From Trichomonas tenax (Eukaryota; Parabasalia; Trichomonadida; Trichomonadidae), in the NCBI GenBank assembly GCA_023091735.1, contig JALKBU010000102.1:21513-85512 (forward strand): 64,000 nt of DNA, in the 5' to 3' direction. Numbering within the stretch: the first letter of the stretch is position 1; every line of letters begins with the position of its first letter. The translations under genes and the position numbers were made by a program. Below the pieces are notes generated by a model that saw only the letters and a program-made list of their open reading frames with translations, had not been told where the DNA came from and did no database searches. Shown in pieces: positions 1 through 64,000 of this stretch.

Positions 1-1158
1 TGCTCCTTCGGATGACCAGTTAACAGAGTTATATGAGAATGATAGTGTGACTTCCCTTTCAGACATCTCAGGAACACGAACTATTGCTATGTAGTCGTGT
101 ACACCTCTAACAGGAGTAACTACATTACCAAACCTCACATAGCCACGTGTCTGGAATAAAACAGGGGACTGCAAAGTTAATGTGATTTCAGTGTGACTTC
201 TCGCTTTTGGAGGGAAAACAGATTCAATGCCTGGAATAACTGTGGTACAGATATAACCATCTCCATAGGTCTTGTTTTGACAGAAGCACTGGCCTTCGAT
301 GCAGCTTGCGTTTTGGTGGCACGGAATCCAACAAATTGGGTCTGGAGGAATCACAACTTTTTTGTGCTTTCTGCGCTCACTGTAAGGTAAAAGTGTTGGC
401 TTACGTGTAGCTTCCGGTGTTGGCTCTGGCGTTGGAGTTGGACTTCTTTGTCGTCTTCTTCCTCCGTATATTCTTGTTTTTGTGGGACGTCTCGAATATG
501 TTGTTGCACCATCTGTTTCACCACTAATATGATGTTCTCTTCGTGAATCTGCTTCATCATAAGGCTCTTCTCCTGAAATATGATGTGGTTTCCTCATTTC
601 ACCTCCACTGACTTCTCTATCAGAATGTGAGCCACTAAAATGGTGTTCTCTTTGTGAATCAGACCCATTATGTGACAATTCTCCTGTAACTTTATGTAGC
701 TTCTTGATTTCGTGTCCACTAGCTTCTCTACCTGAAAGTTCACCATCAGCAGGTTGCTGGCGATCGTATTTCATCAAAGTTGTAGAATTTTCTTGAGCTT
801 GTTGAATTGAAATCTTCGATTTTTCGGCATTATTTGTTTTTTTGTGGATATCAGATCTATATTTTGTAATGTTTTGTGATGTATTTGTCCGATTTATTGT
901 TGAATTTTGCTTAATTTGAGTTGAAATTTTCGCTGTGTTTGGTTTCGTCATATTTTTAGATCCAGAAATAGAACTGATGTTGTTTTTCCTCGGAATTTGC
1001 TTCGTCTTTTCAGAAGCTGCCGTTGTATTTGAGATTTCGTTTATTTTCTTGTTAGAATCATTAACTATCTTCTTATTATTGTCTTCAGCAACATCACTGC
1101 TGTGAAGTGGCAAACAACCAACGGTTTTCATAAAGGAAATAAGAAAGAAAATAAACAT
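1..1158 (-). CDS. Secreted/surface protein with EGF-like module, runs off left edge
   Basis: An uninterrupted frame of 386 codons starts at ATG 1158 and is still open at base 1, so the 3' end lies outside the window. Residues 1-15 (MFIFFLISFMKTVGC) look like a signal peptide. Residues about 20-200 are polar and Asn/Ser/His-rich, with two degenerate copies of a roughly 40-residue unit (pattern SGREASGHEIKK, then SDREVSGGEMRK). A Pro-Thr linker (SPTPTPEPTPEATRKPT) follows. Around residue 275 there are five to six cysteines spaced like one EGF-like repeat (CWIPCHQNASC, then CFCQNKTYGDGYIC). The last about 75 residues read like a beta-sandwich of IPT/TIG type (GIESVFPP..., RGYVRFGNVVTPV). An Inr (TCATTCATT) lies 5 bases upstream. 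The inferred role is a cell-surface or secreted adhesion-type protein. A downstream membrane anchor cannot be seen. Confidence 0.75.
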   Translation of the reverse strand, partial: MFIFFLISFMKTVGCLPLHSSDVAEDNNKKIVNDSNKKINEISNTTAASEKTKQIPRKNNISSISGSKNMTKPNTAKISTQIKQNSTINRTNTSQNITKYRSDIHKKTNNAEKSKISIQQAQENSTTLMKYDRQQPADGELSGREASGHEIKKLHKVTGELSHNGSDSQREHHFSGSHSDREVSGGEMRKPHHISGEEPYDEADSRREHHISGETDGATTYSRRPTKTRIYGGRRRQRSPTPTPEPTPEATRKPTLLPYSERRKHKKVVIPPDPICWIPCHQNASCIEGQCFCQNKTYGDGYICTTVIPGIESVFPPKARSHTEITLTLQSPVLFQTRGYVRFGNVVTPVRGVHDYIAIVRVPEMSEREVTLSFSYNSVNWSSEGA

Positions 1159-1162
1159 GAAA

Positions 1163-1171
1163 AATGAATGA
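1163..1171 (-). promoter_or_regulatory. Inr-like initiator of the left-edge surface protein
   Basis: TCATTCATT on the minus strand, 5 bases before ATG 1158. It matches the trichomonad Inr (TCA followed by pyrimidine and A/T) and supports the signal-peptide start over the internal ATG at 1131. Confidence 0.6.
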
Positions 1172-1390
1172 CAAATAAATTAATTTACATATCAAATTAT
1201 TTTTGCTCATAAAAGATTTTTAATTATACCTAAAACCAAATGCTTCCCTCATAAAGCCAATGCCATTCTAAACAATTTTAGGCTATTTTTCATTAGATAA
1301 AGCTCCTATTACAAGTCCGTGAAGAGAATGAATGAGATATATCAAATTTTGCATGACAAAAAATTTATTTACAAAACAAATTGCATTTAC

Positions 1391-1766
1391 ATGTCAAGAT
1401 CGAAATCTTTGAGCGATACAGCGCCAGGGAGGCCTATAGTAACCAATGATTGCACCAAAACCCAGAAATAGCGATTAACTGCGGTTATGACGATCAGGAG
1501 CGGGGGTGTGAAAAACCTTAAAGTTAGATAGCCATATTGATAAGGTATACTATGTAGATCATGCTGATGCTATTTTCCAAAAGGATCTTGAAAATAACAA
1601 GTTTATGATACATGAAAAATTGAGAGCTTCATCATGAAAAGTGACGCTTGAATGATCGAATGGTGCTAGTCATGAATTTTGGATAGACACAAATTTGAGA
1701 CTTGTGGAGAAGGCTTATGAATTGAAATTTATAACCATAATATATCAGCTCAAAAATTATGACTAA
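1391..1766 (+). pseudogene. Decayed protein gene of unknown family
   Basis: A patch much richer in G+C than its surroundings reads as protein through several broken pieces. From ATG 1391 the frame gives MSRSKSLSDTAPGRP and on to TKTQK, then an in-frame TAG (1469-1471). The frame stays open to about 1530. Another frame continues with KTLKLDSHIDKVYYVDHADA... up to a TGA near 1635. A third frame carries ASHEFWIDTNLRLVEKAYEL... to a TAA at 1766. The pieces are collinear and have protein-like composition, so I read this as one relic about 125 residues long with at least two frameshifts. I do not recognise the family. The ATG overlaps a TTTACATGTCA motif seen upstream of other genes here. Confidence 0.45.
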
Positions 1767-2380
1767 AATCAATTAGTTTATGATGCTGATAATATATTAT
1801 TGTAATTGAACTGATTTACTGCTTATATTTGATAATAAGTACTATATGCAAGGAATACTCTGCAATTAAAATTAGTTTTTCTGTATATTTTCGATTCGAA
1901 GATATCAAAATATATGATTATGAGCAAGCAATTGAAACTATAAATAGCTTAGAGGATTGCTAACTGATTCATCAGGCATGCAGATTCTGATACCTTTAGT
2001 ACAAAGAGAAAACACAAGAGTAAAAAAAATTATTTTGAAAAATTACAAACGGTTAATTTTGCTTAAAAATATATTTCCAGCCTAAATAAGCAATATACAT
2101 TGATTTTAAATCAGTCAATGAGAGTGGCTTTAGCAGGAAACTATAAATTTGGGAGGAAAAACAAGTTTAGAAGAAAATTGGGAGAATTGAATTTTTCCAA
2201 AAACTAGGAATATCGAATAAATTTTAAGTTCAATTGAATCTACATTGGATGCAATACATAGCCATATTACAAGGTGAGGTAACATGCCTAAAGTGAAGTG
2301 AAATACGTTATAAAAATTACCATTTTTAACACCATTATTATTAATGAAGATTATATATTTCACAAAAGTTTCTTCCAGAT
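1767..2380. other. AT-rich intergenic stretch, nothing recognised
   Basis: Very AT-rich DNA between the relic and the V-ATPase promoter. A 77-codon minus-strand frame (2130-2363) has no protein-like composition and I do not call it. Confidence 0.6.
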
Positions 2381-2381
2381 G

Positions 2382-2391
2382 TTCACTTTTT
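2382..2391 (+). promoter_or_regulatory. Inr-like initiator of V-ATPase B
   Basis: TTCACTTTTT about 100 bases upstream of ATG 2485. If used, the leader would be unusually long for this genome and contains a C-rich segment (GCGCCCCCAC). There is no closer match. Confidence 0.4.
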
Positions 2392-2484
2392 GTCGCGCCC
2401 CCACTTCTGGACGATCAGGTAAATGGAAACGATCAGGAATTGAAAACTTTAATCGTCAAAACCCCCAAATTTAGAACTTAAAAT

Positions 2485-3975
2485 ATGGCTGAATTAACTG
2501 AGCAACAGGTTAATCAGGCAAACGTTGCCGCCGCGTTGCGCGATTACGTTGTTCACCCCCGCATAGAATATCGCACTGTTACATCCGTTAACGGTCCCCT
2601 TGTTATTTGCGATAATGTAAAGTTCCCACGTTACTCAGAAATCGTCCGCGTCACACTCGGTGATGGCAGCGAGCGTCGTGGTAAAGTTATCGAAGTCCAG
2701 GGCAACAAGGCTGTCGTTCAAATCTTCGAAGGCACAACAGATATCGATGTCAAGCGCACACGCCTTGAATTCACTGGCCAAACACAACACACACCAGTCA
2801 GCACTGACATGCTCGGTCGTGTCTTCAGTGGTTCCGGCCAGCCACTCGATCACGGACCGCCAGTCCTCGCTGACGATTATCTCGATATTGAAGGTCAGCC
2901 AATCAACCCATACGATCGGCAGTATCCAAGAGAAATGATTCAGACAGGTCTCTCATCAATCGATGTTATGAACTCCATCGCTCGTGGACAGAAGATTCCA
3001 ATTTTCTCTGCAAACGGTCTTCCACACGATCAAATCGCTGCTCAGATCTGCCGTCAGTCCGGTCTCGTCCAGCACAAGGGTAAGGATGTAAATGATAACT
3101 CTAAGGAATCCTTCGCTATCGTTTTCGGTGCTATGGGTGTCAACAAGGCTACAGCTTCCTTCTTCCAGCAAGACTTCGAGCAGTCTGGCTCCATGGAGCG
3201 TGTTGTTCTTTTCCTCAACCACGCTAACGATCCAACAATTGAGCGTCTCGTCACACCACGTATCGCTCTCACAACAGCTGAATACCTCGCTTACGAGAAG
3301 GGCATGCACGTTCTTGCTATTCTCACAGATATGACTTCATACGCTAACGCTCTTCGTGAAGTTTCCACAGCTCGTTCTGAGGTCCCCGGACGTCGTTCAT
3401 ACCCAGGTTATATGTACACAGACTTTGCTCAAATCTACGAGCGCGCAGGTCGTGTTAAGGGCAAACCAGGCTCAATCACACAGATTCCAATTCTTACAAT
3501 GCCTTCTGATGATATCACACACCCAATTCCAGATCTTACAGGCTATATCACAGAGGGTCAGATCTACGTCGATCGTCAACTTTACAACAAGCAGATTTAT
3601 CCACCAATCAACTTACTTCCATCACTTTCTCGTCTTATGAAGTCCGCTATTGGTGAAGGTTTCACACGCAAGGATCACGGCTCTGTCTCCAATCAGATGT
3701 ACGCCTCATACGCTCAGGGTAAGGATGTCCTCGCTATGAAGGCTGTCGTTGGTGAAGAGTCACTTACAGATGAAGATAAGAAGCACATCGAGTTCCTTGA
3801 GAGATTCGAGAACCGCTTCCTTCGCCAGGGTCCATATGAGGCTCGTAACGTCTTCGAGTCCCTCGACCTCGCCTGGGAAACACTCCGTACACTTCCAAAG
3901 GAGTCACTCAAGCGTATCGATACAAAGACACTCCAGGAGTTCTATGCTCGTGACGGACAGGCTCGCCAGGAGTAA
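2485..3975 (+). CDS. VMA2: V-type proton ATPase subunit B
   Basis: A 496-residue protein, the normal length for V1 subunit B, the non-catalytic nucleotide-binding subunit that alternates with A in the V1 head and helps acidify vacuoles and lysosome-like compartments. The beta-barrel N-domain (residues about 25-95) contains the family string [14 protein letters not shown]. The central RecA-like domain has [20 protein letters not shown], the degenerate P-loop region typical of B rather than A subunits, then [16 protein letters not shown] and the [14 protein letters not shown] signature. The C-terminal helical domain ends [13 protein letters not shown]. Codon use is the most biased of the window (many third-position C), as expected for a highly expressed gene. 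The stop is TAA. It converges with the minus-strand gene at 4118-4708. Confidence 0.97.
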
Positions 3976-4117
3976 GTTCACAAACAAGTTAGATTGCTTT
4001 AAACGTTTTTTTGCTATACTACAATTAATCAAAATTTCTTTTTATTCAACAAATATATCTAAATAACAAAAATAAACATATATCTATCACACATACATAC
4101 TTAGCAATAAAAGAATA

Positions 4118-4708
4118 TCATTTTTCATCAGGAATTTGATCAGCTTTGTATAAATCTGAAACATTGTGACCAAGAATTTCGTCTCTGATCTTGTTCAAAA
4201 CATCTATTCTTTGATCAAGGATCTTATCTAAGACTTCTGTGTTTTCATGAATTTTATCAAATGCAGCGTTTATCATTTTAGAAAAGTTTTCGTAAACATC
4301 TTCGGTATAGTCCACCTCGTTGAGTGCATCGTCCATTGTGACGAGAATCGAAGGATCCAAATAAGATTCTTGTGCGAATGTTCTGTGAAGTTCATCATCG
4401 AGCTCATCAAAAGTTTTTAGCCAATCTTTGTCCTTTTCTGTATAATTATCGTCATCAGCCTTAAAACCAAATTCTTTTTCGCATTCTTTAACTAATCTCT
4501 CTGATTTCTTCCAGATATCTTCGTTATCCGGTTCCTTCTTCTGCGAGCGCTGACTCGCTGGCGCTGAATTCGTTGGTGATTTAGGCGTTAAATTTCGTTG
4601 CGCTGGCCTCTGTGCTGCTTCTTTGTTGATCGACGCGCTGCTGTCCTTCTTCTTCAGTTGTGGCAGTTTGGAAGGACCGTCTACACGCGGAGGTTTTCCT
4701 GTTCGCAT
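4118..4708 (-). CDS. Hypothetical 196-residue charged protein
   Basis: Starts at ATG 4708 and ends at a TGA 142 bases from the convergent V-ATPase gene. Residues 1-60 are basic and Ser/Pro/Gln-rich, probably disordered. The rest is acidic and helical (KSERLVKECEKEFGF, KMINAAFDKIHENTEVLDKI), compatible with a short coiled coil near the C terminus. There is no signal peptide or membrane segment. I do not recognise the family. Upstream lies a TTTACACGTCA motif (about 4740-4750) shared with other promoters here, and a TGTCAGTTTTT that could act as Inr. Confidence 0.7.
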   Translation of the reverse strand: MRTGKPPRVDGPSKLPQLKKKDSSASINKEAAQRPAQRNLTPKSPTNSAPASQRSQKKEPDNEDIWKKSERLVKECEKEFGFKADDDNYTEKDKDWLKTFDELDDELHRTFAQESYLDPSILVTMDDALNEVDYTEDVYENFSKMINAAFDKIHENTEVLDKILDQRIDVLNKIRDEILGHNVSDLYKADQIPDEK

Positions 4709-4990
4709 TTTTTATAAAATATAAAAAACTGACATACAACTTTACACGTCAAAATCGCATTTTACATACCATAAATTTTCATTCATATGTCTTTTTGTTT
4801 TTATCAAAAATAACAATTATCAGATATCTCAAAAACAGCCAAATAATAATCCTTTGACTTGCTTTTGCTTAATTGCAAAATATTGAATTTTTATCTAAAA
4901 TATAAGTTTTTCGATGATACTTGGATGTTGCAATGTATATGTATTGAGATAATATCTAATATTTATTTATACAAACATAATATTTATATA

Positions 4991-7708
4991 TCAAGCGAAC
5001 TTATAAATGAACAGTTCTCTGAGTTCTTTCTCGTCCATATCTCTGCGGTGTTCTTGCTCTAAGAGCTTTATCCAGTCCTTTGAGCTCTGGTTCCCAATGA
5101 GTTCGTTGAGAACACCAATCTGAACAGCTCCGCAGAAGTTCCTGACAATGAATGCAGAGTCGATTTTCTCCTTTGAAAGTTCGAGATATTTTAGAACGAC
5201 AGGACGAGTTATTTCAAGTATTCGTGGAGAAATAATCTTTGGTTTTTGACCAGCAATGCTTAAAACAGCCTTGCCGAGGTCTGTGCGTGAAACGAATTTC
5301 GGCAAGTTATCAACGGATGCTTCTTCTCCCATATAGCTGATGGCGAGAATCGAGTACATCATTCGTGCTGATGCTTTAACAACGAATCTGTTGCCAGCAA
5401 CTAAACTTCCTAAAGCAGAGGCTTTGCAGATAATAGAAACATTGTCTTTCGTGATAATCTCAAACTCGCCACCAATGCCAAGAAGGATAACGAGAAATGC
5501 AAATAAATCTTCATGCACGAGATTTGGAATCAATTTTAAGATGGCTGAATGTATTCTGTTGTTATCTAAAATAAAGCGTCTCAAGAATGGAATGTACGGA
5601 GAATAGTAACTAGATATGAAGCTGACATTTACCTCTTGTAATTTGTTCATAAGACCGAAAGAATCAATAACTCTGTTAATTGATTCTTCGTCATTTGATC
5701 GATCTAAAATCATCTTCATATCACACTTGATTATCGACTCAACAACTGAAGGATCGAAGCCAGAGATCTCTGTTTCGCGGAAAGTAACTGATTCACCGAG
5801 ATATGCTGCAATGTTGTCATTAATATGAATGATGGTATCCGGAAATACATCTGAAAGATCCCTCAAAACATTAGTTGCGGGAATGCTGAATCGAAAATCG
5901 ATTTGTTGAATCGTTTGCTTGTAACCAATGAAATCAACTAAGTATTTTGCGATTGATGAGAGATTCTCTATTGTGTCGAGCTCTTCTGCTTTGATGGAAT
6001 TAAAGTTGACACGCATTGTTTCATGGAAAACGTAAAACAAAACTTGAAGCTGAGGATTCTCCATTGCAGGTTTGTTTGTGTTTGGATCATGAACAGTACA
6101 CAACGAAATAATCTCATATGGCTTCATTTCTGATATGTGACAGCCGATTTCAAGCCAAATCAATCTGTAAAACTTGAAATCCAGGCAAAGTTCGAAAAAC
6201 AGTTTGAAATCCTCGAAATTAGAATAAACAGATTTCTCTGGGATGATTATTCCTGTATATGAGTAAAATGCGAAGTCATAGATATGATTAAAAGCAAGTT
6301 CATAGAGGCGCTCTGTGAACTTACCAATACGACGCGTTATAACTTCCTTCATCATGTATACAATGTCTGTTTTTAGGATCTTATACGCTTTCTGGTTATT
6401 CTTTCCTGAGAATGCGATGAAATCACAAATTGGTGAAGGCTTCTCTTGGTGTTGGTTAAAGACATTGATCAGAGCCGTGTTCTTCAAGTTCCTCCAGAAA
6501 TCACTGAATTTTCTCTTGATTTGCGGAAAACTTGTATCAGGTTTTTCATTGAGATTGCTTGGAAGTCCAAATTCACGAATCTGCTTTGGAAGAATCGTTA
6601 TCTTTGTTTGGAACAAAGATAACACGATGTTAATGATATCCACGCGAATTACTTCTTCACCATTCGCAATTCCTCCTTTGCATTGATTAAATCCTCCATA
6701 TAAATACAAATATTCATTCATGACAAAAGATGAGTGATAAGCAACATTTTTGACGCCTTTAACAACAACTCTTGCGGACAATCCACTGTCTGGATCAACT
6801 ATAGTGAGAAGGAGGTCTTGAAATACATCTGCATCCATCTCTAAGTGAAAATCTTTTTTGCCAATTAACTCGTTATTAAGATTTAATTTTTGACCGCCAG
6901 CGATAATAATTCTCGGTCCAATGCCTGGAACATCGATGACATTCATTGTCGTTCCATGCTGTGGATGGACTTCTGGGAGATTATAACTCTCCCATTTTGG
7001 TAATTTTTTATTTCCAACTCTTAAGTAATATAACTTTCGTGGTGTTTTGGTTTCTTTTGTTGTGTAGCCTCCATAAACGAAGATTCTGCCGTTGTAATAA
7101 ACCATTGAATGACCCCAGCGTGGTTTTAATTTATTTTCTGTAGAAAAGAGTGTCCATGTGGCTGTTAGTGCACTCCAACCCCAAACGTCCTGGAAAAGCT
7201 CTGTCTGATATTTTCCACCCGCTACAACCCACATAATCGAGCGATCTGGATCCCAAGCAGCAGAATGGAAAACGCGACCTGCAGGACCAATAAAAGTCTT
7301 TGGGTAAGCGATTGTAACGACTGATTTTTGATTGATTCCAAATTGATGTCTTAAAACGAAATTTCCAAAATATATCGAATTGTCCTCAGAGAAATCTGAA
7401 TAGCAGCCCCCAAAAACGAACGCTGTATCGTATTCTGGCGCAAAAACGCAAGTTGATCCAATATAAAACGAATCTTCAAGTTCTGAGCGCTCAAACTTCG
7501 GTTCTCCATCCTCCATGCTAAATTTAACGAAAGCGTAGAAGCTATTTTTCTCTTTCGAAAGTTTTTTTGATTGGTATTCTTTAAAATCGAAGCCGCCGAG
7601 GGCATAGAGTTTTCCAAGGTGGCCAACGCAGCACCCGGCGACTTGGTCGATGCCGACGCTGACTTTGTACGACGTCGCAAAGTCTGTTCCGACTTCGCGT
7701 GAAGTCAT
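4991..7708 (-). CDS. Kelch-repeat protein, 905 residues
   Basis: The N-terminal about 360 residues carry five or six kelch-type beta-propeller blades: LYALGGFDFKEY, AFVFGGCYSDF, WVVAGGKYQTEL, RWGHSMVYYNGRIFVYGGY, RIIIAGGQ and YLYLYGGFNQCKGG, each with the Gly-Gly pair. Spaced Tyr and Trp residues follow in several blades. The remaining about 540 residues are helical with no domain I can name; they have no clear BTB or BACK signature. The frame is open to 7777 but that codon is TTG. I chose ATG 7708 because TCATTTATTTTTTTG stands directly before it, giving a 13-base leader. Upstream of that, ATG 7759 would add a hydrophobic stretch (FVNTYSFVSFIFLM) and cannot be fully excluded as a signal peptide. 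The inferred role is a protein-binding scaffold. Confidence 0.85.
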   Translation of the reverse strand: MTSREVGTDFATSYKVSVGIDQVAGCCVGHLGKLYALGGFDFKEYQSKKLSKEKNSFYAFVKFSMEDGEPKFERSELEDSFYIGSTCVFAPEYDTAFVFGGCYSDFSEDNSIYFGNFVLRHQFGINQKSVVTIAYPKTFIGPAGRVFHSAAWDPDRSIMWVVAGGKYQTELFQDVWGWSALTATWTLFSTENKLKPRWGHSMVYYNGRIFVYGGYTTKETKTPRKLYYLRVGNKKLPKWESYNLPEVHPQHGTTMNVIDVPGIGPRIIIAGGQKLNLNNELIGKKDFHLEMDADVFQDLLLTIVDPDSGLSARVVVKGVKNVAYHSSFVMNEYLYLYGGFNQCKGGIANGEEVIRVDIINIVLSLFQTKITILPKQIREFGLPSNLNEKPDTSFPQIKRKFSDFWRNLKNTALINVFNQHQEKPSPICDFIAFSGKNNQKAYKILKTDIVYMMKEVITRRIGKFTERLYELAFNHIYDFAFYSYTGIIIPEKSVYSNFEDFKLFFELCLDFKFYRLIWLEIGCHISEMKPYEIISLCTVHDPNTNKPAMENPQLQVLFYVFHETMRVNFNSIKAEELDTIENLSSIAKYLVDFIGYKQTIQQIDFRFSIPATNVLRDLSDVFPDTIIHINDNIAAYLGESVTFRETEISGFDPSVVESIIKCDMKMILDRSNDEESINRVIDSFGLMNKLQEVNVSFISSYYSPYIPFLRRFILDNNRIHSAILKLIPNLVHEDLFAFLVILLGIGGEFEIITKDNVSIICKASALGSLVAGNRFVVKASARMMYSILAISYMGEEASVDNLPKFVSRTDLGKAVLSIAGQKPKIISPRILEITRPVVLKYLELSKEKIDSAFIVRNFCGAVQIGVLNELIGNQSSKDWIKLLEQEHRRDMDEKELRELFIYKFA

Positions 7709-7714
7709 CAAAAA

Positions 7715-7723
7715 AATAAATGA
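7715..7723 (-). promoter_or_regulatory. Inr-like initiator of the kelch gene
   Basis: Minus-strand TCATTTATT ending 6 bases before ATG 7708. It decides the start in favour of 7708. Confidence 0.6.
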
Positions 7724-7922
7724 AACAAAGGAATAAGTATTGACAAAATGTTTGAGCATACTACTGTTTTGCTCCAATTTTTATTATTTTGCTAATTTCA
7801 AAATTATATTGAAATTGTTATGAAGTATTCATGATGTATATAAATATTTCAGTAAAAATGTAGAAATAAAACGTTGTTTATAATGATATGGCATAGTCAC
7901 TCAAAAAAATTAAAAATATATT

Positions 7923-10718
7923 TCATTTTCCTTGCCTTTTGTTTCTAGAATTATTTCTAGTTCCTCGTCCTTGATAAGAACTTCCAGCTGAAGTATCATA
8001 TACTCCATAAGAACTTCCAGTTGAAGTATCATATACTCCATAAGAACTTCCAGTTGAAGTATCATATACTCCATAAGCATTTCCAGCTGAAGTACCATAT
8101 ACTCCATAAGCATTTCCAGTTGAAGTACCATATACTCCATGAGGACTTCCTTGGCCATAGTAACTTCCTGATGGATGATCATAAGTTGGCTGCTTTGTGA
8201 AACACATCCTTAATAGTTCCTTGGCACCCTCTGTCTTTGCAATTCCATATAACTCGTTCGCTTTAGGAACAATATATTTTTCAATAAGTTCTTCTCGTCC
8301 TAAAAAGCATGCGATGATTAAATCATCTGGAATGTAATCGATTTTGATGCGCGACAAACAATTGCATAAATTCGCATCTATATTGCCATAGTCAAGAGTT
8401 CTGAAACATGTGAAAATGTTGAAGCAATGATCAAGATCATGCTTAAAGAACGAATCATGAACATCAGCGAGCTTTTTGCTTATATCAAGAGCAAAATTAT
8501 ATCGTCTCTTAGAATCAGATTTAAGAAATCTCGTTTCAAGTATCTCATACATATATTTGCGAACATCAGGATTACTGGATATTAGCAGTGAATAGTATTC
8601 CCAAGAAAACACAATTCTATCGATTAAGAAATCTTTTGAATTGATAATGCTGCTATACAAAGTATTGATTTGATTTTGATCATCGAATCCAATTAACAAG
8701 CGCTGCAATTGGCAAACGTAAAGCGTTGGGTTGTTAAAACCAAGGATATTATCCATTATTTTTTCAAAATTTTCATTCATGACTTTGTAAGCAATGTTGA
8801 TATTTTGGATGATATAATTATCCATAAAGTCTGGTTTCATCTTTGGATAAACAAGCGGGAATTCAGTGTTTCTGTAGAAAAGCATTGTCGCATGAGGATA
8901 GCGCAGATCTCCTCCGAAAGATTCATTCAACATTTGATTTTCGTTCACTTTTGTTACTTCCGCATCATTGAATTGATACCATTCACCATCAACTTTGCAA
9001 TATGAATAATAGTGTCCTGTTTCCAATGTTCCTAAATGAACAATAACACCGCAAAGCTCCAAATGGAAACGGTCTTCCATTTCAAATTCTAATGGGAATT
9101 CAAATTTGCTCGAAATGATTCTTGACGTGTTTGTTATTTCATCAATGGCGAATCTTTGGACATGAACTGCCAGATACTTTGGCAATGTTTTGAATGTGCG
9201 AGTTCTCTTCAAAACAACATTTTGACCTTTGTAATTGAAATCAACAAAGGATGGTTCTTTGAACTTGCTCAAGCTTTCTTGGAGATTCCTCGGTCCTTTC
9301 AGATCAATGTTAAGACAGAATGATTGTTCATCTGTCTTAAAGAGTGTTTTATTGGTGTTAGAATCTTTGTTATCAATTTCCATTGCAAATTGGAAGATAT
9401 TCCTGTCATTTGGAAACTCTTCCCAGAGTTTGCATACGATATCATTGAAAAATTCATTTGCATCCATCTGTTCATGAGGGTCAATATGTTCCTCTTGGAA
9501 AATATATGACTTGATAAAATTAACTGGCCTGAACGATGAGATTGTATTAAACTCTAATCGCTTGAACATATTTTGAAGAGCAGCTAAGCTTTTATCCTTT
9601 GGATCAGATGAAAACAAAAGATTCTTAACATCAGGTGTATAGAACAGCTGCTGAATGACAGAACTGAGATAGCAAGTGCATCCAAGATTTGTTATTCCTT
9701 TCATGGTCGTTGGAATTTCTTTTTGCAAAAATTCTGTGTATTTAATCATTAGATTATTGAATTGAGTGTAATTGATCTTAAGATTTGGACGGAGATATTT
9801 CATGAGAAAGTCATATATTGTTTTTGATATTTTGATTCGATTGTTGAGATCGAATATTTGATTGATAACCAAATTTATAACATTGGATAAAAGATTATCA
9901 TCGGGTTTTGTTCTATCAATATATTTTTGAATGAACTTGATGTACTGATCATAGAAACCTGTACTAATTGGAGAAATCAACAATCTGTCAATATTTTCGA
10001 AGCAATTTTGCAGTGTTTCATATGAGTTTTGAGGATCTTTACATGTTTCAGCAATAATTGGCAATAAGTTGGATAGCAAAGAATTCCCTTGGAATGTGCA
10101 TTTTGGAAACACAAAAGGAAGAGTTGGAATGAAAAAATCAGCCGGATCCTTCTTCCACAATTCTGTAAATATCTCAATTATATTTGGATCTTCTGAAATC
10201 AGGATTTCTTTAAAATAAACTTTGAAAGGTTCAACTTTAAGTGACTTAGTCAGTGGTTGATTTATAATATCAGGGATACCACATTTTTCATTAATTATTT
10301 GAATAATTTTTTGTTGTGGATCGTCATCATCATCTGGCGCAAGGTCTGTGACACAAGTTTTCGTATTGTCTTCTGGATCTTTTACTTCATTAATTTGCTT
10401 ATCAGATTTGTGCGTATTATCTTCATTTGTATTTGGTGCTTCATTGTCCGCTTTCTCATTTCCATCGGATTTATCTCCTTCTTCGTGGTTAATATTTGCC
10501 AAACATTTTTGCAATAACTCACCTGCTTTTTGTAAAGATTTTAAGTCCGTTCTTTCTGCAAAAACAGTGAACAGATCGATAATATCCTCTGGTTTACTGT
10601 CTTTATCAATTTTTATCTCAAGAGCACGAAATTGTTCCAAAAAATTCTCATCCATCTGTTCCATTTGGCGGATTGCATCTTTGAGAGTAATAGATTGCTT
10701 TGGCCCTCGATCACTCAT
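7923..10718 (-). CDS. Ubiquitin carboxyl-terminal hydrolase (C19/USP family) with C-terminal tandem repeats
   Basis: A 931-residue deubiquitinase. The Cys box GITNLGCTCYLSSVIQQLF is near residue 347 and the His box TGHYYSYCKVDGEWYQFNDA near residue 569, so the catalytic Cys, His and following Asp/Asn positions are all present. The first about 340 residues contain an acidic linker (residues 85-135) and then alpha-helical solenoid-like sequence. About 340 residues follow the catalytic core. The last about 75 residues are an 11-residue repeat (YGVYDTSTGSS type). It is related in type to the larger protease at 24094-29037. Start ATG 10718. The leader contains TTCTTTCACC and, further up, AAAAGTGAC and a TTTTGCCA element. 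Confidence 0.93.
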   Translation of the reverse strand: MSDRGPKQSITLKDAIRQMEQMDENFLEQFRALEIKIDKDSKPEDIIDLFTVFAERTDLKSLQKAGELLQKCLANINHEEGDKSDGNEKADNEAPNTNEDNTHKSDKQINEVKDPEDNTKTCVTDLAPDDDDDPQQKIIQIINEKCGIPDIINQPLTKSLKVEPFKVYFKEILISEDPNIIEIFTELWKKDPADFFIPTLPFVFPKCTFQGNSLLSNLLPIIAETCKDPQNSYETLQNCFENIDRLLISPISTGFYDQYIKFIQKYIDRTKPDDNLLSNVINLVINQIFDLNNRIKISKTIYDFLMKYLRPNLKINYTQFNNLMIKYTEFLQKEIPTTMKGITNLGCTCYLSSVIQQLFYTPDVKNLLFSSDPKDKSLAALQNMFKRLEFNTISSFRPVNFIKSYIFQEEHIDPHEQMDANEFFNDIVCKLWEEFPNDRNIFQFAMEIDNKDSNTNKTLFKTDEQSFCLNIDLKGPRNLQESLSKFKEPSFVDFNYKGQNVVLKRTRTFKTLPKYLAVHVQRFAIDEITNTSRIISSKFEFPLEFEMEDRFHLELCGVIVHLGTLETGHYYSYCKVDGEWYQFNDAEVTKVNENQMLNESFGGDLRYPHATMLFYRNTEFPLVYPKMKPDFMDNYIIQNINIAYKVMNENFEKIMDNILGFNNPTLYVCQLQRLLIGFDDQNQINTLYSSIINSKDFLIDRIVFSWEYYSLLISSNPDVRKYMYEILETRFLKSDSKRRYNFALDISKKLADVHDSFFKHDLDHCFNIFTCFRTLDYGNIDANLCNCLSRIKIDYIPDDLIIACFLGREELIEKYIVPKANELYGIAKTEGAKELLRMCFTKQPTYDHPSGSYYGQGSPHGVYGTSTGNAYGVYGTSAGNAYGVYDTSTGSSYGVYDTSTGSSYGVYDTSAGSSYQGRGTRNNSRNKRQGK
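7976..8147 (-). repeat. 33-bp in-frame tandem repeat, five copies
   Basis: TTCCAG boundaries recur at 7982, 8015, 8048, 8081 and 8114, exactly 33 bp apart, encoding five copies of an 11-residue Tyr/Ser/Gly unit at the C terminus of the USP. The copies nearest the 3' end are nearly identical and the distal two differ (TGNAYGVYGTS), indicating recent expansion. Confidence 0.9.
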
Positions 10719-10935
10719 AGAGGTGAAAGAATTAGTTTTGATTTATGTCACTTTTACTATATGGCAAAATTTTTGGATAATTTAAGTCATAACAAATGAT
10801 ATAGACATACTCAGCACCTAACAAAGAACCTTAAAATCGTATTTTTGAGCAAAAATAACTAAAATAAAATCAATCAAAATCATCAAATTTCATTAAAAAT
10901 AGCAATTATAAGAATAAACATACAAACATTTTATA

Positions 10936-13370
10936 TTACTTTTTCATATTGGATAGGAAATATTTTGCTGAAGGTTCATAAGCAGGATAATTAAGAAGGT
11001 TTCTAAAGAAATCTATTAAATCTTCCTTCGAAAATTGCGCCTTACATTGGCTGTACTTAGATAGTGTTGATGTTGCTTGAATAGCAATGCCTGCAAGCTC
11101 TCTTTCTTGGAGTGCATTTACTAATGATTTAGAAACAGATATCAGCTCATTTATGAAACAAATCCTTCCCACTGCATCGGCAACAGCAAGAGCACATCTT
11201 TTTGCACGGAATGATCCAGATAAAGCTGCTGTAAAAAATGACTGTAGGAGACCAGACTCTGATAATTTTGTGACTTTTTGCTTCGTTTTGGCCCACATAG
11301 GAATGATTATTGAAACAGCATCGACCGCATCATCTCCAGGCATTCCCATTATACTTTCGAGAACAGGAACAACACAAGATGATTCGAGCAAAGCATCTCT
11401 ACCATTTGGTTCATTAAGAATAACTAAGAAAAGTCTGCAAACTTCACTTGGAAGTTTTGATGAAACAGTTGTCCACTCAATGTTGTTCGCAAGGAATAAT
11501 GCGCCACTCTTTGTTTCAGCAATCCTTAAGAAGTAGATCCAAGGCCGTGAGCTTGTTTCTATGCATCCAAGCAAGGCTTTATATAACTCGTTTGACGGTG
11601 GGTTTGGAGCAATATGCACAATTAATGTCAAAGTTGCATCCTTTGCAACTTCACTTCCGATGTCAGCTATTACTTGTTTCGTGTTAACAGAGCAGTCATC
11701 AAAAAGCTTCGACACTGCAACATATGCGCTTGCACGTGTCCTTGGTAAAGGAGAAGTCATCATATTAAGTAGAATTTTCTTGATTTTATCAGCATCACTT
11801 TTTGATACTTCTGCGGTCGTTGTTGCAATATTCAGGAGCAATGAGAGATAAAGATAAGCATAATTATTGGTCATCATGAAGTCGGTTATATTTATAAGAA
11901 CTTTGATAATGCAACTAACATCACCTCTTTTTTCGCATCTGAGGAAGAACGAAATGATAACAATCATCTTTTCAGGTCTTATTAAACATAATTCTGTGAC
12001 TTTCTTTGTTATCGAGTTGTTGACAAGTTCTGGGAATTCGGCCATCAATATAGTGAAAGAAGTGACAACATCATCAACGGAGTTCTGATCAAATGGTATT
12101 TCACTGAAATAGTTAGCATCAAGAAGAAGTTGTGCAAAATTTGGGTTCCTTTTCATCAACAAATTCACAGACTTTGAGATCGTTGATATTGCTGCAGACG
12201 TTAAATTCTTGCGAGTGAAATTCCTTGATAAAGGATTATAGAATTTGTGGAATTGAGATGGTTCGATTGTCTCAGAATAATATGTTATATATCTATTAAA
12301 CTTCGGTGAATTGAAATCAGATAAAACAGCTGAAGGTGGATCAGAACTTAAATTCTCTTCGTCTTTAGAGAGAACCGGCGTCTGCGATCTCTCTTCGATA
12401 AAATTCACAAGCAGTTTAGTAAGCTCATTATTGCCTTCTTCCATGCGTCTCTGCTCGCTGCGCATCTGTGCATCAGCTTTAATTGTCTCGATGAAACGTG
12501 ATATTTTCTTTGCGTCTGTTCCTGGAAAGAATACTCTTCCGGATGCAAATTCCTCGAATATTTGAGTAAATGATGGTCTTTTTACTGGATCTTGATCCCA
12601 GCACTGAATGATGAGATTTTTAATATTATTCGGAGTTTTGTCTGTAAGCTGGGGTCTTTCGCCTTTTTCGACAACTTTTGGAAAATATCTGTAATTTTTA
12701 AGTTGTGGAATGGTTTGACTAATTCGCACATCTCGTACAAAATCATCGCGAAAGAGTAAACATCGACCTTCCGATCATACGAAGATGAAGACACGAGCTC
12801 AGGTGCCATGTATTGTGGTGTTCCAATTCCTGCAGTTTGTTGATTTTCTGTTGATTCAACTCGCGAAATACCGAAATCTATAATCGCAGGAAGCTGATTT
12901 GCAGTTAATAATATGTTCGATGACTTCAAGTCACGATGTATGATGTTGTTTTGGTGCAAACTCATCATTCCGTTTGCAATTCCGATCGCAATCATTGTAA
13001 GTTGTGTGGGAGAGAGTGGTTCTTTCTTCGAACTCAGCTTTAGTGCCTTGTAGAGAGTCCCTCCTGGCATGTATTCTGTGATTATAGTGTAAGGTGGCTC
13101 AATTGTGAATCCGACTAATGGAACTAAAAACATATTATCGCATTTAAGCATTGTTTCTACTTCACTGATGTATCTTTTGAACTTTGCTCCTTCAATTCTA
13201 CTCGAAAATATCTGTTTTGATGCGCAATACCTTTGTGTGCTAATTTGAACGGCTTTTCGCACTTCTCCGAATCCTCCTTTGCCATTGACACCGCCGAATA
13301 TGAACTCACTCAGGTTCAATATGTAATTCCCGCCTTTAGTAGTCAGAGAGTCTAAATATCTTTGTAACAT
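10936..13370 (-). pseudogene. TKL-type protein kinase with HEAT-like tail, broken by one frameshift
   Basis: Two overlapping frames make one protein of about 811 residues. The 5' frame (ATG 13370) holds a Gly-rich loop (GKGGFGEV), the lysine in ASKQI, HRDLKSSNIL, IDFGIS, GTPQYMAPE and DVYSFAMILYEM. It loses homology after DIFQK. The second frame resumes exactly there with VVEKGERPQL...CWDQDPVKRPSFTQI, the missing end of the kinase domain. About 500 helical residues resembling HEAT/ARM repeats follow, to a TAA at 10936. The break is one base within the T4 run at 12676-12679 (A4 on the coding strand): five As would restore a single frame. It may be a real inactivating deletion, a homopolymer sequencing error or, less likely, programmed frameshifting. 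All other kinase motifs are intact, so decay is recent or only apparent. Confidence 0.8.
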
Positions 13371-14309
13371 TATTTTCTACCGCGATATAGTCTCTAATTT
13401 TTTCAATTTCGAATTTTTATCGCGGGAATGTGATTTATGATAACGTGGAGTATATTTTACTCATAATTTTGAATTTTATTTATTGAACAAAAACTATGAA
13501 AACTTTTCTTCATTTCTTCATTCAAAGCTATATTTCTATTGGTATAACAATTGCACCTATTCTGCAGTCACATTTTAACTTTGTGAAATCGTAACTAAAC
13601 ACTCCGTTGTCCTTATCATCATCAAAAAATGGCCCCGAAATATTGAAAAATAACTTTACTTTTTAAATTAGTTTTCTTATTACACATTATGTGAAGTGAT
13701 GAAAAACAAAATTTTACAAAAACAAGTTTTCGTTTTTTTTTGAATTCAACTAAAGGATGGTTTAATTGATGCGACTGAACGAATTTATACCACTACAAGA
13801 GCCTATGAATACAGCATCAACTTCAAGCTTAGATTAAGTTGTATTACCTTTAATCTCCGAATCGTCATAAAATAAATTGATTTTGAACAACTTAAAGATA
13901 ATGAAATAGTTTGCACTTTAATTTTAAACGATTAATTAGTATTTATCCTTGGCAAAGCATGAAATCGACTCGAATTATCTAATTTCAATGATGGATTAAT
14001 GTGTTTATTCGTTGTGAATATCAAGACACTGATATCATACTTTCGTAGAGCATATATATCGATGTGTATTAATAAGATTCATTAGATAATAATTAAAAAC
14101 GAATGTTTCATGATTGATATCCGAAATTGATTGAATATGAAGTGATTTTATAACGAAAACATTGTATATTATAAAGCTATGATGAAAATGCATATCAATC
14201 ACTATTATTGAAAGAGAATCTGAAATTTATCAATGAAGTGATTTACGATTAAGAATACAGAACAAATGATTTCGATTTCTGACTCTGAAAGCATGCATTA
14301 CTGATCCAA
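13371..14309. other. AT-rich intergenic stretch
   Basis: No convincing gene. A CCGCGATA/TATCGCGG inverted pair (about 13381-13427) sits just upstream of the kinase start and could fold into an 8-bp stem. The rest is low-complexity AT DNA. Confidence 0.5.
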
Positions 14310-14957
14310 TCATGCATTTCTCCATGGATATGGAGCAGGAGGTTGAGGATAACCTTGATATGGTGGATAATACATGTTGTTGTACTGATAATACGGATAA
14401 AGATATGGATGAGGTGCTGATCCATAAGAATAACCATAAGGTGGCAGTGGAGGCGATTGAGGAGCACTTTGTGCCTGATTTTGCTGCTTTTGTTGCTTGT
14501 TATCATTAGGAGAGTTGAGCATACTGCATACGCAGAATGTTGCTGATGGTGGAGGAGGAATAAGTGATGTATCAATGCCTTTAGATTTAATTTCTTGCAG
14601 TTGCTGTGATTCTCCACCGTAGCACCCACATCCACAACCGCTGGAGCAGCATCTGCATGAAAGAGTTGAGTTTTGGTTATTCTGCTCAACTTGATTTTCC
14701 TCATTAATCATTCTCTCTATTCTCGGCGTCAATAGACTCTTCCACATTAAAAACATTTGGTACTCACGCGCGTCGATCTCATACATGCCATCGTTTTTGT
14801 CGCTCGACGATTTATTTGATGGTTTGCAATATGCTTTATGGTCAACGAGCCACTTTAAGTACTTACACTGACCACGAGGGCACTTCCCACAGCACTTGGG
14901 AGGATGGTTCTGTGCTTCAGAAGGTGCTTTATCGCTCGTGGAAGGACTTGCACTCAT
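14310..14957 (-). CDS. Cys-rich and Pro/Tyr-rich protein, 215 residues
   Basis: The start is ATG 14957. The longer frame to 14984 begins with TTG, while TCATCACAAAA and TCACTTTTGG lie just upstream of 14957 as possible Inr. Residues 20-45 contain CCGKCPRGQCKYLKWLVDHKAYC, a compact cysteine cluster that could bind metal. Residues about 98-115 hold a second cluster (SCRCCSSGCGCGCYGG). The tail is Gln-rich, then Pro/Tyr-rich (YLYPYYQYNNMYYPPYQGY), typical of a disordered, possibly phase-separating or RNA-associated region. There is no signal peptide or membrane segment. Family not recognised. Confidence 0.7.
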   Translation of the reverse strand: MSASPSTSDKAPSEAQNHPPKCCGKCPRGQCKYLKWLVDHKAYCKPSNKSSSDKNDGMYEIDAREYQMFLMWKSLLTPRIERMINEENQVEQNNQNSTLSCRCCSSGCGCGCYGGESQQLQEIKSKGIDTSLIPPPPSATFCVCSMLNSPNDNKQQKQQNQAQSAPQSPPLPPYGYSYGSAPHPYLYPYYQYNNMYYPPYQGYPQPPAPYPWRNA

Positions 14958-14989
14958 ATTGATTTTGTGATGAAGTTTTCCCAAAAGTG

Positions 14990-15752
14990 AGGGATTTACC
15001 TTTAATATTTTCTTTGTATTTTCTGAAAATTATTTGTCACGTTTTGCTAAATATTTTTTTGAATCGAAAACAGCTCCTTTTGAAGGCCGAGACTATTACC
15101 ACTGATCTCGAAACGAGACATTTAATAGAGAAATCATTAAAAAACAAATAAATAACGAAATCATTTTTTTGATTTTGATAAATATTTATGTTTGATGATG
15201 TTTGTAGTGATTTCTCCTAATAAGACTCATTTCCAAATCAGACTGTCACTACAAAACAATATATTAGAACAATTAATGATTTTTGAAAAAATATTTGGAA
15301 TGAGCGACTTTAACTGTTACCAACACAATAGCTATATTAAATTCAATTGATTGACATGTATAAAATGGTTAAACATAAATAATAAATGTGGACAAAAAAT
15401 ATTATTTGAATGAAAAGCTTAAATTAATATAAATCCATTTGTAATCGGGAGGTGCATTAATATGGATCGTTTCGTATCTCATAGCAATTATATTTTAAAT
15501 AAACAATTTGAAAACAATATATAAAACCATTTCTAATGGGCCAAGACTGAGGCTATAAGAAGCTAATTATAAAACCTAATTCATATTAGTTCACTCAACT
15601 AAATTAATAATTTTCAATTATATCTTATTGATTGTATAATATAGATTAGATGAATAGATTCTAATTGAAGTACATAATATTAATTACTATTAAAAATTGA
15701 TCAATAATTATCATTTGTTGCTGAGAATGAAGTTTTAATCGTCCGAAGAAAA
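14990..15752. other. Intergenic stretch with possible coding scraps
   Basis: Mostly AT-rich. A short protein-like frame reads RKQLLLKAETITTDLETRHL and on to a TAA near 15150, and a second starts ATG 15461 (MDRFVSHSNYILNKQF). Both are too short to call and may be relics. Confidence 0.35.
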
Positions 15753-15761
15753 TCATTTATG
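15753..15761 (+). promoter_or_regulatory. Inr-like initiator of the ankyrin gene
   Basis: TCATTTATG ending 4 bases before ATG 15766. It supports that ATG over the TTG at 15763. Confidence 0.6.
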
Positions 15762-15765
15762 ATTG

Positions 15766-16632
15766 ATGTATGTTAATGAAGTTGTCGATGAAAAATTTAG
15801 CAACTATATGAAAAAGTATGAGAACTATATTGAAATAAGTACCGAAATTATGAACATGAGACCAGATCAATCAGATTCTCCTTTTCAAACACTTAATTTA
15901 AAAATTGAAAAACTAGAATTTGATAGTCATGTGACCTTGAATCTAAGCATAGATGGTTGCAATCAAATCATCATTGATGAATGCATAAAATCATTTGAAC
16001 CAGATGATCAAACAATGATCGAAGCTGTAAAAGTTCACAACTTTGATTTGACAATTGCCTGCAATGAAACTTATGGAATTAAAATCCCGATTGATGCTGT
16101 TTGTGACTATCTTAACCTCCCATGTTTCCTTTACATTATGTCATCGTCTATAAACTTTGATCCATACATGATTAAATACGTTCGCTTCGGACTGCCATCA
16201 CTCATTAATGATATAAATTCATTGTGTCCAAACATTGATTACGAGAACCCAGAAGGGATAACAGCATTAACATTAGACGCTAGATATGATAACGTTGGAG
16301 TTTTGTCTAAATTGATCAAATTAGGAGCAAACATTGAACATAAAAATATACATGGAAATACACCATTGATATTGGCTTCGATATATAACAATGTTCAAGC
16401 AGTGAAAAAATTGATTAGCCTCGATGCTAACATTGAAACAAAGGATGAATATGAATACACTTCATTACTTTGGGCTACAAGATTCAATTGCGTCGATGCA
16501 GCAACAATTTTGATGGAATCTGGTGCTGACATTGAAATTGAAGATAGCAATGGAAGTACATTATTAATTATAGCAACTGGATATAATTGCACTGAAGTAA
16601 TGGCAAAATCGATTGAGTTTGGTGCAAAATAA
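15766..16632 (+). CDS. Ankyrin-repeat protein (trichomonad expanded family), probably truncated
   Basis: A 288-residue protein. The N-terminal about 160 residues match the layout of the helical domain (DUF3447-like) that precedes ankyrin repeats in the large trichomonad family (NEVVDEKFSNYMKKYENYIEI...). From about residue 160 there are roughly three and a half ankyrin repeats: GITALTLDARYDNVGVLSKL, HGNTPLILASIYNNVQAVKK, YEYTSLLWATRFNCVDAATI and NGSTLLIIATGYNCTEVMAK. The stop (TAA 16630-16632) falls inside a repeat. The same frame then stays open to 16731 and includes SITSIHIAID, which resembles the start of one more repeat. I infer truncation by a stop codon, though a functional shorter protein is possible. 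The inferred role is protein-protein interaction. Confidence 0.8.
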   Translation: MYVNEVVDEKFSNYMKKYENYIEISTEIMNMRPDQSDSPFQTLNLKIEKLEFDSHVTLNLSIDGCNQIIIDECIKSFEPDDQTMIEAVKVHNFDLTIACNETYGIKIPIDAVCDYLNLPCFLYIMSSSINFDPYMIKYVRFGLPSLINDINSLCPNIDYENPEGITALTLDARYDNVGVLSKLIKLGANIEHKNIHGNTPLILASIYNNVQAVKKLISLDANIETKDEYEYTSLLWATRFNCVDAATILMESGADIEIEDSNGSTLLIIATGYNCTEVMAKSIEFGAK

Positions 16633-16989
16633 TTTCAAATCATTTCATCACATAACAAAAGCCAATCTATCACTTCGATTCATATAGCAATTGATGTGCG
16701 TACAATTGTTCTAGAGTTTCAATACATATAATTAATAACATAGTAATTGATAGAATTATTATACTTTTGTTTGTCTGTAACTTGGCATTTGATTCACTTC
16801 TTTGTTTGTATAAATTTACCATGTTGTTTGGTTTAAATCAATGGAAATATATTGAAAAAAAAATACAAGAGTATCTTCTATATCTTTGTATATAATGACA
16901 ATACTTTCTATTTTCCATTGCATGAATTTGGAACAATGCACTCTTCACAATATGTCTATTCGAATGAATTATATGCAAAAGTGTTAAAA

Positions 16990-17292
16990 TAGGCCTTGCG
17001 CATTTGATAATAATCATAATATTAGAAATTGTAATTAAATCTAAACTATCAGATATGAGTTAAGTTATCATATTTGTTGTTTTAAATAAATCAAAAATCC
17101 AGCTCTGCGTATAGGAAAATTATCATTTTATGAGAATATGTAATTAATGCCAAATTATTGGATATGAGCTAAGTTAAAATATTTGAAGTTACAAAAAAAA
17201 TTGAATTTTAGGATTGTGTATTTGGGAATAATCAATTCATGAGAATCTTTGATTAATGCCAGATTATTAGGTATGATATCAAGTTGAAAAAC
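16990..17292. repeat. Degenerate ~110-bp tandem repeats
   Basis: Landmarks recur at 110-bp steps: TAATTAAATC (about 17031), TAATTAATGCC (about 17141) and GATTAATGCC (17251), each followed by a GATATGAG or GTATGATA block and an AAGTT block. A partial unit precedes them (TTGCGCATTTGATAATAATCA about 16997). This makes about two full and two partial copies upstream of the HEAT gene. Function unknown. Confidence 0.65.
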
Positions 17293-17442
17293 CTTAGACC
17301 AACTTCCATTTCATAACTTATTAGAAAAATTCATCAAAATTCTGCAACAATATACAGATTCATATCCAAAAATGCATAAATTTAGTCGAAGCACTCCATC
17401 TTTTTATTGGGCCTAAAAAACCTGAAAAGTGACTCAGAAGTA

Positions 17443-19878
17443 ATGAATTTTGAACAATTTTGCGCCAAACTCATCGAATCCACTTCTCTTGAAATAACAA
17501 CGTCACTGGCGTCGTGGACGTTACTTCAAGAGTTCAGAAACTCGTGTTTGCAGGACTGCGTCATTTTTATAACGAATCTGATCAATGATGCTTCAGTCAA
17601 CGAGCACTTGAAGTGCTTGGCCATGATTTTGATCCGCAATTTGTACAGAAACAACGTGAACGCTGGACAATTCATGGTAAAAAATTTAACACAAGAAATC
17701 TTCACAACGTTTTTCAATAGTTTACTTGCGCTGTTCGAATACGAAAGTTTGCAGGTCGTTTCAATAGCCTCTTCAATCGTTTTTTATTTATCACTCGGAG
17801 AAATTCAAGAAGATAATTGTATTCCTCTTGTGAGGGGCTACGCAGACAATCTACAGAAAACAACGAATCCTTATATGGTCTTCGGCTTCAGTTCTTTATT
17901 ATTCGCGATTTGTCAAGAATTTTCTTTACCAAATGAAGTAAATTTCGCTATTTTATCAGCAATTTTCCAGCAGCTCAGCTCCGGAACTCTCCCTCCGGTC
18001 GTTGCCAGCAGAATCATCGCACTTTTCAGATCTTCGGTCCAAAAGTACCCATCGGAGTTCATGAAGTCTCAGCTGTTCTCTGACGTCCTGAACATGCTGA
18101 TTGACCTCACTACGCTTCCGGAAACGAAAGTCGAAAGCATTCTCGCTTGGGCTGTTATTATTTCACTGAATACGCCATTTAGCGGTGATATCCTGTGCAA
18201 AGTTGGCGAAATCACTCTCAATGAGATGCATGAATCGGATGACGATGCAGTCCTCAACGCTGCCGCTATATTTTGGGCAGATGTTGCGAGAAAGTTTAAA
18301 GAAACGACAGCTGATCTTATTACTTACACAGAACCTCTACTTTTGGGATTATTCAGACTTTTGTGCATCAGATCGAGCGATCACGCACATGAAGATCTCG
18401 ACGAACTTCCACAGACTTCTCTTCACACGCTTAAGACATTTATCAAGATTTCTCCGATTTCTTCGGCCCCGTTTATGGCTGAGATCATTTACCAACACAT
18501 CAACAGCCGTGACATCCTTGAGATGAGCGCGACACTCATTTTCTGCGCTGTTTTAGTTAAGGCCAACATATTGCTCGGTGATACATCTCTTGAGCCGATT
18601 GACGAAGCTGTTGTCGTCAATTTAATTGGTCAGGGTCTTTCCCTCAATATTCCACTGTTAACTTACAACAGCCTTTGGTGCATGAGATGTTTATTGCGAG
18701 CGACATCCAATCCATATCCTCTTTCTCCATTCGTTCCAATTGCATTCACAATCCTCGAAGGCAGCGAATACGATATGAACTGCAAGCGTCAGGCCACATT
18801 ACTGATGTCTACGATTGCCTTCGCCCCTGAGCTTGGCTATCAGTTGCAAGCTGCGGCAGCTGCAATGGAACTCGCCAAATCCAGCGATGTTATCATATCT
18901 AAAGATGCATTTAGAAGCTTGAGGAGAATTGGAGAAATCGAAGATTATCATAGGAATGATAGCTCACCGACATTAGATGTTCACAGAGAAATAGTTCCAG
19001 AGCTGTTATCTTTCTTGTCGGATTGCGTTGGCGATGAAGAACAGATCGTTAATGTCATTGATATCAGCAATGTTTTAGTTCCATATATTATCAATCTTGG
19101 ACCAATGTATTTCGCTGATTTCGCGCCACAAACAATAGAGCTCTTAATGGCAGCTCTCCCACAGACATGCGCAACATTCATGCCATTGACTCTCTTGGCA
19201 TCTAACTTCCCAGAACTATTTACACCATATATAGAGCAGTTCGTAACAGCATTGGTCGAAGCACTCCAGCAGACAGAAAATAACGATGCTACTTCTGCTG
19301 CTGCTTCCAACTTGTTCGAAATAGTTGCTCACTTCGATATATCGTGGGCTCTTCAAGCCATCATTGAGTGCATCGTCGCAATCATGATGCACTGCGACAG
19401 ACCTTTCAACGTCTTAAAGGACGTTGCTGATCTCGCAATAGATTTACACAACTCCGACGGAATAGAGTTCCCATTCGGAGACTTCGTGCACTCGATACCG
19501 CTGCTTACAAACGCGTTCGTCGCGTGCCTTCAAGACTTAGACTCAGATAATGACTTAGTCGCCGCCAGATTCATCAACTTCGCTACAATCGCTATCAGTG
19601 AATCAGAGAGCGAACTTAAGGGCGACGCAATTGGAGGACTTATGATTCTGTTAGAGAAAGCCTGCTCGATATGCAACAGGTATGATACAGAGTTTCTTTC
19701 CTCCATTTTGTTCTTCTTAGTCACTATCAGCAGAGAAGATGCAGACTTCACATTCCAGCTCGTTCAGGAGTGTGAATTTTTGAAGGGACGCCTTATGGAC
19801 GCAAGATCATTCAAGGATCTCAGAGACATGTTGTTGCAGCTCCCAGAGCAAGTAAAAATGTTGTTAGAAATTGGGTAA
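17443..19878 (+). CDS. HEAT-repeat protein, karyopherin/importin-beta-like
   Basis: An 811-residue all-helical protein with repeated HEAT-type pairs (for example DCVIFITNLINDASVNEH, ALLEYESLQVVS-type helices, DALVAARFINFATIAISE). The N-terminal pattern, a first helix pair followed by LKCLAMILIRNLYRNN, resembles the importin-beta N-terminal domain that binds Ran. The overall length is close to small karyopherins. It has no signal peptide or membrane segment, so a nuclear transport or scaffold role is inferred only. The frame is open to 17407, but that codon is TTG, so I use ATG 17443, which gives the natural-looking MNFEQFCAKLIEST. GAAAAGTGACTCAG lies immediately upstream, an element also seen near 10750 and 29050. 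The stop is TAA followed by AATG. Confidence 0.75.
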   Translation: MNFEQFCAKLIESTSLEITTSLASWTLLQEFRNSCLQDCVIFITNLINDASVNEHLKCLAMILIRNLYRNNVNAGQFMVKNLTQEIFTTFFNSLLALFEYESLQVVSIASSIVFYLSLGEIQEDNCIPLVRGYADNLQKTTNPYMVFGFSSLLFAICQEFSLPNEVNFAILSAIFQQLSSGTLPPVVASRIIALFRSSVQKYPSEFMKSQLFSDVLNMLIDLTTLPETKVESILAWAVIISLNTPFSGDILCKVGEITLNEMHESDDDAVLNAAAIFWADVARKFKETTADLITYTEPLLLGLFRLLCIRSSDHAHEDLDELPQTSLHTLKTFIKISPISSAPFMAEIIYQHINSRDILEMSATLIFCAVLVKANILLGDTSLEPIDEAVVVNLIGQGLSLNIPLLTYNSLWCMRCLLRATSNPYPLSPFVPIAFTILEGSEYDMNCKRQATLLMSTIAFAPELGYQLQAAAAAMELAKSSDVIISKDAFRSLRRIGEIEDYHRNDSSPTLDVHREIVPELLSFLSDCVGDEEQIVNVIDISNVLVPYIINLGPMYFADFAPQTIELLMAALPQTCATFMPLTLLASNFPELFTPYIEQFVTALVEALQQTENNDATSAAASNLFEIVAHFDISWALQAIIECIVAIMMHCDRPFNVLKDVADLAIDLHNSDGIEFPFGDFVHSIPLLTNAFVACLQDLDSDNDLVAARFINFATIAISESESELKGDAIGGLMILLEKACSICNRYDTEFLSSILFFLVTISREDADFTFQLVQECEFLKGRLMDARSFKDLRDMLLQLPEQVKMLLEIG

Positions 19879-20032
19879 AATGTTTGTAAATTATTAATAT
19901 AAATTTTAATCATATTTCCATCAAACATAATAATCCCTTATTGTTGTCCCCTGTCTATAGTCTTTTTGTTCAATAGATTTAGAATTCATAAAAATCAAAG
20001 TTTTTGACTCATTTGGCAAATTTTCGTAAAAA

Positions 20033-20041
20033 TCATTATTC
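20033..20041 (+). promoter_or_regulatory. Inr-like initiator of the acidic protein
   Basis: TCATTATTC, 9 bases upstream of ATG 20051. A TTTGGCAAATTT element lies about 20 bases further upstream. Confidence 0.6.
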
Positions 20042-20050
20042 TTTTGCTAA

Positions 20051-20677
20051 ATGTCCAAATGTGATGATGCTCGTTTTGAAGCAATTCGCATTGCTTGGAT
20101 GATAAAAAACAACAAAACGGACAAACAGGTGATCGAAGAGATCCAAAACGACGTCGATGATGACGAAGACGATGGAGAAATCGAATATCAAGATTTTTAT
20201 CACGATTTACAAGACGAAAACGCAGTGAAAGATATACCAGAGGGAATAGAATGTGGACACGATAGTATTGTCCATCTATTAAGGAATCTTCCAGAAATTG
20301 AAAAATTTTCGCTTGAAGAAGAAATGAAACTAAAACAAGACAAATACGGAAACTTAATTCCAGAAGAGGAAGACGAAGAAGTTGATCCACAGGATCAAAA
20401 CGATCCAGACGAAGATCCAGAACCCGACCAAAGTAGTGCCGAAGAATTGGAGGCTGGAATTCACGCATGTGAAGAAATTCTTCAATTGTTACCTGACCAT
20501 TATACTGTTTACGATGCTTTGTCCGATAGAAATATCGATCAAGATATTTTTTATAGATTGACAGATGCAGCCACAATCATATCATTTCTATCAATTCCTA
20601 TATATCAATACAGAAGAAACGAAGTTGAAAGACTTAGATTGAATCTTATCGAAAAACATTCGCAAATCTCCAAATAG
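20051..20677 (+). CDS. Acidic hypothetical protein, 208 residues
   Basis: Begins at ATG 20051 with a good Inr and ends in TAG, so TAG is a normal stop in this genome. Two Asp/Glu-rich tracts (residues about 34-48 and 104-128) separate helical segments. The N-terminal DARFEAIRIAWMIKNNKTDKQV and C-terminal EELEAGIHACEEILQLLPDH regions look folded. There is no membrane segment or signal. Family not recognised. A nuclear or chaperone-like role would fit the acidity but is guesswork. Confidence 0.75.
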   Translation: MSKCDDARFEAIRIAWMIKNNKTDKQVIEEIQNDVDDDEDDGEIEYQDFYHDLQDENAVKDIPEGIECGHDSIVHLLRNLPEIEKFSLEEEMKLKQDKYGNLIPEEEDEEVDPQDQNDPDEDPEPDQSSAEELEAGIHACEEILQLLPDHYTVYDALSDRNIDQDIFYRLTDAATIISFLSIPIYQYRRNEVERLRLNLIEKHSQISK

Positions 20678-21094
20678 GAAATTGTACATAGATTAGCCGC
20701 CATATAGCAAGACATAGCACACTATGCTACTGCTAAGATAATGAAAATGATATTTATGTTCTTAACAGTAATGAAATATTCAGCTTTTCACATCGGTATT
20801 GATCACAAAAGATAATTTTAGGAATTCCATTGATACAAACATACCATTTATTATCGATTATTAAAAATTTGATATATCAATATATCATTCTGGATTCTCT
20901 AATATGGTGAAATATTTATTTTTTAATCGACAATTTATATCGATTTCTGAGTACTATGAAGCTTGAAACCAAATGAATAAAAAATATTTGATTTCGAGTG
21001 AATTATTGATGCATAAATATGATGAATAGGTAGAAAATTATTGGGTTTACCATTCACTCATATAGATTTTGCTTATATTTTCAGATTCAAAAAA

Positions 21095-21440
21095 AAAAAA
21101 CCAAAAATCAAATTGACCAAACTTAATCAATCGATACACAACAAGATGCACTCATTGTATGCAAACTATGTTCCGCTCAAATGTTCACATTTGGTTCATT
21201 GCAAAATATCAAATTTACCAAACTTCATCAATCGACATGCCACTGTATAAAATAATTATTGATAAACTTAATTCCCTTCAAACTTTAAATTAAGAGAATA
21301 TTCATTATATTTTGTTGAATAAACTTTGCTAATCGATGCTCTAATTGATGGATTAATTACTTGTCGACTAGATCTTGTTCAAACTCAAATTTTTGCTTCA
21401 TTCCAAAATATTGAACTTTGCATACTTCACCAATCGACAT
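21095..21440. repeat. Degenerate direct repeats with an ATCAATCGA core
   Basis: Three related blocks: AAATTGACCAAACTTAATCA then ATCGATACA (about 21110), AAATTTACCAAACTTCATCA then ATCGACATG (about 21210) and ACTTTGCATACTTCACCA then ATCGACATA (about 21415). Spacing is irregular (about 100 and 200 bp). The whole 20678-21717 stretch has no convincing gene; a frame at 21041 begins with TTG and is low-complexity. Confidence 0.5.
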
Positions 21441-21747
21441 AAAAATAAATGATATAATCGATCTTAAAGAAGATTCTGTTCAAATAAAGAAAATATAACT
21501 AAAATCAAATTATTTTGTTGAACAAACTATAGTTTTATATAGACCAATATATGGTCTAATTGAACATATAGAAGATTTTGTTCAAATAGAGAGATTTAGT
21601 TGAATATCAATTATCAAAGTGAACAAACTCTATGCATCAAAGGAATAGGTCCATAAGAAGCGAAATAAAAATTCAAAAGTCCTCCAAATGCATCAAAAAG
21701 TAACAGTGCCATTGAAAAATCATTTCGACGATTATTTTAGACTTAAA

Positions 21748-23982
21748 ATGTTTTTGATTGCTTTCCTCTTCTATTGGTGGCTGCAGAATCCGGGCTCTGG
21801 GTACTACAACGGGCTTCAGAACGAGGACATAAACTGGTCCGGCCACGAATATTCGTCGATTTACAGCGGGAAAGGGATTACGATTAATGTAATGTCCGAT
21901 GGCGCGCTTTTTAACCACTCCGCGTATAAGGAGCGCGCGATTGAGGACCAGTTCATCAATATTTTCAACGCAGAAACATATCTTTCTCCGACAAATCCTG
22001 AAAAAAATAAAATTGCGACCGCAAGTTTAGGTTTAGCAGCCGGAAAACCAATGGAAAATTTCACAGGCATCGCTCCGAACGCTTCTGTCGCTTCATATTA
22101 CTTCTCTGACTATTCCGGTAAAACTGAGCATTTGCAGACTGTTGTATGCCACAGGAGCCAGGAATGGGACATTGCCCTTCTTCAGTACCAAATGATGGAC
22201 TGCGAGGGACGTTTTTGTCGCTATATTGAACCCGAAGTTCTTCCGAAAGAAGTTTTGGATGATTGCCTTTACAATCCGCCTGAAGACAACTGGCAGCACC
22301 CTGTTGTGGTGCCGCTGGGCGTCGACAGTGCTTCTGACCCTCTTTTCTCACCTCCAGGACGCTGGCCGATGATTTTTAGTATTTCTGGCGTTAACAACCG
22401 TGGCATGCCTTTAAGTCACGGTTCTGAAGGTGTTGGTGTGTTTCTCGCTTGCCCGTGTGCTGATAACGCAGCTTTGTCAACAGCATCTTCTGTTGGAACA
22501 GATCTCGAGTATGCAAACTTCACATCGCCAAACGCCAGCGCGGCAATCTTTAGCGGTGCGTTGGCCGTTCTAATGGAAGCAAATAAGAACCTCACTGTCG
22601 CTGATTTATTTTACGTTACTGCAATGACTGCAGATAAAACGATGCCGGACTCTTTGAACTGGGATGCCAATGGTTTTGGATTGAATTTCAATAGAAGAAC
22701 CGGTTTCGGACGTCTAAATCTTGGCAGAGCTGTTGATCTTGCATTAAAATTCGAATCATGCGGAAAATTCTACGATTGGTCAAAAACAACAAGTTTTAAC
22801 TTAGTTTTGGAGAAAGGAGATCCCAGTATCATATTTACAGTCGATGATCCCGATGTTAAATCAGTTATTTGCGTTTACATAAAATTACACGCGAGAAAGT
22901 TAGCTTTTGGTTCGCTAAATCCACACCTTATCAGTCCAAACGGCACCAGATGTGAGATGAAGATTCTTACTGAAGGTAATAAAGAACTTATTATCGAATC
23001 AATGGAATTCTCGTCTTACAAGTTCCTTGGTGAGAATCCACAAGGAAACTGGACTCTCACATTCAAGGAAACAGATGATACATACAGAGGAACAATTCTA
23101 GACGCAGATCTTCACATTTTCTACACTAAAAAACGTCCAAGAAAGGATCAAGTCAATCAGAGACTCGGAGCAAACCCATTTTCACCTGGGGCAGATGTGA
23201 TTCAGTTCCCAGGCGAAGTTGAACCGGTTCCTTTCATTGCAGGCGGAAAATTCGAAATTAACGTTTCAGTTCCAGAAGTAAACAGAAAGGCACCATATCT
23301 CGTGTACTTAGAAGATGAGTCTGGCAAGAGAAGAATCAAAATCAAAATGCTTTATAATTCAGATTTCACAAAAATGAGTCTTTCATACGTTCCATCAGTC
23401 TTCAAGACCGGCCTCAACATGTCTTTAGTCATAGAATCAACATATCCAGATATTGGATATACATCAAAATTACAACTCGATTACAAGAATCCTTACAAGC
23501 CAGGAATCATCAAACCTAAGAATGGATCTGTTATTCCTATCGATGAACGTGATTTAGCGGTCCAATACGCTTTAAATCTCGATTACATTTCCGATGATGG
23601 ATATTCGACATCCGCAGCTTTAACGATTCTTTCTGCATCGAGTAAAGTCATCCTGGACAGAACGTGGATGCGTAACGTAGGCAAAGAAACATACAGAGAC
23701 GCTATTCCTTCCGATCGTTCGTTCTTGTTCCAGATTTCTCCATCATCGAGTGACAGATATGAACAATTCGATCCAATGACCGTTCACATACATGTTAGCG
23801 AAGCTCCAGGCAATTACAAACCTATTCCGCTTATATACGATCTCAAGCTGATGATATGTATCTCAATTTTGGTTTTCGGAGCTGTTATATTATTGATCTT
23901 CAGAGCTATTTATTTAGCTAAAGAAAAAACAGTTCGCGTAGAAAATGACAAAACTCTGCTTGAAATGGCAAACACAAACTAA
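21748..23982 (+). CDS. Kexin/proprotein-convertase-like S8 protein, probably catalytically dead, type I membrane protein
   Basis: A 744-residue protein with signal peptide (MFLIAFLFYWW...), subtilase domain (about 30-340), P-domain (about 345-480; FLGENPQGNWTLTF is the hallmark), a further beta-rich ectodomain and one membrane span near residues 700-722 (LMICISILVFGAVILLIF) with a short basic tail. Aspartate is present (NVMSDGALF, about D51) and the serine position is kept (SPNASAAIFSG, about S264). However, the segment that should carry HGT reads PEKNKIATASLGLAAG, with no histidine, and the oxyanion Asn region reads PLGVDSASD. I infer a non-peptidase homologue. Many N-glycosylation sequons occur. 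The frame is open from ATG 21688; I prefer ATG 21748 because TCATTTCGACG lies between them and the signal peptide starts there. Confidence 0.85.
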   Translation: MFLIAFLFYWWLQNPGSGYYNGLQNEDINWSGHEYSSIYSGKGITINVMSDGALFNHSAYKERAIEDQFINIFNAETYLSPTNPEKNKIATASLGLAAGKPMENFTGIAPNASVASYYFSDYSGKTEHLQTVVCHRSQEWDIALLQYQMMDCEGRFCRYIEPEVLPKEVLDDCLYNPPEDNWQHPVVVPLGVDSASDPLFSPPGRWPMIFSISGVNNRGMPLSHGSEGVGVFLACPCADNAALSTASSVGTDLEYANFTSPNASAAIFSGALAVLMEANKNLTVADLFYVTAMTADKTMPDSLNWDANGFGLNFNRRTGFGRLNLGRAVDLALKFESCGKFYDWSKTTSFNLVLEKGDPSIIFTVDDPDVKSVICVYIKLHARKLAFGSLNPHLISPNGTRCEMKILTEGNKELIIESMEFSSYKFLGENPQGNWTLTFKETDDTYRGTILDADLHIFYTKKRPRKDQVNQRLGANPFSPGADVIQFPGEVEPVPFIAGGKFEINVSVPEVNRKAPYLVYLEDESGKRRIKIKMLYNSDFTKMSLSYVPSVFKTGLNMSLVIESTYPDIGYTSKLQLDYKNPYKPGIIKPKNGSVIPIDERDLAVQYALNLDYISDDGYSTSAALTILSASSKVILDRTWMRNVGKETYRDAIPSDRSFLFQISPSSSDRYEQFDPMTVHIHVSEAPGNYKPIPLIYDLKLMICISILVFGAVILLIFRAIYLAKEKTVRVENDKTLLEMANTN

Positions 23983-24093
23983 TAGTATTATATATATTGT
24001 TTTCCAGTTTTAAATGTTTTGTATTTTTTTTTTAGTCATATTATAATTGTTTATTATTTAGTATAAAACATAAAACAATTGCTAAGAAATAAA

Positions 24094-27000
24094 TTATTGC
24101 TGTTCAGGTTCTGGGAAGTATTTCAAGAGAGTTCTCCACTTTGGATTTGCAAACTTAACAGCAAACTTACGAAGCTGTGCCGGTGCTGTTGGTGACTTTG
24201 CAATAACATCTGCAATAACTTTCAAATCTGTTCCATAGAAGTATTTTTCGATCCATCTGGTGCTTGCAATTTCATCACCGAATCCTGGCGATGGTCCAAT
24301 AGCAAGAATGGCGTTGAATATGTGCTTCATTGATATTGCTTTAGCCTTGTGGTCTTGCATCGATCTCAGGAGTTCCTCAAGTACAGGGAGAACTTTGGAT
24401 TTGAGAATAGGAAGACACTCTTCTATCTCTGCTGCTTGGATATAGACATTCATGACACCTTCTGTGTATTCTGGGTGAGCGTGGAAGTCTTCGAAGTATC
24501 TGTTGATGATACTAAGTGCAGAAGAGCCGACTGCTTTCATGAGCGTGATGACAACTTCGCTGGCAGCGATTCTCACTTCGCTGTGCTTGCAGTAAATGAA
24601 CAAGTTGCAAAGAGGGAGATTGCAAAGTTCTTTGACGAGATTGGCACAGACTTGCGGACGCTCGATGAGAGTTTCGTTTGCCTTGCGAAGGAGTTTAGTG
24701 CCGTTCTTTCCGTCGACTGTGAATGGAGCGAATGTCATCGAGAACTGTGCTGCCTCCTGGAAGAGCGAATCATCTTTGCTGCCAATGAAGTAGTCCATCA
24801 AATCAGTCGCTGGCGTAGAGAAAGCAAGTCTCGTGAAGCAGTTATAGTCGTTTTCTTGGTGGACGTAATCGAGGAGTTCCTTCGGAACTGTGACGGGCTT
24901 CTGTGGTTCGCTGTCATAGAAGAGAATGAAAGCACTCCACGTTCCTTTCTCGCCGCTGCCGATAGACAAAACTTGTTGAAGAGTGACTTGCTTGACAATG
25001 TTATCGTTGAAGCACTGCCATGTTCCGTTTGGCTGAAGGCAATAAGAGATGTAGTGACCGAAGTCAGCTGTGCCTGAGTGCATAATGACGCCAGCGAGTT
25101 TGTAGTCCTTGCCTGCAAGTGAGAGCTCTTCTGGGAACGAGAGTGGTGTCTTAACTTTATACCTTATGAATGTCTCGAAGTTGTACTCGAAGCGCTTGAG
25201 CTGGATGATTAAGTTCTTCGGTGGATCTCCGAACTTGCAGAACTTCTTAGCATCAACTTTCTTGTCTGTGCCTTCGAATTTGTAGGCATTCTCGCCTTTG
25301 AGGAAATCTGGTGTTGAGATCTTCTTAAGGCTCTCATCGAGAGTCCTTGAGTGGAGGACATCAACTGGCAGAGCGATATATGTCTCGGATGATTCAGAGC
25401 TCAATGATCCATCAAGAGATTCGATCCTGTTAATGAACTGGCCATTGAATATCGAAAGTTTCTCCTTTCCAAGGATTCTTTCAAGCTTATCAAGAAGGAG
25501 CTGAAGGAACTCGCATGCATCTTGTTGGACGTTTGTATCTAAGACATCATCGCCATCATCGGACCACTCATTCAAGAGTGCTTGTGTTGAGACTGATTGT
25601 TGGTTAGATAACATCATTTGTGCGAACAAATACTTCAGGCGCTTCACGAACCTGTTCTTCTCCTTGTAGTCGAAAACAGCCTGCCTAATCTCGCTGATTC
25701 TGAATAACTGCTGAAGAACAGAGTCGACGAAACATGCGACACCGAGGTTGTCCAAACCAACGTAGCCACCGCTCTTTTGGAGCACAATCTTGTCACCATC
25801 GATATCCCACTCCTTGAAGTAGCTCTTGCTGCAGAGATAGTGAAGTGCTGAGACGATCTTTGGTCCTTTGAGGTGCTTTGCGACGTTCATTGCTGAAGTG
25901 AAGATTTCTTTACCTTTAGCTTCAGCGCGTGGATCCAAGAAGTTGTTGCAGATGAATTCCGTGATCTTCTCGATCTCTTCGTCTGTCATTGCGTGGAATT
26001 CGAGCAATGCATCAAGCAAATCCAAGTGTCCAGATGAAACAGATTCTGGTGTGAGATTATCCATAACGATCTTCACTGCTGTCTCATCGCGAGTTGTGAT
26101 GTGATCGGACCAGCTTGAGAAGAAGTGATCTCTGGTGATATCAACTTCGCTGCTGAGTTCTGCGTAAACAGATGATGGGATATTAAGCTTCTCAAAGAAC
26201 ATACACGAATCAAAGGCGATATATTCGATTGGTGACGCGAGGAACTTGAGAATTAAAGATTTGATTTTCTCAACATCAAATATAAGTGAGCGTGGATCGT
26301 TAAAGTTGTGGACTGTGTCGAAAGCATTTCTGAAAAGTTTGGAAGGAGAATCGCCAACAGGGAAATTCCTCAATATTCTAACAATTTGGTCGAATAATAT
26401 CTGTTCATTGATTCCAATGTCAACACCATTCTCTAAAATGTTCTGGAGCCATGAAATAATGTTTTGGAGAAGGATTGGGTCCGTGTTATCGAGGCCAACA
26501 GTCAATATATATTCAAACAAGCCAACTTGCTTAAGTGAATCAACATCTTTGATCTTGAATGCTTGAATGAATGTATCGAAGTTATACTTGAAGAATGCCG
26601 GCCTTGCCTTAGGGAATATCTTGCTCAGCTCCATTGACTTAATCTTGCCCATGATATCGACTAAGTCGTCATGTGTAGGAAGCTCATCGAGAAGTTCAAC
26701 GATTCCTGGAATTTCGTCCATAAGTCTGATGAGCTTTGTCTGCATCTTGAGATCAACGATCATCAGTGATGGAATTGCTGTACGCTCTCTGATCTCTGGA
26801 CACTTTCCACCCATAACAATAACATCAACTGTCTCGAAGCTATCGAATGCGGATAATGTCTTATCAAATTCAACAGGGAACTCTTCATGCTCCAATTGGC
26901 ACTCTGTGTAAAGTATATTGAACTGGTCTGCAATAAGCTGTGTGAGCGCTGCAACACTGATTGTTCTGGCTGTTGTAATTGTGATCTCTTCATCCTGATA

Positions 27001-29037
27001 TGAAGCATTGATTGTAATTGTCTCAGATTCTCTGACTTCTTTATGCCTTATTAATCCATATTTAGTAGGAACAACATCCTTTTCACACGTCTTGACAAAT
27101 GTCGTCAATAACTTAGCATAAGCGTTCCTCAGCCTGAATTCTGTTTCATGAGTGAATCTCTCATTCCATCTCGTTAAGAAAATGTTAATCATGTCTTCAT
27201 CAGCAAGATATATTTCGCTATTTCTGCAATAAATGCGAGAGAGAAGTCTCATGAATCTTTCTTGAACAACAGAGTAGCGTAATGACAATGACCAAAGTAA
27301 GTCTTCATTCCTGAATGGAAGTGTTGTAATCTCGAAAGCACCGCTTGGATTTGTTGGATCGTTCTTGAACGAGAAAAATGCCTTTTTGATGAACATGTAG
27401 AACTTGGGGTTGATCTTGCATTCTGGGAGTTTCTCGATGATTGAAATAACAAGATCCTGCTTAATAATATATCTTTCGATTAACATTGTGATGAAATTAA
27501 GCAAACTCTGCGAATTCATTGAGCTTTCAAGAAGCATACTCACATCGTTATTAGTAAACTGTGCGCCATTGTATGTTGTTAAAACATGTATTAATGAAAC
27601 ACAGCTCTGTGCGAACATAGGATTCTTGGTGATAGAAGCAACAACAAGTGTCAGTAATTTGTCAGCGAGATCTTGTTCGATGATTTTCTTTGAAGGAAGA
27701 AGAGAAACGAAAATCATAAGATCGAGACGTGACAATTCTGGTAAATTAGACATTTCTGTCAACTTTGCAGTAATTTGTTCCTGAGTTAAACCAATGCAGC
27801 TCAAATATTCTGCTAATTCTGCAATTTGTTGCTGATTTTCACCTTCTTGTTGAGCTAACTGATTAATATGTTCACGGACAAGATTAATAGCTTCAATCTG
27901 ATTACCGCGGTGTCCTAAGCCCGTGCAAATCTGCTTTAATAAGTTAATCCAAGCTTCATTCTTTTCAGGAAAGTCAAGAATCAAATTGATGCAGTCATTA
28001 ATCAATTCCAGCCTCATAGTGGAGAAAACTTCGACAATTAAATAATAAAATTGAGTAATCGATGAAGATTGATGAATTGAATGTTGCGACCAGATCGCTT
28101 TGAAGTTATCAAGAGTGAGAAGTTCGGCATGAGAGAACGATTTGAATAGTTCTGCGAAGATCGGAAGAAATGCAGATTTATATTCAATATGATAAAGATA
28201 ATCAGCAAATTTTGTCTCTTTAAGCCACTTGAACATGTACGGAGCGAACTTTGGTTGATTGCAGTTTGCGTGTAAATATTTTAAGAAGAATAATTGTTTG
28301 TCGAAAAATTCTGACTTGATTTGATCAGAAATGAATTCAAACAGTTGGAAAGCCCTTTCGTCGGTTAGTTTGTCTGTAAACGTTAATCCTAAAAATGTGT
28401 TATTGATAAAATCAGCAAGTTGTTCAGAAGCTGCGTTACGATTCTTATGTAGCTGCAGCAGTGTCACTTTATCAACGATCTGCTTGAAAATTTGATTTAA
28501 TTTCTCATCAGGTGCTCCTGTTGTCGCTAATGGAACAAAATAGAAGAAAATGGCGCAGCGCATAAAGTTCAGTGGTAGTTCGTATTCAGCATCCAATTCT
28601 TTAAATAATTCGGTCAAAATATCCGAGTTTACATACTCCTTGCATATTTCGATGAAAAATTCGCGATTATTGAAGTATATCATATATCCTGGATTGAAAA
28701 TATAATATGGGAAAAATTCGATGTAAAACTGTGGGCATGATGTTGCAATTTTGAAGAGTTTGAAGATTATATTAAAATAATCTTTGATAATTTTTTTGTC
28801 AAGATCACTTATTAATCTTGTTTTGACGATTTCTCCGCACATCGATGCCAATGATTCAAAAAATTTTTCTTGTCTCATTCCCGTTCTCGTAGGCAGAAAA
28901 TGATTCTCGCAAATGTAATTGATGAGATCCAAAAAATCCTCCATATATTCCTGCATTGTTGAAAGATGATGCACAGAATAAAAGAACTCACTCGACCACT
29001 TTGCAAATGTTTCTGGAGTCCAAAATCTAGTTTGCAT
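24094..29037 (-). CDS. Giant ubiquitin carboxyl-terminal hydrolase (C19/USP family)
   Basis: A 1647-residue protein. The Cys box GLDNLGVACFVDSVLQQLF is at about residue 1102 and the His box SGTADFGHYISYCLQPNGTW at about 1328, with the following Asn/Asp motif FNDN. The first about 1090 residues are an alpha-helical solenoid, with a ubiquitin-like stretch around residues 675-720 (ETITINASYQDEEITITT). A helical C-terminal region of about 300 residues follows. This architecture resembles the USP9X/USP24/USP34 group rather than small USPs. Start ATG 29037, with AAAAAGTGACATA immediately upstream. The upstream side opens onto the hairpin-rich gene-free tract. Confidence 0.93.
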   Translation of the reverse strand: MQTRFWTPETFAKWSSEFFYSVHHLSTMQEYMEDFLDLINYICENHFLPTRTGMRQEKFFESLASMCGEIVKTRLISDLDKKIIKDYFNIIFKLFKIATSCPQFYIEFFPYYIFNPGYMIYFNNREFFIEICKEYVNSDILTELFKELDAEYELPLNFMRCAIFFYFVPLATTGAPDEKLNQIFKQIVDKVTLLQLHKNRNAASEQLADFINNTFLGLTFTDKLTDERAFQLFEFISDQIKSEFFDKQLFFLKYLHANCNQPKFAPYMFKWLKETKFADYLYHIEYKSAFLPIFAELFKSFSHAELLTLDNFKAIWSQHSIHQSSSITQFYYLIVEVFSTMRLELINDCINLILDFPEKNEAWINLLKQICTGLGHRGNQIEAINLVREHINQLAQQEGENQQQIAELAEYLSCIGLTQEQITAKLTEMSNLPELSRLDLMIFVSLLPSKKIIEQDLADKLLTLVVASITKNPMFAQSCVSLIHVLTTYNGAQFTNNDVSMLLESSMNSQSLLNFITMLIERYIIKQDLVISIIEKLPECKINPKFYMFIKKAFFSFKNDPTNPSGAFEITTLPFRNEDLLWSLSLRYSVVQERFMRLLSRIYCRNSEIYLADEDMINIFLTRWNERFTHETEFRLRNAYAKLLTTFVKTCEKDVVPTKYGLIRHKEVRESETITINASYQDEEITITTARTISVAALTQLIADQFNILYTECQLEHEEFPVEFDKTLSAFDSFETVDVIVMGGKCPEIRERTAIPSLMIVDLKMQTKLIRLMDEIPGIVELLDELPTHDDLVDIMGKIKSMELSKIFPKARPAFFKYNFDTFIQAFKIKDVDSLKQVGLFEYILTVGLDNTDPILLQNIISWLQNILENGVDIGINEQILFDQIVRILRNFPVGDSPSKLFRNAFDTVHNFNDPRSLIFDVEKIKSLILKFLASPIEYIAFDSCMFFEKLNIPSSVYAELSSEVDITRDHFFSSWSDHITTRDETAVKIVMDNLTPESVSSGHLDLLDALLEFHAMTDEEIEKITEFICNNFLDPRAEAKGKEIFTSAMNVAKHLKGPKIVSALHYLCSKSYFKEWDIDGDKIVLQKSGGYVGLDNLGVACFVDSVLQQLFRISEIRQAVFDYKEKNRFVKRLKYLFAQMMLSNQQSVSTQALLNEWSDDGDDVLDTNVQQDACEFLQLLLDKLERILGKEKLSIFNGQFINRIESLDGSLSSESSETYIALPVDVLHSRTLDESLKKISTPDFLKGENAYKFEGTDKKVDAKKFCKFGDPPKNLIIQLKRFEYNFETFIRYKVKTPLSFPEELSLAGKDYKLAGVIMHSGTADFGHYISYCLQPNGTWQCFNDNIVKQVTLQQVLSIGSGEKGTWSAFILFYDSEPQKPVTVPKELLDYVHQENDYNCFTRLAFSTPATDLMDYFIGSKDDSLFQEAAQFSMTFAPFTVDGKNGTKLLRKANETLIERPQVCANLVKELCNLPLCNLFIYCKHSEVRIAASEVVITLMKAVGSSALSIINRYFEDFHAHPEYTEGVMNVYIQAAEIEECLPILKSKVLPVLEELLRSMQDHKAKAISMKHIFNAILAIGPSPGFGDEIASTRWIEKYFYGTDLKVIADVIAKSPTAPAQLRKFAVKFANPKWRTLLKYFPEPEQQ

Positions 29038-29583
29038 TATGTCACTTTTTAGAGTTTGTCATTTTTTTTGTCAATAGTTTGGAATTCTTGAGTCAATTTT
29101 GAGCCCCGGAAAATTGAATATTTTACAAGACGATACATAAAATACATATGGAGGTAGAGAAAGTTTGTCCTTGATGATGTTCTAACCATCCTCGTCCCTT
29201 CCACAATCACACACTCTGCCTTCTGTCCTACAGCAAAGAACTATCCCGTTTCTTTTCTCGTTTTTCAACGAAAGAAATAATTTCATCACCAAACAAATAC
29301 CATCAAAACAGCCGATTTTCTAGCCTCTTACTGTATATCGAATGGAGAATTGAAATACCACTCCTTATCCTTGCTTTTCTCGTCTAATAAACATTTTTTA
29401 TATAAATAATTTTTTGTAAAGTATTCAATTTGTGATATAATTTTTTCCGGATTTTCAAGAATTTGATGTTCTGTTGTTATGCGAGCCTATTTATGCAATA
29501 AAAATGGCGCGTTGTTTCAGATATTGAAAATGTATACTTAACACAACTTCTTCGATATTCTCGCAATTTCATCATTATCAAGA

Positions 29584-29652
29584 CACCAACAGTCAACAAG
29601 CCATTGGATACGAAGAATAGCTTCGTATCCAATGGCTTGTTGACTGTTGGTG
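29584..29652. repeat. IR1: perfect 32-bp hairpin
   Basis: Arms 29584-29615 and 29621-29652 are exact reverse complements with a 5-base loop (AATAG). The arm begins CACCAACAGTCAACAAGCC. This is the only perfect stem of the cluster. Confidence 0.95.
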
Positions 29653-29717
29653 CCATCGAAATTTGCTCAGAGCGTTCTGATTCGATTTCATTTTACAATT
29701 CAACATTTTTTTACGGA

Positions 29718-29762
29718 TCTCTGAGGTTGCTAAGACGCAGAATGGCCTAGCAATCACAGAGA
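29718..29762. repeat. IR2: 17-bp imperfect hairpin
   Basis: Arms 29718-29734 (TCTCTGAGGTTGCTAAG) and 29746-29762 pair with two mismatches and one G-U. Loop 11 bases. Confidence 0.8.
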
Positions 29763-29815
29763 CTTGTAGAAAATGCTATGAATCGAAATATTTCATTCAT
29801 CGATTTACATTACTT

Positions 29816-29890
29816 GCTTTAGCTGTCTAATAGCATGACAAACAGATAGCTTGTGTACACATGTTTGTCATACTATTAGACAGCTAAAGC
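29816..29890. repeat. IR3: 29-bp hairpin, one mismatch
   Basis: Arms 29816-29844 and 29862-29890; the single mismatch (C-A) is at position 19 of the arm. Loop 17 bases. The outer arm reads GCTTTAGCTGTCTAATAG. Confidence 0.93.
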
Positions 29891-29918
29891 GATTTACGAT
29901 TTATAATTATCCGTTAAT

Positions 29919-30018
29919 ATAAATCATCAAAAATGATCAATTTCTGGCACAAATTCACCATATATTCGATGTTCTAGAGAGTTTATACTAGAAATTGATC
30001 ATTTTTGATGATATTTAT
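29919..30018. repeat. IR4: ~27-bp hairpin with 2-base bulge
   Basis: Arms 29919-29945 and 29990-30018. A perfect 21-bp inner stem is followed by a 2-base bulge and 6 more pairs. Loop about 44 bases. Confidence 0.9.
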
Positions 30019-31310
30019 TGATTTTGGACAAATTATCTACAGCAGGCACAAGCTAACACGAAAATTACATCTACAGTGGCGGGATATTGGAGGAATACCC
30101 TACATAATTAAGTATAGCGATTAACTAAATTTCTAGATTGAATATTGTCAATTGACCTGCTTCTTGTCCATTTCTTCTAATGCAGACATGTAGATGGCGG
30201 TATTTGATTGTATAAATAAGAAGATTAAATAAAAGTCATTGATTTTGCAATAATTTTATTGTATGGGATAATTATAATATCAATATATGTAAATCAATAC
30301 GATTTAAAATGAGAAAAAGTTGTGACACTTTTCTTTACAATGCAAAATTAAATATAAAAATAAATATCATAAATATAATATACATCAATTATAACATAAA
30401 TTTATGAGAGAAAAAATTTGAGAATAAGTAACATTGAGAGTAATGATAGAAATAAAAATAAATAATCAAATACTATAGTACATGATTCAAAAGATATATT
30501 AATTATGTTTTAAAGTAGAAATAAAGTGATTTTTAACTAGTCAACATATTCCCAGAAATTATACAAATATTAGAATTACACAATAATGTAGTAAATAGCT
30601 TTTGAATGCTCTGAAAAATGTCTCAGAAATATTGAATGACATAAAACAACAATATAATCAATAAACAAAATGTAATACAAATAACACATTTCGCAATTGC
30701 TGTCTCAATATATTCTATGAGTCAGATTATTGTATAGTTTACACGCAAATACAAACATATTTATAACGATATAATAAGCCTATTTATATTGCAGCTGTTT
30801 ACTTTTCAAAATTTGAAAAGACTCAGAAATGTAATATGCATTGTATGAAATGTATGTTATATGTGCAACAATATACTTTCCAACTTTAAAACAGTCACTT
30901 TTTTGCACTTTATTTTCTTTTGCATTTTCAGGCACTTCTGATTGATATATTCGAAGATTGACGATACGATATATTACAATATACGCTACCGAATATATGT
31001 CTACAATAACTAACTATAATATCCACGTTTTATTTTCATTATATTTATCCTGCTTAATATATGTTTTTTATATGTTTATTAGCATTTACTACATGATTTG
31101 AATTTGAATAGACAGTAGAAATATTTTTCCAACTTTAAACTTGATATGTGTCAAAAAATTATTTTACACGTCATGTATTATATTTTACACGCCAATCTGT
31201 CAAAAATATTAAATTCTCTATATTTTAACATAACAATGACTCTAATACGTTGTCTATTATGGTCCTATAGCAATTGGCTTTATAAACATATAAATATTAA
31301 TTTCCATTTG

Positions 31311-31411
31311 CAATATCTTTGTTATCTAGTCATCTCCACGGTGATTAAGTCACATATCATGTTGTTTTGCGGCTTCCACACTGTGAAGATGACTAGATAA
31401 CGAAGATATTG
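31311..31411. repeat. IR5: 29-bp hairpin, one mismatch
   Basis: Arms 31311-31339 and 31383-31411 differ by one G-U and one C-A. Loop 43 bases. The core TTATCTAGTCATCT is fully paired. Confidence 0.93.
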
Positions 31412-31432
31412 ACCACATTTCGAAAATCACTC

Positions 31433-31505
31433 CGAGTGTATGTGATATAGCGATGCTGATGTGGAAATCGATACCACACCACCATCATTATATGACCTAC
31501 ACCCG
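31433..31505. repeat. IR6: 32-bp imperfect hairpin
   Basis: Arms 31433-31464 and 31474-31505 align over 32 positions with six mismatches and one G-U. Loop 9 bases. It starts only 22 bases after IR5 ends. Confidence 0.8.
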
Positions 31506-31541
31506 GAAAAACATTCTAGGCAGATAATTTAATGCATTTTA

Positions 31542-31638
31542 TAAAATTAGGTTTTCCGTCCTGCTCTCGCTGCAAAGGTCGCTAATAGGGTTTCTGAGAG
31601 GAATTTGCCACCAAGGAAGCCCGTAAAACCTATATTTT
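31542..31638. repeat. IR7: long, poorly paired hairpin
   Basis: TAGGTTTT (31548-31555) pairs with AAAACCTA (31625-31632). Pairing continues inward over about 29 positions with about nine mismatches, and outward through an AAAAT/ATTTT pair after a 1-base bulge. It is the weakest of the long stems. Confidence 0.55.
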
Positions 31639-31720
31639 TGAATGTTCTACATTTTTATACGAGATCAATCAGTCTTGTTTTATTAGATATTTAGATATTT
31701 TTTTAAATCATAAAATCTTC

Positions 31721-31797
31721 TCCACTGAATGCAAATGGTACGCTAGAACTGGATCAATGTAATCACTAGTCCTAGTGCACCATTTGCATTCGGTGAA
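31721..31797. repeat. IR8: 29-bp hairpin
   Basis: Arms 31721-31749 and 31769-31797 share a perfect 13-bp core (GAATGCAAATGGT). There are five differences, all transitions: two G-U and three A-C. Loop 19 bases. Confidence 0.92.
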
Positions 31798-31846
31798 ATA
31801 GAAAGTTTGAGTGAAATTTGATCATTGATTTTCATCATATTATTAT

Positions 31847-31917
31847 ATCCCCATATTCTCAGCGATAGTGTCACTCACACATGTGATAGGTGACATTGTC
31901 ACTGAGAATATTGGAAT
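31847..31917. repeat. IR9: 27-bp hairpin
   Basis: Arms 31847-31873 and 31891-31917 with a perfect ATATTCTCAG core. There are five differences, of which two are G-U. The 17-base loop contains the palindrome CACATGTG. Confidence 0.9.
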
Positions 31918-32080
31918 AGAACAACTACTACTATGTTTTTTTTAGAATTGGGTTCAAAAATAGTAAATAACATTGATTATAATATGATAATGATTGAAGT
32001 GAGGCCTGCGAAATGATAGGAATGTTAAAAACTCTTTCAAATCATAATCAAATTCGAGATATTTTCACAACTTCTTATTT

Positions 32081-32147
32081 TAGTCTTCTTCTCCATACAA
32101 ATGTCACCGCTAGCATGATTCAGTGACATGTATACCAAGAAGATGAT
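32081..32147. repeat. IR10: hairpin with internal loop
   Basis: Inner stem ATAC-ATGTCAC with a 1-base bulge, a small internal loop, then a 7-bp TCTTCTT/AAGAAGA stem. Arms lie within 32081-32107 and 32123-32147. Terminal loop 15 bases. Confidence 0.75.
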
Positions 32148-32170
32148 AAAAACAACAAGTTTTGTTGGTG

Positions 32171-32270
32171 ATTCATGTTTCTCCAACAACTGTGTGCCAA
32201 TAGCACATTAAGGCTTGAAAAATCTAATAAAAAGACCACATATACCATTGGCACATAGTGATGGATGAAT
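32171..32270. repeat. IR11: hairpin with 15-bp upper and 6-bp lower stem
   Basis: Upper arms 32189-32203 (ACTGTGTGCCAATAG) and 32245-32259 pair with one G-U and one mismatch. ATTCAT at 32171 pairs with ATGAAT at 32265. Loop about 41 bases. Confidence 0.8.
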
Positions 32271-32304
32271 TTTTATCAGGTAATTTACATTGATTTATAT
32301 AATA

Positions 32305-32390
32305 TTGTGTTTGAGTCCTTCTTCTCGTTATTGGAGCCACTACATACATGTACAATGACTGAAGAACCGATGAGGAGGACCCAAACACAA
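32305..32390. repeat. IR12: 28-bp imperfect hairpin
   Basis: Arms 32305-32332 and 32363-32390 align over 28 positions with four mismatches and three G-U. Loop 30 bases. Confidence 0.85.
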
Positions 32391-32531
32391 CAATTGGACG
32401 AGTTTTGATTTTTCATCCCACCAGATGGCGGTTGAACAATGAAACTTAAAAAATGTGATAGCAATTTGCACTGCATTATTTCTCCAAAGTATTGGCGGAT
32501 ATTAATTTCTATATTCTGGGTCGATTTTGAA

Positions 32532-32622
32532 ATGTTGTTCTATGCACTCCAAATTGATTAAGAAGCCAATAGAAATGTGTGTCATTGACTTCTGAATCGA
32601 TTTGGAGTGCATAGGACAATAT
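32532..32622. repeat. IR13: 39-bp hairpin, the longest stem
   Basis: Arms 32532-32570 and 32584-32622 align over 39 positions with only two mismatches and three G-U. Loop 13 bases. The core CTATGCACTCCAAAT is perfect. Confidence 0.94.
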
Positions 32623-33008
32623 TTTCACTGTTTTTCATGTTTTCACACTACCAAACATGGAACACATTTGAGACTTTGATGTTGCGATAAAAGTGTGCTA
32701 TATAACTCAGATACACAACATTCGATGTGAGACTGTCTTGTGAATATATTACACTATGTAATCTTTGAGATATATACATTATATTAGCAAGAAAATCATA
32801 CATTATTGACTCCTTAGAATGTCAATTTTGTTGACACTATATCAACATGGAACACATTCAATTTCACTAACAGAGGCATGAAACAATTAAAAACCCATCT
32901 GCAGTATATGTGATAGGCATTGTGGATGACAAAATATAAAAAACACAAATTTTCGAAATAATGTAATATTTCATAAAAATTTAAAGTTCAAAATCTGTTA
33001 ATGTTCAC

Positions 33009-33061
33009 ATCGAATTCATATAACAAAGCTTATGTAAAACACAAGCACATATGAATTCAAT
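33009..33061. repeat. IR14: 13-bp hairpin
   Basis: Arms 33009-33021 (ATCGAATTCATAT) and 33049-33061 pair with one mismatch. Loop 27 bases. A small AACCTA/TAGGTT stem follows at about 33067. Confidence 0.75.
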
Positions 33062-33437
33062 CTTCAAACCTAAAATATAGGTTTAATCTCATAACGACAT
33101 TTTTAAATTATTGTGTTTACGCTATTTAATCAATGGATCAATAATATAAACATCTAACCAATTACAACATTATTGTTGAATACCTTCAATTCCATAATTC
33201 TTTAAAACATTCAATTAATTAAACTTTACTAATTCATGAGCTTTCAGTAACAACATCGCTAGACTATACCTAGACATTTCGCTAATGAGTAAAGGTCTAT
33301 AATAGCTTTCATCAAAATTTTGCTTTTAGCCTTAAAAATTTGGCGAAAAAAAGACGATAGACTAAATTTGGAGAGCTCTCGTTTTTTCTCAATTATGAAA
33401 TATGAGCTAACCTTATATGCTTAGAAAGATATCGATG

Positions 33438-34232
33438 TCATTCTTCAGCACCAACGAGGCTATAGAACTCTATCATTGTGCGGATCTTGGGTTTCTTAGC
33501 GAACACTTCCTTAATCTTATTTTCTTTATGCGGCATTACCTTCATAACAAATGTCATTAGGAAGTGTGTGAAGCTTTCTACGGTTTCATCTTCTTCATCG
33601 GAGTGAAATAAACGCATAACAACGGCATTAATTATGTTAATAAAATGCATTTTCATTGTATGCAAACTCGGATAATATTCGTTGAGAACTTTCTGTATTA
33701 AGCCATCCAATTCACGCGTATTCGAATTTTCTATCATTTTGATCAATGTTGGAATATCAGTTCTTGTCTTTGAATATGTTTTCTTTGGTTGTTTAGGTGT
33801 GCTTTGTGGTTTTTCAGGGATTTCTGGTGGATTTTCTTCAATAACTTGTGGAATTTCGTTATCTGAAGTTTCCAAAAACGCAGAAATATCATCATCAGTA
33901 ATCTCTGTTTGTGTGATGTCTTCTTCAGTTTCTTTTGGCTCCGAAATGGTTTCTTTCCTGCTTTTCTGTTGTTTTTGTTTTGTCTTATTATTTTTATTGA
34001 GCAAATCGATCTGATTCTTCAAATTGCTAATTTCGGTTTCAGAAAGTTGAAGCTTCGTTTCTAATAATTGGTTTTTCTGGCTTAAGATGTCGATTTTCTT
34101 TTCATATTCGGCTAATCGTTGTTTTAAACCCGTAATTTCTCTCTTTAGTTGGACATTTTCCCTTGTGTCATGCAAAGAGGATGATAAATCCCCACGTAAA
34201 GAACTGATTAACTGTTGAAAATCAACTTCCAT
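33438..34232 (-). CDS. Coiled-coil protein, 264 residues
   Basis: Starts at ATG 34232 and ends TGA. Residues about 22-90 are a strong coiled coil (REITGLKQRLAEYEKKIDILSQKNQLLETKL). An acidic, Pro-rich disordered linker (about 95-160) follows. The C-terminal about 100 residues form a helical domain (IPTLIKMIENSNTRELDGLIQKVLNEYYPSLH). There are no membrane segments. Family not recognised; a cytoskeletal or centrosomal adaptor would fit the layout. Upstream are a TTTACATGTCA motif and TTTGACAAT within 30 bases of the start, the same pair seen before several other genes here. Confidence 0.75.
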   Translation of the reverse strand: MEVDFQQLISSLRGDLSSSLHDTRENVQLKREITGLKQRLAEYEKKIDILSQKNQLLETKLQLSETEISNLKNQIDLLNKNNKTKQKQQKSRKETISEPKETEEDITQTEITDDDISAFLETSDNEIPQVIEENPPEIPEKPQSTPKQPKKTYSKTRTDIPTLIKMIENSNTRELDGLIQKVLNEYYPSLHTMKMHFINIINAVVMRLFHSDEEDETVESFTHFLMTFVMKVMPHKENKIKEVFAKKPKIRTMIEFYSLVGAEE

Positions 34233-34303
34233 TACATTCTGACATGTAAATTATTGTCAAATTTTATATTGGAAAATAATTTATGAGATAAGTTCTACCA
34301 ATC

Positions 34304-34880
34304 AGATGCATGTCAATAGTGCAGCAGAAACACTTGAGACTGTATTGCACTTTATTATCCTTTATTGCTGAGAAGAGCAAGACAGAGTTTGCTCAAAGAC
34401 TTCCCCAAAAGGAGGAAGCAAATGTCAATGCAAATGACACATATGGACACACTCCATTCATGACAGCTGCTGCATGTGGAGTGTTGATATTCAAGATTAA
34501 AGGCGCCACACAATTCTACATCACATAATTGAAAGAAGAGAATGCTATATTTACTCCTGAACAGAACAGACATTAACTTCTCATTGGTGACATGCAAGGG
34601 AGATAATTAGATGCATATGGCAGTTGCAGCAAAGAATGAAAAGTGAGATGATGAGATACATTCATTTTCTTGAATACAACACCAGAATAAGTGTACATCA
34701 TCTCAGCCTGGAATGCTGCAACAACCATAAATGCCCCCAGGTACATCAGGTTCACATTGATTCTGAGAATTCATGCCAAATGGACAGCCATGATATCAAA
34801 TGCCTCCATGTGGATATAGGCCTCCTCCAGACACACAAGGAGGACATGGAAAACCTTCATCTGAATACTTGGTGTTAAGC
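34304..34880 (+). pseudogene. Ankyrin-repeat relic
   Basis: Scattered ankyrin-like pieces in different frames: EEANVNANDTYGHTPFMTAAACG (34412-34483), MHMAVAAKNEK with an immediate TGA (34611 onward), and protein-like sequence up to about 34880. Several frameshifts and stops separate them. This is a decayed member of the ankyrin family found intact elsewhere in the window; no usable product remains. Confidence 0.45.
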
Positions 34881-35826
34881 AAAACATAATTCATACATCT
34901 ATGTAAAAGATATTTATCTCTTCTCAAACATACAGACCACAACCTCATATACGCACACCTCAAATAATCATCAATCCCTTAAAAAGTTTTGGAAAATAAT
35001 AAATGTCGACAGCATGGATAAAAAATAAATTCGTCAATAAAACCGCGTAAAAGAGGACTCACACAACATGCTATTAATAAAAAACGATTCAATTCCTAAA
35101 TATTTAGGTTATTGTTTCACTTTCAAAACTCTTGATTTTGATCGACTTCTCTCGGGATTGCTATTGCAAATACCTTTACCAAGACCTACCGGAGTGTGTT
35201 CACTTATCAGGTTGGCTACTTGCTCATGAATTGTGTTGAATCACTTAAAAGCTGAGTTAAAATCAAAGATAAATGTTATGGGGACATCAATCACATGCAA
35301 ATTAACATGTGGATGATGTATTAACATACTATTGGACATCAATAATTTCCTTGATGAACTTTTGTGCGATGTTTAATTGTGAAAGCATATGAAAAACACG
35401 CCAATTGGACACACATAAACAGTGGTGTGTGCTATATCACCAATAAACAGTTTAATGATTTTATTGTAGTCCTTAATTATTCAATTTTTCAAAAAAAAAG
35501 TTTATTGAAGAAATACACGTATCATGTAGACCCCAAATACAAGTGTTTTCGTTTTCAAAGACATTTCTCTCACTTTACAAGATTATCAAAATTTGTTTTT
35601 CTTAACTATGTCATTTATAGATACTAAAAATATATCAATTCAAAAACGTGACACAAAAATAAAAATTTGTTTTAGGACATAACATCATTTATAGATTTCA
35701 AAAATGCCATTATGCAAAAACTTAACAGCCCATTGAATTTTTGAAAAAAACAAAAAATTTGTAATTTGTAATTAGTTTTAGATATAAAATATTATTTTTA
35801 AAACGTAACAGGATATTTGCATAATA

Positions 35827-35888
35827 TTATCTCAATTTTGAACAAAAAAATCATCATATTAATTTTTTATCGTTCAAAATTGAGATAA
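35827..35888. repeat. 17-bp perfect hairpin upstream of the TCAF-like gene
   Basis: Arms 35827-35843 (TTATCTCAATTTTGAAC) and 35872-35888 are exact reverse complements. A/T pairing continues into the loop. It lies 101 bases before ATG 35989 and resembles the cluster hairpins, but is isolated. The surrounding 34881-35980 has no gene that I can support. Confidence 0.9.
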
Positions 35889-35980
35889 AGTTTTGGAATC
35901 AATTTTACAAAATTTGAATTGCTGTAACAAATATAATAATTTGGCAAAAACGTAACATTAATTAAAAAAAGTTCGTTTTT

Positions 35981-35988
35981 TCACTTTT
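35981..35988 (+). promoter_or_regulatory. Inr-like initiator abutting the start codon
   Basis: TCACTTTT directly before ATG 35989, implying a leader of about six bases. ATTTGGCAAAAACG lies about 45 bases upstream. Confidence 0.65.
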
Positions 35989-38109
35989 ATGGGCTGCATT
36001 GCTTCCTCTGCTGCTTCATCTAAATACATGGCGCAGCGGCAGCAGAGACAGCAAATGGAGTTCTACGACGAGGAGAATCCTCCACCACCGCCACCACCTC
36101 TTCCTTTAGAAGAGATTATAAAAATCGATGTTATGAAAATTTTGCAAGGATTAAATCAAATACGAGCACCACAAGATATGACACCGGTCGTTTGTCTCAA
36201 CGAATACGCATTTCCTCTTTACCTAGGATCATTCGTCTTCGATGAAGAAAACAATGGTCACGTTGATATGCCAGTAGTTGCTTTTTCACACAACATGAGA
36301 GTGAAATTCGTGTACTTCGGGTCTGTAGGGTTCCTGCAGCACTCGTTGATCCAGAATACAGAGACGGCAGACTTTTTGGAAAATACGATTACTTGGGCAT
36401 CAGATTACAAAGTTTCAACAATTAGGGTTTATTTGTATAATTTACCGAAAAATATAACAAACACACTCGTTGCTGATATTCAGAGTTATGGATATAACGT
36501 AGATTCGGGCCCTGATCTTCCTAAATCTGCGTATGATGTAGTTTTTTGCACGACAGCAAACCAGGATGTTGCTGGCATTGCTAAGCTTGCTAAGGCGGGA
36601 ATGGCGATCTTTTATTTCTACGCGCCGCCTTATCAGCCGAGTTCTAAATTATTAGGTTTTTCAGGTCTTGGTTTTCCTCAATGCTCACTCAAATCATCAT
36701 CGATATTCATGAGAAACAGCTCTGAAACAGTTCTTCGCCAATATTTGATATCAAATGTCATCGAGGAATATTTCAAAGTGTTAGACACACCAGAATCGGA
36801 AGTTTCGGAGCTGGATAACATAGTTTCTAAACTGCGTTACTATATAAGCGAAATGACACATGATAATGCTGAAATCATTTGTCAAATACAAGATAAATCA
36901 ATGGAATACCTCCACAAGACCGATTTCAGGAACGGCGAAATCATGTGCGAGGATACTCGCCAGTGTATGGTTTGTATCATTTTATCGGAATTAATTAACA
37001 AGATTCCACCCGACGAAGTCAAGGCTGCTCCTGATCTTGATCTCTTTCCAGGTGTTACAGACGAAAAAACATGTACAAAACGAATTTCCATTGATACAAC
37101 GATGGGAATCTGGCATTCTACTGGTTTATGGCTTCAAGCAGGCCAAAAAGCTGTCATTGAGACATCGAACCATGTAACAGTCCAAATCGGAGCCCAAACA
37201 CTCTGTCTTTTGCTCAAAGAGTTCCCATGGAAGAGATGGCCTTCTGTTATCACTACATATTATGTTTCTCCGAATGTTCCAACGACGATATCATCGCAGT
37301 TCGGTGGACCTGTTTTCATTCTCTCAGAGAAGAACCACTCTGTGTCTGTTTCCATCGAAGGATGCAGCATTTATCCATACTTCCTCTACGAGAAGCCGAA
37401 CGTGTGGGAGAACACGAAGTCATCGACAATTCCTTGGGGAGAGATAGAAACAAAGTTCGTTAACATAAACTTGCCATCAAGGATGATCCACAACGAGCAG
37501 AAGATCAGCCAGCTTTGCAAGCGTATTGACCAGTTCATGCAATATGTTCGTGTGTTCCAAGCGATCAAAGTCATCAATTTCAAGTCGCGGCTTGTCTTTG
37601 ATGTCGAAGTTCCAAAGGGAGAGCCAATTGTTGAAGATGTTGTCTTCATGTCTATTGAAGATATTTCTACATATCTCACAAATGCAACAGAAGATAAACT
37701 GCTTTACACGATTTTGCTGCTTGCTCAATCTCAGATTATTGATTTCTTCATGTCTTCTGTATTCGAGAGGTCTGTTGCAAGCTGCGCCGTGAGATATGCT
37801 TTATCAAAAGTTGCACCGAACCAGAAAGTTCCGGAATTCTTGGACACAAAGGCTCCTTATCTTTTCAAACCACTATGGAAGGTTTACTCGAAGCACGGCG
37901 TCAATCCATTCTCTGCTGCTCTCAGGAAACAAGCAACGCTGACATTTGCTGATGATAACGAAGCATGGAAGAGTTTCGTGCAGACTCTTGGACAGTCCGC
38001 TGGTTCAGACTTCACCAAAGTCTTGGATCTCGGTGTCAAACCAGGCATGCTTCTTGAGAAGTCCTCTGAGTGCTTGGCGCAATACCAACTTGACCAGAGC
38101 AGTCTCTAA
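35989..38109 (+). CDS. TCAF/M60-like protein with N-myristoylation motif, no HEXXH
   Basis: A 706-residue protein. MGCIASS at the N terminus fits N-myristoylation of Gly2 with palmitoylation of Cys3. A Pro-rich spacer follows (residues about 30-40). Residues about 65-260 resemble the glutamine-amidotransferase-like fold of TCAF/FAM115 proteins (MRVKFVYFGSVGFLQHSL, FLENTITWAS). Residues about 365-470 resemble the M60-like beta-sandwich (STGLWLQAGQKAVIET, SVITTYYVSPNV, TTISSQFGGPVFI). The helical C-terminal part, which would carry the zinc site in active M60 proteases, has no HEXXH that I can find, so a non-catalytic membrane-attached protein is inferred. Trichomonads are known to have expanded M60-like families; most of those are secreted, whereas this one looks cytoplasmic-face lipid-anchored. 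Confidence 0.7.
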   Translation: MGCIASSAASSKYMAQRQQRQQMEFYDEENPPPPPPPLPLEEIIKIDVMKILQGLNQIRAPQDMTPVVCLNEYAFPLYLGSFVFDEENNGHVDMPVVAFSHNMRVKFVYFGSVGFLQHSLIQNTETADFLENTITWASDYKVSTIRVYLYNLPKNITNTLVADIQSYGYNVDSGPDLPKSAYDVVFCTTANQDVAGIAKLAKAGMAIFYFYAPPYQPSSKLLGFSGLGFPQCSLKSSSIFMRNSSETVLRQYLISNVIEEYFKVLDTPESEVSELDNIVSKLRYYISEMTHDNAEIICQIQDKSMEYLHKTDFRNGEIMCEDTRQCMVCIILSELINKIPPDEVKAAPDLDLFPGVTDEKTCTKRISIDTTMGIWHSTGLWLQAGQKAVIETSNHVTVQIGAQTLCLLLKEFPWKRWPSVITTYYVSPNVPTTISSQFGGPVFILSEKNHSVSVSIEGCSIYPYFLYEKPNVWENTKSSTIPWGEIETKFVNINLPSRMIHNEQKISQLCKRIDQFMQYVRVFQAIKVINFKSRLVFDVEVPKGEPIVEDVVFMSIEDISTYLTNATEDKLLYTILLLAQSQIIDFFMSSVFERSVASCAVRYALSKVAPNQKVPEFLDTKAPYLFKPLWKVYSKHGVNPFSAALRKQATLTFADDNEAWKSFVQTLGQSAGSDFTKVLDLGVKPGMLLEKSSECLAQYQLDQSSL

Positions 38110-38729
38110 TTGTTATTATTATTATTTTTTTGTATTATGATATTATTCTCAATAATTCTAACTTGTTTTAATGTGTATAGATGTTTGTATGATGTAATAA
38201 AATATTATATTTTTTATGACTTTCAACATGAATGAAATATTCTAACAAAGCCAATCGAATTGCAGATGAATTAGATTGAAAATTACTTTTTTTACCAATT
38301 GTAAAAATCAATTAAAGAAACATAAATACTTAAAGCATTGACTGCAACTCAATTCATATAACATATCTGTTCGTCACAGTATTTAATAGTATAACATAAT
38401 CATAACTACATAGATCAGAATCGATCAACAATAAATTTAGAAATGCATCAAAGAAAGAAAAAAAAGTGTGATTTTTTGAATAAAATCAGAGCAGCAAGGA
38501 TAGTAATGAAAAACTAATGATACATTAGTTACTACAATTTATTCGAATACGTGTAAAAGTTCCTGATTCTTCTTGTATCATGAGTTGAACATGTTTCTTC
38601 GTATTTTTTGATTTGAATTTTATGCATTCAGATCAAAGTATATAGAATGAATTGTTTATAAATAACTTCTGTCATTGGTGTTATAGATAATGCTGAATGT
38701 TTTGGTTGGGTGTTATATTGAGTTTGAGT

Positions 38730-38735
38730 TCATTT
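38730..38735 (+). promoter_or_regulatory. Inr-like initiator, start-deciding
   Basis: TCATTT directly before ATG 38736. The competing TCATTGG at about 38672 would serve an earlier ATG. The 38110-38729 interval otherwise holds only a small AACTAATG/CATTAGTT hairpin (about 38511-38529). Confidence 0.4.
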
Positions 38736-39719
38736 ATGAAAAGTTATGAAGTCGCTGCTTTCATTGATAATTTTGCACAAAATCCTGCACAAGATATTCC
38801 GTCAGAGTTCTTGGAACAGCTAAAGAGGTACGCAGACTATGTCGAGGAATACGATTTGAAGCGAATCACGAGAGAATTTGACTTCATTCCAAAAAATATC
38901 GAAAAACTCATTGCAAATCCATACCTGTGCGTAGAACCACAAGTAAGTGATTTGCTTACAGACGTTTTGCTCAAATTCGTTACAGGAAGAGATGATGCAA
39001 AAGATCCCGTAATGCTTTGGGCTGCGAACTTGTTGAGGAAATTCCAGAAAATGCAGAAGAAAGGAAGCAATAAATCGCGATCTAAGTCATATTTAGCGCT
39101 AAAAGCAATATATCAATATCCAAAAGAGTATTTTGAATCACTTTCTAACGAGAAACTGAGTACAATCGCCCTATCGAATCCACCACAGCAATTGGTAGTA
39201 TATTTACTTGAAGAACTAGAAAATCGAAATCTTGAAATACCACCAAAGTTAGTTTTGTCTATTGACATTACATCAAAACGAATTTCGCCAGCTCTTATGA
39301 CATCTATTTTCCAGATTTACATAGAATCTCCAACTCTTCAATTTGCAGAGTTGCTTGTTCAGGCTATAAATAAGCGCCCGTTCCTCCATGTGCTTTTTGT
39401 ATCTGATCTATCGTTCTATGAAATCCCAGTTATCAAAAATGCACTTGCAATTCTTGGATCAGTGATTTCTAAGTTTAATTTCGACTTTCCACTTTCATAC
39501 CTCTACTCTCCATATATATCAGATATAGCCTATGAAATAAGAGGTGTCAGTGATCCAGTTTCTGAAATGCATTACAATTTATTTGCAGGAATTCTTCAAG
39601 AATACAGCGACACTCAAATTCAATTTCTATTCCCATTAATTTTGGAATTCCCACACATTGGAAAAGCACTTTCAGACATTGATGAAAGAACTCATTCGAT
39701 GCTTAATGGATGGATTTAA
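38736..39719 (+). CDS. Helical hypothetical protein, 327 residues
   Basis: From ATG 38736 the product begins MKSYEVAAFIDNFAQNPAQD, a plausible soluble N terminus. An in-frame ATG at 38697 would add 13 hydrophobic residues (MFWLGVILSLSSF). The protein is all-helical and ARM/HEAT-like in texture, with Leu-rich helices and conserved-looking Pro breaks (SNPPQQLVVYLLEELENRN, PFLHVLFVSDLSFYEIPVIK). There is no membrane span. Family not recognised. Confidence 0.7.
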   Translation: MKSYEVAAFIDNFAQNPAQDIPSEFLEQLKRYADYVEEYDLKRITREFDFIPKNIEKLIANPYLCVEPQVSDLLTDVLLKFVTGRDDAKDPVMLWAANLLRKFQKMQKKGSNKSRSKSYLALKAIYQYPKEYFESLSNEKLSTIALSNPPQQLVVYLLEELENRNLEIPPKLVLSIDITSKRISPALMTSIFQIYIESPTLQFAELLVQAINKRPFLHVLFVSDLSFYEIPVIKNALAILGSVISKFNFDFPLSYLYSPYISDIAYEIRGVSDPVSEMHYNLFAGILQEYSDTQIQFLFPLILEFPHIGKALSDIDERTHSMLNGWI

Positions 39720-39994
39720 TTTCACATCAAAACAATGATGCGGTAATGAAGCATATCTCATAGCACAAGTAGATATCATTATAATTATAACAGAACTTCA
39801 AGAAATTTAATTTTTTTTCTTAATAATTAATGCAATAATGTGTTTAGTCTCAAATTCCTATACACAAACAGAACTCTAACATTTCATCGAAAGAAAGACA
39901 CGAATTTGGGAGATATTAATTGAAATACTTTCTAAAATCATTAGAGTCAGCTATTTACTGTTATAAATGCAAATTTAACATATGTGGCATGATT

Positions 39995-40048
39995 TATACA
40001 GTGCGTATACATGATTGTTCCTAATTTTGATTTAAGACGTACTGTATA
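39995..40048. repeat. 12-bp hairpin between genes
   Basis: Arms 39995-40006 (TATACAGTGCGT) and 40037-40048 pair with one G-U. Loop 30 bases. It is isolated in the 39720-40169 intergenic interval, which is otherwise AT-rich and without features. Confidence 0.75.
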
Positions 40049-40169
40049 TCATCGAGTGGAGATGACAAAATTCAATAGGCCCTTGGGGCTTATAGAGGAA
40101 TCATATTAATAATTCTGTAGAATGTTTGTAAAAATTAACTATTTTGAAAATAATGCTTATTGAAATAAA

Positions 40170-40706
40170 TTATTTGAGTGGTGTTCCGTGCGTAAGAACA
40201 AAGTTCTGTGAGTCAATGACAGCAACCAAATCAGTAAATACGCGAATATATGTTTTTTCTTCGTTAGCTTCATCTCTTCTAAGTGAATTTCTAGCATGTT
40301 CGAACACTGCTTTTTGTCTTTCTTGATTTAATTTTTCTTTTAATTCACGAATTTTTGTTTTAGAAGGAGAAAGATATAATTCACGACGTTTTTGTGTCAT
40401 GTCCATCACAGGCTCTAGCTTTTCAGCTGTACATCCATATTGACTATTAATTTTATCGATAATAATTTTAAACATGCGTTTTTTCGTGTCTTTTTCATCC
40501 TGTAAATCGCCATATTCGTTCTCTATAGCATTTGAAACAAAGTTGAATAATGTTTCTGTTTTTGGACTCGAAATAAAGGATTTTTCAATTTCATCGATCG
40601 ATTCTTCCTTCATTTTACTGAAGTTACTTGAGCAGAGCTTCTTGAACTGATTGAAAAGAGATTTTCCATACTCATCACTCAGCTTCTCCCAATCTAAATC
40701 ACTCAT
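40170..40706 (-). CDS. Hypothetical 178-residue helical protein
   Basis: ATG 40706 follows an Inr (TCATAATTATTA) directly. The charged, helical protein has a long amphipathic segment (KTKIRELKEKLNQERQKAVFEHARNSLRRDE, about residues 113-148) that could form a coiled coil. It ends in TAA. No signal or membrane segment. Family not recognised; the size and coiled coil are compatible with a small structural or kinetochore-type subunit, which is speculation. Confidence 0.7.
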   Translation of the reverse strand: MSDLDWEKLSDEYGKSLFNQFKKLCSSNFSKMKEESIDEIEKSFISSPKTETLFNFVSNAIENEYGDLQDEKDTKKRMFKIIIDKINSQYGCTAEKLEPVMDMTQKRRELYLSPSKTKIRELKEKLNQERQKAVFEHARNSLRRDEANEEKTYIRVFTDLVAVIDSQNFVLTHGTPLK

Positions 40707-40709
40707 TAA

Positions 40710-40718
40710 TAATTATGA
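40710..40718 (-). promoter_or_regulatory. Inr-like initiator of the 178-residue protein
   Basis: Minus-strand TCATAATTA starting 12 bases before ATG 40706. A TGACCTTGTAAATT plus TGTCAAAT pair lies just upstream (40716-40742). Confidence 0.55.
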
Positions 40719-41048
40719 CCTTGTAAATTATTATATGTCAAATTATTTTTTATTTTTCTCTTTTCAAAGGTAAAAATAAGCTTTCAATGGACATCAACAT
40801 ATAAAATACTATGATATTGGAGAGGAGAATCGTATTCTATAGAAATATCATCAAAATGTTGACAATTAAATTTGTGGTTCCATATATCTTTAAAATTAGA
40901 TCCTACCTTTGATAAATTAGATATGCTTAGGTAAGGGCTTTTAAGCAGTGAGCTATTTCAGATTAGATTAAAAATCATATATTAAAAAGAATGTATTTTA
41001 AGAGGAGAAGCTTTCGATTATATTTAGTAAAATCGTGTTTATACATCT

Positions 41049-41324
41049 ATGGAGAACCAAACTAAACCGAGAACTCGTTTAGATGTTCATCTTCCTCCTG
41101 CGCCAGTGGCGTGTGAGTGGGTTGCGGATGTGGCGGACGCCTGTCATCTGGCGGATGAACTGTGGCATTGGGCGGTTGACCTTCATCGCCTTGCAGAGGA
41201 TTCTCTTTGTGCGGAGCGTCTTGTGAGCAGCCATCTGAGAAAGACTTTTGTAAACCTCTCAAACTCCTTTGACCACGACCCAGAAAAAATAGGTCTTTTT
41301 ACATTATATTTAACATTACCATAA
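41049..41324 (+). other. GC-rich island with competing frames on both strands
   Basis: About 200 bp (41080-41280) are strikingly richer in G+C than the flanks. Plus strand: ATG 41049 opens 91 codons (MENQTKPRTRLDVHLPPAPV, then WVADVADACHLADELWHWAV). Minus strand: an ATG-less open frame reads through RGLQKSFSDGC and ends in a Pro-rich tail (PPDDRRPPHPQPTHTPLAQEE) with stop at 41062. No Inr is seen for either. It could be a small gene, an exon-like relic or inserted foreign DNA; I cannot decide the strand. Confidence 0.35.
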
Positions 41325-41667
41325 CTTAAAGATCATATATTTCTCATCAAATAGTGAAAATGTTCATTTTATAAGAATATGCCACGTAATAAATATATTT
41401 CTTTACACGACAAAAAATATATGATTATAAATAAACAAAGGCATACCATATACGAACAACAGAAAAAAATATATATGTGTTTCGGTTAGGAAATTCTGAA
41501 AAGTTATATTTTCATCAAATATATATATTAGCAATTTTAGATCAGTATTTATTAGCAAAAAGTGAAGCTGTAGAATAATTGAGTTTGGGTCTAGAATATG
41601 TTTTGATATGAAAATACTTGGACTTTATATTCGGTAATATTATTAACATTTACGTGACTTAAAGGTT

Positions 41668-41967
41668 CTAGTGCTTGGGTTTTCTTGCAATTTGTTCTGG
41701 ATAAACGCAATCATCAATTCCGAGTAAAACTTTAAGGAAATATGGGAATGGTTGGTCATAAACATACACATAGATATACAAGAAAGCTCCAACTATTGCG
41801 AAAAAGAAGAAAAATTCGATGATTTTAACTGGTCTAATTTTTTCTCTTATAAACATTGCTTGCTCTTCAGTGAGTTCCTCTTCACCACCTTCAACACCTT
41901 CCTGTGGAACATTTGGTGCACCTGAAGGTTCAACTTCCGGTGGAGGTACACTTCCAACTTCTTTCAT
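41668..41967 (-). CDS. Small single-pass membrane protein, 99 residues
   Basis: ATG 41967 to a stop at 41668. The N-terminal about 40 residues are acidic and Pro/Gly-rich. RPVKIIE is followed by a hydrophobic span (FFFFFAIVGAFLYIYVYVY, about residues 52-70), and a short C-terminal tail ends basic (ARKPKH). There is no N-terminal signal, so it is probably tail-proximal anchored. Divergent from the 42094 gene with a 126-base shared promoter region. Family not recognised. Confidence 0.7.
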   Translation of the reverse strand: MKEVGSVPPPEVEPSGAPNVPQEGVEGGEEELTEEQAMFIREKIRPVKIIEFFFFFAIVGAFLYIYVYVYDQPFPYFLKVLLGIDDCVYPEQIARKPKH

Positions 41968-41976
41968 TTTTAATTA

Positions 41977-42083
41977 ACCCCTTTTATAACTGTTATAGCC
42001 CTATATTTAATCACTCCTAAATATAGATCAATAACCCTCTTATTAATAAAATTCCCTGTTTATTTTTATCATACCCTTTTATA
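41977..42083. promoter_or_regulatory. Divergent promoter with repeated ACCCTTTTAT-type elements
   Basis: The 126-base gap between two divergent genes contains ACCCCTTTTAT (41977-41987), AACCCTCTTAT (about 42033-42043) and ACCCTTTTATA (42073-42083), all on the plus strand, and no TCAY-type Inr near either start. A CCTTT-type start-site motif has been described for Inr-less trichomonad promoters; assigning it here is inference. Confidence 0.45.
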
Positions 42084-42093
42084 GTATAAAAAT

Positions 42094-42936
42094 ATGGAAC
42101 ATTTCAGTTTATCGCCGGAAAATTTTTCTAAGATACTAAAATTCTTAGTCGGTGATAACAAGCAGATCCCGGTCTCATGGAAATGCCCGGTGAAAATGTC
42201 ACATAACCCAAGCGGTGAATTAATCATTTTTGATGCGAATGAACAAACTTCGAGTATGATGTCTATATTTCAAGCTTATGCTTTCGTCGTAAGAAAGTTC
42301 TACCCTGCGTTAGAAGGTCGAAAATTACTCGTTCACGTGATTATTTACATTATTAAATTAATTCGTGGCCAAAATTTCATTTTCTGCACCGGATTTAGTA
42401 GCGATGGAACAGGGTACTTCTCATCTTCAAGTTCAGAAGAAGTTGTTCATAGATATTTAATCGAATCAACATTTTTGGATTCCCCACAAGCGGTTTTACT
42501 CCTCGCTTTGTCATTTTGCGCTATTGCAGGTCCTGCAAAATTATCTTCATCACACAGAAAAATACCTTTTTTATCTTCTGAAGGCTATGCTTCAATCAAT
42601 TTTATTCTGTTTCTGTTAACTGGGTTCCCAGCAGATACTCCCTCAAGTATTTTTTCGATTGAAAACGGATCAATGAGAATTCCAGTTCATACACAGCAAC
42701 AAGTCGGTTTAATTGAAGCAGATGCATCTTCACCACAATATAATATTGGTACTACGCTTATGATTCCAAAAGACAAAGTTTGGGTTGTCATCAACAAAAA
42801 TTATTATACAACTGTTCTTTGCTCAACGGATGTATATTTTGAGTACAAACTATGTGCTATTGACGGATTTAAAGTCAACACAATTCCTGATGATAATAAA
42901 TTAATAATTCGAATCAAAGAAGCTCTCGCGAAGTAG
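42094..42936 (+). CDS. Hypothetical 280-residue protein
   Basis: ATG 42094 to TAG. Mixed alpha/beta composition with two moderately hydrophobic helices (LLVHVIIYIIKLI about residues 78-90, AVLLLALSFCAIAGPAKL about 130-150) that look amphipathic rather than clear membrane spans. The C-terminal half reads as beta-rich (GTTLMIPKDKVWVVINKNYY). No motif that I recognise. It shares the divergent promoter region with the small membrane protein. Confidence 0.65.
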   Translation: MEHFSLSPENFSKILKFLVGDNKQIPVSWKCPVKMSHNPSGELIIFDANEQTSSMMSIFQAYAFVVRKFYPALEGRKLLVHVIIYIIKLIRGQNFIFCTGFSSDGTGYFSSSSSEEVVHRYLIESTFLDSPQAVLLLALSFCAIAGPAKLSSSHRKIPFLSSEGYASINFILFLLTGFPADTPSSIFSIENGSMRIPVHTQQQVGLIEADASSPQYNIGTTLMIPKDKVWVVINKNYYTTVLCSTDVYFEYKLCAIDGFKVNTIPDDNKLIIRIKEALAK

Positions 42937-43036
42937 CAATGATTATGATTCTTTTGTTTGTTGTTATTGAAATATTATCCATGGATATAAAGCTTTATGC
43001 ATAATATATACACACATTTTTACAAACAAACAAAAA

Positions 43037-44260
43037 TTATTTATCGAGCTTTCCAAGACCTATAGAAATAAGTCTGGCAATATATAGCGCATTAACTGGT
43101 GTTGCTTGGACAGGAATATGCAGTATAGATGCATCTCTACCTTCAATCATGTAAAGATCCGTGAATCCTCCAAGATTGATGAATGAAAGTAACCATTTCT
43201 CCATTTGCAGTTCAATAACTGAAGTTTTCGGCTGCATGAATATGATGTTGGACAAAATTGATCCATGCACAGCAAAGAACAGCTTTATGGTGTTGAAGTA
43301 TTTTGCATTCTCTTGAATAGTAAAGTAACTAATTCCCACTTCCCAGTTAATATTTGGATGCTGAGTCTTAACAGCATTCATCACTTCATCCCAGTTCTCA
43401 ATCTCACGAGACATGTTAAACCTGTTATAAATTACATATCTATATGGAGGGGTCTTGCTTAAGTTGAAGAGTTGAATGAATTTTATCTTCATGTTCTGTA
43501 TTAAACATGAACAAAGATCTCCGCACCAAGAAGAATGCATAACATAAAGATTTTCAGCATAAAAATAGGAGCTTTGGCCAGCAATAATCCTATCACTGGA
43601 AATATTAAACAATGAAAGATCTTCTACTATATATTTCTTCATATAAGGAACAACAATTAACGAATCATCTAGAAGTTTCTGTGGAACTGCAAAGAAGCAT
43701 GGCAACACTTCAAGGAACCAATGCCCGAAGTCAGAGGTATGTTGGTGACCAATACAAACTACAGATTTGTATTTAAAATATGTAATATTTGAGATGTTGT
43801 AATATCTTGAAAGTGATGAATTCCAGTATCGCGGATGACATTGAAGAGTGAAAAAATGATATCCATTCCATTTAACAATTACCGATTCAGATGTGAAAAC
43901 TGTATTTTGAAAGTATGCAATTAAAGGAGTTATCTTTTCCATATCTGATTCCTGTGGAATGTATCCACCGGGGTAAATGGACTGAAAAAAGTGCGCTGGA
44001 CGATAATTAGTATTCAAAATCTGTAAAGGGTTCATTGCTACGAGTGCAAACTCTGATGATTTGATATAATGGACTGAATTGCGTATTATCATTGATCCAG
44101 ATCCAATCTCGAATGCTTTTTTATTTGATAATGTTAAAAATAACGAGAAATCTGTCTGGAAGTTCCAAAACCAGAAAAGGAAGACCAGAAATGATAGCAC
44201 TGAAAGAATTTTCTTCGTATTATATATTCTTTCGTATAATTGAGGTTTTCGAAAAAACAT
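43037..44260 (-). CDS. GT61-family (DUF563-type) glycosyltransferase, type II membrane protein
   Basis: A 407-residue protein with a short basic cytoplasmic N terminus and one membrane anchor at about residues 17-35 (ILSVLSFLVFLFWFWNF), typical of Golgi glycosyltransferases. The catalytic region shows GT61 hallmarks: HTSDFGHWFLEVLPCFF around residue 175 and FAVHGSILSNIIFMQPKTSVIE around residue 325, plus RYVIYNR between them. Several sequons occur (NSS, NIS). GT61 members transfer sugars such as xylose or GlcNAc; the donor here cannot be told. Start ATG 44260; ends TAA. Inferred role in surface glycan synthesis. Confidence 0.82.
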   Translation of the reverse strand: MFFRKPQLYERIYNTKKILSVLSFLVFLFWFWNFQTDFSLFLTLSNKKAFEIGSGSMIIRNSVHYIKSSEFALVAMNPLQILNTNYRPAHFFQSIYPGGYIPQESDMEKITPLIAYFQNTVFTSESVIVKWNGYHFFTLQCHPRYWNSSLSRYYNISNITYFKYKSVVCIGHQHTSDFGHWFLEVLPCFFAVPQKLLDDSLIVVPYMKKYIVEDLSLFNISSDRIIAGQSSYFYAENLYVMHSSWCGDLCSCLIQNMKIKFIQLFNLSKTPPYRYVIYNRFNMSREIENWDEVMNAVKTQHPNINWEVGISYFTIQENAKYFNTIKLFFAVHGSILSNIIFMQPKTSVIELQMEKWLLSFINLGGFTDLYMIEGRDASILHIPVQATPVNALYIARLISIGLGKLDK

Positions 44261-45152
44261 TTTGAATAAGGTTAAAAATCCCCAAGCGGTCGAAGTTCGA
44301 TTTTTGATTCAATCTTTTTTTCCAACTTTTTTCGAATCAAATTTTTAGCATGCATATAATGATATTTCCATACTCCGCATAAAACATAATTTTAAGGCTT
44401 CACTAACAACATTCAATTTTTAATCTTATTGATGGAAAGTTGGTAGTTTGAGCCCCATTTATTAGCATAGCAAGCATAAATAAAAATGTCTGAAGTGTAG
44501 TATTGGATATAGTAATGATCCATCTATAAAATGTATTGTCTCATTTTTCATATCTTTGAACTTTTTTGTAACATTCGAAAAACACACTAGAAGCGCATTC
44601 TGGATGATTTTTTAACTTTAATTTTAAATCTCAGCACACGGTGCTATTCAAGAGATTCTGAAACGGTACATTTACGGTAAAAAATTATCATATATACATG
44701 AAATATAGCCCCTGGTTTCTAAACTAGATGCTGAGGTTATGAAGATCGAAAAAATAAATCCTACCCCGTCCACTGACACAAATGGGATTTTTTTGTAAAT
44801 TTTTAGAAAAATCATCGAATTTCAACAATTTCATCAATATTTTACAAATCTTTATTAGCCAAACATTTCGTTTTGTAACTGAAATAAAATATATCATAGC
44901 AATATTTGATTTCGAAAGGAAAATTTTTGTGATAAAATAATATCAAATAAAAACGCTTTTGCAATATGGTTGTGCGCACGATTTTTGGAAAGCATGCGCG
45001 ATCAAAAGTGACAAGGACCCTGAGGAGCAGTCCCTCATATTATAGTATAAACCATATTTTAAACATAAGCAGTCTAAAAATCCATAGTGTTGATTGATTT
45101 TACTGTTTTTAATGGAAAAATGAATGTTTTCAAAAATATATATTTTGGGCAA

Positions 45153-46254
45153 TTAAGGGTCCGCGATGGCCAAACTTCCTGTATCGTCCTTCACTTTTTT
45201 GGTAAATTTTAACTTATTATTTAGGTACAAAAAGATGTTAAAAAATAACCAAAAAAACAACCTTCTTGATTTTATTTCCCCTCATGCTAAGGATTAATTG
45301 CTTGGAGTATCGCAGTTCATTTTTAACTTTTTAATTATAATATTAATAATCAACGGGAAAAGGTGAAATCATTTACCATTTTAATAGCCACTTGAATATA
45401 TATGCTAAAAATATGCTGATAATTGTAAAATAGTAAAATAAACAAGTAACTCACAAAGAAATTCTGCTGTTTCTTCGCGTTCAATTTGTTTGATGCATTA
45501 AACAGTTACTATAGCCTATGATAGCTATGTTATTTCAATTAGGTGCTTTGGTATCCATAAATAACACGAATTATTACACCTAAATTTATGGATGGCTCTA
45601 CATTGGTTCTAGGCTTTCGTCCACGTGAATTGATAGCATAACTGTCTCCCCTTGCGTTATTTCGTGTAAATGCCCTAAAGCTTTCATAGGTTTTTCAAAA
45701 ATCAAGGAATTTTTGAGTAATAATTAATTTATTTTTATGCTTAATATTCATATATCAATGTTTTGTTGTGAAATTCATATTTGTGTGAGATCATCTTCAA
45801 AAACATGTATTTTCAATTTATTTTGGTATTACAGCGATCTCAGTACTACAAGTAATGCAAATTATACCTTGAAATCGAGAAATATGCAAATTTTGCTGTT
45901 TTTTTTAAATTGTTTTCTCCCTGCATGTATTTTGCAAATTTATTATCAAAATACTGCTAGGTGATGATTGGCAAATGAATTAATACAAGAAAAAAGGGTC
46001 CTGATTTTCACATCACTCGTGTTTTTTGAAAAAATCACATTTCTTTTTCAAAGTCCATGATTTTTATGTTTTGATTGATTTTTAAGCGAGAGATATTAAT
46101 GAATCTCCTCCAATATTCAATATGCAATGAATTGCATATCATTGTCAATCTAGATCTCTCTATCTTGAAAAGCATCAAATTGTGGGAAATACGTTTTTAA
46201 GACAATCTCATAGAATATTTTGAGAGCTTATATTTGGCCATAGCGGACCCTTAA
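45153..46254. mobile_element. 1.1-kb element with 22-bp terminal inverted repeats flanked by TTAA
   Basis: Left end TTAAGGGTCCGCGATGGCC plus AAA (45153-45174) and right end 46233-46254 are reverse complements with one mismatch in 22. The outermost four bases are TTAA on both sides, as for TTAA-duplicating elements (piggyBac-like), although a TA duplication with a longer inverted repeat cannot be excluded. No transposase-length frame exists inside (longest 75 codons), so this is a non-autonomous or decayed copy. Internal sequence is AT-rich. The TIRs contain GGGTCCGC, far more GC-rich than surrounding DNA. Confidence 0.7.
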
Positions 46255-46921
46255 GCGAAACTCGTTTTTAACTCACTGGATTAACTTTTTGCTAAGTTAT
46301 TGAACCTCAATGTACAAAATCCTGTTGTGCATGATATATTAAAGAATTAGCCAACAAAGTCTATATTTCATTAAAATATTAGATATATTTTGCATCAAAA
46401 ACATTGATTTGCCATGATGTGCTTTACTCATCATAATATATTATATTACCATTGTATAGCATTTTTATACCGTAAAATAGGTTGTTGTCGATGATAAATA
46501 GGTAAATCTAATCACAAATATGCTTTTTTAGCTTTTTTTTGGAAAAAAAGTATTCCAATTGTTCACACATAAGCTTTGTATGTTATTCTCCCAAAAATAA
46601 TGATGATTCTTTTTTGCGCGGCTAAATTTGAAAAATTTATTATTTTGAGAAAAACTTAAGCGAAATACCCCAAGGAATTAACACAACTGACAACATGATG
46701 CATGCTGTAGAAACCGAGAATTCAGATGAAAGCCCTAACAAACCATCATTTGGCAATGATATTTTATTCCTTTGATCATAATTACATTTTCTTATCTAAT
46801 TTTTAATTTTTTATTACATTTTTAAAATATTTTTACATATGCACAACATAGGCTCTATGGTAGAGTTTTGTTAAAGTCGCACCACAGCAATTTATTTTCT
46901 GATTTTGTTTCAACATAAAAA

Positions 46922-48421
46922 ATGGAACTCAACATTGAAGAGTCAGCAAAAGGAGTTGGTTCGATGATAGCCAACGACACACTGTTCGATGTCTTCGACG
47001 ACCTCCAAACACTGCTTCATATCCTCTCCGCAGCAGATCTTGACGGAATTAAAGGATCTTACATACTCAAAAAACGCAAGAAGCACTACAAAGCAAACAA
47101 ACGATTCAAGATCTTCCGCTCGATGAACGTCGACTTCAAAGCAAGCAGTAACTCAGAAGTCAGCAAATTCTTCGAGTTTATTAAATCTATGTACATCTAT
47201 GTAGGTCGACTTCAAATGCAAGGCAATCAAGTCAATATTCAACTTCTGCAATGACGTCCGCAGTCAGTTTTCAGATGCACTCGAATTGAATTAGAAAATT
47301 TAGCTCGAGTTGGATCAACTCAAAAAAGAAATTTCTGAATCGAGAAATCGCTTTCAAGAGAAAAACAATGCAATCAGATCTTTTGAGTCAGAAGTTTCTC
47401 GTTTGAAAAGCGAAAATGACCGCCTTTATTCAGAGAATAGTCGTCTCTCATCTCTCATCAGAAGGAACGAAACAGCAATCAATGAAAAGCTGAACAAAGT
47501 TGCATCTATCATCGAATGTGCAAAATCTGCGAAATCATTTTCTTCTGCAAATTACATTACTTTGCTCAAATATTTATTGAAAGCTCTCAAGTCGGGTCTT
47601 TATCTTCCTTCAACAGAAAAAATGAAGATTCTCTTTGGTGCTAAAGACTTCGACAGCGTATATTCGTTCTTTGATAGTCTTTCATCACATGGCGATGCAG
47701 AATTAATTTCATTATGCTGCAAACTCGGACTGAGCGAAGTTCGCAATGAGAATGAATCCACATGTTTAATTATTGCATGTTACAAAGGAAATCTTAGACT
47801 TGCGAAATCACTTATCGAATGCGGCTGTAATCGTGATTGTGTCAACAAGTTTGGAAACAATGCTTTCTTCGAAGCTGCAGTAAAAGGCTATACAGATGTT
47901 GTTTGTTATCTTTGTTCTGTTGGATTCGACAAAAATTGGAAGGATAAATCTTATGGATTTAATGCAATCCTCATTGCATCGCAAGAAGGTCATCTTGACA
48001 CCGCCAAATATTTAGTTTCCATTGGCTGTGATGTTAACTAAAAAGTAAAAGTAATTCAAACTGCGGATATATGGCATCAAAGAATGGACATTTTAAAGTT
48101 CTGCATTCGAAAGGCTGTGGTATTGAGGTCAAAAATAGCTATGGTGATTCTTGCATTCACGCCGCTGCCGAAGAAAACAAAGTTGAAATTCTTGATTATC
48201 TTCTTTCAAAGGGAATTGATATCAATGAACGTGACTGGAGGAGTTCCACACCTCTTCATGAAGCTGTTAATAAATGCTGCTTTGAAGCAGCCGATTTTCT
48301 TATCAAACGCGGTGCGAAATTGAATCTAAACGACTATTACTACAAAACTCGTTTGGATATCGCGAAGTCCAAAATCGCAGATGATCTAAGATTCAAACGA
48401 ATTCTAGATTTTCTTGCTTAG
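46922..48421 (+). pseudogene. Broken ankyrin-repeat gene
   Basis: Three consecutive reading frames make one collinear protein of about 490 residues. Piece one (46922 to about 47205): MELNIEESAKGVGSM...FFEFIKSMYIYV. The reading then continues in another frame as VDFKCKAIKSIFNFC...DALELN, hits TAG (47292-47294), and two codons later a second TAG (47301-47303). It then runs through a coiled coil (LDQLKKEISESRNRF) and ankyrin repeats (ESTCLIIACYKGNLRLAKSL, NNAFFEAAVKGYTDVVCYL) to a TAA at 48041. Another shift by the A-run near 48040-48044 resumes with GYMASKNGHFKVL, DSCIHAAAEENKVEILDYL and SSTPLHEAVNKCCFEAADFL to 48421. Two frameshifts and two in-frame TAG codons make it non-functional unless the assembly is wrong. 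Confidence 0.75.
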
Positions 48422-48637
48422 TCTCATTCTATGCTGACTTTGATTAAGCATTTATACGAAAATACTCAATGTATCATGAATATCAATGTTTCTTATCATT
48501 AAAGTTCAACTTGTTATGAATTGCTCAATGAAGCATTCTGATTTTTTTTGATATAGTTTATAAATTTGATTTTGGATAATTTGATGATTATGAAAATTAA
48601 AATAATAAGATAAAAGCTTTATAAAAATATCTATATT

Positions 48638-50431
48638 CTATTTAGTTTGTGGTATCTCAGCATCTTTCTCGATTGATTCAATAATTTCACCACCAATAAC
48701 TTTAATTTGTTGAATAATATCTTCAACATCGAGTCTGAGATTGCCATCCTTATCCATACGCGCAAGATTCATGTTTTCTGGCTTCGCTTCTTTGACATCC
48801 TGCAAAGCAGCATCCAAGAAAGTAAGCCCAATCTTTGTTCCGCCGAATTCATCATACCATATTCTCATTACTGATCCATATCTCTCAGCAATCTCATCGA
48901 TGAGCATACGAACTGGATCGAAGCCAAACATAAGCTGGTCAATCTTTGGAGCAACGCCGTTTCCTGGAACATCATAATTTCCGTGATGTGAGCTCTTGGA
49001 GAAGAGATAGCGACCTGCAAATGGTCTCTCTTTGATGCTCGGAGTGATAACATAATGCCAGTTGAATTTGACTCTTGAGAACACGTTCTCGAGAAGCTCT
49101 CTATCTGTTTTAACGTTCAATTCGCGCCTCCTGATATACTCAAGACTATTTCTAGCAGCCCTGCGAAGGAATTTGATGATGAAAGCAGATGGACCGCGTT
49201 CTGTATATTCAGACTTTCTGCAGTAAGGAGCAACAACAACAAGTGGACGTCGATCTTCTCGAGGAAGGTCTGGATGTGCGCTTAATACTGAAAACACGTT
49301 CTGCTTTGATTCATCTAAATGATAAATCAAAGAAATGAATCTAACCAAAGCTGTGAAAGCATACTTTGGTGGAACAGTGTTCTCATAGATATACATCATA
49401 AGCAACTCGATAGCTTCATGAGAAAGAAGATTCGCTGCAACGCAATTACGACGGACCCAGCGAACAGCGGCACGAACAGCGATTGGAAATGATTCATATT
49501 TTGTTGCCATCGCATAAACATTCGCGTGCTGAAGTCTATCAACGCGCTCTAACATTTCAAGCTGCTTGCCATAGGCTGTGCCCATGAAGTCTGAAAGTTC
49601 GTTGTTGTGGATACCAACTGCACTGAAAACATATCCTCTGAAGAGAATATCGATGCCTGTTGGCGTTGTTCTTGATTCGATGTGAAGATTTTCGAGTGCT
49701 TTTTGAATTTGAAGGAATGCAGCAACTTTGAATGGAACAACTTCCTTATGTCTTGTCGGCCACGCTGAGAAGCCTTCTAATTTGATAATGATCTTAATAA
49801 CTTCTGGCGCTGTGCAATTATAATGTGATTTTTCTGAAACGAGAGAATATGGAAAAACTGATGTCTTACGCAAAAATGGAGAGATTGGGATAACATTTGA
49901 AACAGAAATAGTTAAATCGCGTAATGTTGTTAATTTAGTTGTTAATTCTTCAAATGCTGATTGTGGATTAGATTGAGGAATCTCCTGTCCTCCGACTTCG
50001 AAGATCGGATTGATGTCTCTTCGTATAAGTTTTACTGAAACTTTTGGATCGTAGTGAATTTGAAGGGCGAGAGTGGCTATTTCTGAAACAGGATCGTCAG
50101 ATTTGAGTGGAATTGCTTCGAGAAGAGCGCCATCTGTTGTGCTTCTCTGAATTTGTGACATATTATTCCAAAATGCTCTAAATTCAGGGGCATCTGGTGC
50201 TTTTGGATGCGGACCTCTGATGGCCTTGCCAGTGATATCTTCTTGAGGATCATAATTTATTCCAAAAACGAGTTTTTCTTTATTTAAAATTCGAATTTCA
50301 TTGATTTGTTTGCCGAAAGCTTTTGTTAAAATCCCAGAAATAGTCTCACTGTCCTCATCTTTCACTTTTTTGATTGTATTGACAATAAGAATATTATCAA
50401 ATATATCTTTAGGACGGGGCAGTGTTTCCAT
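48638..50431 (-). CDS. UTP22: Nrap/Utp22-like small-subunit processome protein, N-terminally short
   Basis: A 597-residue protein matching the C-terminal half of Nrap/NOL6/Utp22, a component of the U3 snoRNP processome that assembles 40S pre-ribosomes in the nucleolus. Recognisable blocks: PEFRAFWNNMSQIQRSTTDG, AVRAAVRWVRRNCVAANLLS, VPPKYAFTALVRFISLIYHL, DEFGGTKIGLTFLDAALQDV and NLRLDVEDIIQQIKVIGGEI. Family members are about 1000-1200 residues, so roughly 450 N-terminal residues, including the nucleotidyltransferase-like first domain, are missing; no upstream frame supplies them. I start at ATG 50431 because the in-frame ATG at 50458 overlaps a promoter motif copy. Ends in TAG. Confidence 0.8.
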   Translation of the reverse strand: METLPRPKDIFDNILIVNTIKKVKDEDSETISGILTKAFGKQINEIRILNKEKLVFGINYDPQEDITGKAIRGPHPKAPDAPEFRAFWNNMSQIQRSTTDGALLEAIPLKSDDPVSEIATLALQIHYDPKVSVKLIRRDINPIFEVGGQEIPQSNPQSAFEELTTKLTTLRDLTISVSNVIPISPFLRKTSVFPYSLVSEKSHYNCTAPEVIKIIIKLEGFSAWPTRHKEVVPFKVAAFLQIQKALENLHIESRTTPTGIDILFRGYVFSAVGIHNNELSDFMGTAYGKQLEMLERVDRLQHANVYAMATKYESFPIAVRAAVRWVRRNCVAANLLSHEAIELLMMYIYENTVPPKYAFTALVRFISLIYHLDESKQNVFSVLSAHPDLPREDRRPLVVVAPYCRKSEYTERGPSAFIIKFLRRAARNSLEYIRRRELNVKTDRELLENVFSRVKFNWHYVITPSIKERPFAGRYLFSKSSHHGNYDVPGNGVAPKIDQLMFGFDPVRMLIDEIAERYGSVMRIWYDEFGGTKIGLTFLDAALQDVKEAKPENMNLARMDKDGNLRLDVEDIIQQIKVIGGEIIESIEKDAEIPQTK

Positions 50432-50446
50432 TTTGTGCCTCCTTTG

Positions 50447-50704
50447 TTTACACGTCATTTTGAGACGTTATATGTCAAATAAATAAAATTTGAAAAATTT
50501 ACAAGTCATAATTTTAATTATTTGGCAAAAATATTTTTACATGACATTTTTGTATTTGTCAAATTTATAAAACATATGAAAATTTTACAAGTCATAAATA
50601 ATTTTACACGGCATTTTAATTTTTTATCTGCCAAATTTTAAAAATTTTAGAGCTTTACATGTTATAATTAATTTTACATGACATATTTATGTTTTATATG
50701 TCAA
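50447..50704 (-). promoter_or_regulatory. Eight-copy TTTACANGNCAT motif array upstream of the Utp22-like gene
   Basis: Copies (plus-strand orientation) start at 50447, 50498, 50536, 50584, 50603, 50654, 50673 and 50693, for example TTTACACGTCAT, TTTACATGACAT and TTTACAAGTCAT. Spacings are 51, 38, 48, 19, 51, 19 and 20. Between them stand TTTGGCAAA/TTTGTCAAA-type boxes (about 50521, 50556, 50628). The array covers the 270 bases before the start codon, consistent with clustered binding sites. Confidence 0.65.
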
Positions 50705-50994
50705 GTTCAAAAATTTTGATGATTTTTTCCTTATAGTTTCAGCAATAAGGGAATCATAATGAGCAAAACTTTTGTAGCTTCAGATAAGTGTTGTACAGCG
50801 GCACATAAACTTTTGAAACTCAAGATCACCTGATATATGTCAGACACATTTGATAAATTTTGGATGAAATTCATGATTCACGTCTCCAACTTGCTAGAAT
50901 AAATACCAATCGATGCACGAATTATACTGGCGAAGTTATGAAACATCTTCGATAAGGAAGAAATTTACTAAAATTTTCATCCAAAGGAATTTCC

Positions 50995-51003
50995 TCATTA
51001 TTA
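50995..51003 (+). promoter_or_regulatory. Inr-like initiator of the PPP phosphatase
   Basis: TCATTATTA, 17 bases before ATG 51021. It favours that start over the ATG at 50913. Confidence 0.55.
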
Positions 51004-51020
51004 TTTGTAGTAATTTCTAC

Positions 51021-52028
51021 ATGAGCGACACATCCACATACTATAAGGTAATAGAAGAGATCATAATGCTGATGAGTGCATCAACAAAGAGCCATTACAG
51101 AGACCTACAATCAATAAAGAACATCATCGAAGGCGTCACAAAAGTTTTTGCTAAAGAGCCTTCTTTCATTGAGGTGAATGGATCCTACACAGTTGCAGGA
51201 GATATCCATGGCAATATTGATTCCCTTCTCCGCATCTTCTCAAAGAATGGATATCTAGATTCACAAAAGTACATCTTTCTTGGTGATTATGTCGACAGAG
51301 GTTCCAATTCAATGGAAGTTCTTATGATACTGTTCGCTTTCAAGCTTTGTTTCCCGAAGAATCTTATTTTGATCAGAGGAAACCATGAATCACGATCCAT
51401 GACAAAGCATAATGGATTCCTTGCTGAATGCAGAAGGTATTTCAACCATGAAATATATCTATTACTTATGATTGCATTCGATAATTTGCCACTTGGTGTT
51501 ATCCTCAATGATAAGATTCTTTGCGTTCACGGAGGAATTCCACGCAACATCAGCAGTCGTGAAGAGTTACTTGCCATCGAGAAAACGAATGGCGAAGGTT
51601 GTACAGATGTTGTTAGCGATATCCTGTGGAGTGATCCAACTGCAAACGATGAATTAGTTGGACCAAGTCGAAGAGGAGCTGGACACATCTTTGGACACAA
51701 GGAAACGAAGAAGTTTCTTGAGGACTTAAAACTCATAATGATTGTTCGTGGTCACGAAGAATGCGAAGAAGGATATATGTTTCCTTTCGCCTCTGATCAT
51801 TGCATTGTTACTGTTTTCAGTTCCGCAAACTATGAAAATGATAGCAACAGTGCTGGCATTCTTAAATTCGATGAACCTTCTTCATCATATGATATTATTA
51901 CATTTCCACCATCAGAAAACATTTCAAATTATGTACTTCCAAAATGCGTTATGGGACAAAGCAACAACTCTCCAGAGCTTGAAATGTGCCACTATGTTGA
52001 CCATGATTTAACTGATCTTCTTGTTTAA
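51021..52028 (+). CDS. PPP-family serine/threonine phosphatase (PP1-like)
   Basis: A 335-residue protein, close to the catalytic-subunit length. All metal and phosphate-binding motifs are present: GDIHG (about 60-64), GDYVDRG (88-94), RGNHES (119-124), HGG in KILCVHGGIPRN, and RGHEEC. Downstream are the HIFGHK and FSSANYENDSNSAG segments typical of PP1-like enzymes. The two-metal active site is therefore intact and activity is expected. The C-terminal about 50 residues are family-divergent. The frame could begin at ATG 50913, adding 36 atypical residues, but the Inr lies downstream of it. Trichomonads have large PP1-like families, so no single orthologue is assigned. Confidence 0.9.
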   Translation: MSDTSTYYKVIEEIIMLMSASTKSHYRDLQSIKNIIEGVTKVFAKEPSFIEVNGSYTVAGDIHGNIDSLLRIFSKNGYLDSQKYIFLGDYVDRGSNSMEVLMILFAFKLCFPKNLILIRGNHESRSMTKHNGFLAECRRYFNHEIYLLLMIAFDNLPLGVILNDKILCVHGGIPRNISSREELLAIEKTNGEGCTDVVSDILWSDPTANDELVGPSRRGAGHIFGHKETKKFLEDLKLIMIVRGHEECEEGYMFPFASDHCIVTVFSSANYENDSNSAGILKFDEPSSSYDIITFPPSENISNYVLPKCVMGQSNNSPELEMCHYVDHDLTDLLV

Positions 52029-52441
52029 TTTTAAAAATTTTTTTATTTGAATCTAATCTCTATCATCGCATTTCAATATCAGTACAAAATGAAAACTTTG
52101 CATCATTCATGTTTGCGATCATCAGACCAAAGATTGTACTCTAAGAAATGAAAGATATGATTGAATCTTTTTCATATATGATCAAGGATATATTTACATT
52201 AATTATATCTTTTATGAGTGACTGCTTGATATAGTTTGATAGAAATCATTGAAATATGATGAGTACCTGATGTGATATAATGAAATGTATTAATTTATGA
52301 CATAAAAAATTTACGTGTCAAATAATAATTTTATCATGATCGGATAGAGATTTACCACAAGTTTATTGACAAAAAGTGAAATACAATAAATGATAAACTC
52401 ATACAACATAGAAATTTATAAAATTATTCCCGAAAATTTAG

Positions 52442-52450
52442 TCACTTTTT
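52442..52450 (+). promoter_or_regulatory. Inr-like initiator of the CDK gene
   Basis: TCACTTTTT, 22 bases before ATG 52473. A TTTACGTGTCAAAT element lies about 130 bases further upstream (52311-52324). The rest of 52029-52441 is featureless AT DNA. Confidence 0.55.
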
Positions 52451-52472
52451 TAAAAGCAACTTCCAGAAAAAG

Positions 52473-53501
52473 ATGCCGTCTAAGACCTTATCTGATAGAT
52501 ACGATCTTATCGACGGTATCAGCAGCGGCACATGCGGCGATGTTCTCAAAGCTCGCAATAGAAACACCGGTGAAATCGTCGCCGTTAAGCAGATAAAAAT
52601 CTTAAATCAGGACGTAGGCTTTCCTCCGAATTCACTCCAGGAGATTTCCATTCTCAGGAAACTAGATCATCCGAATATCGCAAAACTCATAGAGGTTTGC
52701 ACAGAAAAGCATCACGTTTATCTTGTTTTCAAGTATTATCAGTATGACATGTTTGGCCTTTTGTACTGTAATCCGTGGAAATTCACTGTGGACCACGTCC
52801 GCTGCTTCTCCCGGCAGCTGCTTTTGGGCGTAAAGGCCTGCCACGATAACAATATTCTTCATCGCGATTTAAAACCGGCGAATTTACTCGTAAACGCAGA
52901 GAACAATTTGCAAATAACAGATTTTGGTCTCGCAAATCCAAATCCGAAATGCAATACCGCAGGTGTTATCACAATTTGGTACAGACCACCTGAAATTTTG
53001 CTCGGCATGAAGGGATATGGAAAGGAAGTCGACATTTGGAGCGCGGGATGCATCATTTATGAAATGATCACCCGTGAAGTTTTATTCAGATCAGACGTCG
53101 ATACAGAAAACCAGCAGCTGCAGGCGATCTTCGGCATTGCTGGATTGCCGACACAGCAGTGGCCTGAATGGGTCAATTTACCAAACGCACAGATGTATAT
53201 TAATAATAGGAGATTTTTGACTCAAAATTTCAGAAATCACCTTCTCAGACGCTTATCGAAGGAATATGAACAGGCAATTCCTTTGATAGAAAGTATGCTT
53301 CATTTCAACCCAACACAGCGTGCAACAGTTGATCAGTGCTTACAGAATCCATTTCTCGCATCACCAAATGGAGAATTGGATCCTAAAAAGCTTCCTCCTA
53401 TCACAATTTTGGATTCTCATCAAAGCATTATTGTTCCAAAATTACCAGATCATTTACCACAAACGCAACCGAAAAGACCACCACCCGTTAAGCTTGTTTA
53501 A
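52473..53501 (+). CDS. Cyclin-dependent kinase (CMGC group)
   Basis: A 342-residue kinase with all catalytic elements: Gly loop GISSGTCGDV (15-24), Lys39 in VAVKQIK, a PSTAIRE-position helix reading PPNSLQEI, HRDLKPANLL, DFGLANPN and the CDK-type activation segment VITIWYRPPEILLG with a phosphorylatable Thr. DIWSAGCIIYEM and the CMGC insert follow, and the kinase fold ends near residue 300. The C-terminal about 40 residues are Pro-rich (PQTQPKRPPPVKLV). The DMFGLL hinge region and PPNSLQEI helix recall transcriptional CDKs (CDK9/CDK12 type) more than CDK1, but the subtype is uncertain. Cyclin partner unknown. Confidence 0.92.
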   Translation: MPSKTLSDRYDLIDGISSGTCGDVLKARNRNTGEIVAVKQIKILNQDVGFPPNSLQEISILRKLDHPNIAKLIEVCTEKHHVYLVFKYYQYDMFGLLYCNPWKFTVDHVRCFSRQLLLGVKACHDNNILHRDLKPANLLVNAENNLQITDFGLANPNPKCNTAGVITIWYRPPEILLGMKGYGKEVDIWSAGCIIYEMITREVLFRSDVDTENQQLQAIFGIAGLPTQQWPEWVNLPNAQMYINNRRFLTQNFRNHLLRRLSKEYEQAIPLIESMLHFNPTQRATVDQCLQNPFLASPNGELDPKKLPPITILDSHQSIIVPKLPDHLPQTQPKRPPPVKLV

Positions 53502-53872
53502 TTTTGCTTCTCTATTTTGTTATTTTTTCTCTTTGATATTAAATGTAATATTTCCGAATAGATTCATTCCCCTCACCAATGTCAATTGAATTATATCAGA
53601 TCATGAACAAAAATCATATTTTTTATTATTTCAAATTATAATATCGAATTTCGACTAACGATACTTGAAATTTAGTATGCTTTGAGTATTTCTGTAGAAT
53701 CTTTATATAGATATTGGCTGAAAATGGAATATTGGATTTTGATTGAAATAATATTTGGGAATTAAGAGATGTATGTTTGAGAAAAAGTGAGATTTAGGCT
53801 AATTAGAATATGGTGGAATGTTTAAAAAGATTTAGTAATAGACACTTTTTTTGTTCCGTTATTTATTAAAAA

Positions 53873-54490
53873 ATGGATTCTACAACGGAAGTCGAATATA
53901 AGAACATTCTTACATCACTTGGCCCGAAGCCTCTCGCTGACTGGGACGTGAATGTCAAGAATGGATACATCAAACGCTTAACAGATCCCGAGATAAGAAC
54001 ACAAGTTCTTGAAATATCAGGCGCAAATGCTCAAAGGAACTACATTACGATGCCCCGTGAACAGAATGACAAATTAGGCATAAATCTTCCAATTTTATCA
54101 CTTGTTGCAAAATATATTCAAAAGTTTTTCTACATTGATGTATTTGTTTTAGATGACACAAAGACGAAGAGGTTGTTTAGGATATCAAACACAGACATGA
54201 AGACTCATGTACAGCAATCTACAACTAAAATTCCTATGAAATTAGTTACAGGATGGAATAACATGACATTTGATATCTCTGACTTCGTGAGAAGTGCCTA
54301 TGGAACAAATTATGTTGAAACTTTAAGATTGACAATTTACGCAAATTGCAGACTCAGACGTGTTTACTTTAGCAACAAAGTCCTCAATGAAGATGACATT
54401 CCATCTCAATATCGTATTGTGCCTGTCTCACAAAATGAATCCTTAGAAGAAGAAAATGCATCAGAAGAGAAACAAGATGAACAAATATAA
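53873..54490 (+). CDS. CFAP20: Cilia/flagella-associated protein 20 homologue (Bug22 type)
   Basis: A 205-residue protein, near the usual about 193. Conserved CFAP20 blocks: LGINLPILSLVAKYIQKFFY, VLDDTKTKRLFRISN, IPMKLVTGWNNMTFDISDF, RSAYGTNYVETLRLTIYANC and RRVYFSNKVLNEDDIPSQY. CFAP20 is an axonemal inner-junction protein that ties A- and B-tubules, which fits a flagellated protist. The N-terminal about 50 residues are divergent, and an acidic tail of about 20 residues (EEENASEEKQDEQI) is extra. Start ATG 53873; the upstream box ACACTTTTTTTG may serve as Inr. Confidence 0.92.
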   Translation: MDSTTEVEYKNILTSLGPKPLADWDVNVKNGYIKRLTDPEIRTQVLEISGANAQRNYITMPREQNDKLGINLPILSLVAKYIQKFFYIDVFVLDDTKTKRLFRISNTDMKTHVQQSTTKIPMKLVTGWNNMTFDISDFVRSAYGTNYVETLRLTIYANCRLRRVYFSNKVLNEDDIPSQYRIVPVSQNESLEEENASEEKQDEQI

Positions 54491-55816
54491 TGGTATAGAA
54501 TGAGTTTTATTCATTCACATCATCACATTGGCTTATTGAATAATTACTCAAAATTAATTTGACTAATAATGATGAGCCTGCAACACCAATAGTTTCAGAT
54601 ATTCTCTTTTAATATTTTTTATGTATATCTCTTGATTCCTACATTTTTGAGACATTTATTGGTGAATTTATGCAAAAATAAGCATGTTCCTGTTTATAGC
54701 TTGCAAAATAGATATACTGTTTCATGCGCTTTTATGTTTTGATTATCAGAAGCAAATTAAAGTTGTTATTTTTCTTTCATATTTTAATTTTTTCTATTGG
54801 ACTATCATTATCAAGTTATTACGTGTTTTACTGTGTTTGCGTGACAAAGCAATGCTATGATACAGTGTTAAACACGATGTCAGCCATTGATATCAATTTT
54901 CACTAGTCAGATACGCATTTGTTGAACGTTGTTATGGAGAAAAGCTTCACACAGCGAATATCAATATATATTCATCGTTAAAACTCCCACTTCATAAAAA
55001 ATTAATTGAGAAATCTTTATACTTTTGAATTAGAACGTTGGTACTATGGTTATATAGACCACTATTGATGTGCGAAAGTGCAGTATATATCAAAATGGTC
55101 AGAAAACTGTCTAATTTTTCACAAAAATTGCTTTTTGAATCTAACGTCGTCAGCCTCTTTATTATGTTCTATAACTGATATATTGAAGCATTTCTCGATA
55201 TAAAGATTATGTACTTTTCATTTCAGGGTGTTAAAAAAATTAAAGATGAAAGAAATTCTTTGTTTATTGATGGGAGATAATTTTTGTTTGTAATTTTTCA
55301 CCTTTCAAAAAATGACTATGATGATATTTTGTTTTGATGTGTGTAGAGATTATTTTTAAACAAAATATTAAATCTAATTGAATTTTTTTTGAACATGTAA
55401 TCGAAAAAAATTACAGTCAAAAGAGTCACAAAAATGATAATTATTCGATACGTTCAATAATTGTTTGAATTCATACTTTTGATAGCGATTTTTGAGGCAA
55501 ATATTTTTTGAATCGATATTCAAACATCGCGATCGTTTATTATACTGCGATGAGTCTAAAAAGCAGAATTACAAAGAGTTGAAACCTGTTATAAAAAATT
55601 CCCCTCAAAAATCATGTTTCAATGTATTATGATAAAAATCTTTGTGGCGATGTCTGGAACAATATTCTTTAAATTTAATTAAATTTTCAAAGGTTTATCT
55701 AACGATTCAGTTCAGAATTTTCATTTTTCAAATTCATGTAAAAATCATGTCCAAAAGTAAGTGATAAAAATATTTTTCGGGATAATTTTTTGAAAAGTTC
55801 ATAGAAAAACTAAAAG
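54491..55816. other. 1.3-kb intergenic stretch
   Basis: No gene supported. Small palindromes occur (for example TTGAATCGATATTCAA near 55508 and CATCGC/GCGATG near 55525). A 60-codon frame at 54724 is hydrophobic, AT-driven and lacks an Inr. Confidence 0.5.
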
Positions 55817-55825
55817 TCATTTAAA
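55817..55825 (+). promoter_or_regulatory. Inr-like initiator of the kinase
   Basis: TCATTTAAA, immediately before ATG 55827. Confidence 0.55.
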
Positions 55826-55826
55826 A

Positions 55827-56780
55827 ATGGAATCTATCCCTGATTATGCTTCAAAGTATGACATTATACGACCTTTTGGAAACGGCGCATTCGGATATAT
55901 TGTTTTGGCAGTCTACAGGAGAACCAATGAACCAGTTGCCATCAAATTAATCAATCGAAATGATGTTATTAAAAAAGACATGCTGCAGTATGTGAATACT
56001 GAGCTGAGATTGCTAACGAGAATTGCACATCCAAGCTTCCTCAAAATCTACGAAATAATTTACGGAAAGGACTACATATACATTGTCATGGAATACATGC
56101 CTAATGGAAACCTCGCTGAGATAATGAGCGGAGGTTTGTGTTTCTCGTATAATGAAAAACTCAACATTTTGTACAAAAATCTGGAAGAAATTGAGTATTT
56201 TCATATGCGACAGATTGCCAATAGAGACATTAAGCCACAGAATATACTTTTCGATGAAAATTACAATCCCCAAATCATAGATCTCGGTCTTTCACATGAA
56301 TCAGCGAATATTTTGCAAACATCCAGCCGCATGCCAAATTATTTGGCGCCAGAGATAGTCAAGAACCAAACATGCAATGGATTCACTGCCGATATCTGGT
56401 CTTTCGGAATTACGGCTCATTGCATTATGACAAACAGAAACCCTATTAACTACACGAGTGAGTCCCAATATATTAAAGATATAAAGAATGAATGCTTGCG
56501 ATTGGAAAACCACTGCTATGGCCCTTTCAGACCCATTATAGATAAATGTTTGGAAGATGATCCAAGCAAAAGGCCAACAGCCACTGAGCTTCTCTAGGAT
56601 GTCAAAAATTTCATGGATGATGAGATTCCTCGCGCTTTCACACACAGTAACAAAGTTTTTCTTCCGAGAATTTCGACTCGCGGAGAAATCAAAAAGTGCA
56701 ACACAGGAGCAATTCCTTTGCTAGTTGGACCCACAAACAGACATCCGAGGTACCGCGCGCGTCTTTTTACACCTATATAG
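55827..56780 (+). pseudogene. CAMK-like protein kinase with in-frame TAG and altered HRD
   Basis: ATG 55827 follows an Inr (TCATTTAAA). The first 256 codons encode a nearly full kinase domain: GNGAFGYIVLA loop, AIKLI lysine, NTELRLL helix, RDIKPQNILF, IDLGLS, PNYLAPEIV, DIWSFGITAH and a final helix ending PSKRPTATELL. TAG follows at 56595-56597. The same frame then stays open for 60 more codons (DVKNFMDDEIPRAFTHSNKV...) to TAG at 56780, with protein-like composition, so I read the first TAG as a nonsense mutation. The catalytic-loop His is Asn (ANRDIKPQN), which by itself is tolerated in some kinases. A shortened but working kinase is possible, since the fold is almost complete. Confidence 0.6.
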
Positions 56781-56883
56781 AAATTTCTTTATCAATAAAA
56801 TGTTTTTTAACCATGTATTAACAACCAACCACTATTTTTATATAATTCTTTAAAAGGCTAAGAATTTAAAATCATTTTGTATA

Positions 56884-57874
56884 ATGCAATCGAATCTTCT
56901 CAGTGAGTATCAAGAAATGTTGATCGACCATTAGGATACTGTCACGATGAAACAATAAATTCCAAATGGATGACATCTATACCTGACTCTGTTAAGTTTT
57001 CTGATTTGAATTTAATTGGAACTCACGATTCATTGTCTTTTCACGGCGGCGATGCAGTGGCGTGCCGGACTTTGCCATTGAAAACACAATTAGAAGCAGG
57101 AATTCGAGTTATTGATATCAGAACTCGACAAAAAACGATAGAATGATGATATATCACGGATTTATTGACCAAAAATTCCAACTTTTTGATGTTTTCGATA
57201 TCGTAACTTTGAATTCTGCATGAAAATAGTAGTGAAACAGTATATATGCGTATCAAGAAGGAATATAAGCTCAAGAACAACATCAAAGCCTTTTATGAAG
57301 TCTTTTATGATATTCTCAACCAGTTTAATTCATACATTTGGAATCCTGAAGAATCTTCAAATTCTAAAAATCCGTGTTTAGGCGAAACCAGAGGCAAAAT
57401 TGTTATTTTGAGGCAGTTTGAGAGCCTCAGGGAATTGAGCATTAGTTGGTTTAACTTTCATATTCAAATTAGATATAATTTTGTTCACAACTGGAAATTG
57501 TTTGAGAAGTGGGATCTAGTTAAAGAGCAGATTACTGCTGCTAACTCAAAAAGCAATGATGACATATATATTAGTTTTTTGACTGGATCTGGACTGTCTT
57601 TCCCATATTTTGTATCGAGTGGACAATCAAGTCATTTCACTTCCTCTCCTCGTCTTTGGACTGGAAGTGTCTCATTGTTTGGCTTTGATTATCTCAAAGA
57701 TTTTCCTCGAAAAATTGCTATTGCATGAATTTCATTTTATTCGAAGGAATCAATAACTTATTCATTAATTATTTGAAGAAACACGGAGACATAGAACACG
57801 TTGGCATTATCATGGCTGATTTTCCTGGTCCTGACTTAATCAACACAATCATTTCAATGAATAAGAAAGGATAA
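56884..57874 (+). pseudogene. PI-PLC X-domain phospholipase, multiply frameshifted
   Basis: Collinear fragments of a bacterial-type phosphatidylinositol-specific phospholipase C. The N-terminal catalytic part reads KFSDLNLIGTHDSLSFHGGD (His codon 57024-57026) with AGIRVIDIRTR. A second frame carries MMIYHGFIDQKFQLFDVF. A third frame from about 57220 runs through ETVYMRIKKEYKLKNN and LGETRGKIVILRQF to a stop at 57728. A fourth frame ends LINTIISMNKKG at 57874, containing VGIIMADFPGPD. Breaks lie near 56910-56935, 57129-57135, 57205-57218 and 57721-57726 and each looks like a single-base loss. The amino-acid sequence between breaks is well conserved, so inactivation appears recent. It lies about 100 bp after the truncated kinase, same strand. 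Confidence 0.8.
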
Positions 57875-58381
57875 AAAAATCGAGTATTTCCATTTCTTGA
57901 TGATTGTAAGACTGAGTTCTTTCATAACAAAGGACTTAACATATAGATATGAAACTGCCATCGTAATTATCAAACATCTGAATCATTTTTTTGATGTGTT
58001 ATAATAATCGCAATTTTATAAACTAATTTCATCTTTCTTTCGTTGTTATATCATAGTAACATTGCGTTTAAATTATAAAATATTTCCTTCTCTATGTTGC
58101 TACTTTCATTAACAAGCATTGTCCTAATCACATCATAAGTTGAGTTTCTATTTTCTTCATGAAGGGAAAAATTCATTATATCTTTGTTATTTTGGAGGAT
58201 CATTTAGAAAACATAGGCAAAGAATGGTGTGGAAGTCAAGTGCAGTCTTGTGAATAAGGTTTAGCCGCTTGTTTTTTCCAACCAATTTGGTTGTATTGAT
58301 TGACTAAAAAGTGAGAATTCGTATCCTAATTCTGATGTGTAAAGTGTCAAAATCAGTGTGTGTAAAAAATTTAAATTTTAA
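57875..58381. other. Intergenic stretch before the ankyrin gene
   Basis: AT-rich; no gene. The last 70 bases hold CTAAAAAGTGAGAATTC and GTCAAAATCAGTGTGTG, the nearest candidates for promoter boxes of the 58382 gene. Confidence 0.4.
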
Positions 58382-59425
58382 ATGAATGTTGATGAAATTA
58401 TTCGGCGAGTGATCTCCAAAAACAAAGAACAAGCGAATATTTCCGACGACGTCAACCAGCTTGCACAGAATTTCATGGAATGTACGAAGAAAGACTTTTT
58501 TTACGAACTTCCAATCAAAATAATCTTCAATATCACTGAGAAATTCAAAGGAGACTTAACAGAATCAGACATCAACAGAATATACGACAGAATCAAAGCG
58601 AAATACGGCGAGAAAATGGCACGAAAGTTCAAAAGTTTAGAACCGATTTACCAAACATTGGCTTTTGTCCAGGAATGCCAAGCGGCGGACAACTTCCCGG
58701 TGATGGAGGAGGAAGAGGACAACGATATATACGAAGAGGACGAGGACAGCATCTTCGAAGAGGAAGAAGATGCGATTTTTACACCAATTACTTTATCTGA
58801 GGTTCCAGAGGGAATCTTGCACGCTTGCTGGGCCGGTGATGTTAAATCTGTGCAACATTTTCTTGTTCAAAACCCCGATTCAATGCAAAGTTATTTCGAT
58901 CGAGTTGGATATCCTTTACACTGTGCTGTGTATAACGACAGGACGGATGTTGTCGAGTACTTGTTAAAGAAAGGTGCAGATGTCAACCAACAAGGCGCTT
59001 TAGGCCAAACGCCTTTGCATTTCGCTGTACAAGGCGATGTCGTCGAAATTTACAACTTACTCATCAAAGCACGTGGAATTGTTGTTGATTCCGAGGATTA
59101 TTCGGGTGATACGCCTTTTATTATCGCTGCGAAAAATGAAAAATATGATTATATGAAATCTTTGCTCGAAAAGGGAGCAAACATAAACTACCATAACCAC
59201 GCAAAGGAAACAGCATTACATTACGCGGCTAAAAACGGTTTAGCAGAACTTGCTGAATTTTTGTTAAATCGCGGAGCAAACTACAATTTATGCGACGAAT
59301 TCATGAAGACCCCATTCTTGGTTGCCTGTGAAAATGGATACGAAAAAATTGCATCTTTAATCAATCAAAAGTTTTCGGAAACAAACATAGTTATCATCGA
59401 GGATTACTCCAGCGATGATGATTGA
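58382..59425 (+). CDS. Ankyrin-repeat protein with acidic linker, 347 residues
   Basis: ATG 58382 to TGA. Residues 1-95 form a helical N-terminal domain (INRIYDRIKAKYGEKMARKF). Residues about 103-130 are a highly acidic linker (EEEEDNDIYEEDEDSIFEEE). From about 138 there are five to six ankyrin repeats: ILHACWAGDVKSVQHFL, GYPLHCAVYNDRTDVVEYLL, GQTPLHFAVQGDVVEIYNLL, GDTPFIIAAKNEKYDYMKSLL, ETALHYAAKNGLAELAEFLL and KTPFLVACENGYEKIASLI. The C terminus is acidic. Unlike the two decayed ankyrin loci in the window, this one is intact. Likely a soluble interaction scaffold; partner unknown. Confidence 0.88.
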   Translation: MNVDEIIRRVISKNKEQANISDDVNQLAQNFMECTKKDFFYELPIKIIFNITEKFKGDLTESDINRIYDRIKAKYGEKMARKFKSLEPIYQTLAFVQECQAADNFPVMEEEEDNDIYEEDEDSIFEEEEDAIFTPITLSEVPEGILHACWAGDVKSVQHFLVQNPDSMQSYFDRVGYPLHCAVYNDRTDVVEYLLKKGADVNQQGALGQTPLHFAVQGDVVEIYNLLIKARGIVVDSEDYSGDTPFIIAAKNEKYDYMKSLLEKGANINYHNHAKETALHYAAKNGLAELAEFLLNRGANYNLCDEFMKTPFLVACENGYEKIASLINQKFSETNIVIIEDYSSDDD

Positions 59426-59510
59426 ACATGACCCTTATTTGTATGTTTTTCTTTTATAATTTATTTTTGAATAAATTTATACATTTGCATAATAATATAA
59501 CAAACAAAAT

Positions 59511-60872
59511 TTATTCCGAATGGAAAAACTGCTGCTTAAATGAATCCAATCTTTCGCTAAACTCTTCACTATCTTCTTCATTTGCTTCTTGATCGAGTAA
59601 ATCATTTAGATTTCGCTCAAAAAATATCTGTTGGACGTTCTCTATTTGCTGTATTGATAATGCTAAATTGAAAATTTTTTGAAGAATATCAATTATTGTT
59701 GTTTTTGTTTTAATATCGTCTAGTTCTAGTCCCCTTGCGATCCATGTGAATGCATCCATCCTTTCTGGATCAACTAATTCATCATAAGAGATATTTTGTG
59801 TATTTAACAATGATATCATTAAACTGATGGATAACTGTCTTATGTTATATTCTCTTTCAAATATATTGTTGATTCTATTCACAAACTCAATTAATAGATC
59901 AATTGAAATTTCATTTTGTTCTAAGAAGTAGTTAAGACAGAAAATAACGCATGAAAGGTCTCTAACACTTGTGTTTTCATCCATGGCAGTGAAAAATTCA
60001 TCCAATCTTATTAAATTTGAATCTCCTTGATATTTGAAGAAATAATATAAGAAAACGAAACAACTTGTTTTCATTTCTGCAAATACTGAATGCGTGCCTT
60101 GATATATCTTATCAAGAACAGAATTTTGTGAAAATCTAAGCATATATTCTTGATTTTTTTGCAACAATTTAATTAAAGTCCAAACAAGTAAATTGTTGCT
60201 TTCTGTATCTATGTCTTGTGATAATAAACGAATAGTTAATTCAACTAATCCATCCAATTCTGTAATCGAAGCAATATTATAAACTAATTTGTTAACTTCT
60301 CGCTTTGCATCTAAGTATGTATTTAATTCAGTCTTTCCGATGAATGATTCTGATATTTCGCAAATTTCATATGGATTGATCATAATTAACAAATATTCGT
60401 TAATATTTGGATATTTGAACAATGTATTTAGACAGGCTATTGCTAATATAAACGATTTAATATCGCCATTTTTTAATATTATCAGTATTTTGAATTGAAA
60501 GTTATTTGCTTCGAGAAACTGTACGATATCAACTATATTTATGCGTTGTATTAGGATACACAGTATTGATAGAGCAGGACAAATAATCTGGGATTGATTA
60601 GAATCAAAGCATTGGAAAAGAATTGGAATTATTTCATAGTTTGAGAAAACATTTTCATCTAAAATCGCATTCTCGAATGTACTTAATATGTTTTTAATGC
60701 TATTTAAGCTGATATAAATGTCTAAAATGTCATTTTTATGAAAAGCATTTTGTAATTTCGCGAAATGAGGCGTAACATGGATATAGAACTGTTCTGTTTG
60801 ACTATTTATATCGAATTGTGGATCATTTTTGTCATCTTTACTATTTAAATCATTTGTTGCTTTAAGATTCAT
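59511..60872 (-). CDS. Armadillo-like helical protein, 453 residues
   Basis: The start is ATG 60872; the frame reaches 60902 but that codon is TTG. An acidic N terminus (about 30 residues) is followed by serial three-helix units with ARM-like texture (IICPALSILCILIQRINIVD, SFILAIACLNTLFKYP, VRDLSCVIFCLNYFLEQNE, RQLSISLMISLLNTQNIS) and a Glu-rich C terminus. The layout recalls importin-alpha-like adaptors, but there is no IBB-type basic N terminus, so I leave the function open. It converges with the ankyrin gene (86-bp gap). CCAAAAAGTGCCATTACTT lies upstream as a possible promoter box. Confidence 0.75.
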   Translation of the reverse strand: MNLKATNDLNSKDDKNDPQFDINSQTEQFYIHVTPHFAKLQNAFHKNDILDIYISLNSIKNILSTFENAILDENVFSNYEIIPILFQCFDSNQSQIICPALSILCILIQRINIVDIVQFLEANNFQFKILIILKNGDIKSFILAIACLNTLFKYPNINEYLLIMINPYEICEISESFIGKTELNTYLDAKREVNKLVYNIASITELDGLVELTIRLLSQDIDTESNNLLVWTLIKLLQKNQEYMLRFSQNSVLDKIYQGTHSVFAEMKTSCFVFLYYFFKYQGDSNLIRLDEFFTAMDENTSVRDLSCVIFCLNYFLEQNEISIDLLIEFVNRINNIFEREYNIRQLSISLMISLLNTQNISYDELVDPERMDAFTWIARGLELDDIKTKTTIIDILQKIFNLALSIQQIENVQQIFFERNLNDLLDQEANEEDSEEFSERLDSFKQQFFHSE

Positions 60873-60990
60873 TTTCGATAAGTAATGGCACTTTTTGGAC
60901 AAAAATCTATTTTTACTCCATATTTAATAAGCATTATAATTATAATTATCAAAACCTTTTTATTTGTTAAACTTATTTTATAATAAGCAC

Positions 60991-61233
60991 ATGCAACAGC
61001 CGCGATTTCGAGCACTATGCCCACTAGAAAAAGTGACAAAAATTGGGCCTACAGCGATGATAGTCATAGGTGATTCGAATACTGAAGTCAGTTGTGTTTT
61101 TGCTGTATCACGCAGAGTGAGAATCTTGAGTTTCGTGGTGGAATCCAATATTCTCAAGAGACGAGTAGAGACGCTCTGGATCAGGCCCTTAAATAAATGC
61201 CTAAAAATTATGCAGGGGCATAGAGAGTACTAA
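60991..61233 (+). pseudogene. Coding relic, family unknown
   Basis: A less AT-rich block. An 80-codon frame from ATG 60991 is open (MQQPRFRALCPLEKVTKIGP), but another frame has more protein-like sequence interrupted by several stops (RKSDKNWAYSDDS, SENLEFRGGIQYSQETSRDAL, MPKNYAGA). I infer a decayed gene or transposon fragment; a small real gene on the 80-codon frame is the alternative. No Inr is seen. Confidence 0.3.
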
Positions 61234-61298
61234 CTTTTCTTAGGGTGTACATTGTTTTACAAAATAAACTATTGAATTCCTCCACTAGTGGATTCGAA

Positions 61299-61390
61299 TT
61301 GAGTACTTAGTGGATTTTTTGTAAACTATTTGAGTACTGAATGTATTTTCGGAAACTAATTGAGAGCATTTGTGGATCTTTTGTAAAGTC
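61299..61390. repeat. ~31-bp degenerate tandem repeat, three copies
   Basis: TTGAGTACT at 61299 and 61330 and TTGAGAGCA at 61360 begin three copies, each ending in a TTTT(G)TAAACT-like or GGAAACTAA block. A 12-base palindrome TCCACTAGTGGA precedes them (about 61281). Confidence 0.65.
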
Positions 61391-61578
61391 GTAGTGTACA
61401 AAATGTAAAGTCGGATTTGGTATTTACACGTCAAACCATTTCTTCAAAAAACCCCTTTCTTCGAATCCAATAATTCTATTTTATAGCTTGTTTTACTGTA
61501 AAAGCTTCACTTTTGTTATTTGCAAATTCAATTTTTTGAATAGAAAATAATCGTATGTGGGAAATTTTTTATTTTTAT

Positions 61579-61580
<2 letters not shown>

Positions 61581-61612
<32 letters not shown>
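61581..61612. repeat. Run of 32 T
   Basis: An uninterrupted T32 tract (A32 on the minus strand) followed by GGGTCACAT. It is far longer than other homopolymers in the window. It could be a retroposed poly(A) tail on the minus strand or simple slippage. Nothing upstream of it on the minus strand is recognisable as a cDNA. Confidence 0.9.
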
Positions 61613-61613
<1 letters not shown>

Positions 61614-63282
61614 GGTCACATAATTACATTTTTAATATCAAAAAATCATTATTTTAACTTTTTCTTTCTCGAAAAATCTCAAAATTAAAGCTCACGAAGA
61701 TCAAAAACAGTAGCACTGATATAAAAACAGATATTTCACAAAAGAGAATTTGAAAATATTTTATATATTCAAGATCTTTAGATATCATTGTCAATTAAAC
61801 TAGTTATAACACTCTGATAAGTATAATTATCTTTACCCACAAGAAATATATAACAATCAAATAACCAAAAATGCATGCATCGGTAAATGTGTTGAGATAA
61901 TAAATATGATAAGTAGATATATATGTGTGTAACTCTGCGTAATCACAAGTGTAACCGTATTGCATATCGATGTGTAGATATATCTTACAAGAATTCATCG
62001 GTTAAAATATGTTTTTGAAGTTAATATAATTCCATTTCCTCATTATTTACCAAAATTAGCTCAATTAGAACTATAACAGTACATGAGATATATATGTATA
62101 GCTATAGCCTTAAGTTATAGCTCAAAAATCCAATAGCGGCAGTGATTTTTGAATCAAGCCAATTTTCAAAATTTCTGAATTGATATGAAATCGTTTTAAT
62201 CAGAACCACCATAATGTGAAGATTAGAAATATACCAATTGTTGAATTCATGAAATTGAGAGAACTTTTGTAAACGGTTTTGGAAATTGTAAATATACAAT
62301 TATTTTCAATACAAATATTTTAACAGTAAAAATTCTGTAGAACTATTACACCTAATGCAATATTTTGTTTTTTCACATTCATATTTGTGCATATGACTGA
62401 TTTATAGAAGGTTTTTCTCGATATTTTGGTTGCTTTTTCAATGTGTTATTTTTGGTAAATTGAAAATTATTGTTAACCAAATCAGTTAATGGTTAACACT
62501 CCGCTACACTATGGGGTCCCTAAATAACACAAAATTGGAATGACAAAATGATGACCAAAAAAATGCTTTTTCTATTTTTTCATCATAAATCAAAATAAAT
62601 GTGATACATCGGTTGTAAATCCTATTCTGTCGCTATATTTCAAGAAATAACTGTTTTATCGCAATCATTTTCGTTATTGCTTCCATATCAACAAATGAGG
62701 TTTTCACATTATTCGCTACATCGATCGTCTGTCATCGGCCCTCTTTCGTTGCGTTAAGAGTGACCAGCTTCAAAATTCGTTTTTGAAAAAAATATAAAAA
62801 AAATATGTAATTTTATCATTTTATTACCTTGATACTTCGTACATAGCTTTGCATATGTCAATACACTATAGATTTACATCAATTTCCTCCAATTTATAAA
62901 AACATTTCAAAATTTTCAATTTAATAATTGCATGCCTTTGTTAGATTACACATGTTTTATTTAGCTATAGTACAATTCAATAGTAGAGTTATATGCTTCA
63001 TTTGCCTTTCATATTTGCAACAATTTTATTATCTTCATTAATCTCAATTACAAACTACTTTTCAGTTGAGACCACAATAGTCAATATAACAGTTAATGAG
63101 AAGCATTGCATTATTAGTATAAATTATTATCGCCACTATATTTTTATATAATTAAAATGCTTGGCATCCCTAAAATATATCGGCATCAGCCAGGCATGGA
63201 TGTAGATATAATTGGAGTTGTATATTTTCAGATATTATATATGTTGAATGTATAGATTGCATAAATACAGAATTGGAGTAAT
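61613..63282. other. 1.7-kb AT-rich stretch without genes
   Basis: No gene supported. Small hairpins occur: GTTAACCA/TGGTTAAC (about 62473-62498) and AGCTATA/TATAGCT (about 62101-62122). A TCAGTTAATGG block and a GGGGTCCCTAAATAAC block (about 62515) stand out, but neither pairs with the 1.1-kb element's ends. Confidence 0.45.
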
Positions 63283-63579
63283 TTATTTCTTCTTTTCATG
63301 GTTAATGAGAGCTCTTTTGGCAGCAGAGAGTCCTCCTAAATTGGACACGTGCTTATAGCCCATTTTGATTAATCTCTTTTTCACTGTCTCTGCCCTCATC
63401 CCGGACGCACAGTGCAAGTTGATGGGTGTCTCCTGGTTTGGAACGTAATTTACGATCTCATTAGGAATCTCGTAATCAGGGATAAGAATTGCTTCCTCGA
63501 GGTGCTCTTCATCCCACTCTTTCGTCGATCTGACATCGATCAATACTCCTCCTTCCAGATATGGATCCGCGCTTGTCAT
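63283..63579 (-). CDS. Single-domain rhodanese (sulfurtransferase-like), 98 residues
   Basis: ATG 63579 gives MTSADPYLEGG; the longer frame to 63591 begins with TTG. It is a compact rhodanese domain of GlpE-like size: VLIDVRSTKEWDEEHLEEA, then the active-site loop LHCASGMRAE with the catalytic Cys (about residue 59), and GYKHVSNLGGL near the end. Rhodaneses transfer sulfane sulfur; the substrate is unknown. There is no targeting signal. It is noticeably more GC-rich than its neighbours and bacterial in size, so lateral acquisition is possible. Upstream boxes TGACACGTAAATTGTCAAAA (63719) and CTGACATGTAAATT (63803) match the shared promoter motif. Confidence 0.85.
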   Translation of the reverse strand: MTSADPYLEGGVLIDVRSTKEWDEEHLEEAILIPDYEIPNEIVNYVPNQETPINLHCASGMRAETVKKRLIKMGYKHVSNLGGLSAAKRALINHEKKK

Positions 63580-64000
63580 GATTGATGTCAATTTTTTATT
63601 TTGGATGAAAATTTTCAGAAGCTTTTGGATAGATTATGCAATGTATTTCACTTTTTGAAAAATAACTTCGCCCAAACTTTGATGCTTTATCACAAAAAAT
63701 CTGTAAAATATGATTATTGACACGTAAATTGTCAAAAATGAGCATAAAGTGGCAATATATGTTGATTCGGGACTGGGACAAAATAGAACAACGTGCTTTT
63801 CTGACATGTAAATTATGTTTGGCATATAGAGTCAGAATGTCAAATATAAAGGAAAGTGACGTGATTGCGCGGGAAAAATGGAAAAGTGTCAATAGGTTGA
63901 AATGGATTGAACTCAATGTTGGAAGCCAAAGAAGACTTCATTATGAGTAGTTGTGGCCTCATAGTGAAGGATGACCTGGTGATCTAGCAGCGATGCATCC
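63580..64000. other. Right-edge intergenic region
   Basis: It contains two promoter-type motifs for the rhodanese gene. The last 50 bases are less AT-rich but no frame on either strand is open to the edge with protein-like content. A 77-codon frame at 63717 is not supported. Confidence 0.4.

Follow-up and report, generated by a model that had tools for sequence, protein, structure and literature searches.

Arrays of unrelated hairpins in a dispersed noncoding repeat of Trichomonas tenax, a possible source of small RNAs

Results

A hairpin cluster in a gene-free tract

The DNA analysed here, referred to as the window, is a 64,000-nt stretch of the Trichomonas tenax genome (assembly GCA_023091735.1, contig JALKBU010000102.1, forward strand, positions 21,513–85,512), and all coordinates are those of the window unless stated. 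Twelve hairpins with a strand-symmetric pairing score of at least 45 were found between 29538 and 33100 (3.56 kb; Table 1), whereas 200 dinucleotide shuffles made in 600-bp blocks averaged 0.2 and never gave more than 2. Elsewhere in the window (59.5 kb) there are eight such hairpins, the highest scoring no more than 51, whereas nine of the twelve in the tract reach 52 or more. The six strongest folds of the 64 kb, as obtained from 100-nt sliding folds, all lie inside the tract. The excess of stable hairpins over chance is a property shared with clusters of microRNA precursors. A preliminary description of this DNA had claimed at least 14 clustered hairpins; the cluster is real and denser than both shuffled controls and the rest of the window, but only twelve of its members stand clearly above background. 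Chance pairing is ruled out for these twelve by the shuffles and the window comparison, and not for two candidates in the window copy: h7 (31526–31653), whose score of 40 rises to 49 in the family consensus, and h14 (about 32992–33061), with a score of 31 for the enclosing segment 32971–33094, both at window background.

The best hairpin pairs perfectly over 32 bp at 29584–29652, as had been described. Another, given earlier as 39 pairs with two mismatches at 32532–32622, was scored here as 32528–32627, with 40 Watson–Crick pairs, four wobble-type pairs and one mismatch. The hairpins are about 80–125 nt long, and eight of the 11 steps between neighbours measure 93–137 bases. A self-BLAST of 29538–33380 revealed no likeness between hairpins, all eight non-trivial matches being of a hairpin with itself, which bears out the claim that they share no sequence. 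The tract is also gene-free, as had been proposed: no open reading frame of at least 100 amino acids is present in 29038–33437, which rules out a coding origin. Known RNA families were rejected as well, the window containing no tRNA and no Rfam match above the gathering score. Two features had escaped the preliminary description, namely that the tract is a repeat and that its AT-rich middle lacks hairpins of this strength.

Table 1. Features of the window copy of the repeat
Feature	Position	Remarks
Dispersed hairpin-array repeat copy	29542..33380	Left end truncated, right end common to most copies, ...GAGAGCTCTC
Hairpin h1	29562..29674	Core 29584–29652, 32 bp perfect arms; compensatory pairs in alignment A1
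Hairpin h2	29690..29789	Pairing score; compensatory pairs in A1
Hairpin h3	29814..29892	Covariation strongest here: both partners substituted in 17 of its 31 pairs (A1)
Hairpin h4	29907..30031	Pairing score
AT-rich middle of repeat, no hairpin ≥45	30032..31300	Matched in longer copies L008, L013, L014, L019
Hairpin h5	31301..31425	Pairing score; also in diverged copies
Hairpin h6	31431..31507	Pairing score; also in diverged copies
Candidate hairpin h7	31526..31653	Background-level in window (40), 49 in family consensus
Hairpin h8	31703..31821	Pairing score
Hairpin h9	31840..31924	Pairing score
Hairpin h10	32066..32164	Pairing score
Hairpin h11	32179..32269	Pairing score
Hairpin h12	32303..32392	Pairing score
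Hairpin h13	32528..32627	Pairing score
Candidate hairpin h14	32992..33061	Background-level score
Shorter-unit part of repeat (h10–h13)	31964..32988	12 of 40 scored right-half places start at 31964

A repeat family with copies across the genome

The hairpin tract is not a unique locus but belongs to a noncoding repeat whose copies are scattered through the genome. Its left part occurs in at least 40 places (h1 search, 40 scored of 50 candidates) and its right part also in at least 40 (40 scored of 58 candidates). The repeat is dispersed, multi-copy and noncoding in the manner of miniature inverted-repeat elements (MITEs). All 40 scored h1 places, each of which was inspected, have module-A sequence beside the hairpin. 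The order and spacing of the hairpins are preserved between the copies compared, with hairpins at the same positions in copies that are 63–80% alike; copy L014 lacks about 160 bp of the AT-rich middle. The right end falls within one base of 33380 in 11 of 15 other scored places, and the left ends are variable, some copies starting as much as about 450 bp farther to the left and bearing an extra hairpin, h0. Repeat units also occur as head-to-head pairs. Among 58 matches to an h5-like arm, two newly seen places were retrieved, and these are diverged h5–h6 clusters with both hairpins kept. In ten of the twelve hairpins, the exceptions being h1 and h3, the fold of the family consensus (module B built from eight copies, S1 from 16) is more stable than that of the window copy. 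The copy in the window has probably outlived its function.

Visual inspection of the ends of the copies (six shown for the right end) revealed neither a terminal inverted repeat nor a target-site duplication. When L017 and L014 were compared with the remaining 10-kb loci, no shared stretch outside the repeat reached 150 bp, apart from a 340-bp repeat; this comparison revealed no partner gene and led us to reject a nearby transposase. The 340-bp repeat (approximate length) is itself dispersed and adjoins the hairpin tract.

Compensatory change maintained h1–h3

Alignment A1 comprises 46 copies of h1–h3 (L022, L048 and L051–L053 excluded; 47 rows with L048), in which 78.4% of the 5450 stem cells are paired, compared with 32.9–38.0% when the partners are slid. 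Both sides have changed in 52 of the 121 pairs, and the cells with such two-sided change number 245, against 110.7 ± 9.0 in shuffled alignments (none of 500 shuffles reaches this value). For h3 alone, a second alignment (A2, 34 of 45 h3 stretches) contains 66 such cells against 25.6 in the control. Changes were placed by Fitch parsimony on one FastTree tree of 45 tips (L010 left out), with 1–20 draws per count: ten for repairs and arm conservation, 20 for internal-branch wobble counts and one for the slid controls. On internal branches a Watson–Crick pair was restored in 66.8 of 102.1 changes from an unpaired state (65%; slid, 29–33%), and on terminal branches in 66.0 of 122.7 (54%; slid, 34–38%), although parsimony reversion artefacts may contribute to the terminal excess. 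Judged from the aligned copies, pairing in at least three hairpins is shown to have been kept by compensatory change in the lineages that founded the subfamilies. The maintenance is seen for h1–h3; the remaining hairpins were compared in 4–13 close copies, and h5–h6 in two diverged ones.

The substitution spectra (10 and 3 Fitch draws) were compared between branch classes, “dead” and “long” terminal branches being our own labels. Terminal branches of multi-copy subfamilies have an equal excess of C>T and G>A in stems and spacers, and in internal-branch stems gains by A>G and T>C are about as frequent as C>T and G>A. The shift is partly not stem-specific, because the excess in internal-branch spacers is also smaller than in dead copies.

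Signals at the RNA and DNA levels

The wobble pairs in the consensuses of 11 subfamilies, grouped by eye and including five single copies (S6a, S6b, S1d, S7 and S8), comprise 133 A·C (G·U on minus-strand RNA) and 58 G·T, with a naive p of 6e-8 for subfamilies that share ancestry. The consensuses of modules A and B have 34 G·T and 39 A·C (p 0.64), that is, no wobble bias. Internal branches lean modestly (28.8 G·T, 41.1 A·C), presumed dead copies lean the same way (45 and 58), and the lean of h0 is to the opposite strand. The case for a clear transcribed strand is thus weakened by the tree-based and consensus counts. In h1–h3, the hairpins tested, no arm is preferentially conserved, the changes per arm being 113 and 139 on internal branches (p 0.12), 106 and 132 on dead branches, and 96 and 99 on long ones. 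Near-perfect targets of individual arms, an idea raised in the preliminary description, were sought genome-wide with the h13 arm at up to two mismatches, and all 64 matches fall at family places, with no near-perfect match outside the family. The two extra h5-arm places were discarded as targets, being the diverged copies described above, as were three partial h1 places, which are broken copies rather than single-arm targets. RNA-level selection on the repeat is therefore weakly supported, since the wobble-strand bias is uneven, neither arm of h1–h3 is preferentially conserved and the h13 arm has no near-perfect outside match.

The loop of h1 is found in both orientations between copies, and DNA-level processes therefore act at this hairpin. 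Neighbouring repairs lean to the same arm (29.7, against 19.6 on opposite arms, or about 40% opposite), also within five columns (11.1 against 6.3), and one patch, columns 64–68, is repaired on the 5′ arm only. The listed repairs, from one Fitch parsimony draw, are mostly scattered single sites.

Small-RNA machinery encoded in the genome

Among the proteins encoded in the genome are a Piwi-type Argonaute, which has PAZ and Piwi domains and an ArgoN match below the cut-off, and a double RNase III protein, in which Pfam gave no helicase or PAZ match. Dicer-type and Argonaute proteins, as expected where siRNA or hairpin-RNA loci operate, are thus both present, with dicing by the RNase III protein putative. 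Three presumed catalytic positions of the Argonaute, as aligned to Siwi, are changed.

Discussion

Because the source copies preserved their hairpins through paired substitutions in the two arms, the repeat may give rise to small regulatory RNAs that have so far gone unnoticed. Our leading explanation, put forward tentatively and at somewhat less than even confidence, is that the hairpin arrays are carried by a mobile-like repeat and diced into small RNAs. The repeat would function at the RNA level, its source copies giving a long transcript whose hairpins the double RNase III protein would cleave to short duplexes for loading by the Piwi-type Argonaute. The repeat would then be a mobile-like carrier of hairpin-RNA precursors (endogenous siRNA or microRNA-like), the products acting by loose pairing or on the repeat family itself. 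The microRNA-like locus or small-RNA nursery of the preliminary description survives in part: the tract may be a small-RNA precursor locus, given the compensatory substitutions that preserved h1–h3 and the presence of genes for an Argonaute and a double RNase III protein, but it is not unique. Of the features of canonical microRNAs, neither a preferentially conserved arm in h1–h3 nor a near-perfect outside match of the h13 arm was found, and the wobble-strand lean is uneven. The changed Argonaute positions, the double RNase III protein without a helicase or PAZ match in Pfam, the excess of repair on terminal branches and the h1 loop flips also count against the small-RNA explanation. A broader reading, possible but on balance doubtful, is that parabasalids of this lineage have a large class of mobile noncoding hairpin-array genes, comprising several families that each number tens of copies. 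Instead of a protein, such genes would specify a series of unrelated Dicer substrates, and selection would act on the hairpins of their source copies; they would form a self-spreading small-RNA repertoire served by a minimal system of double RNase III and (probably non-slicing) Piwi-type Argonaute.

The many copies, common right end (11 of 15), variable left ends and head-to-head pairs suit a non-autonomous DNA element whose single-stranded or cruciform hairpins are needed for copying or excision and selected on the moving copies, with no small RNA produced. The flipped h1 loops and the consensus wobble counts without a clear strand also agree with a role in DNA. We consider this unlikely, though a serious contender, given that neither terminal inverted repeats nor target-site duplications were recognised by eye, that no partner gene was seen beside the L017 and L014 repeats and that the subfamily consensuses do have a wobble lean; a requirement for a dozen unrelated hairpins in the interior is, moreover, not known from any element.

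The loop flips, the lean of neighbouring repairs to one arm (29.7 against 19.6) and the one-sided patch at columns 64–68 would also fit the hairpins being a functionless by-product, with template switching at replication, already raised in the preliminary description, or arm-to-arm conversion continually making and correcting palindromes. About 40% of neighbouring repairs nevertheless lie on opposite arms and the listed ones are mostly scattered single sites, and such a process leaves unexplained both the fixed hairpin positions in copies 63–80% alike and why the rest of the window has no hairpin as strong as nine of the twelve. We regard it as improbable. Very much less probable still is the chance nesting of separate hairpin MITEs in one gene-free tract: single hairpins do each resemble a short palindromic element, and the 340-bp repeat does adjoin the tract, but the module-A sequence at 40 of 40 scored places rules out this origin for h1, and hairpin order and spacing are kept between the copies compared.

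Should the hairpins be diced, a protist would have multiplied its small-RNA genes through the amplification of a repeat; otherwise they make a striking case of multi-hairpin DNA that is under selection or corrects itself. The Made1 element has one short palindrome, in contrast to the dozen unrelated hairpins per element described here, with their compensatory change between subfamilies and putative small-RNA role. Both are dispersed noncoding repeats whose copies fold into hairpins able to serve as small-RNA precursors, and the hsa-mir-548 microRNA genes derive from Made1 miniature inverted-repeat elements (PMC1784062). Transposable elements have also been domesticated into plant microRNA genes (PMC3086885); there too repeat-derived hairpins are small-RNA sources, with a different host and architecture, the product here being putative. 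Clustered (polycistronic) pri-miRNA and hairpin-RNA loci, of which fungal hairpins have been re-analysed (PMC9757828), resemble the tract in their runs of 80–125-nt hairpins; they differ from our repeat, whose expression is putative and which has no preferentially conserved arm in h1–h3 and exists in tens of copies.

Trichomonas vaginalis, also a parabasalid and likewise equipped with Argonautes and an RNase III protein, has proposed microRNAs and 34-nt small RNAs (PMC7844918 and PMC7845603), and the passages of these two papers that were consulted make no mention of covarying hairpin arrays dispersed in the genome. Where PMC7844918 quantifies them, microRNAs make up 0.0046% of its data, and whether true microRNAs or hairpin-derived small RNAs exist in trichomonads is contested. 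Defined loci with covariation and within-family controls make this question directly testable. Our literature search, not a thorough one and covering its sources in part, found no earlier description of such arrays; the main text of the T. foetus genome paper (PMC11415386) contains the word “hairpin” 0 times and assigns about 16% of the genome to unclassified repeats. Strong folds also occur outside the family in the retrieved loci, for example the G+C-rich ones at L009:6001–6820.

A gene-free array of unrelated hairpins

The tract, whose hairpins are numbered h1–h14 from left to right, is enclosed by a gene and an ORF, both on the minus strand. No ORF of at least 100 aa lies between 29038 and 33437, in line with the gene-free tract of the preliminary description. 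Hairpins were detected by three methods and, for the cluster counts, scored with both strands treated alike and a threshold of 45. Twelve reach this score in a 3.56-kb stretch; the count in 200 shuffles of the tract, a control proposed earlier, averaged 0.2 and never exceeded 2. The other 59.5 kb of the window contain eight, the highest at no more than 51. The cluster initially described is thus real, with 12 hairpins clearly above background rather than at least 14; two candidates, h7 and h14, score only at background in the window copy. No resemblance among the hairpins was found, consistent with their having been called unrelated. They form two runs, in which the start-to-start steps between neighbours are 93–137 bases in 8 of 11 cases and 177–226 in three. 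Elsewhere in the window lies a kinase gene; among named relatives, those of Tritrichomonas foetus and Histomonas meleagridis are closest to it (45% identity).

Coordinates of the tract, its neighbours and related loci in the T. tenax genome (bare positions, window; L, fetched loci; C, contigs)
Feature	Position	Strand	Remarks
Ubiquitin-peptidase gene	24094-29037	minus	Pfam UCH
~340-bp repeat	29111-29452		edges CCGGAAAA (29106), TTTTTTCCGG (29450)
Hairpin-array tract	29542-33380
h1 loop	29616-29620		same place in L009, L013
Segment without strong hairpins	30032-31300		AT-rich
Tail motif	33330-33380; L033 ~4440-4480		AAATTTGG.GAAAAAA..GACGATA, similar forms
ORF	33438-34232	minus	no convincing Pfam family
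Argonaute frame	L055:199-2652 (C599)		817 aa
RNase III frame	L054:696-3047 (C203)		783 aa
Three-hairpin cluster	L014:6800-7300 (C1087)
Three-hairpin family copy	C44:6957-7297		window's own contig, outside window
Two-hairpin cluster	L021:1924-2200
Perfect palindrome	L013:7552-7595		44 bp
Run of strong folds	L009:6001-6820		60-69% G+C

A dispersed repeat with compensatory changes

The tract is one copy of a dispersed repeat carrying many hairpins, and those hairpins that could be tested show compensatory evolution, which makes the cluster more interesting than the preliminary description stated. A search of the 53.4-Mb assembly with h1 gave 50 candidate places, the best 40 of them 80–100% identical (better orientation). 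All 40 scored places (the window and 39 fetched loci) have module-A sequence, from the left part of the repeat, alongside, and three of them, with a partial h1 match, are broken copies. The right half gave 58 candidate places, of which the best 40 were scored; 12 of these 40 start at 31964. At the right end, 11 of 15 scored places other than the window stop within one base of 33380. Left ends vary from close to the window junction to ~450 bp past it, several copies carrying an additional hairpin, h0, that is absent from the window copy. In most subfamilies, h0 is preceded by GTACGTTATAAA or a near variant of this motif, as judged by eye. At four loci (L026, L027, L035 and L038), module-A units lie head to head, spaced 407–490 bases apart. 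The tail motif occurs near the ends of different units. Many unclassified repeats are reported for the T. foetus genome (PMC11415386), the main text of that paper not containing the word "hairpin", and a limited literature search found no description of dispersed hairpin arrays of this kind.

Covariation was assessed in A1, an alignment of 46 module-A copies in 11 subfamilies grouped by eye, five of them single copies. Under the window copy's structure, 78.4% of 5450 cells pair, against 32.9–38.0% with partners slid by 1–3 columns, a structure drawn from one aligned sequence favouring the unslid count. Both-sided change is found in 52 of 121 pairs and in 245 cells, versus 110.7 in shuffles (reached in 0 of 500), a statistic that ignores relatedness; further pair types show no clear excess (135 versus 132.1). 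In h3, pairs switch among A-U, G-C and U-A, or between G-C and C-G, through joint changes in both arms. Folding the consensus without a guide structure recovered only parts of h1 and h3, with 17 pairs, 10 of them showing both-sided change. Because double changes are scarce among mostly close copies (27 of ~4700 cells), the signal arises between subfamilies.

On a tree, 65% of changes from unpaired states restore pairs on internal branches (slid, 29–33%) and 54% on terminal ones (slid, 34–38%). On terminal branches of multi-copy subfamilies, stems and spacers have an equal excess of C>T and G>A. In stems on internal branches, A>G and T>C are roughly as frequent as the opposite changes, and the spacer balance moves part of the way in the same direction. 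We take these patterns to mean that source lineages were under selection and that most copies are dead. The consensus fold is more stable than the window copy in 10 of 12 hairpins, h1 being more stable in the window copy and h3 about equal.

RNA or DNA level

Were RNA folding under selection, G.U should exceed A.C on the transcribed strand. The plus strand of the subfamily consensuses, which share ancestry, has 133 A.C versus 58 G.T, pointing to minus-strand RNA. The counts are 39 versus 34 in the module A and B consensuses, 41.1 versus 28.8 on internal branches, 58 versus 45 in presumed dead copies and 47 versus 21 on long terminal branches; h0 leans to the opposite strand, and across the family the bias is a weak lean. 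In copies that otherwise look alike, the h1 loop can stand in either orientation (AATAG or CTATT), which shows inversion from arm to arm.

Small-RNA production, suggested in the preliminary description, is the likeliest, though still hypothetical, function of the repeat; alternatively, the hairpins may act at the DNA level or be a by-product. The compensatory evolution is compatible with a small-RNA locus, but neither arm of h1–h3 is significantly more conserved, and the 64 matches of the h13 arm with at most two mismatches all fall at known places of the family. The h5 arm has 58 matches, and two extra places examined are diverged h5–h6 clusters that keep both hairpins.

For T. vaginalis, one paper reports 34-nt small RNAs and Piwi-like Argonautes (PMC7845603) and another very rare microRNAs (PMC7844918). 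In T. tenax, one Argonaute frame was found, of Piwi type, with PAZ and Piwi domains and ArgoN below the cut-off, its best likeness among solved structures being Siwi. Three Siwi-aligned positions, which we take to be catalytic sites, are changed from D to S, D to E and H to G, and slicing by this protein would be doubtful because of these changes. The single RNase III frame found encodes a short protein that has two RNase III domains and in Pfam matches neither helicase nor PAZ; Drosha, Giardia Dicer and bacterial RNase III are among its relatives with solved structures.

Further hairpin and repeat families

Beside the right end of one repeat copy stand three clustered hairpins that show no similarity to the tract. 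This cluster is itself dispersed (best 40 of 67 candidate places, most 71–83% identical), and its hairpins give opposite-strand self-matches at many places. With this second family, hairpin arrays look like a class in the T. tenax genome, on the basis of the two families examined. Other folds were also noted: a two-hairpin cluster, similarity of which to the tract was not found, has a first stem of ~50 bp that is nearly perfect by eye; a 93-bp inverted repeat lies near the perfect palindrome; and some folds of the G+C-rich run, which is outside the hairpin-array repeat, are far more stable on one strand. The separate ~340-bp repeat adjoining the tract is also dispersed (best 40 of 58 candidate places, those outside the window being 86–95% identical to the window copy), and its edge sequences suggest that it is perhaps a MITE.
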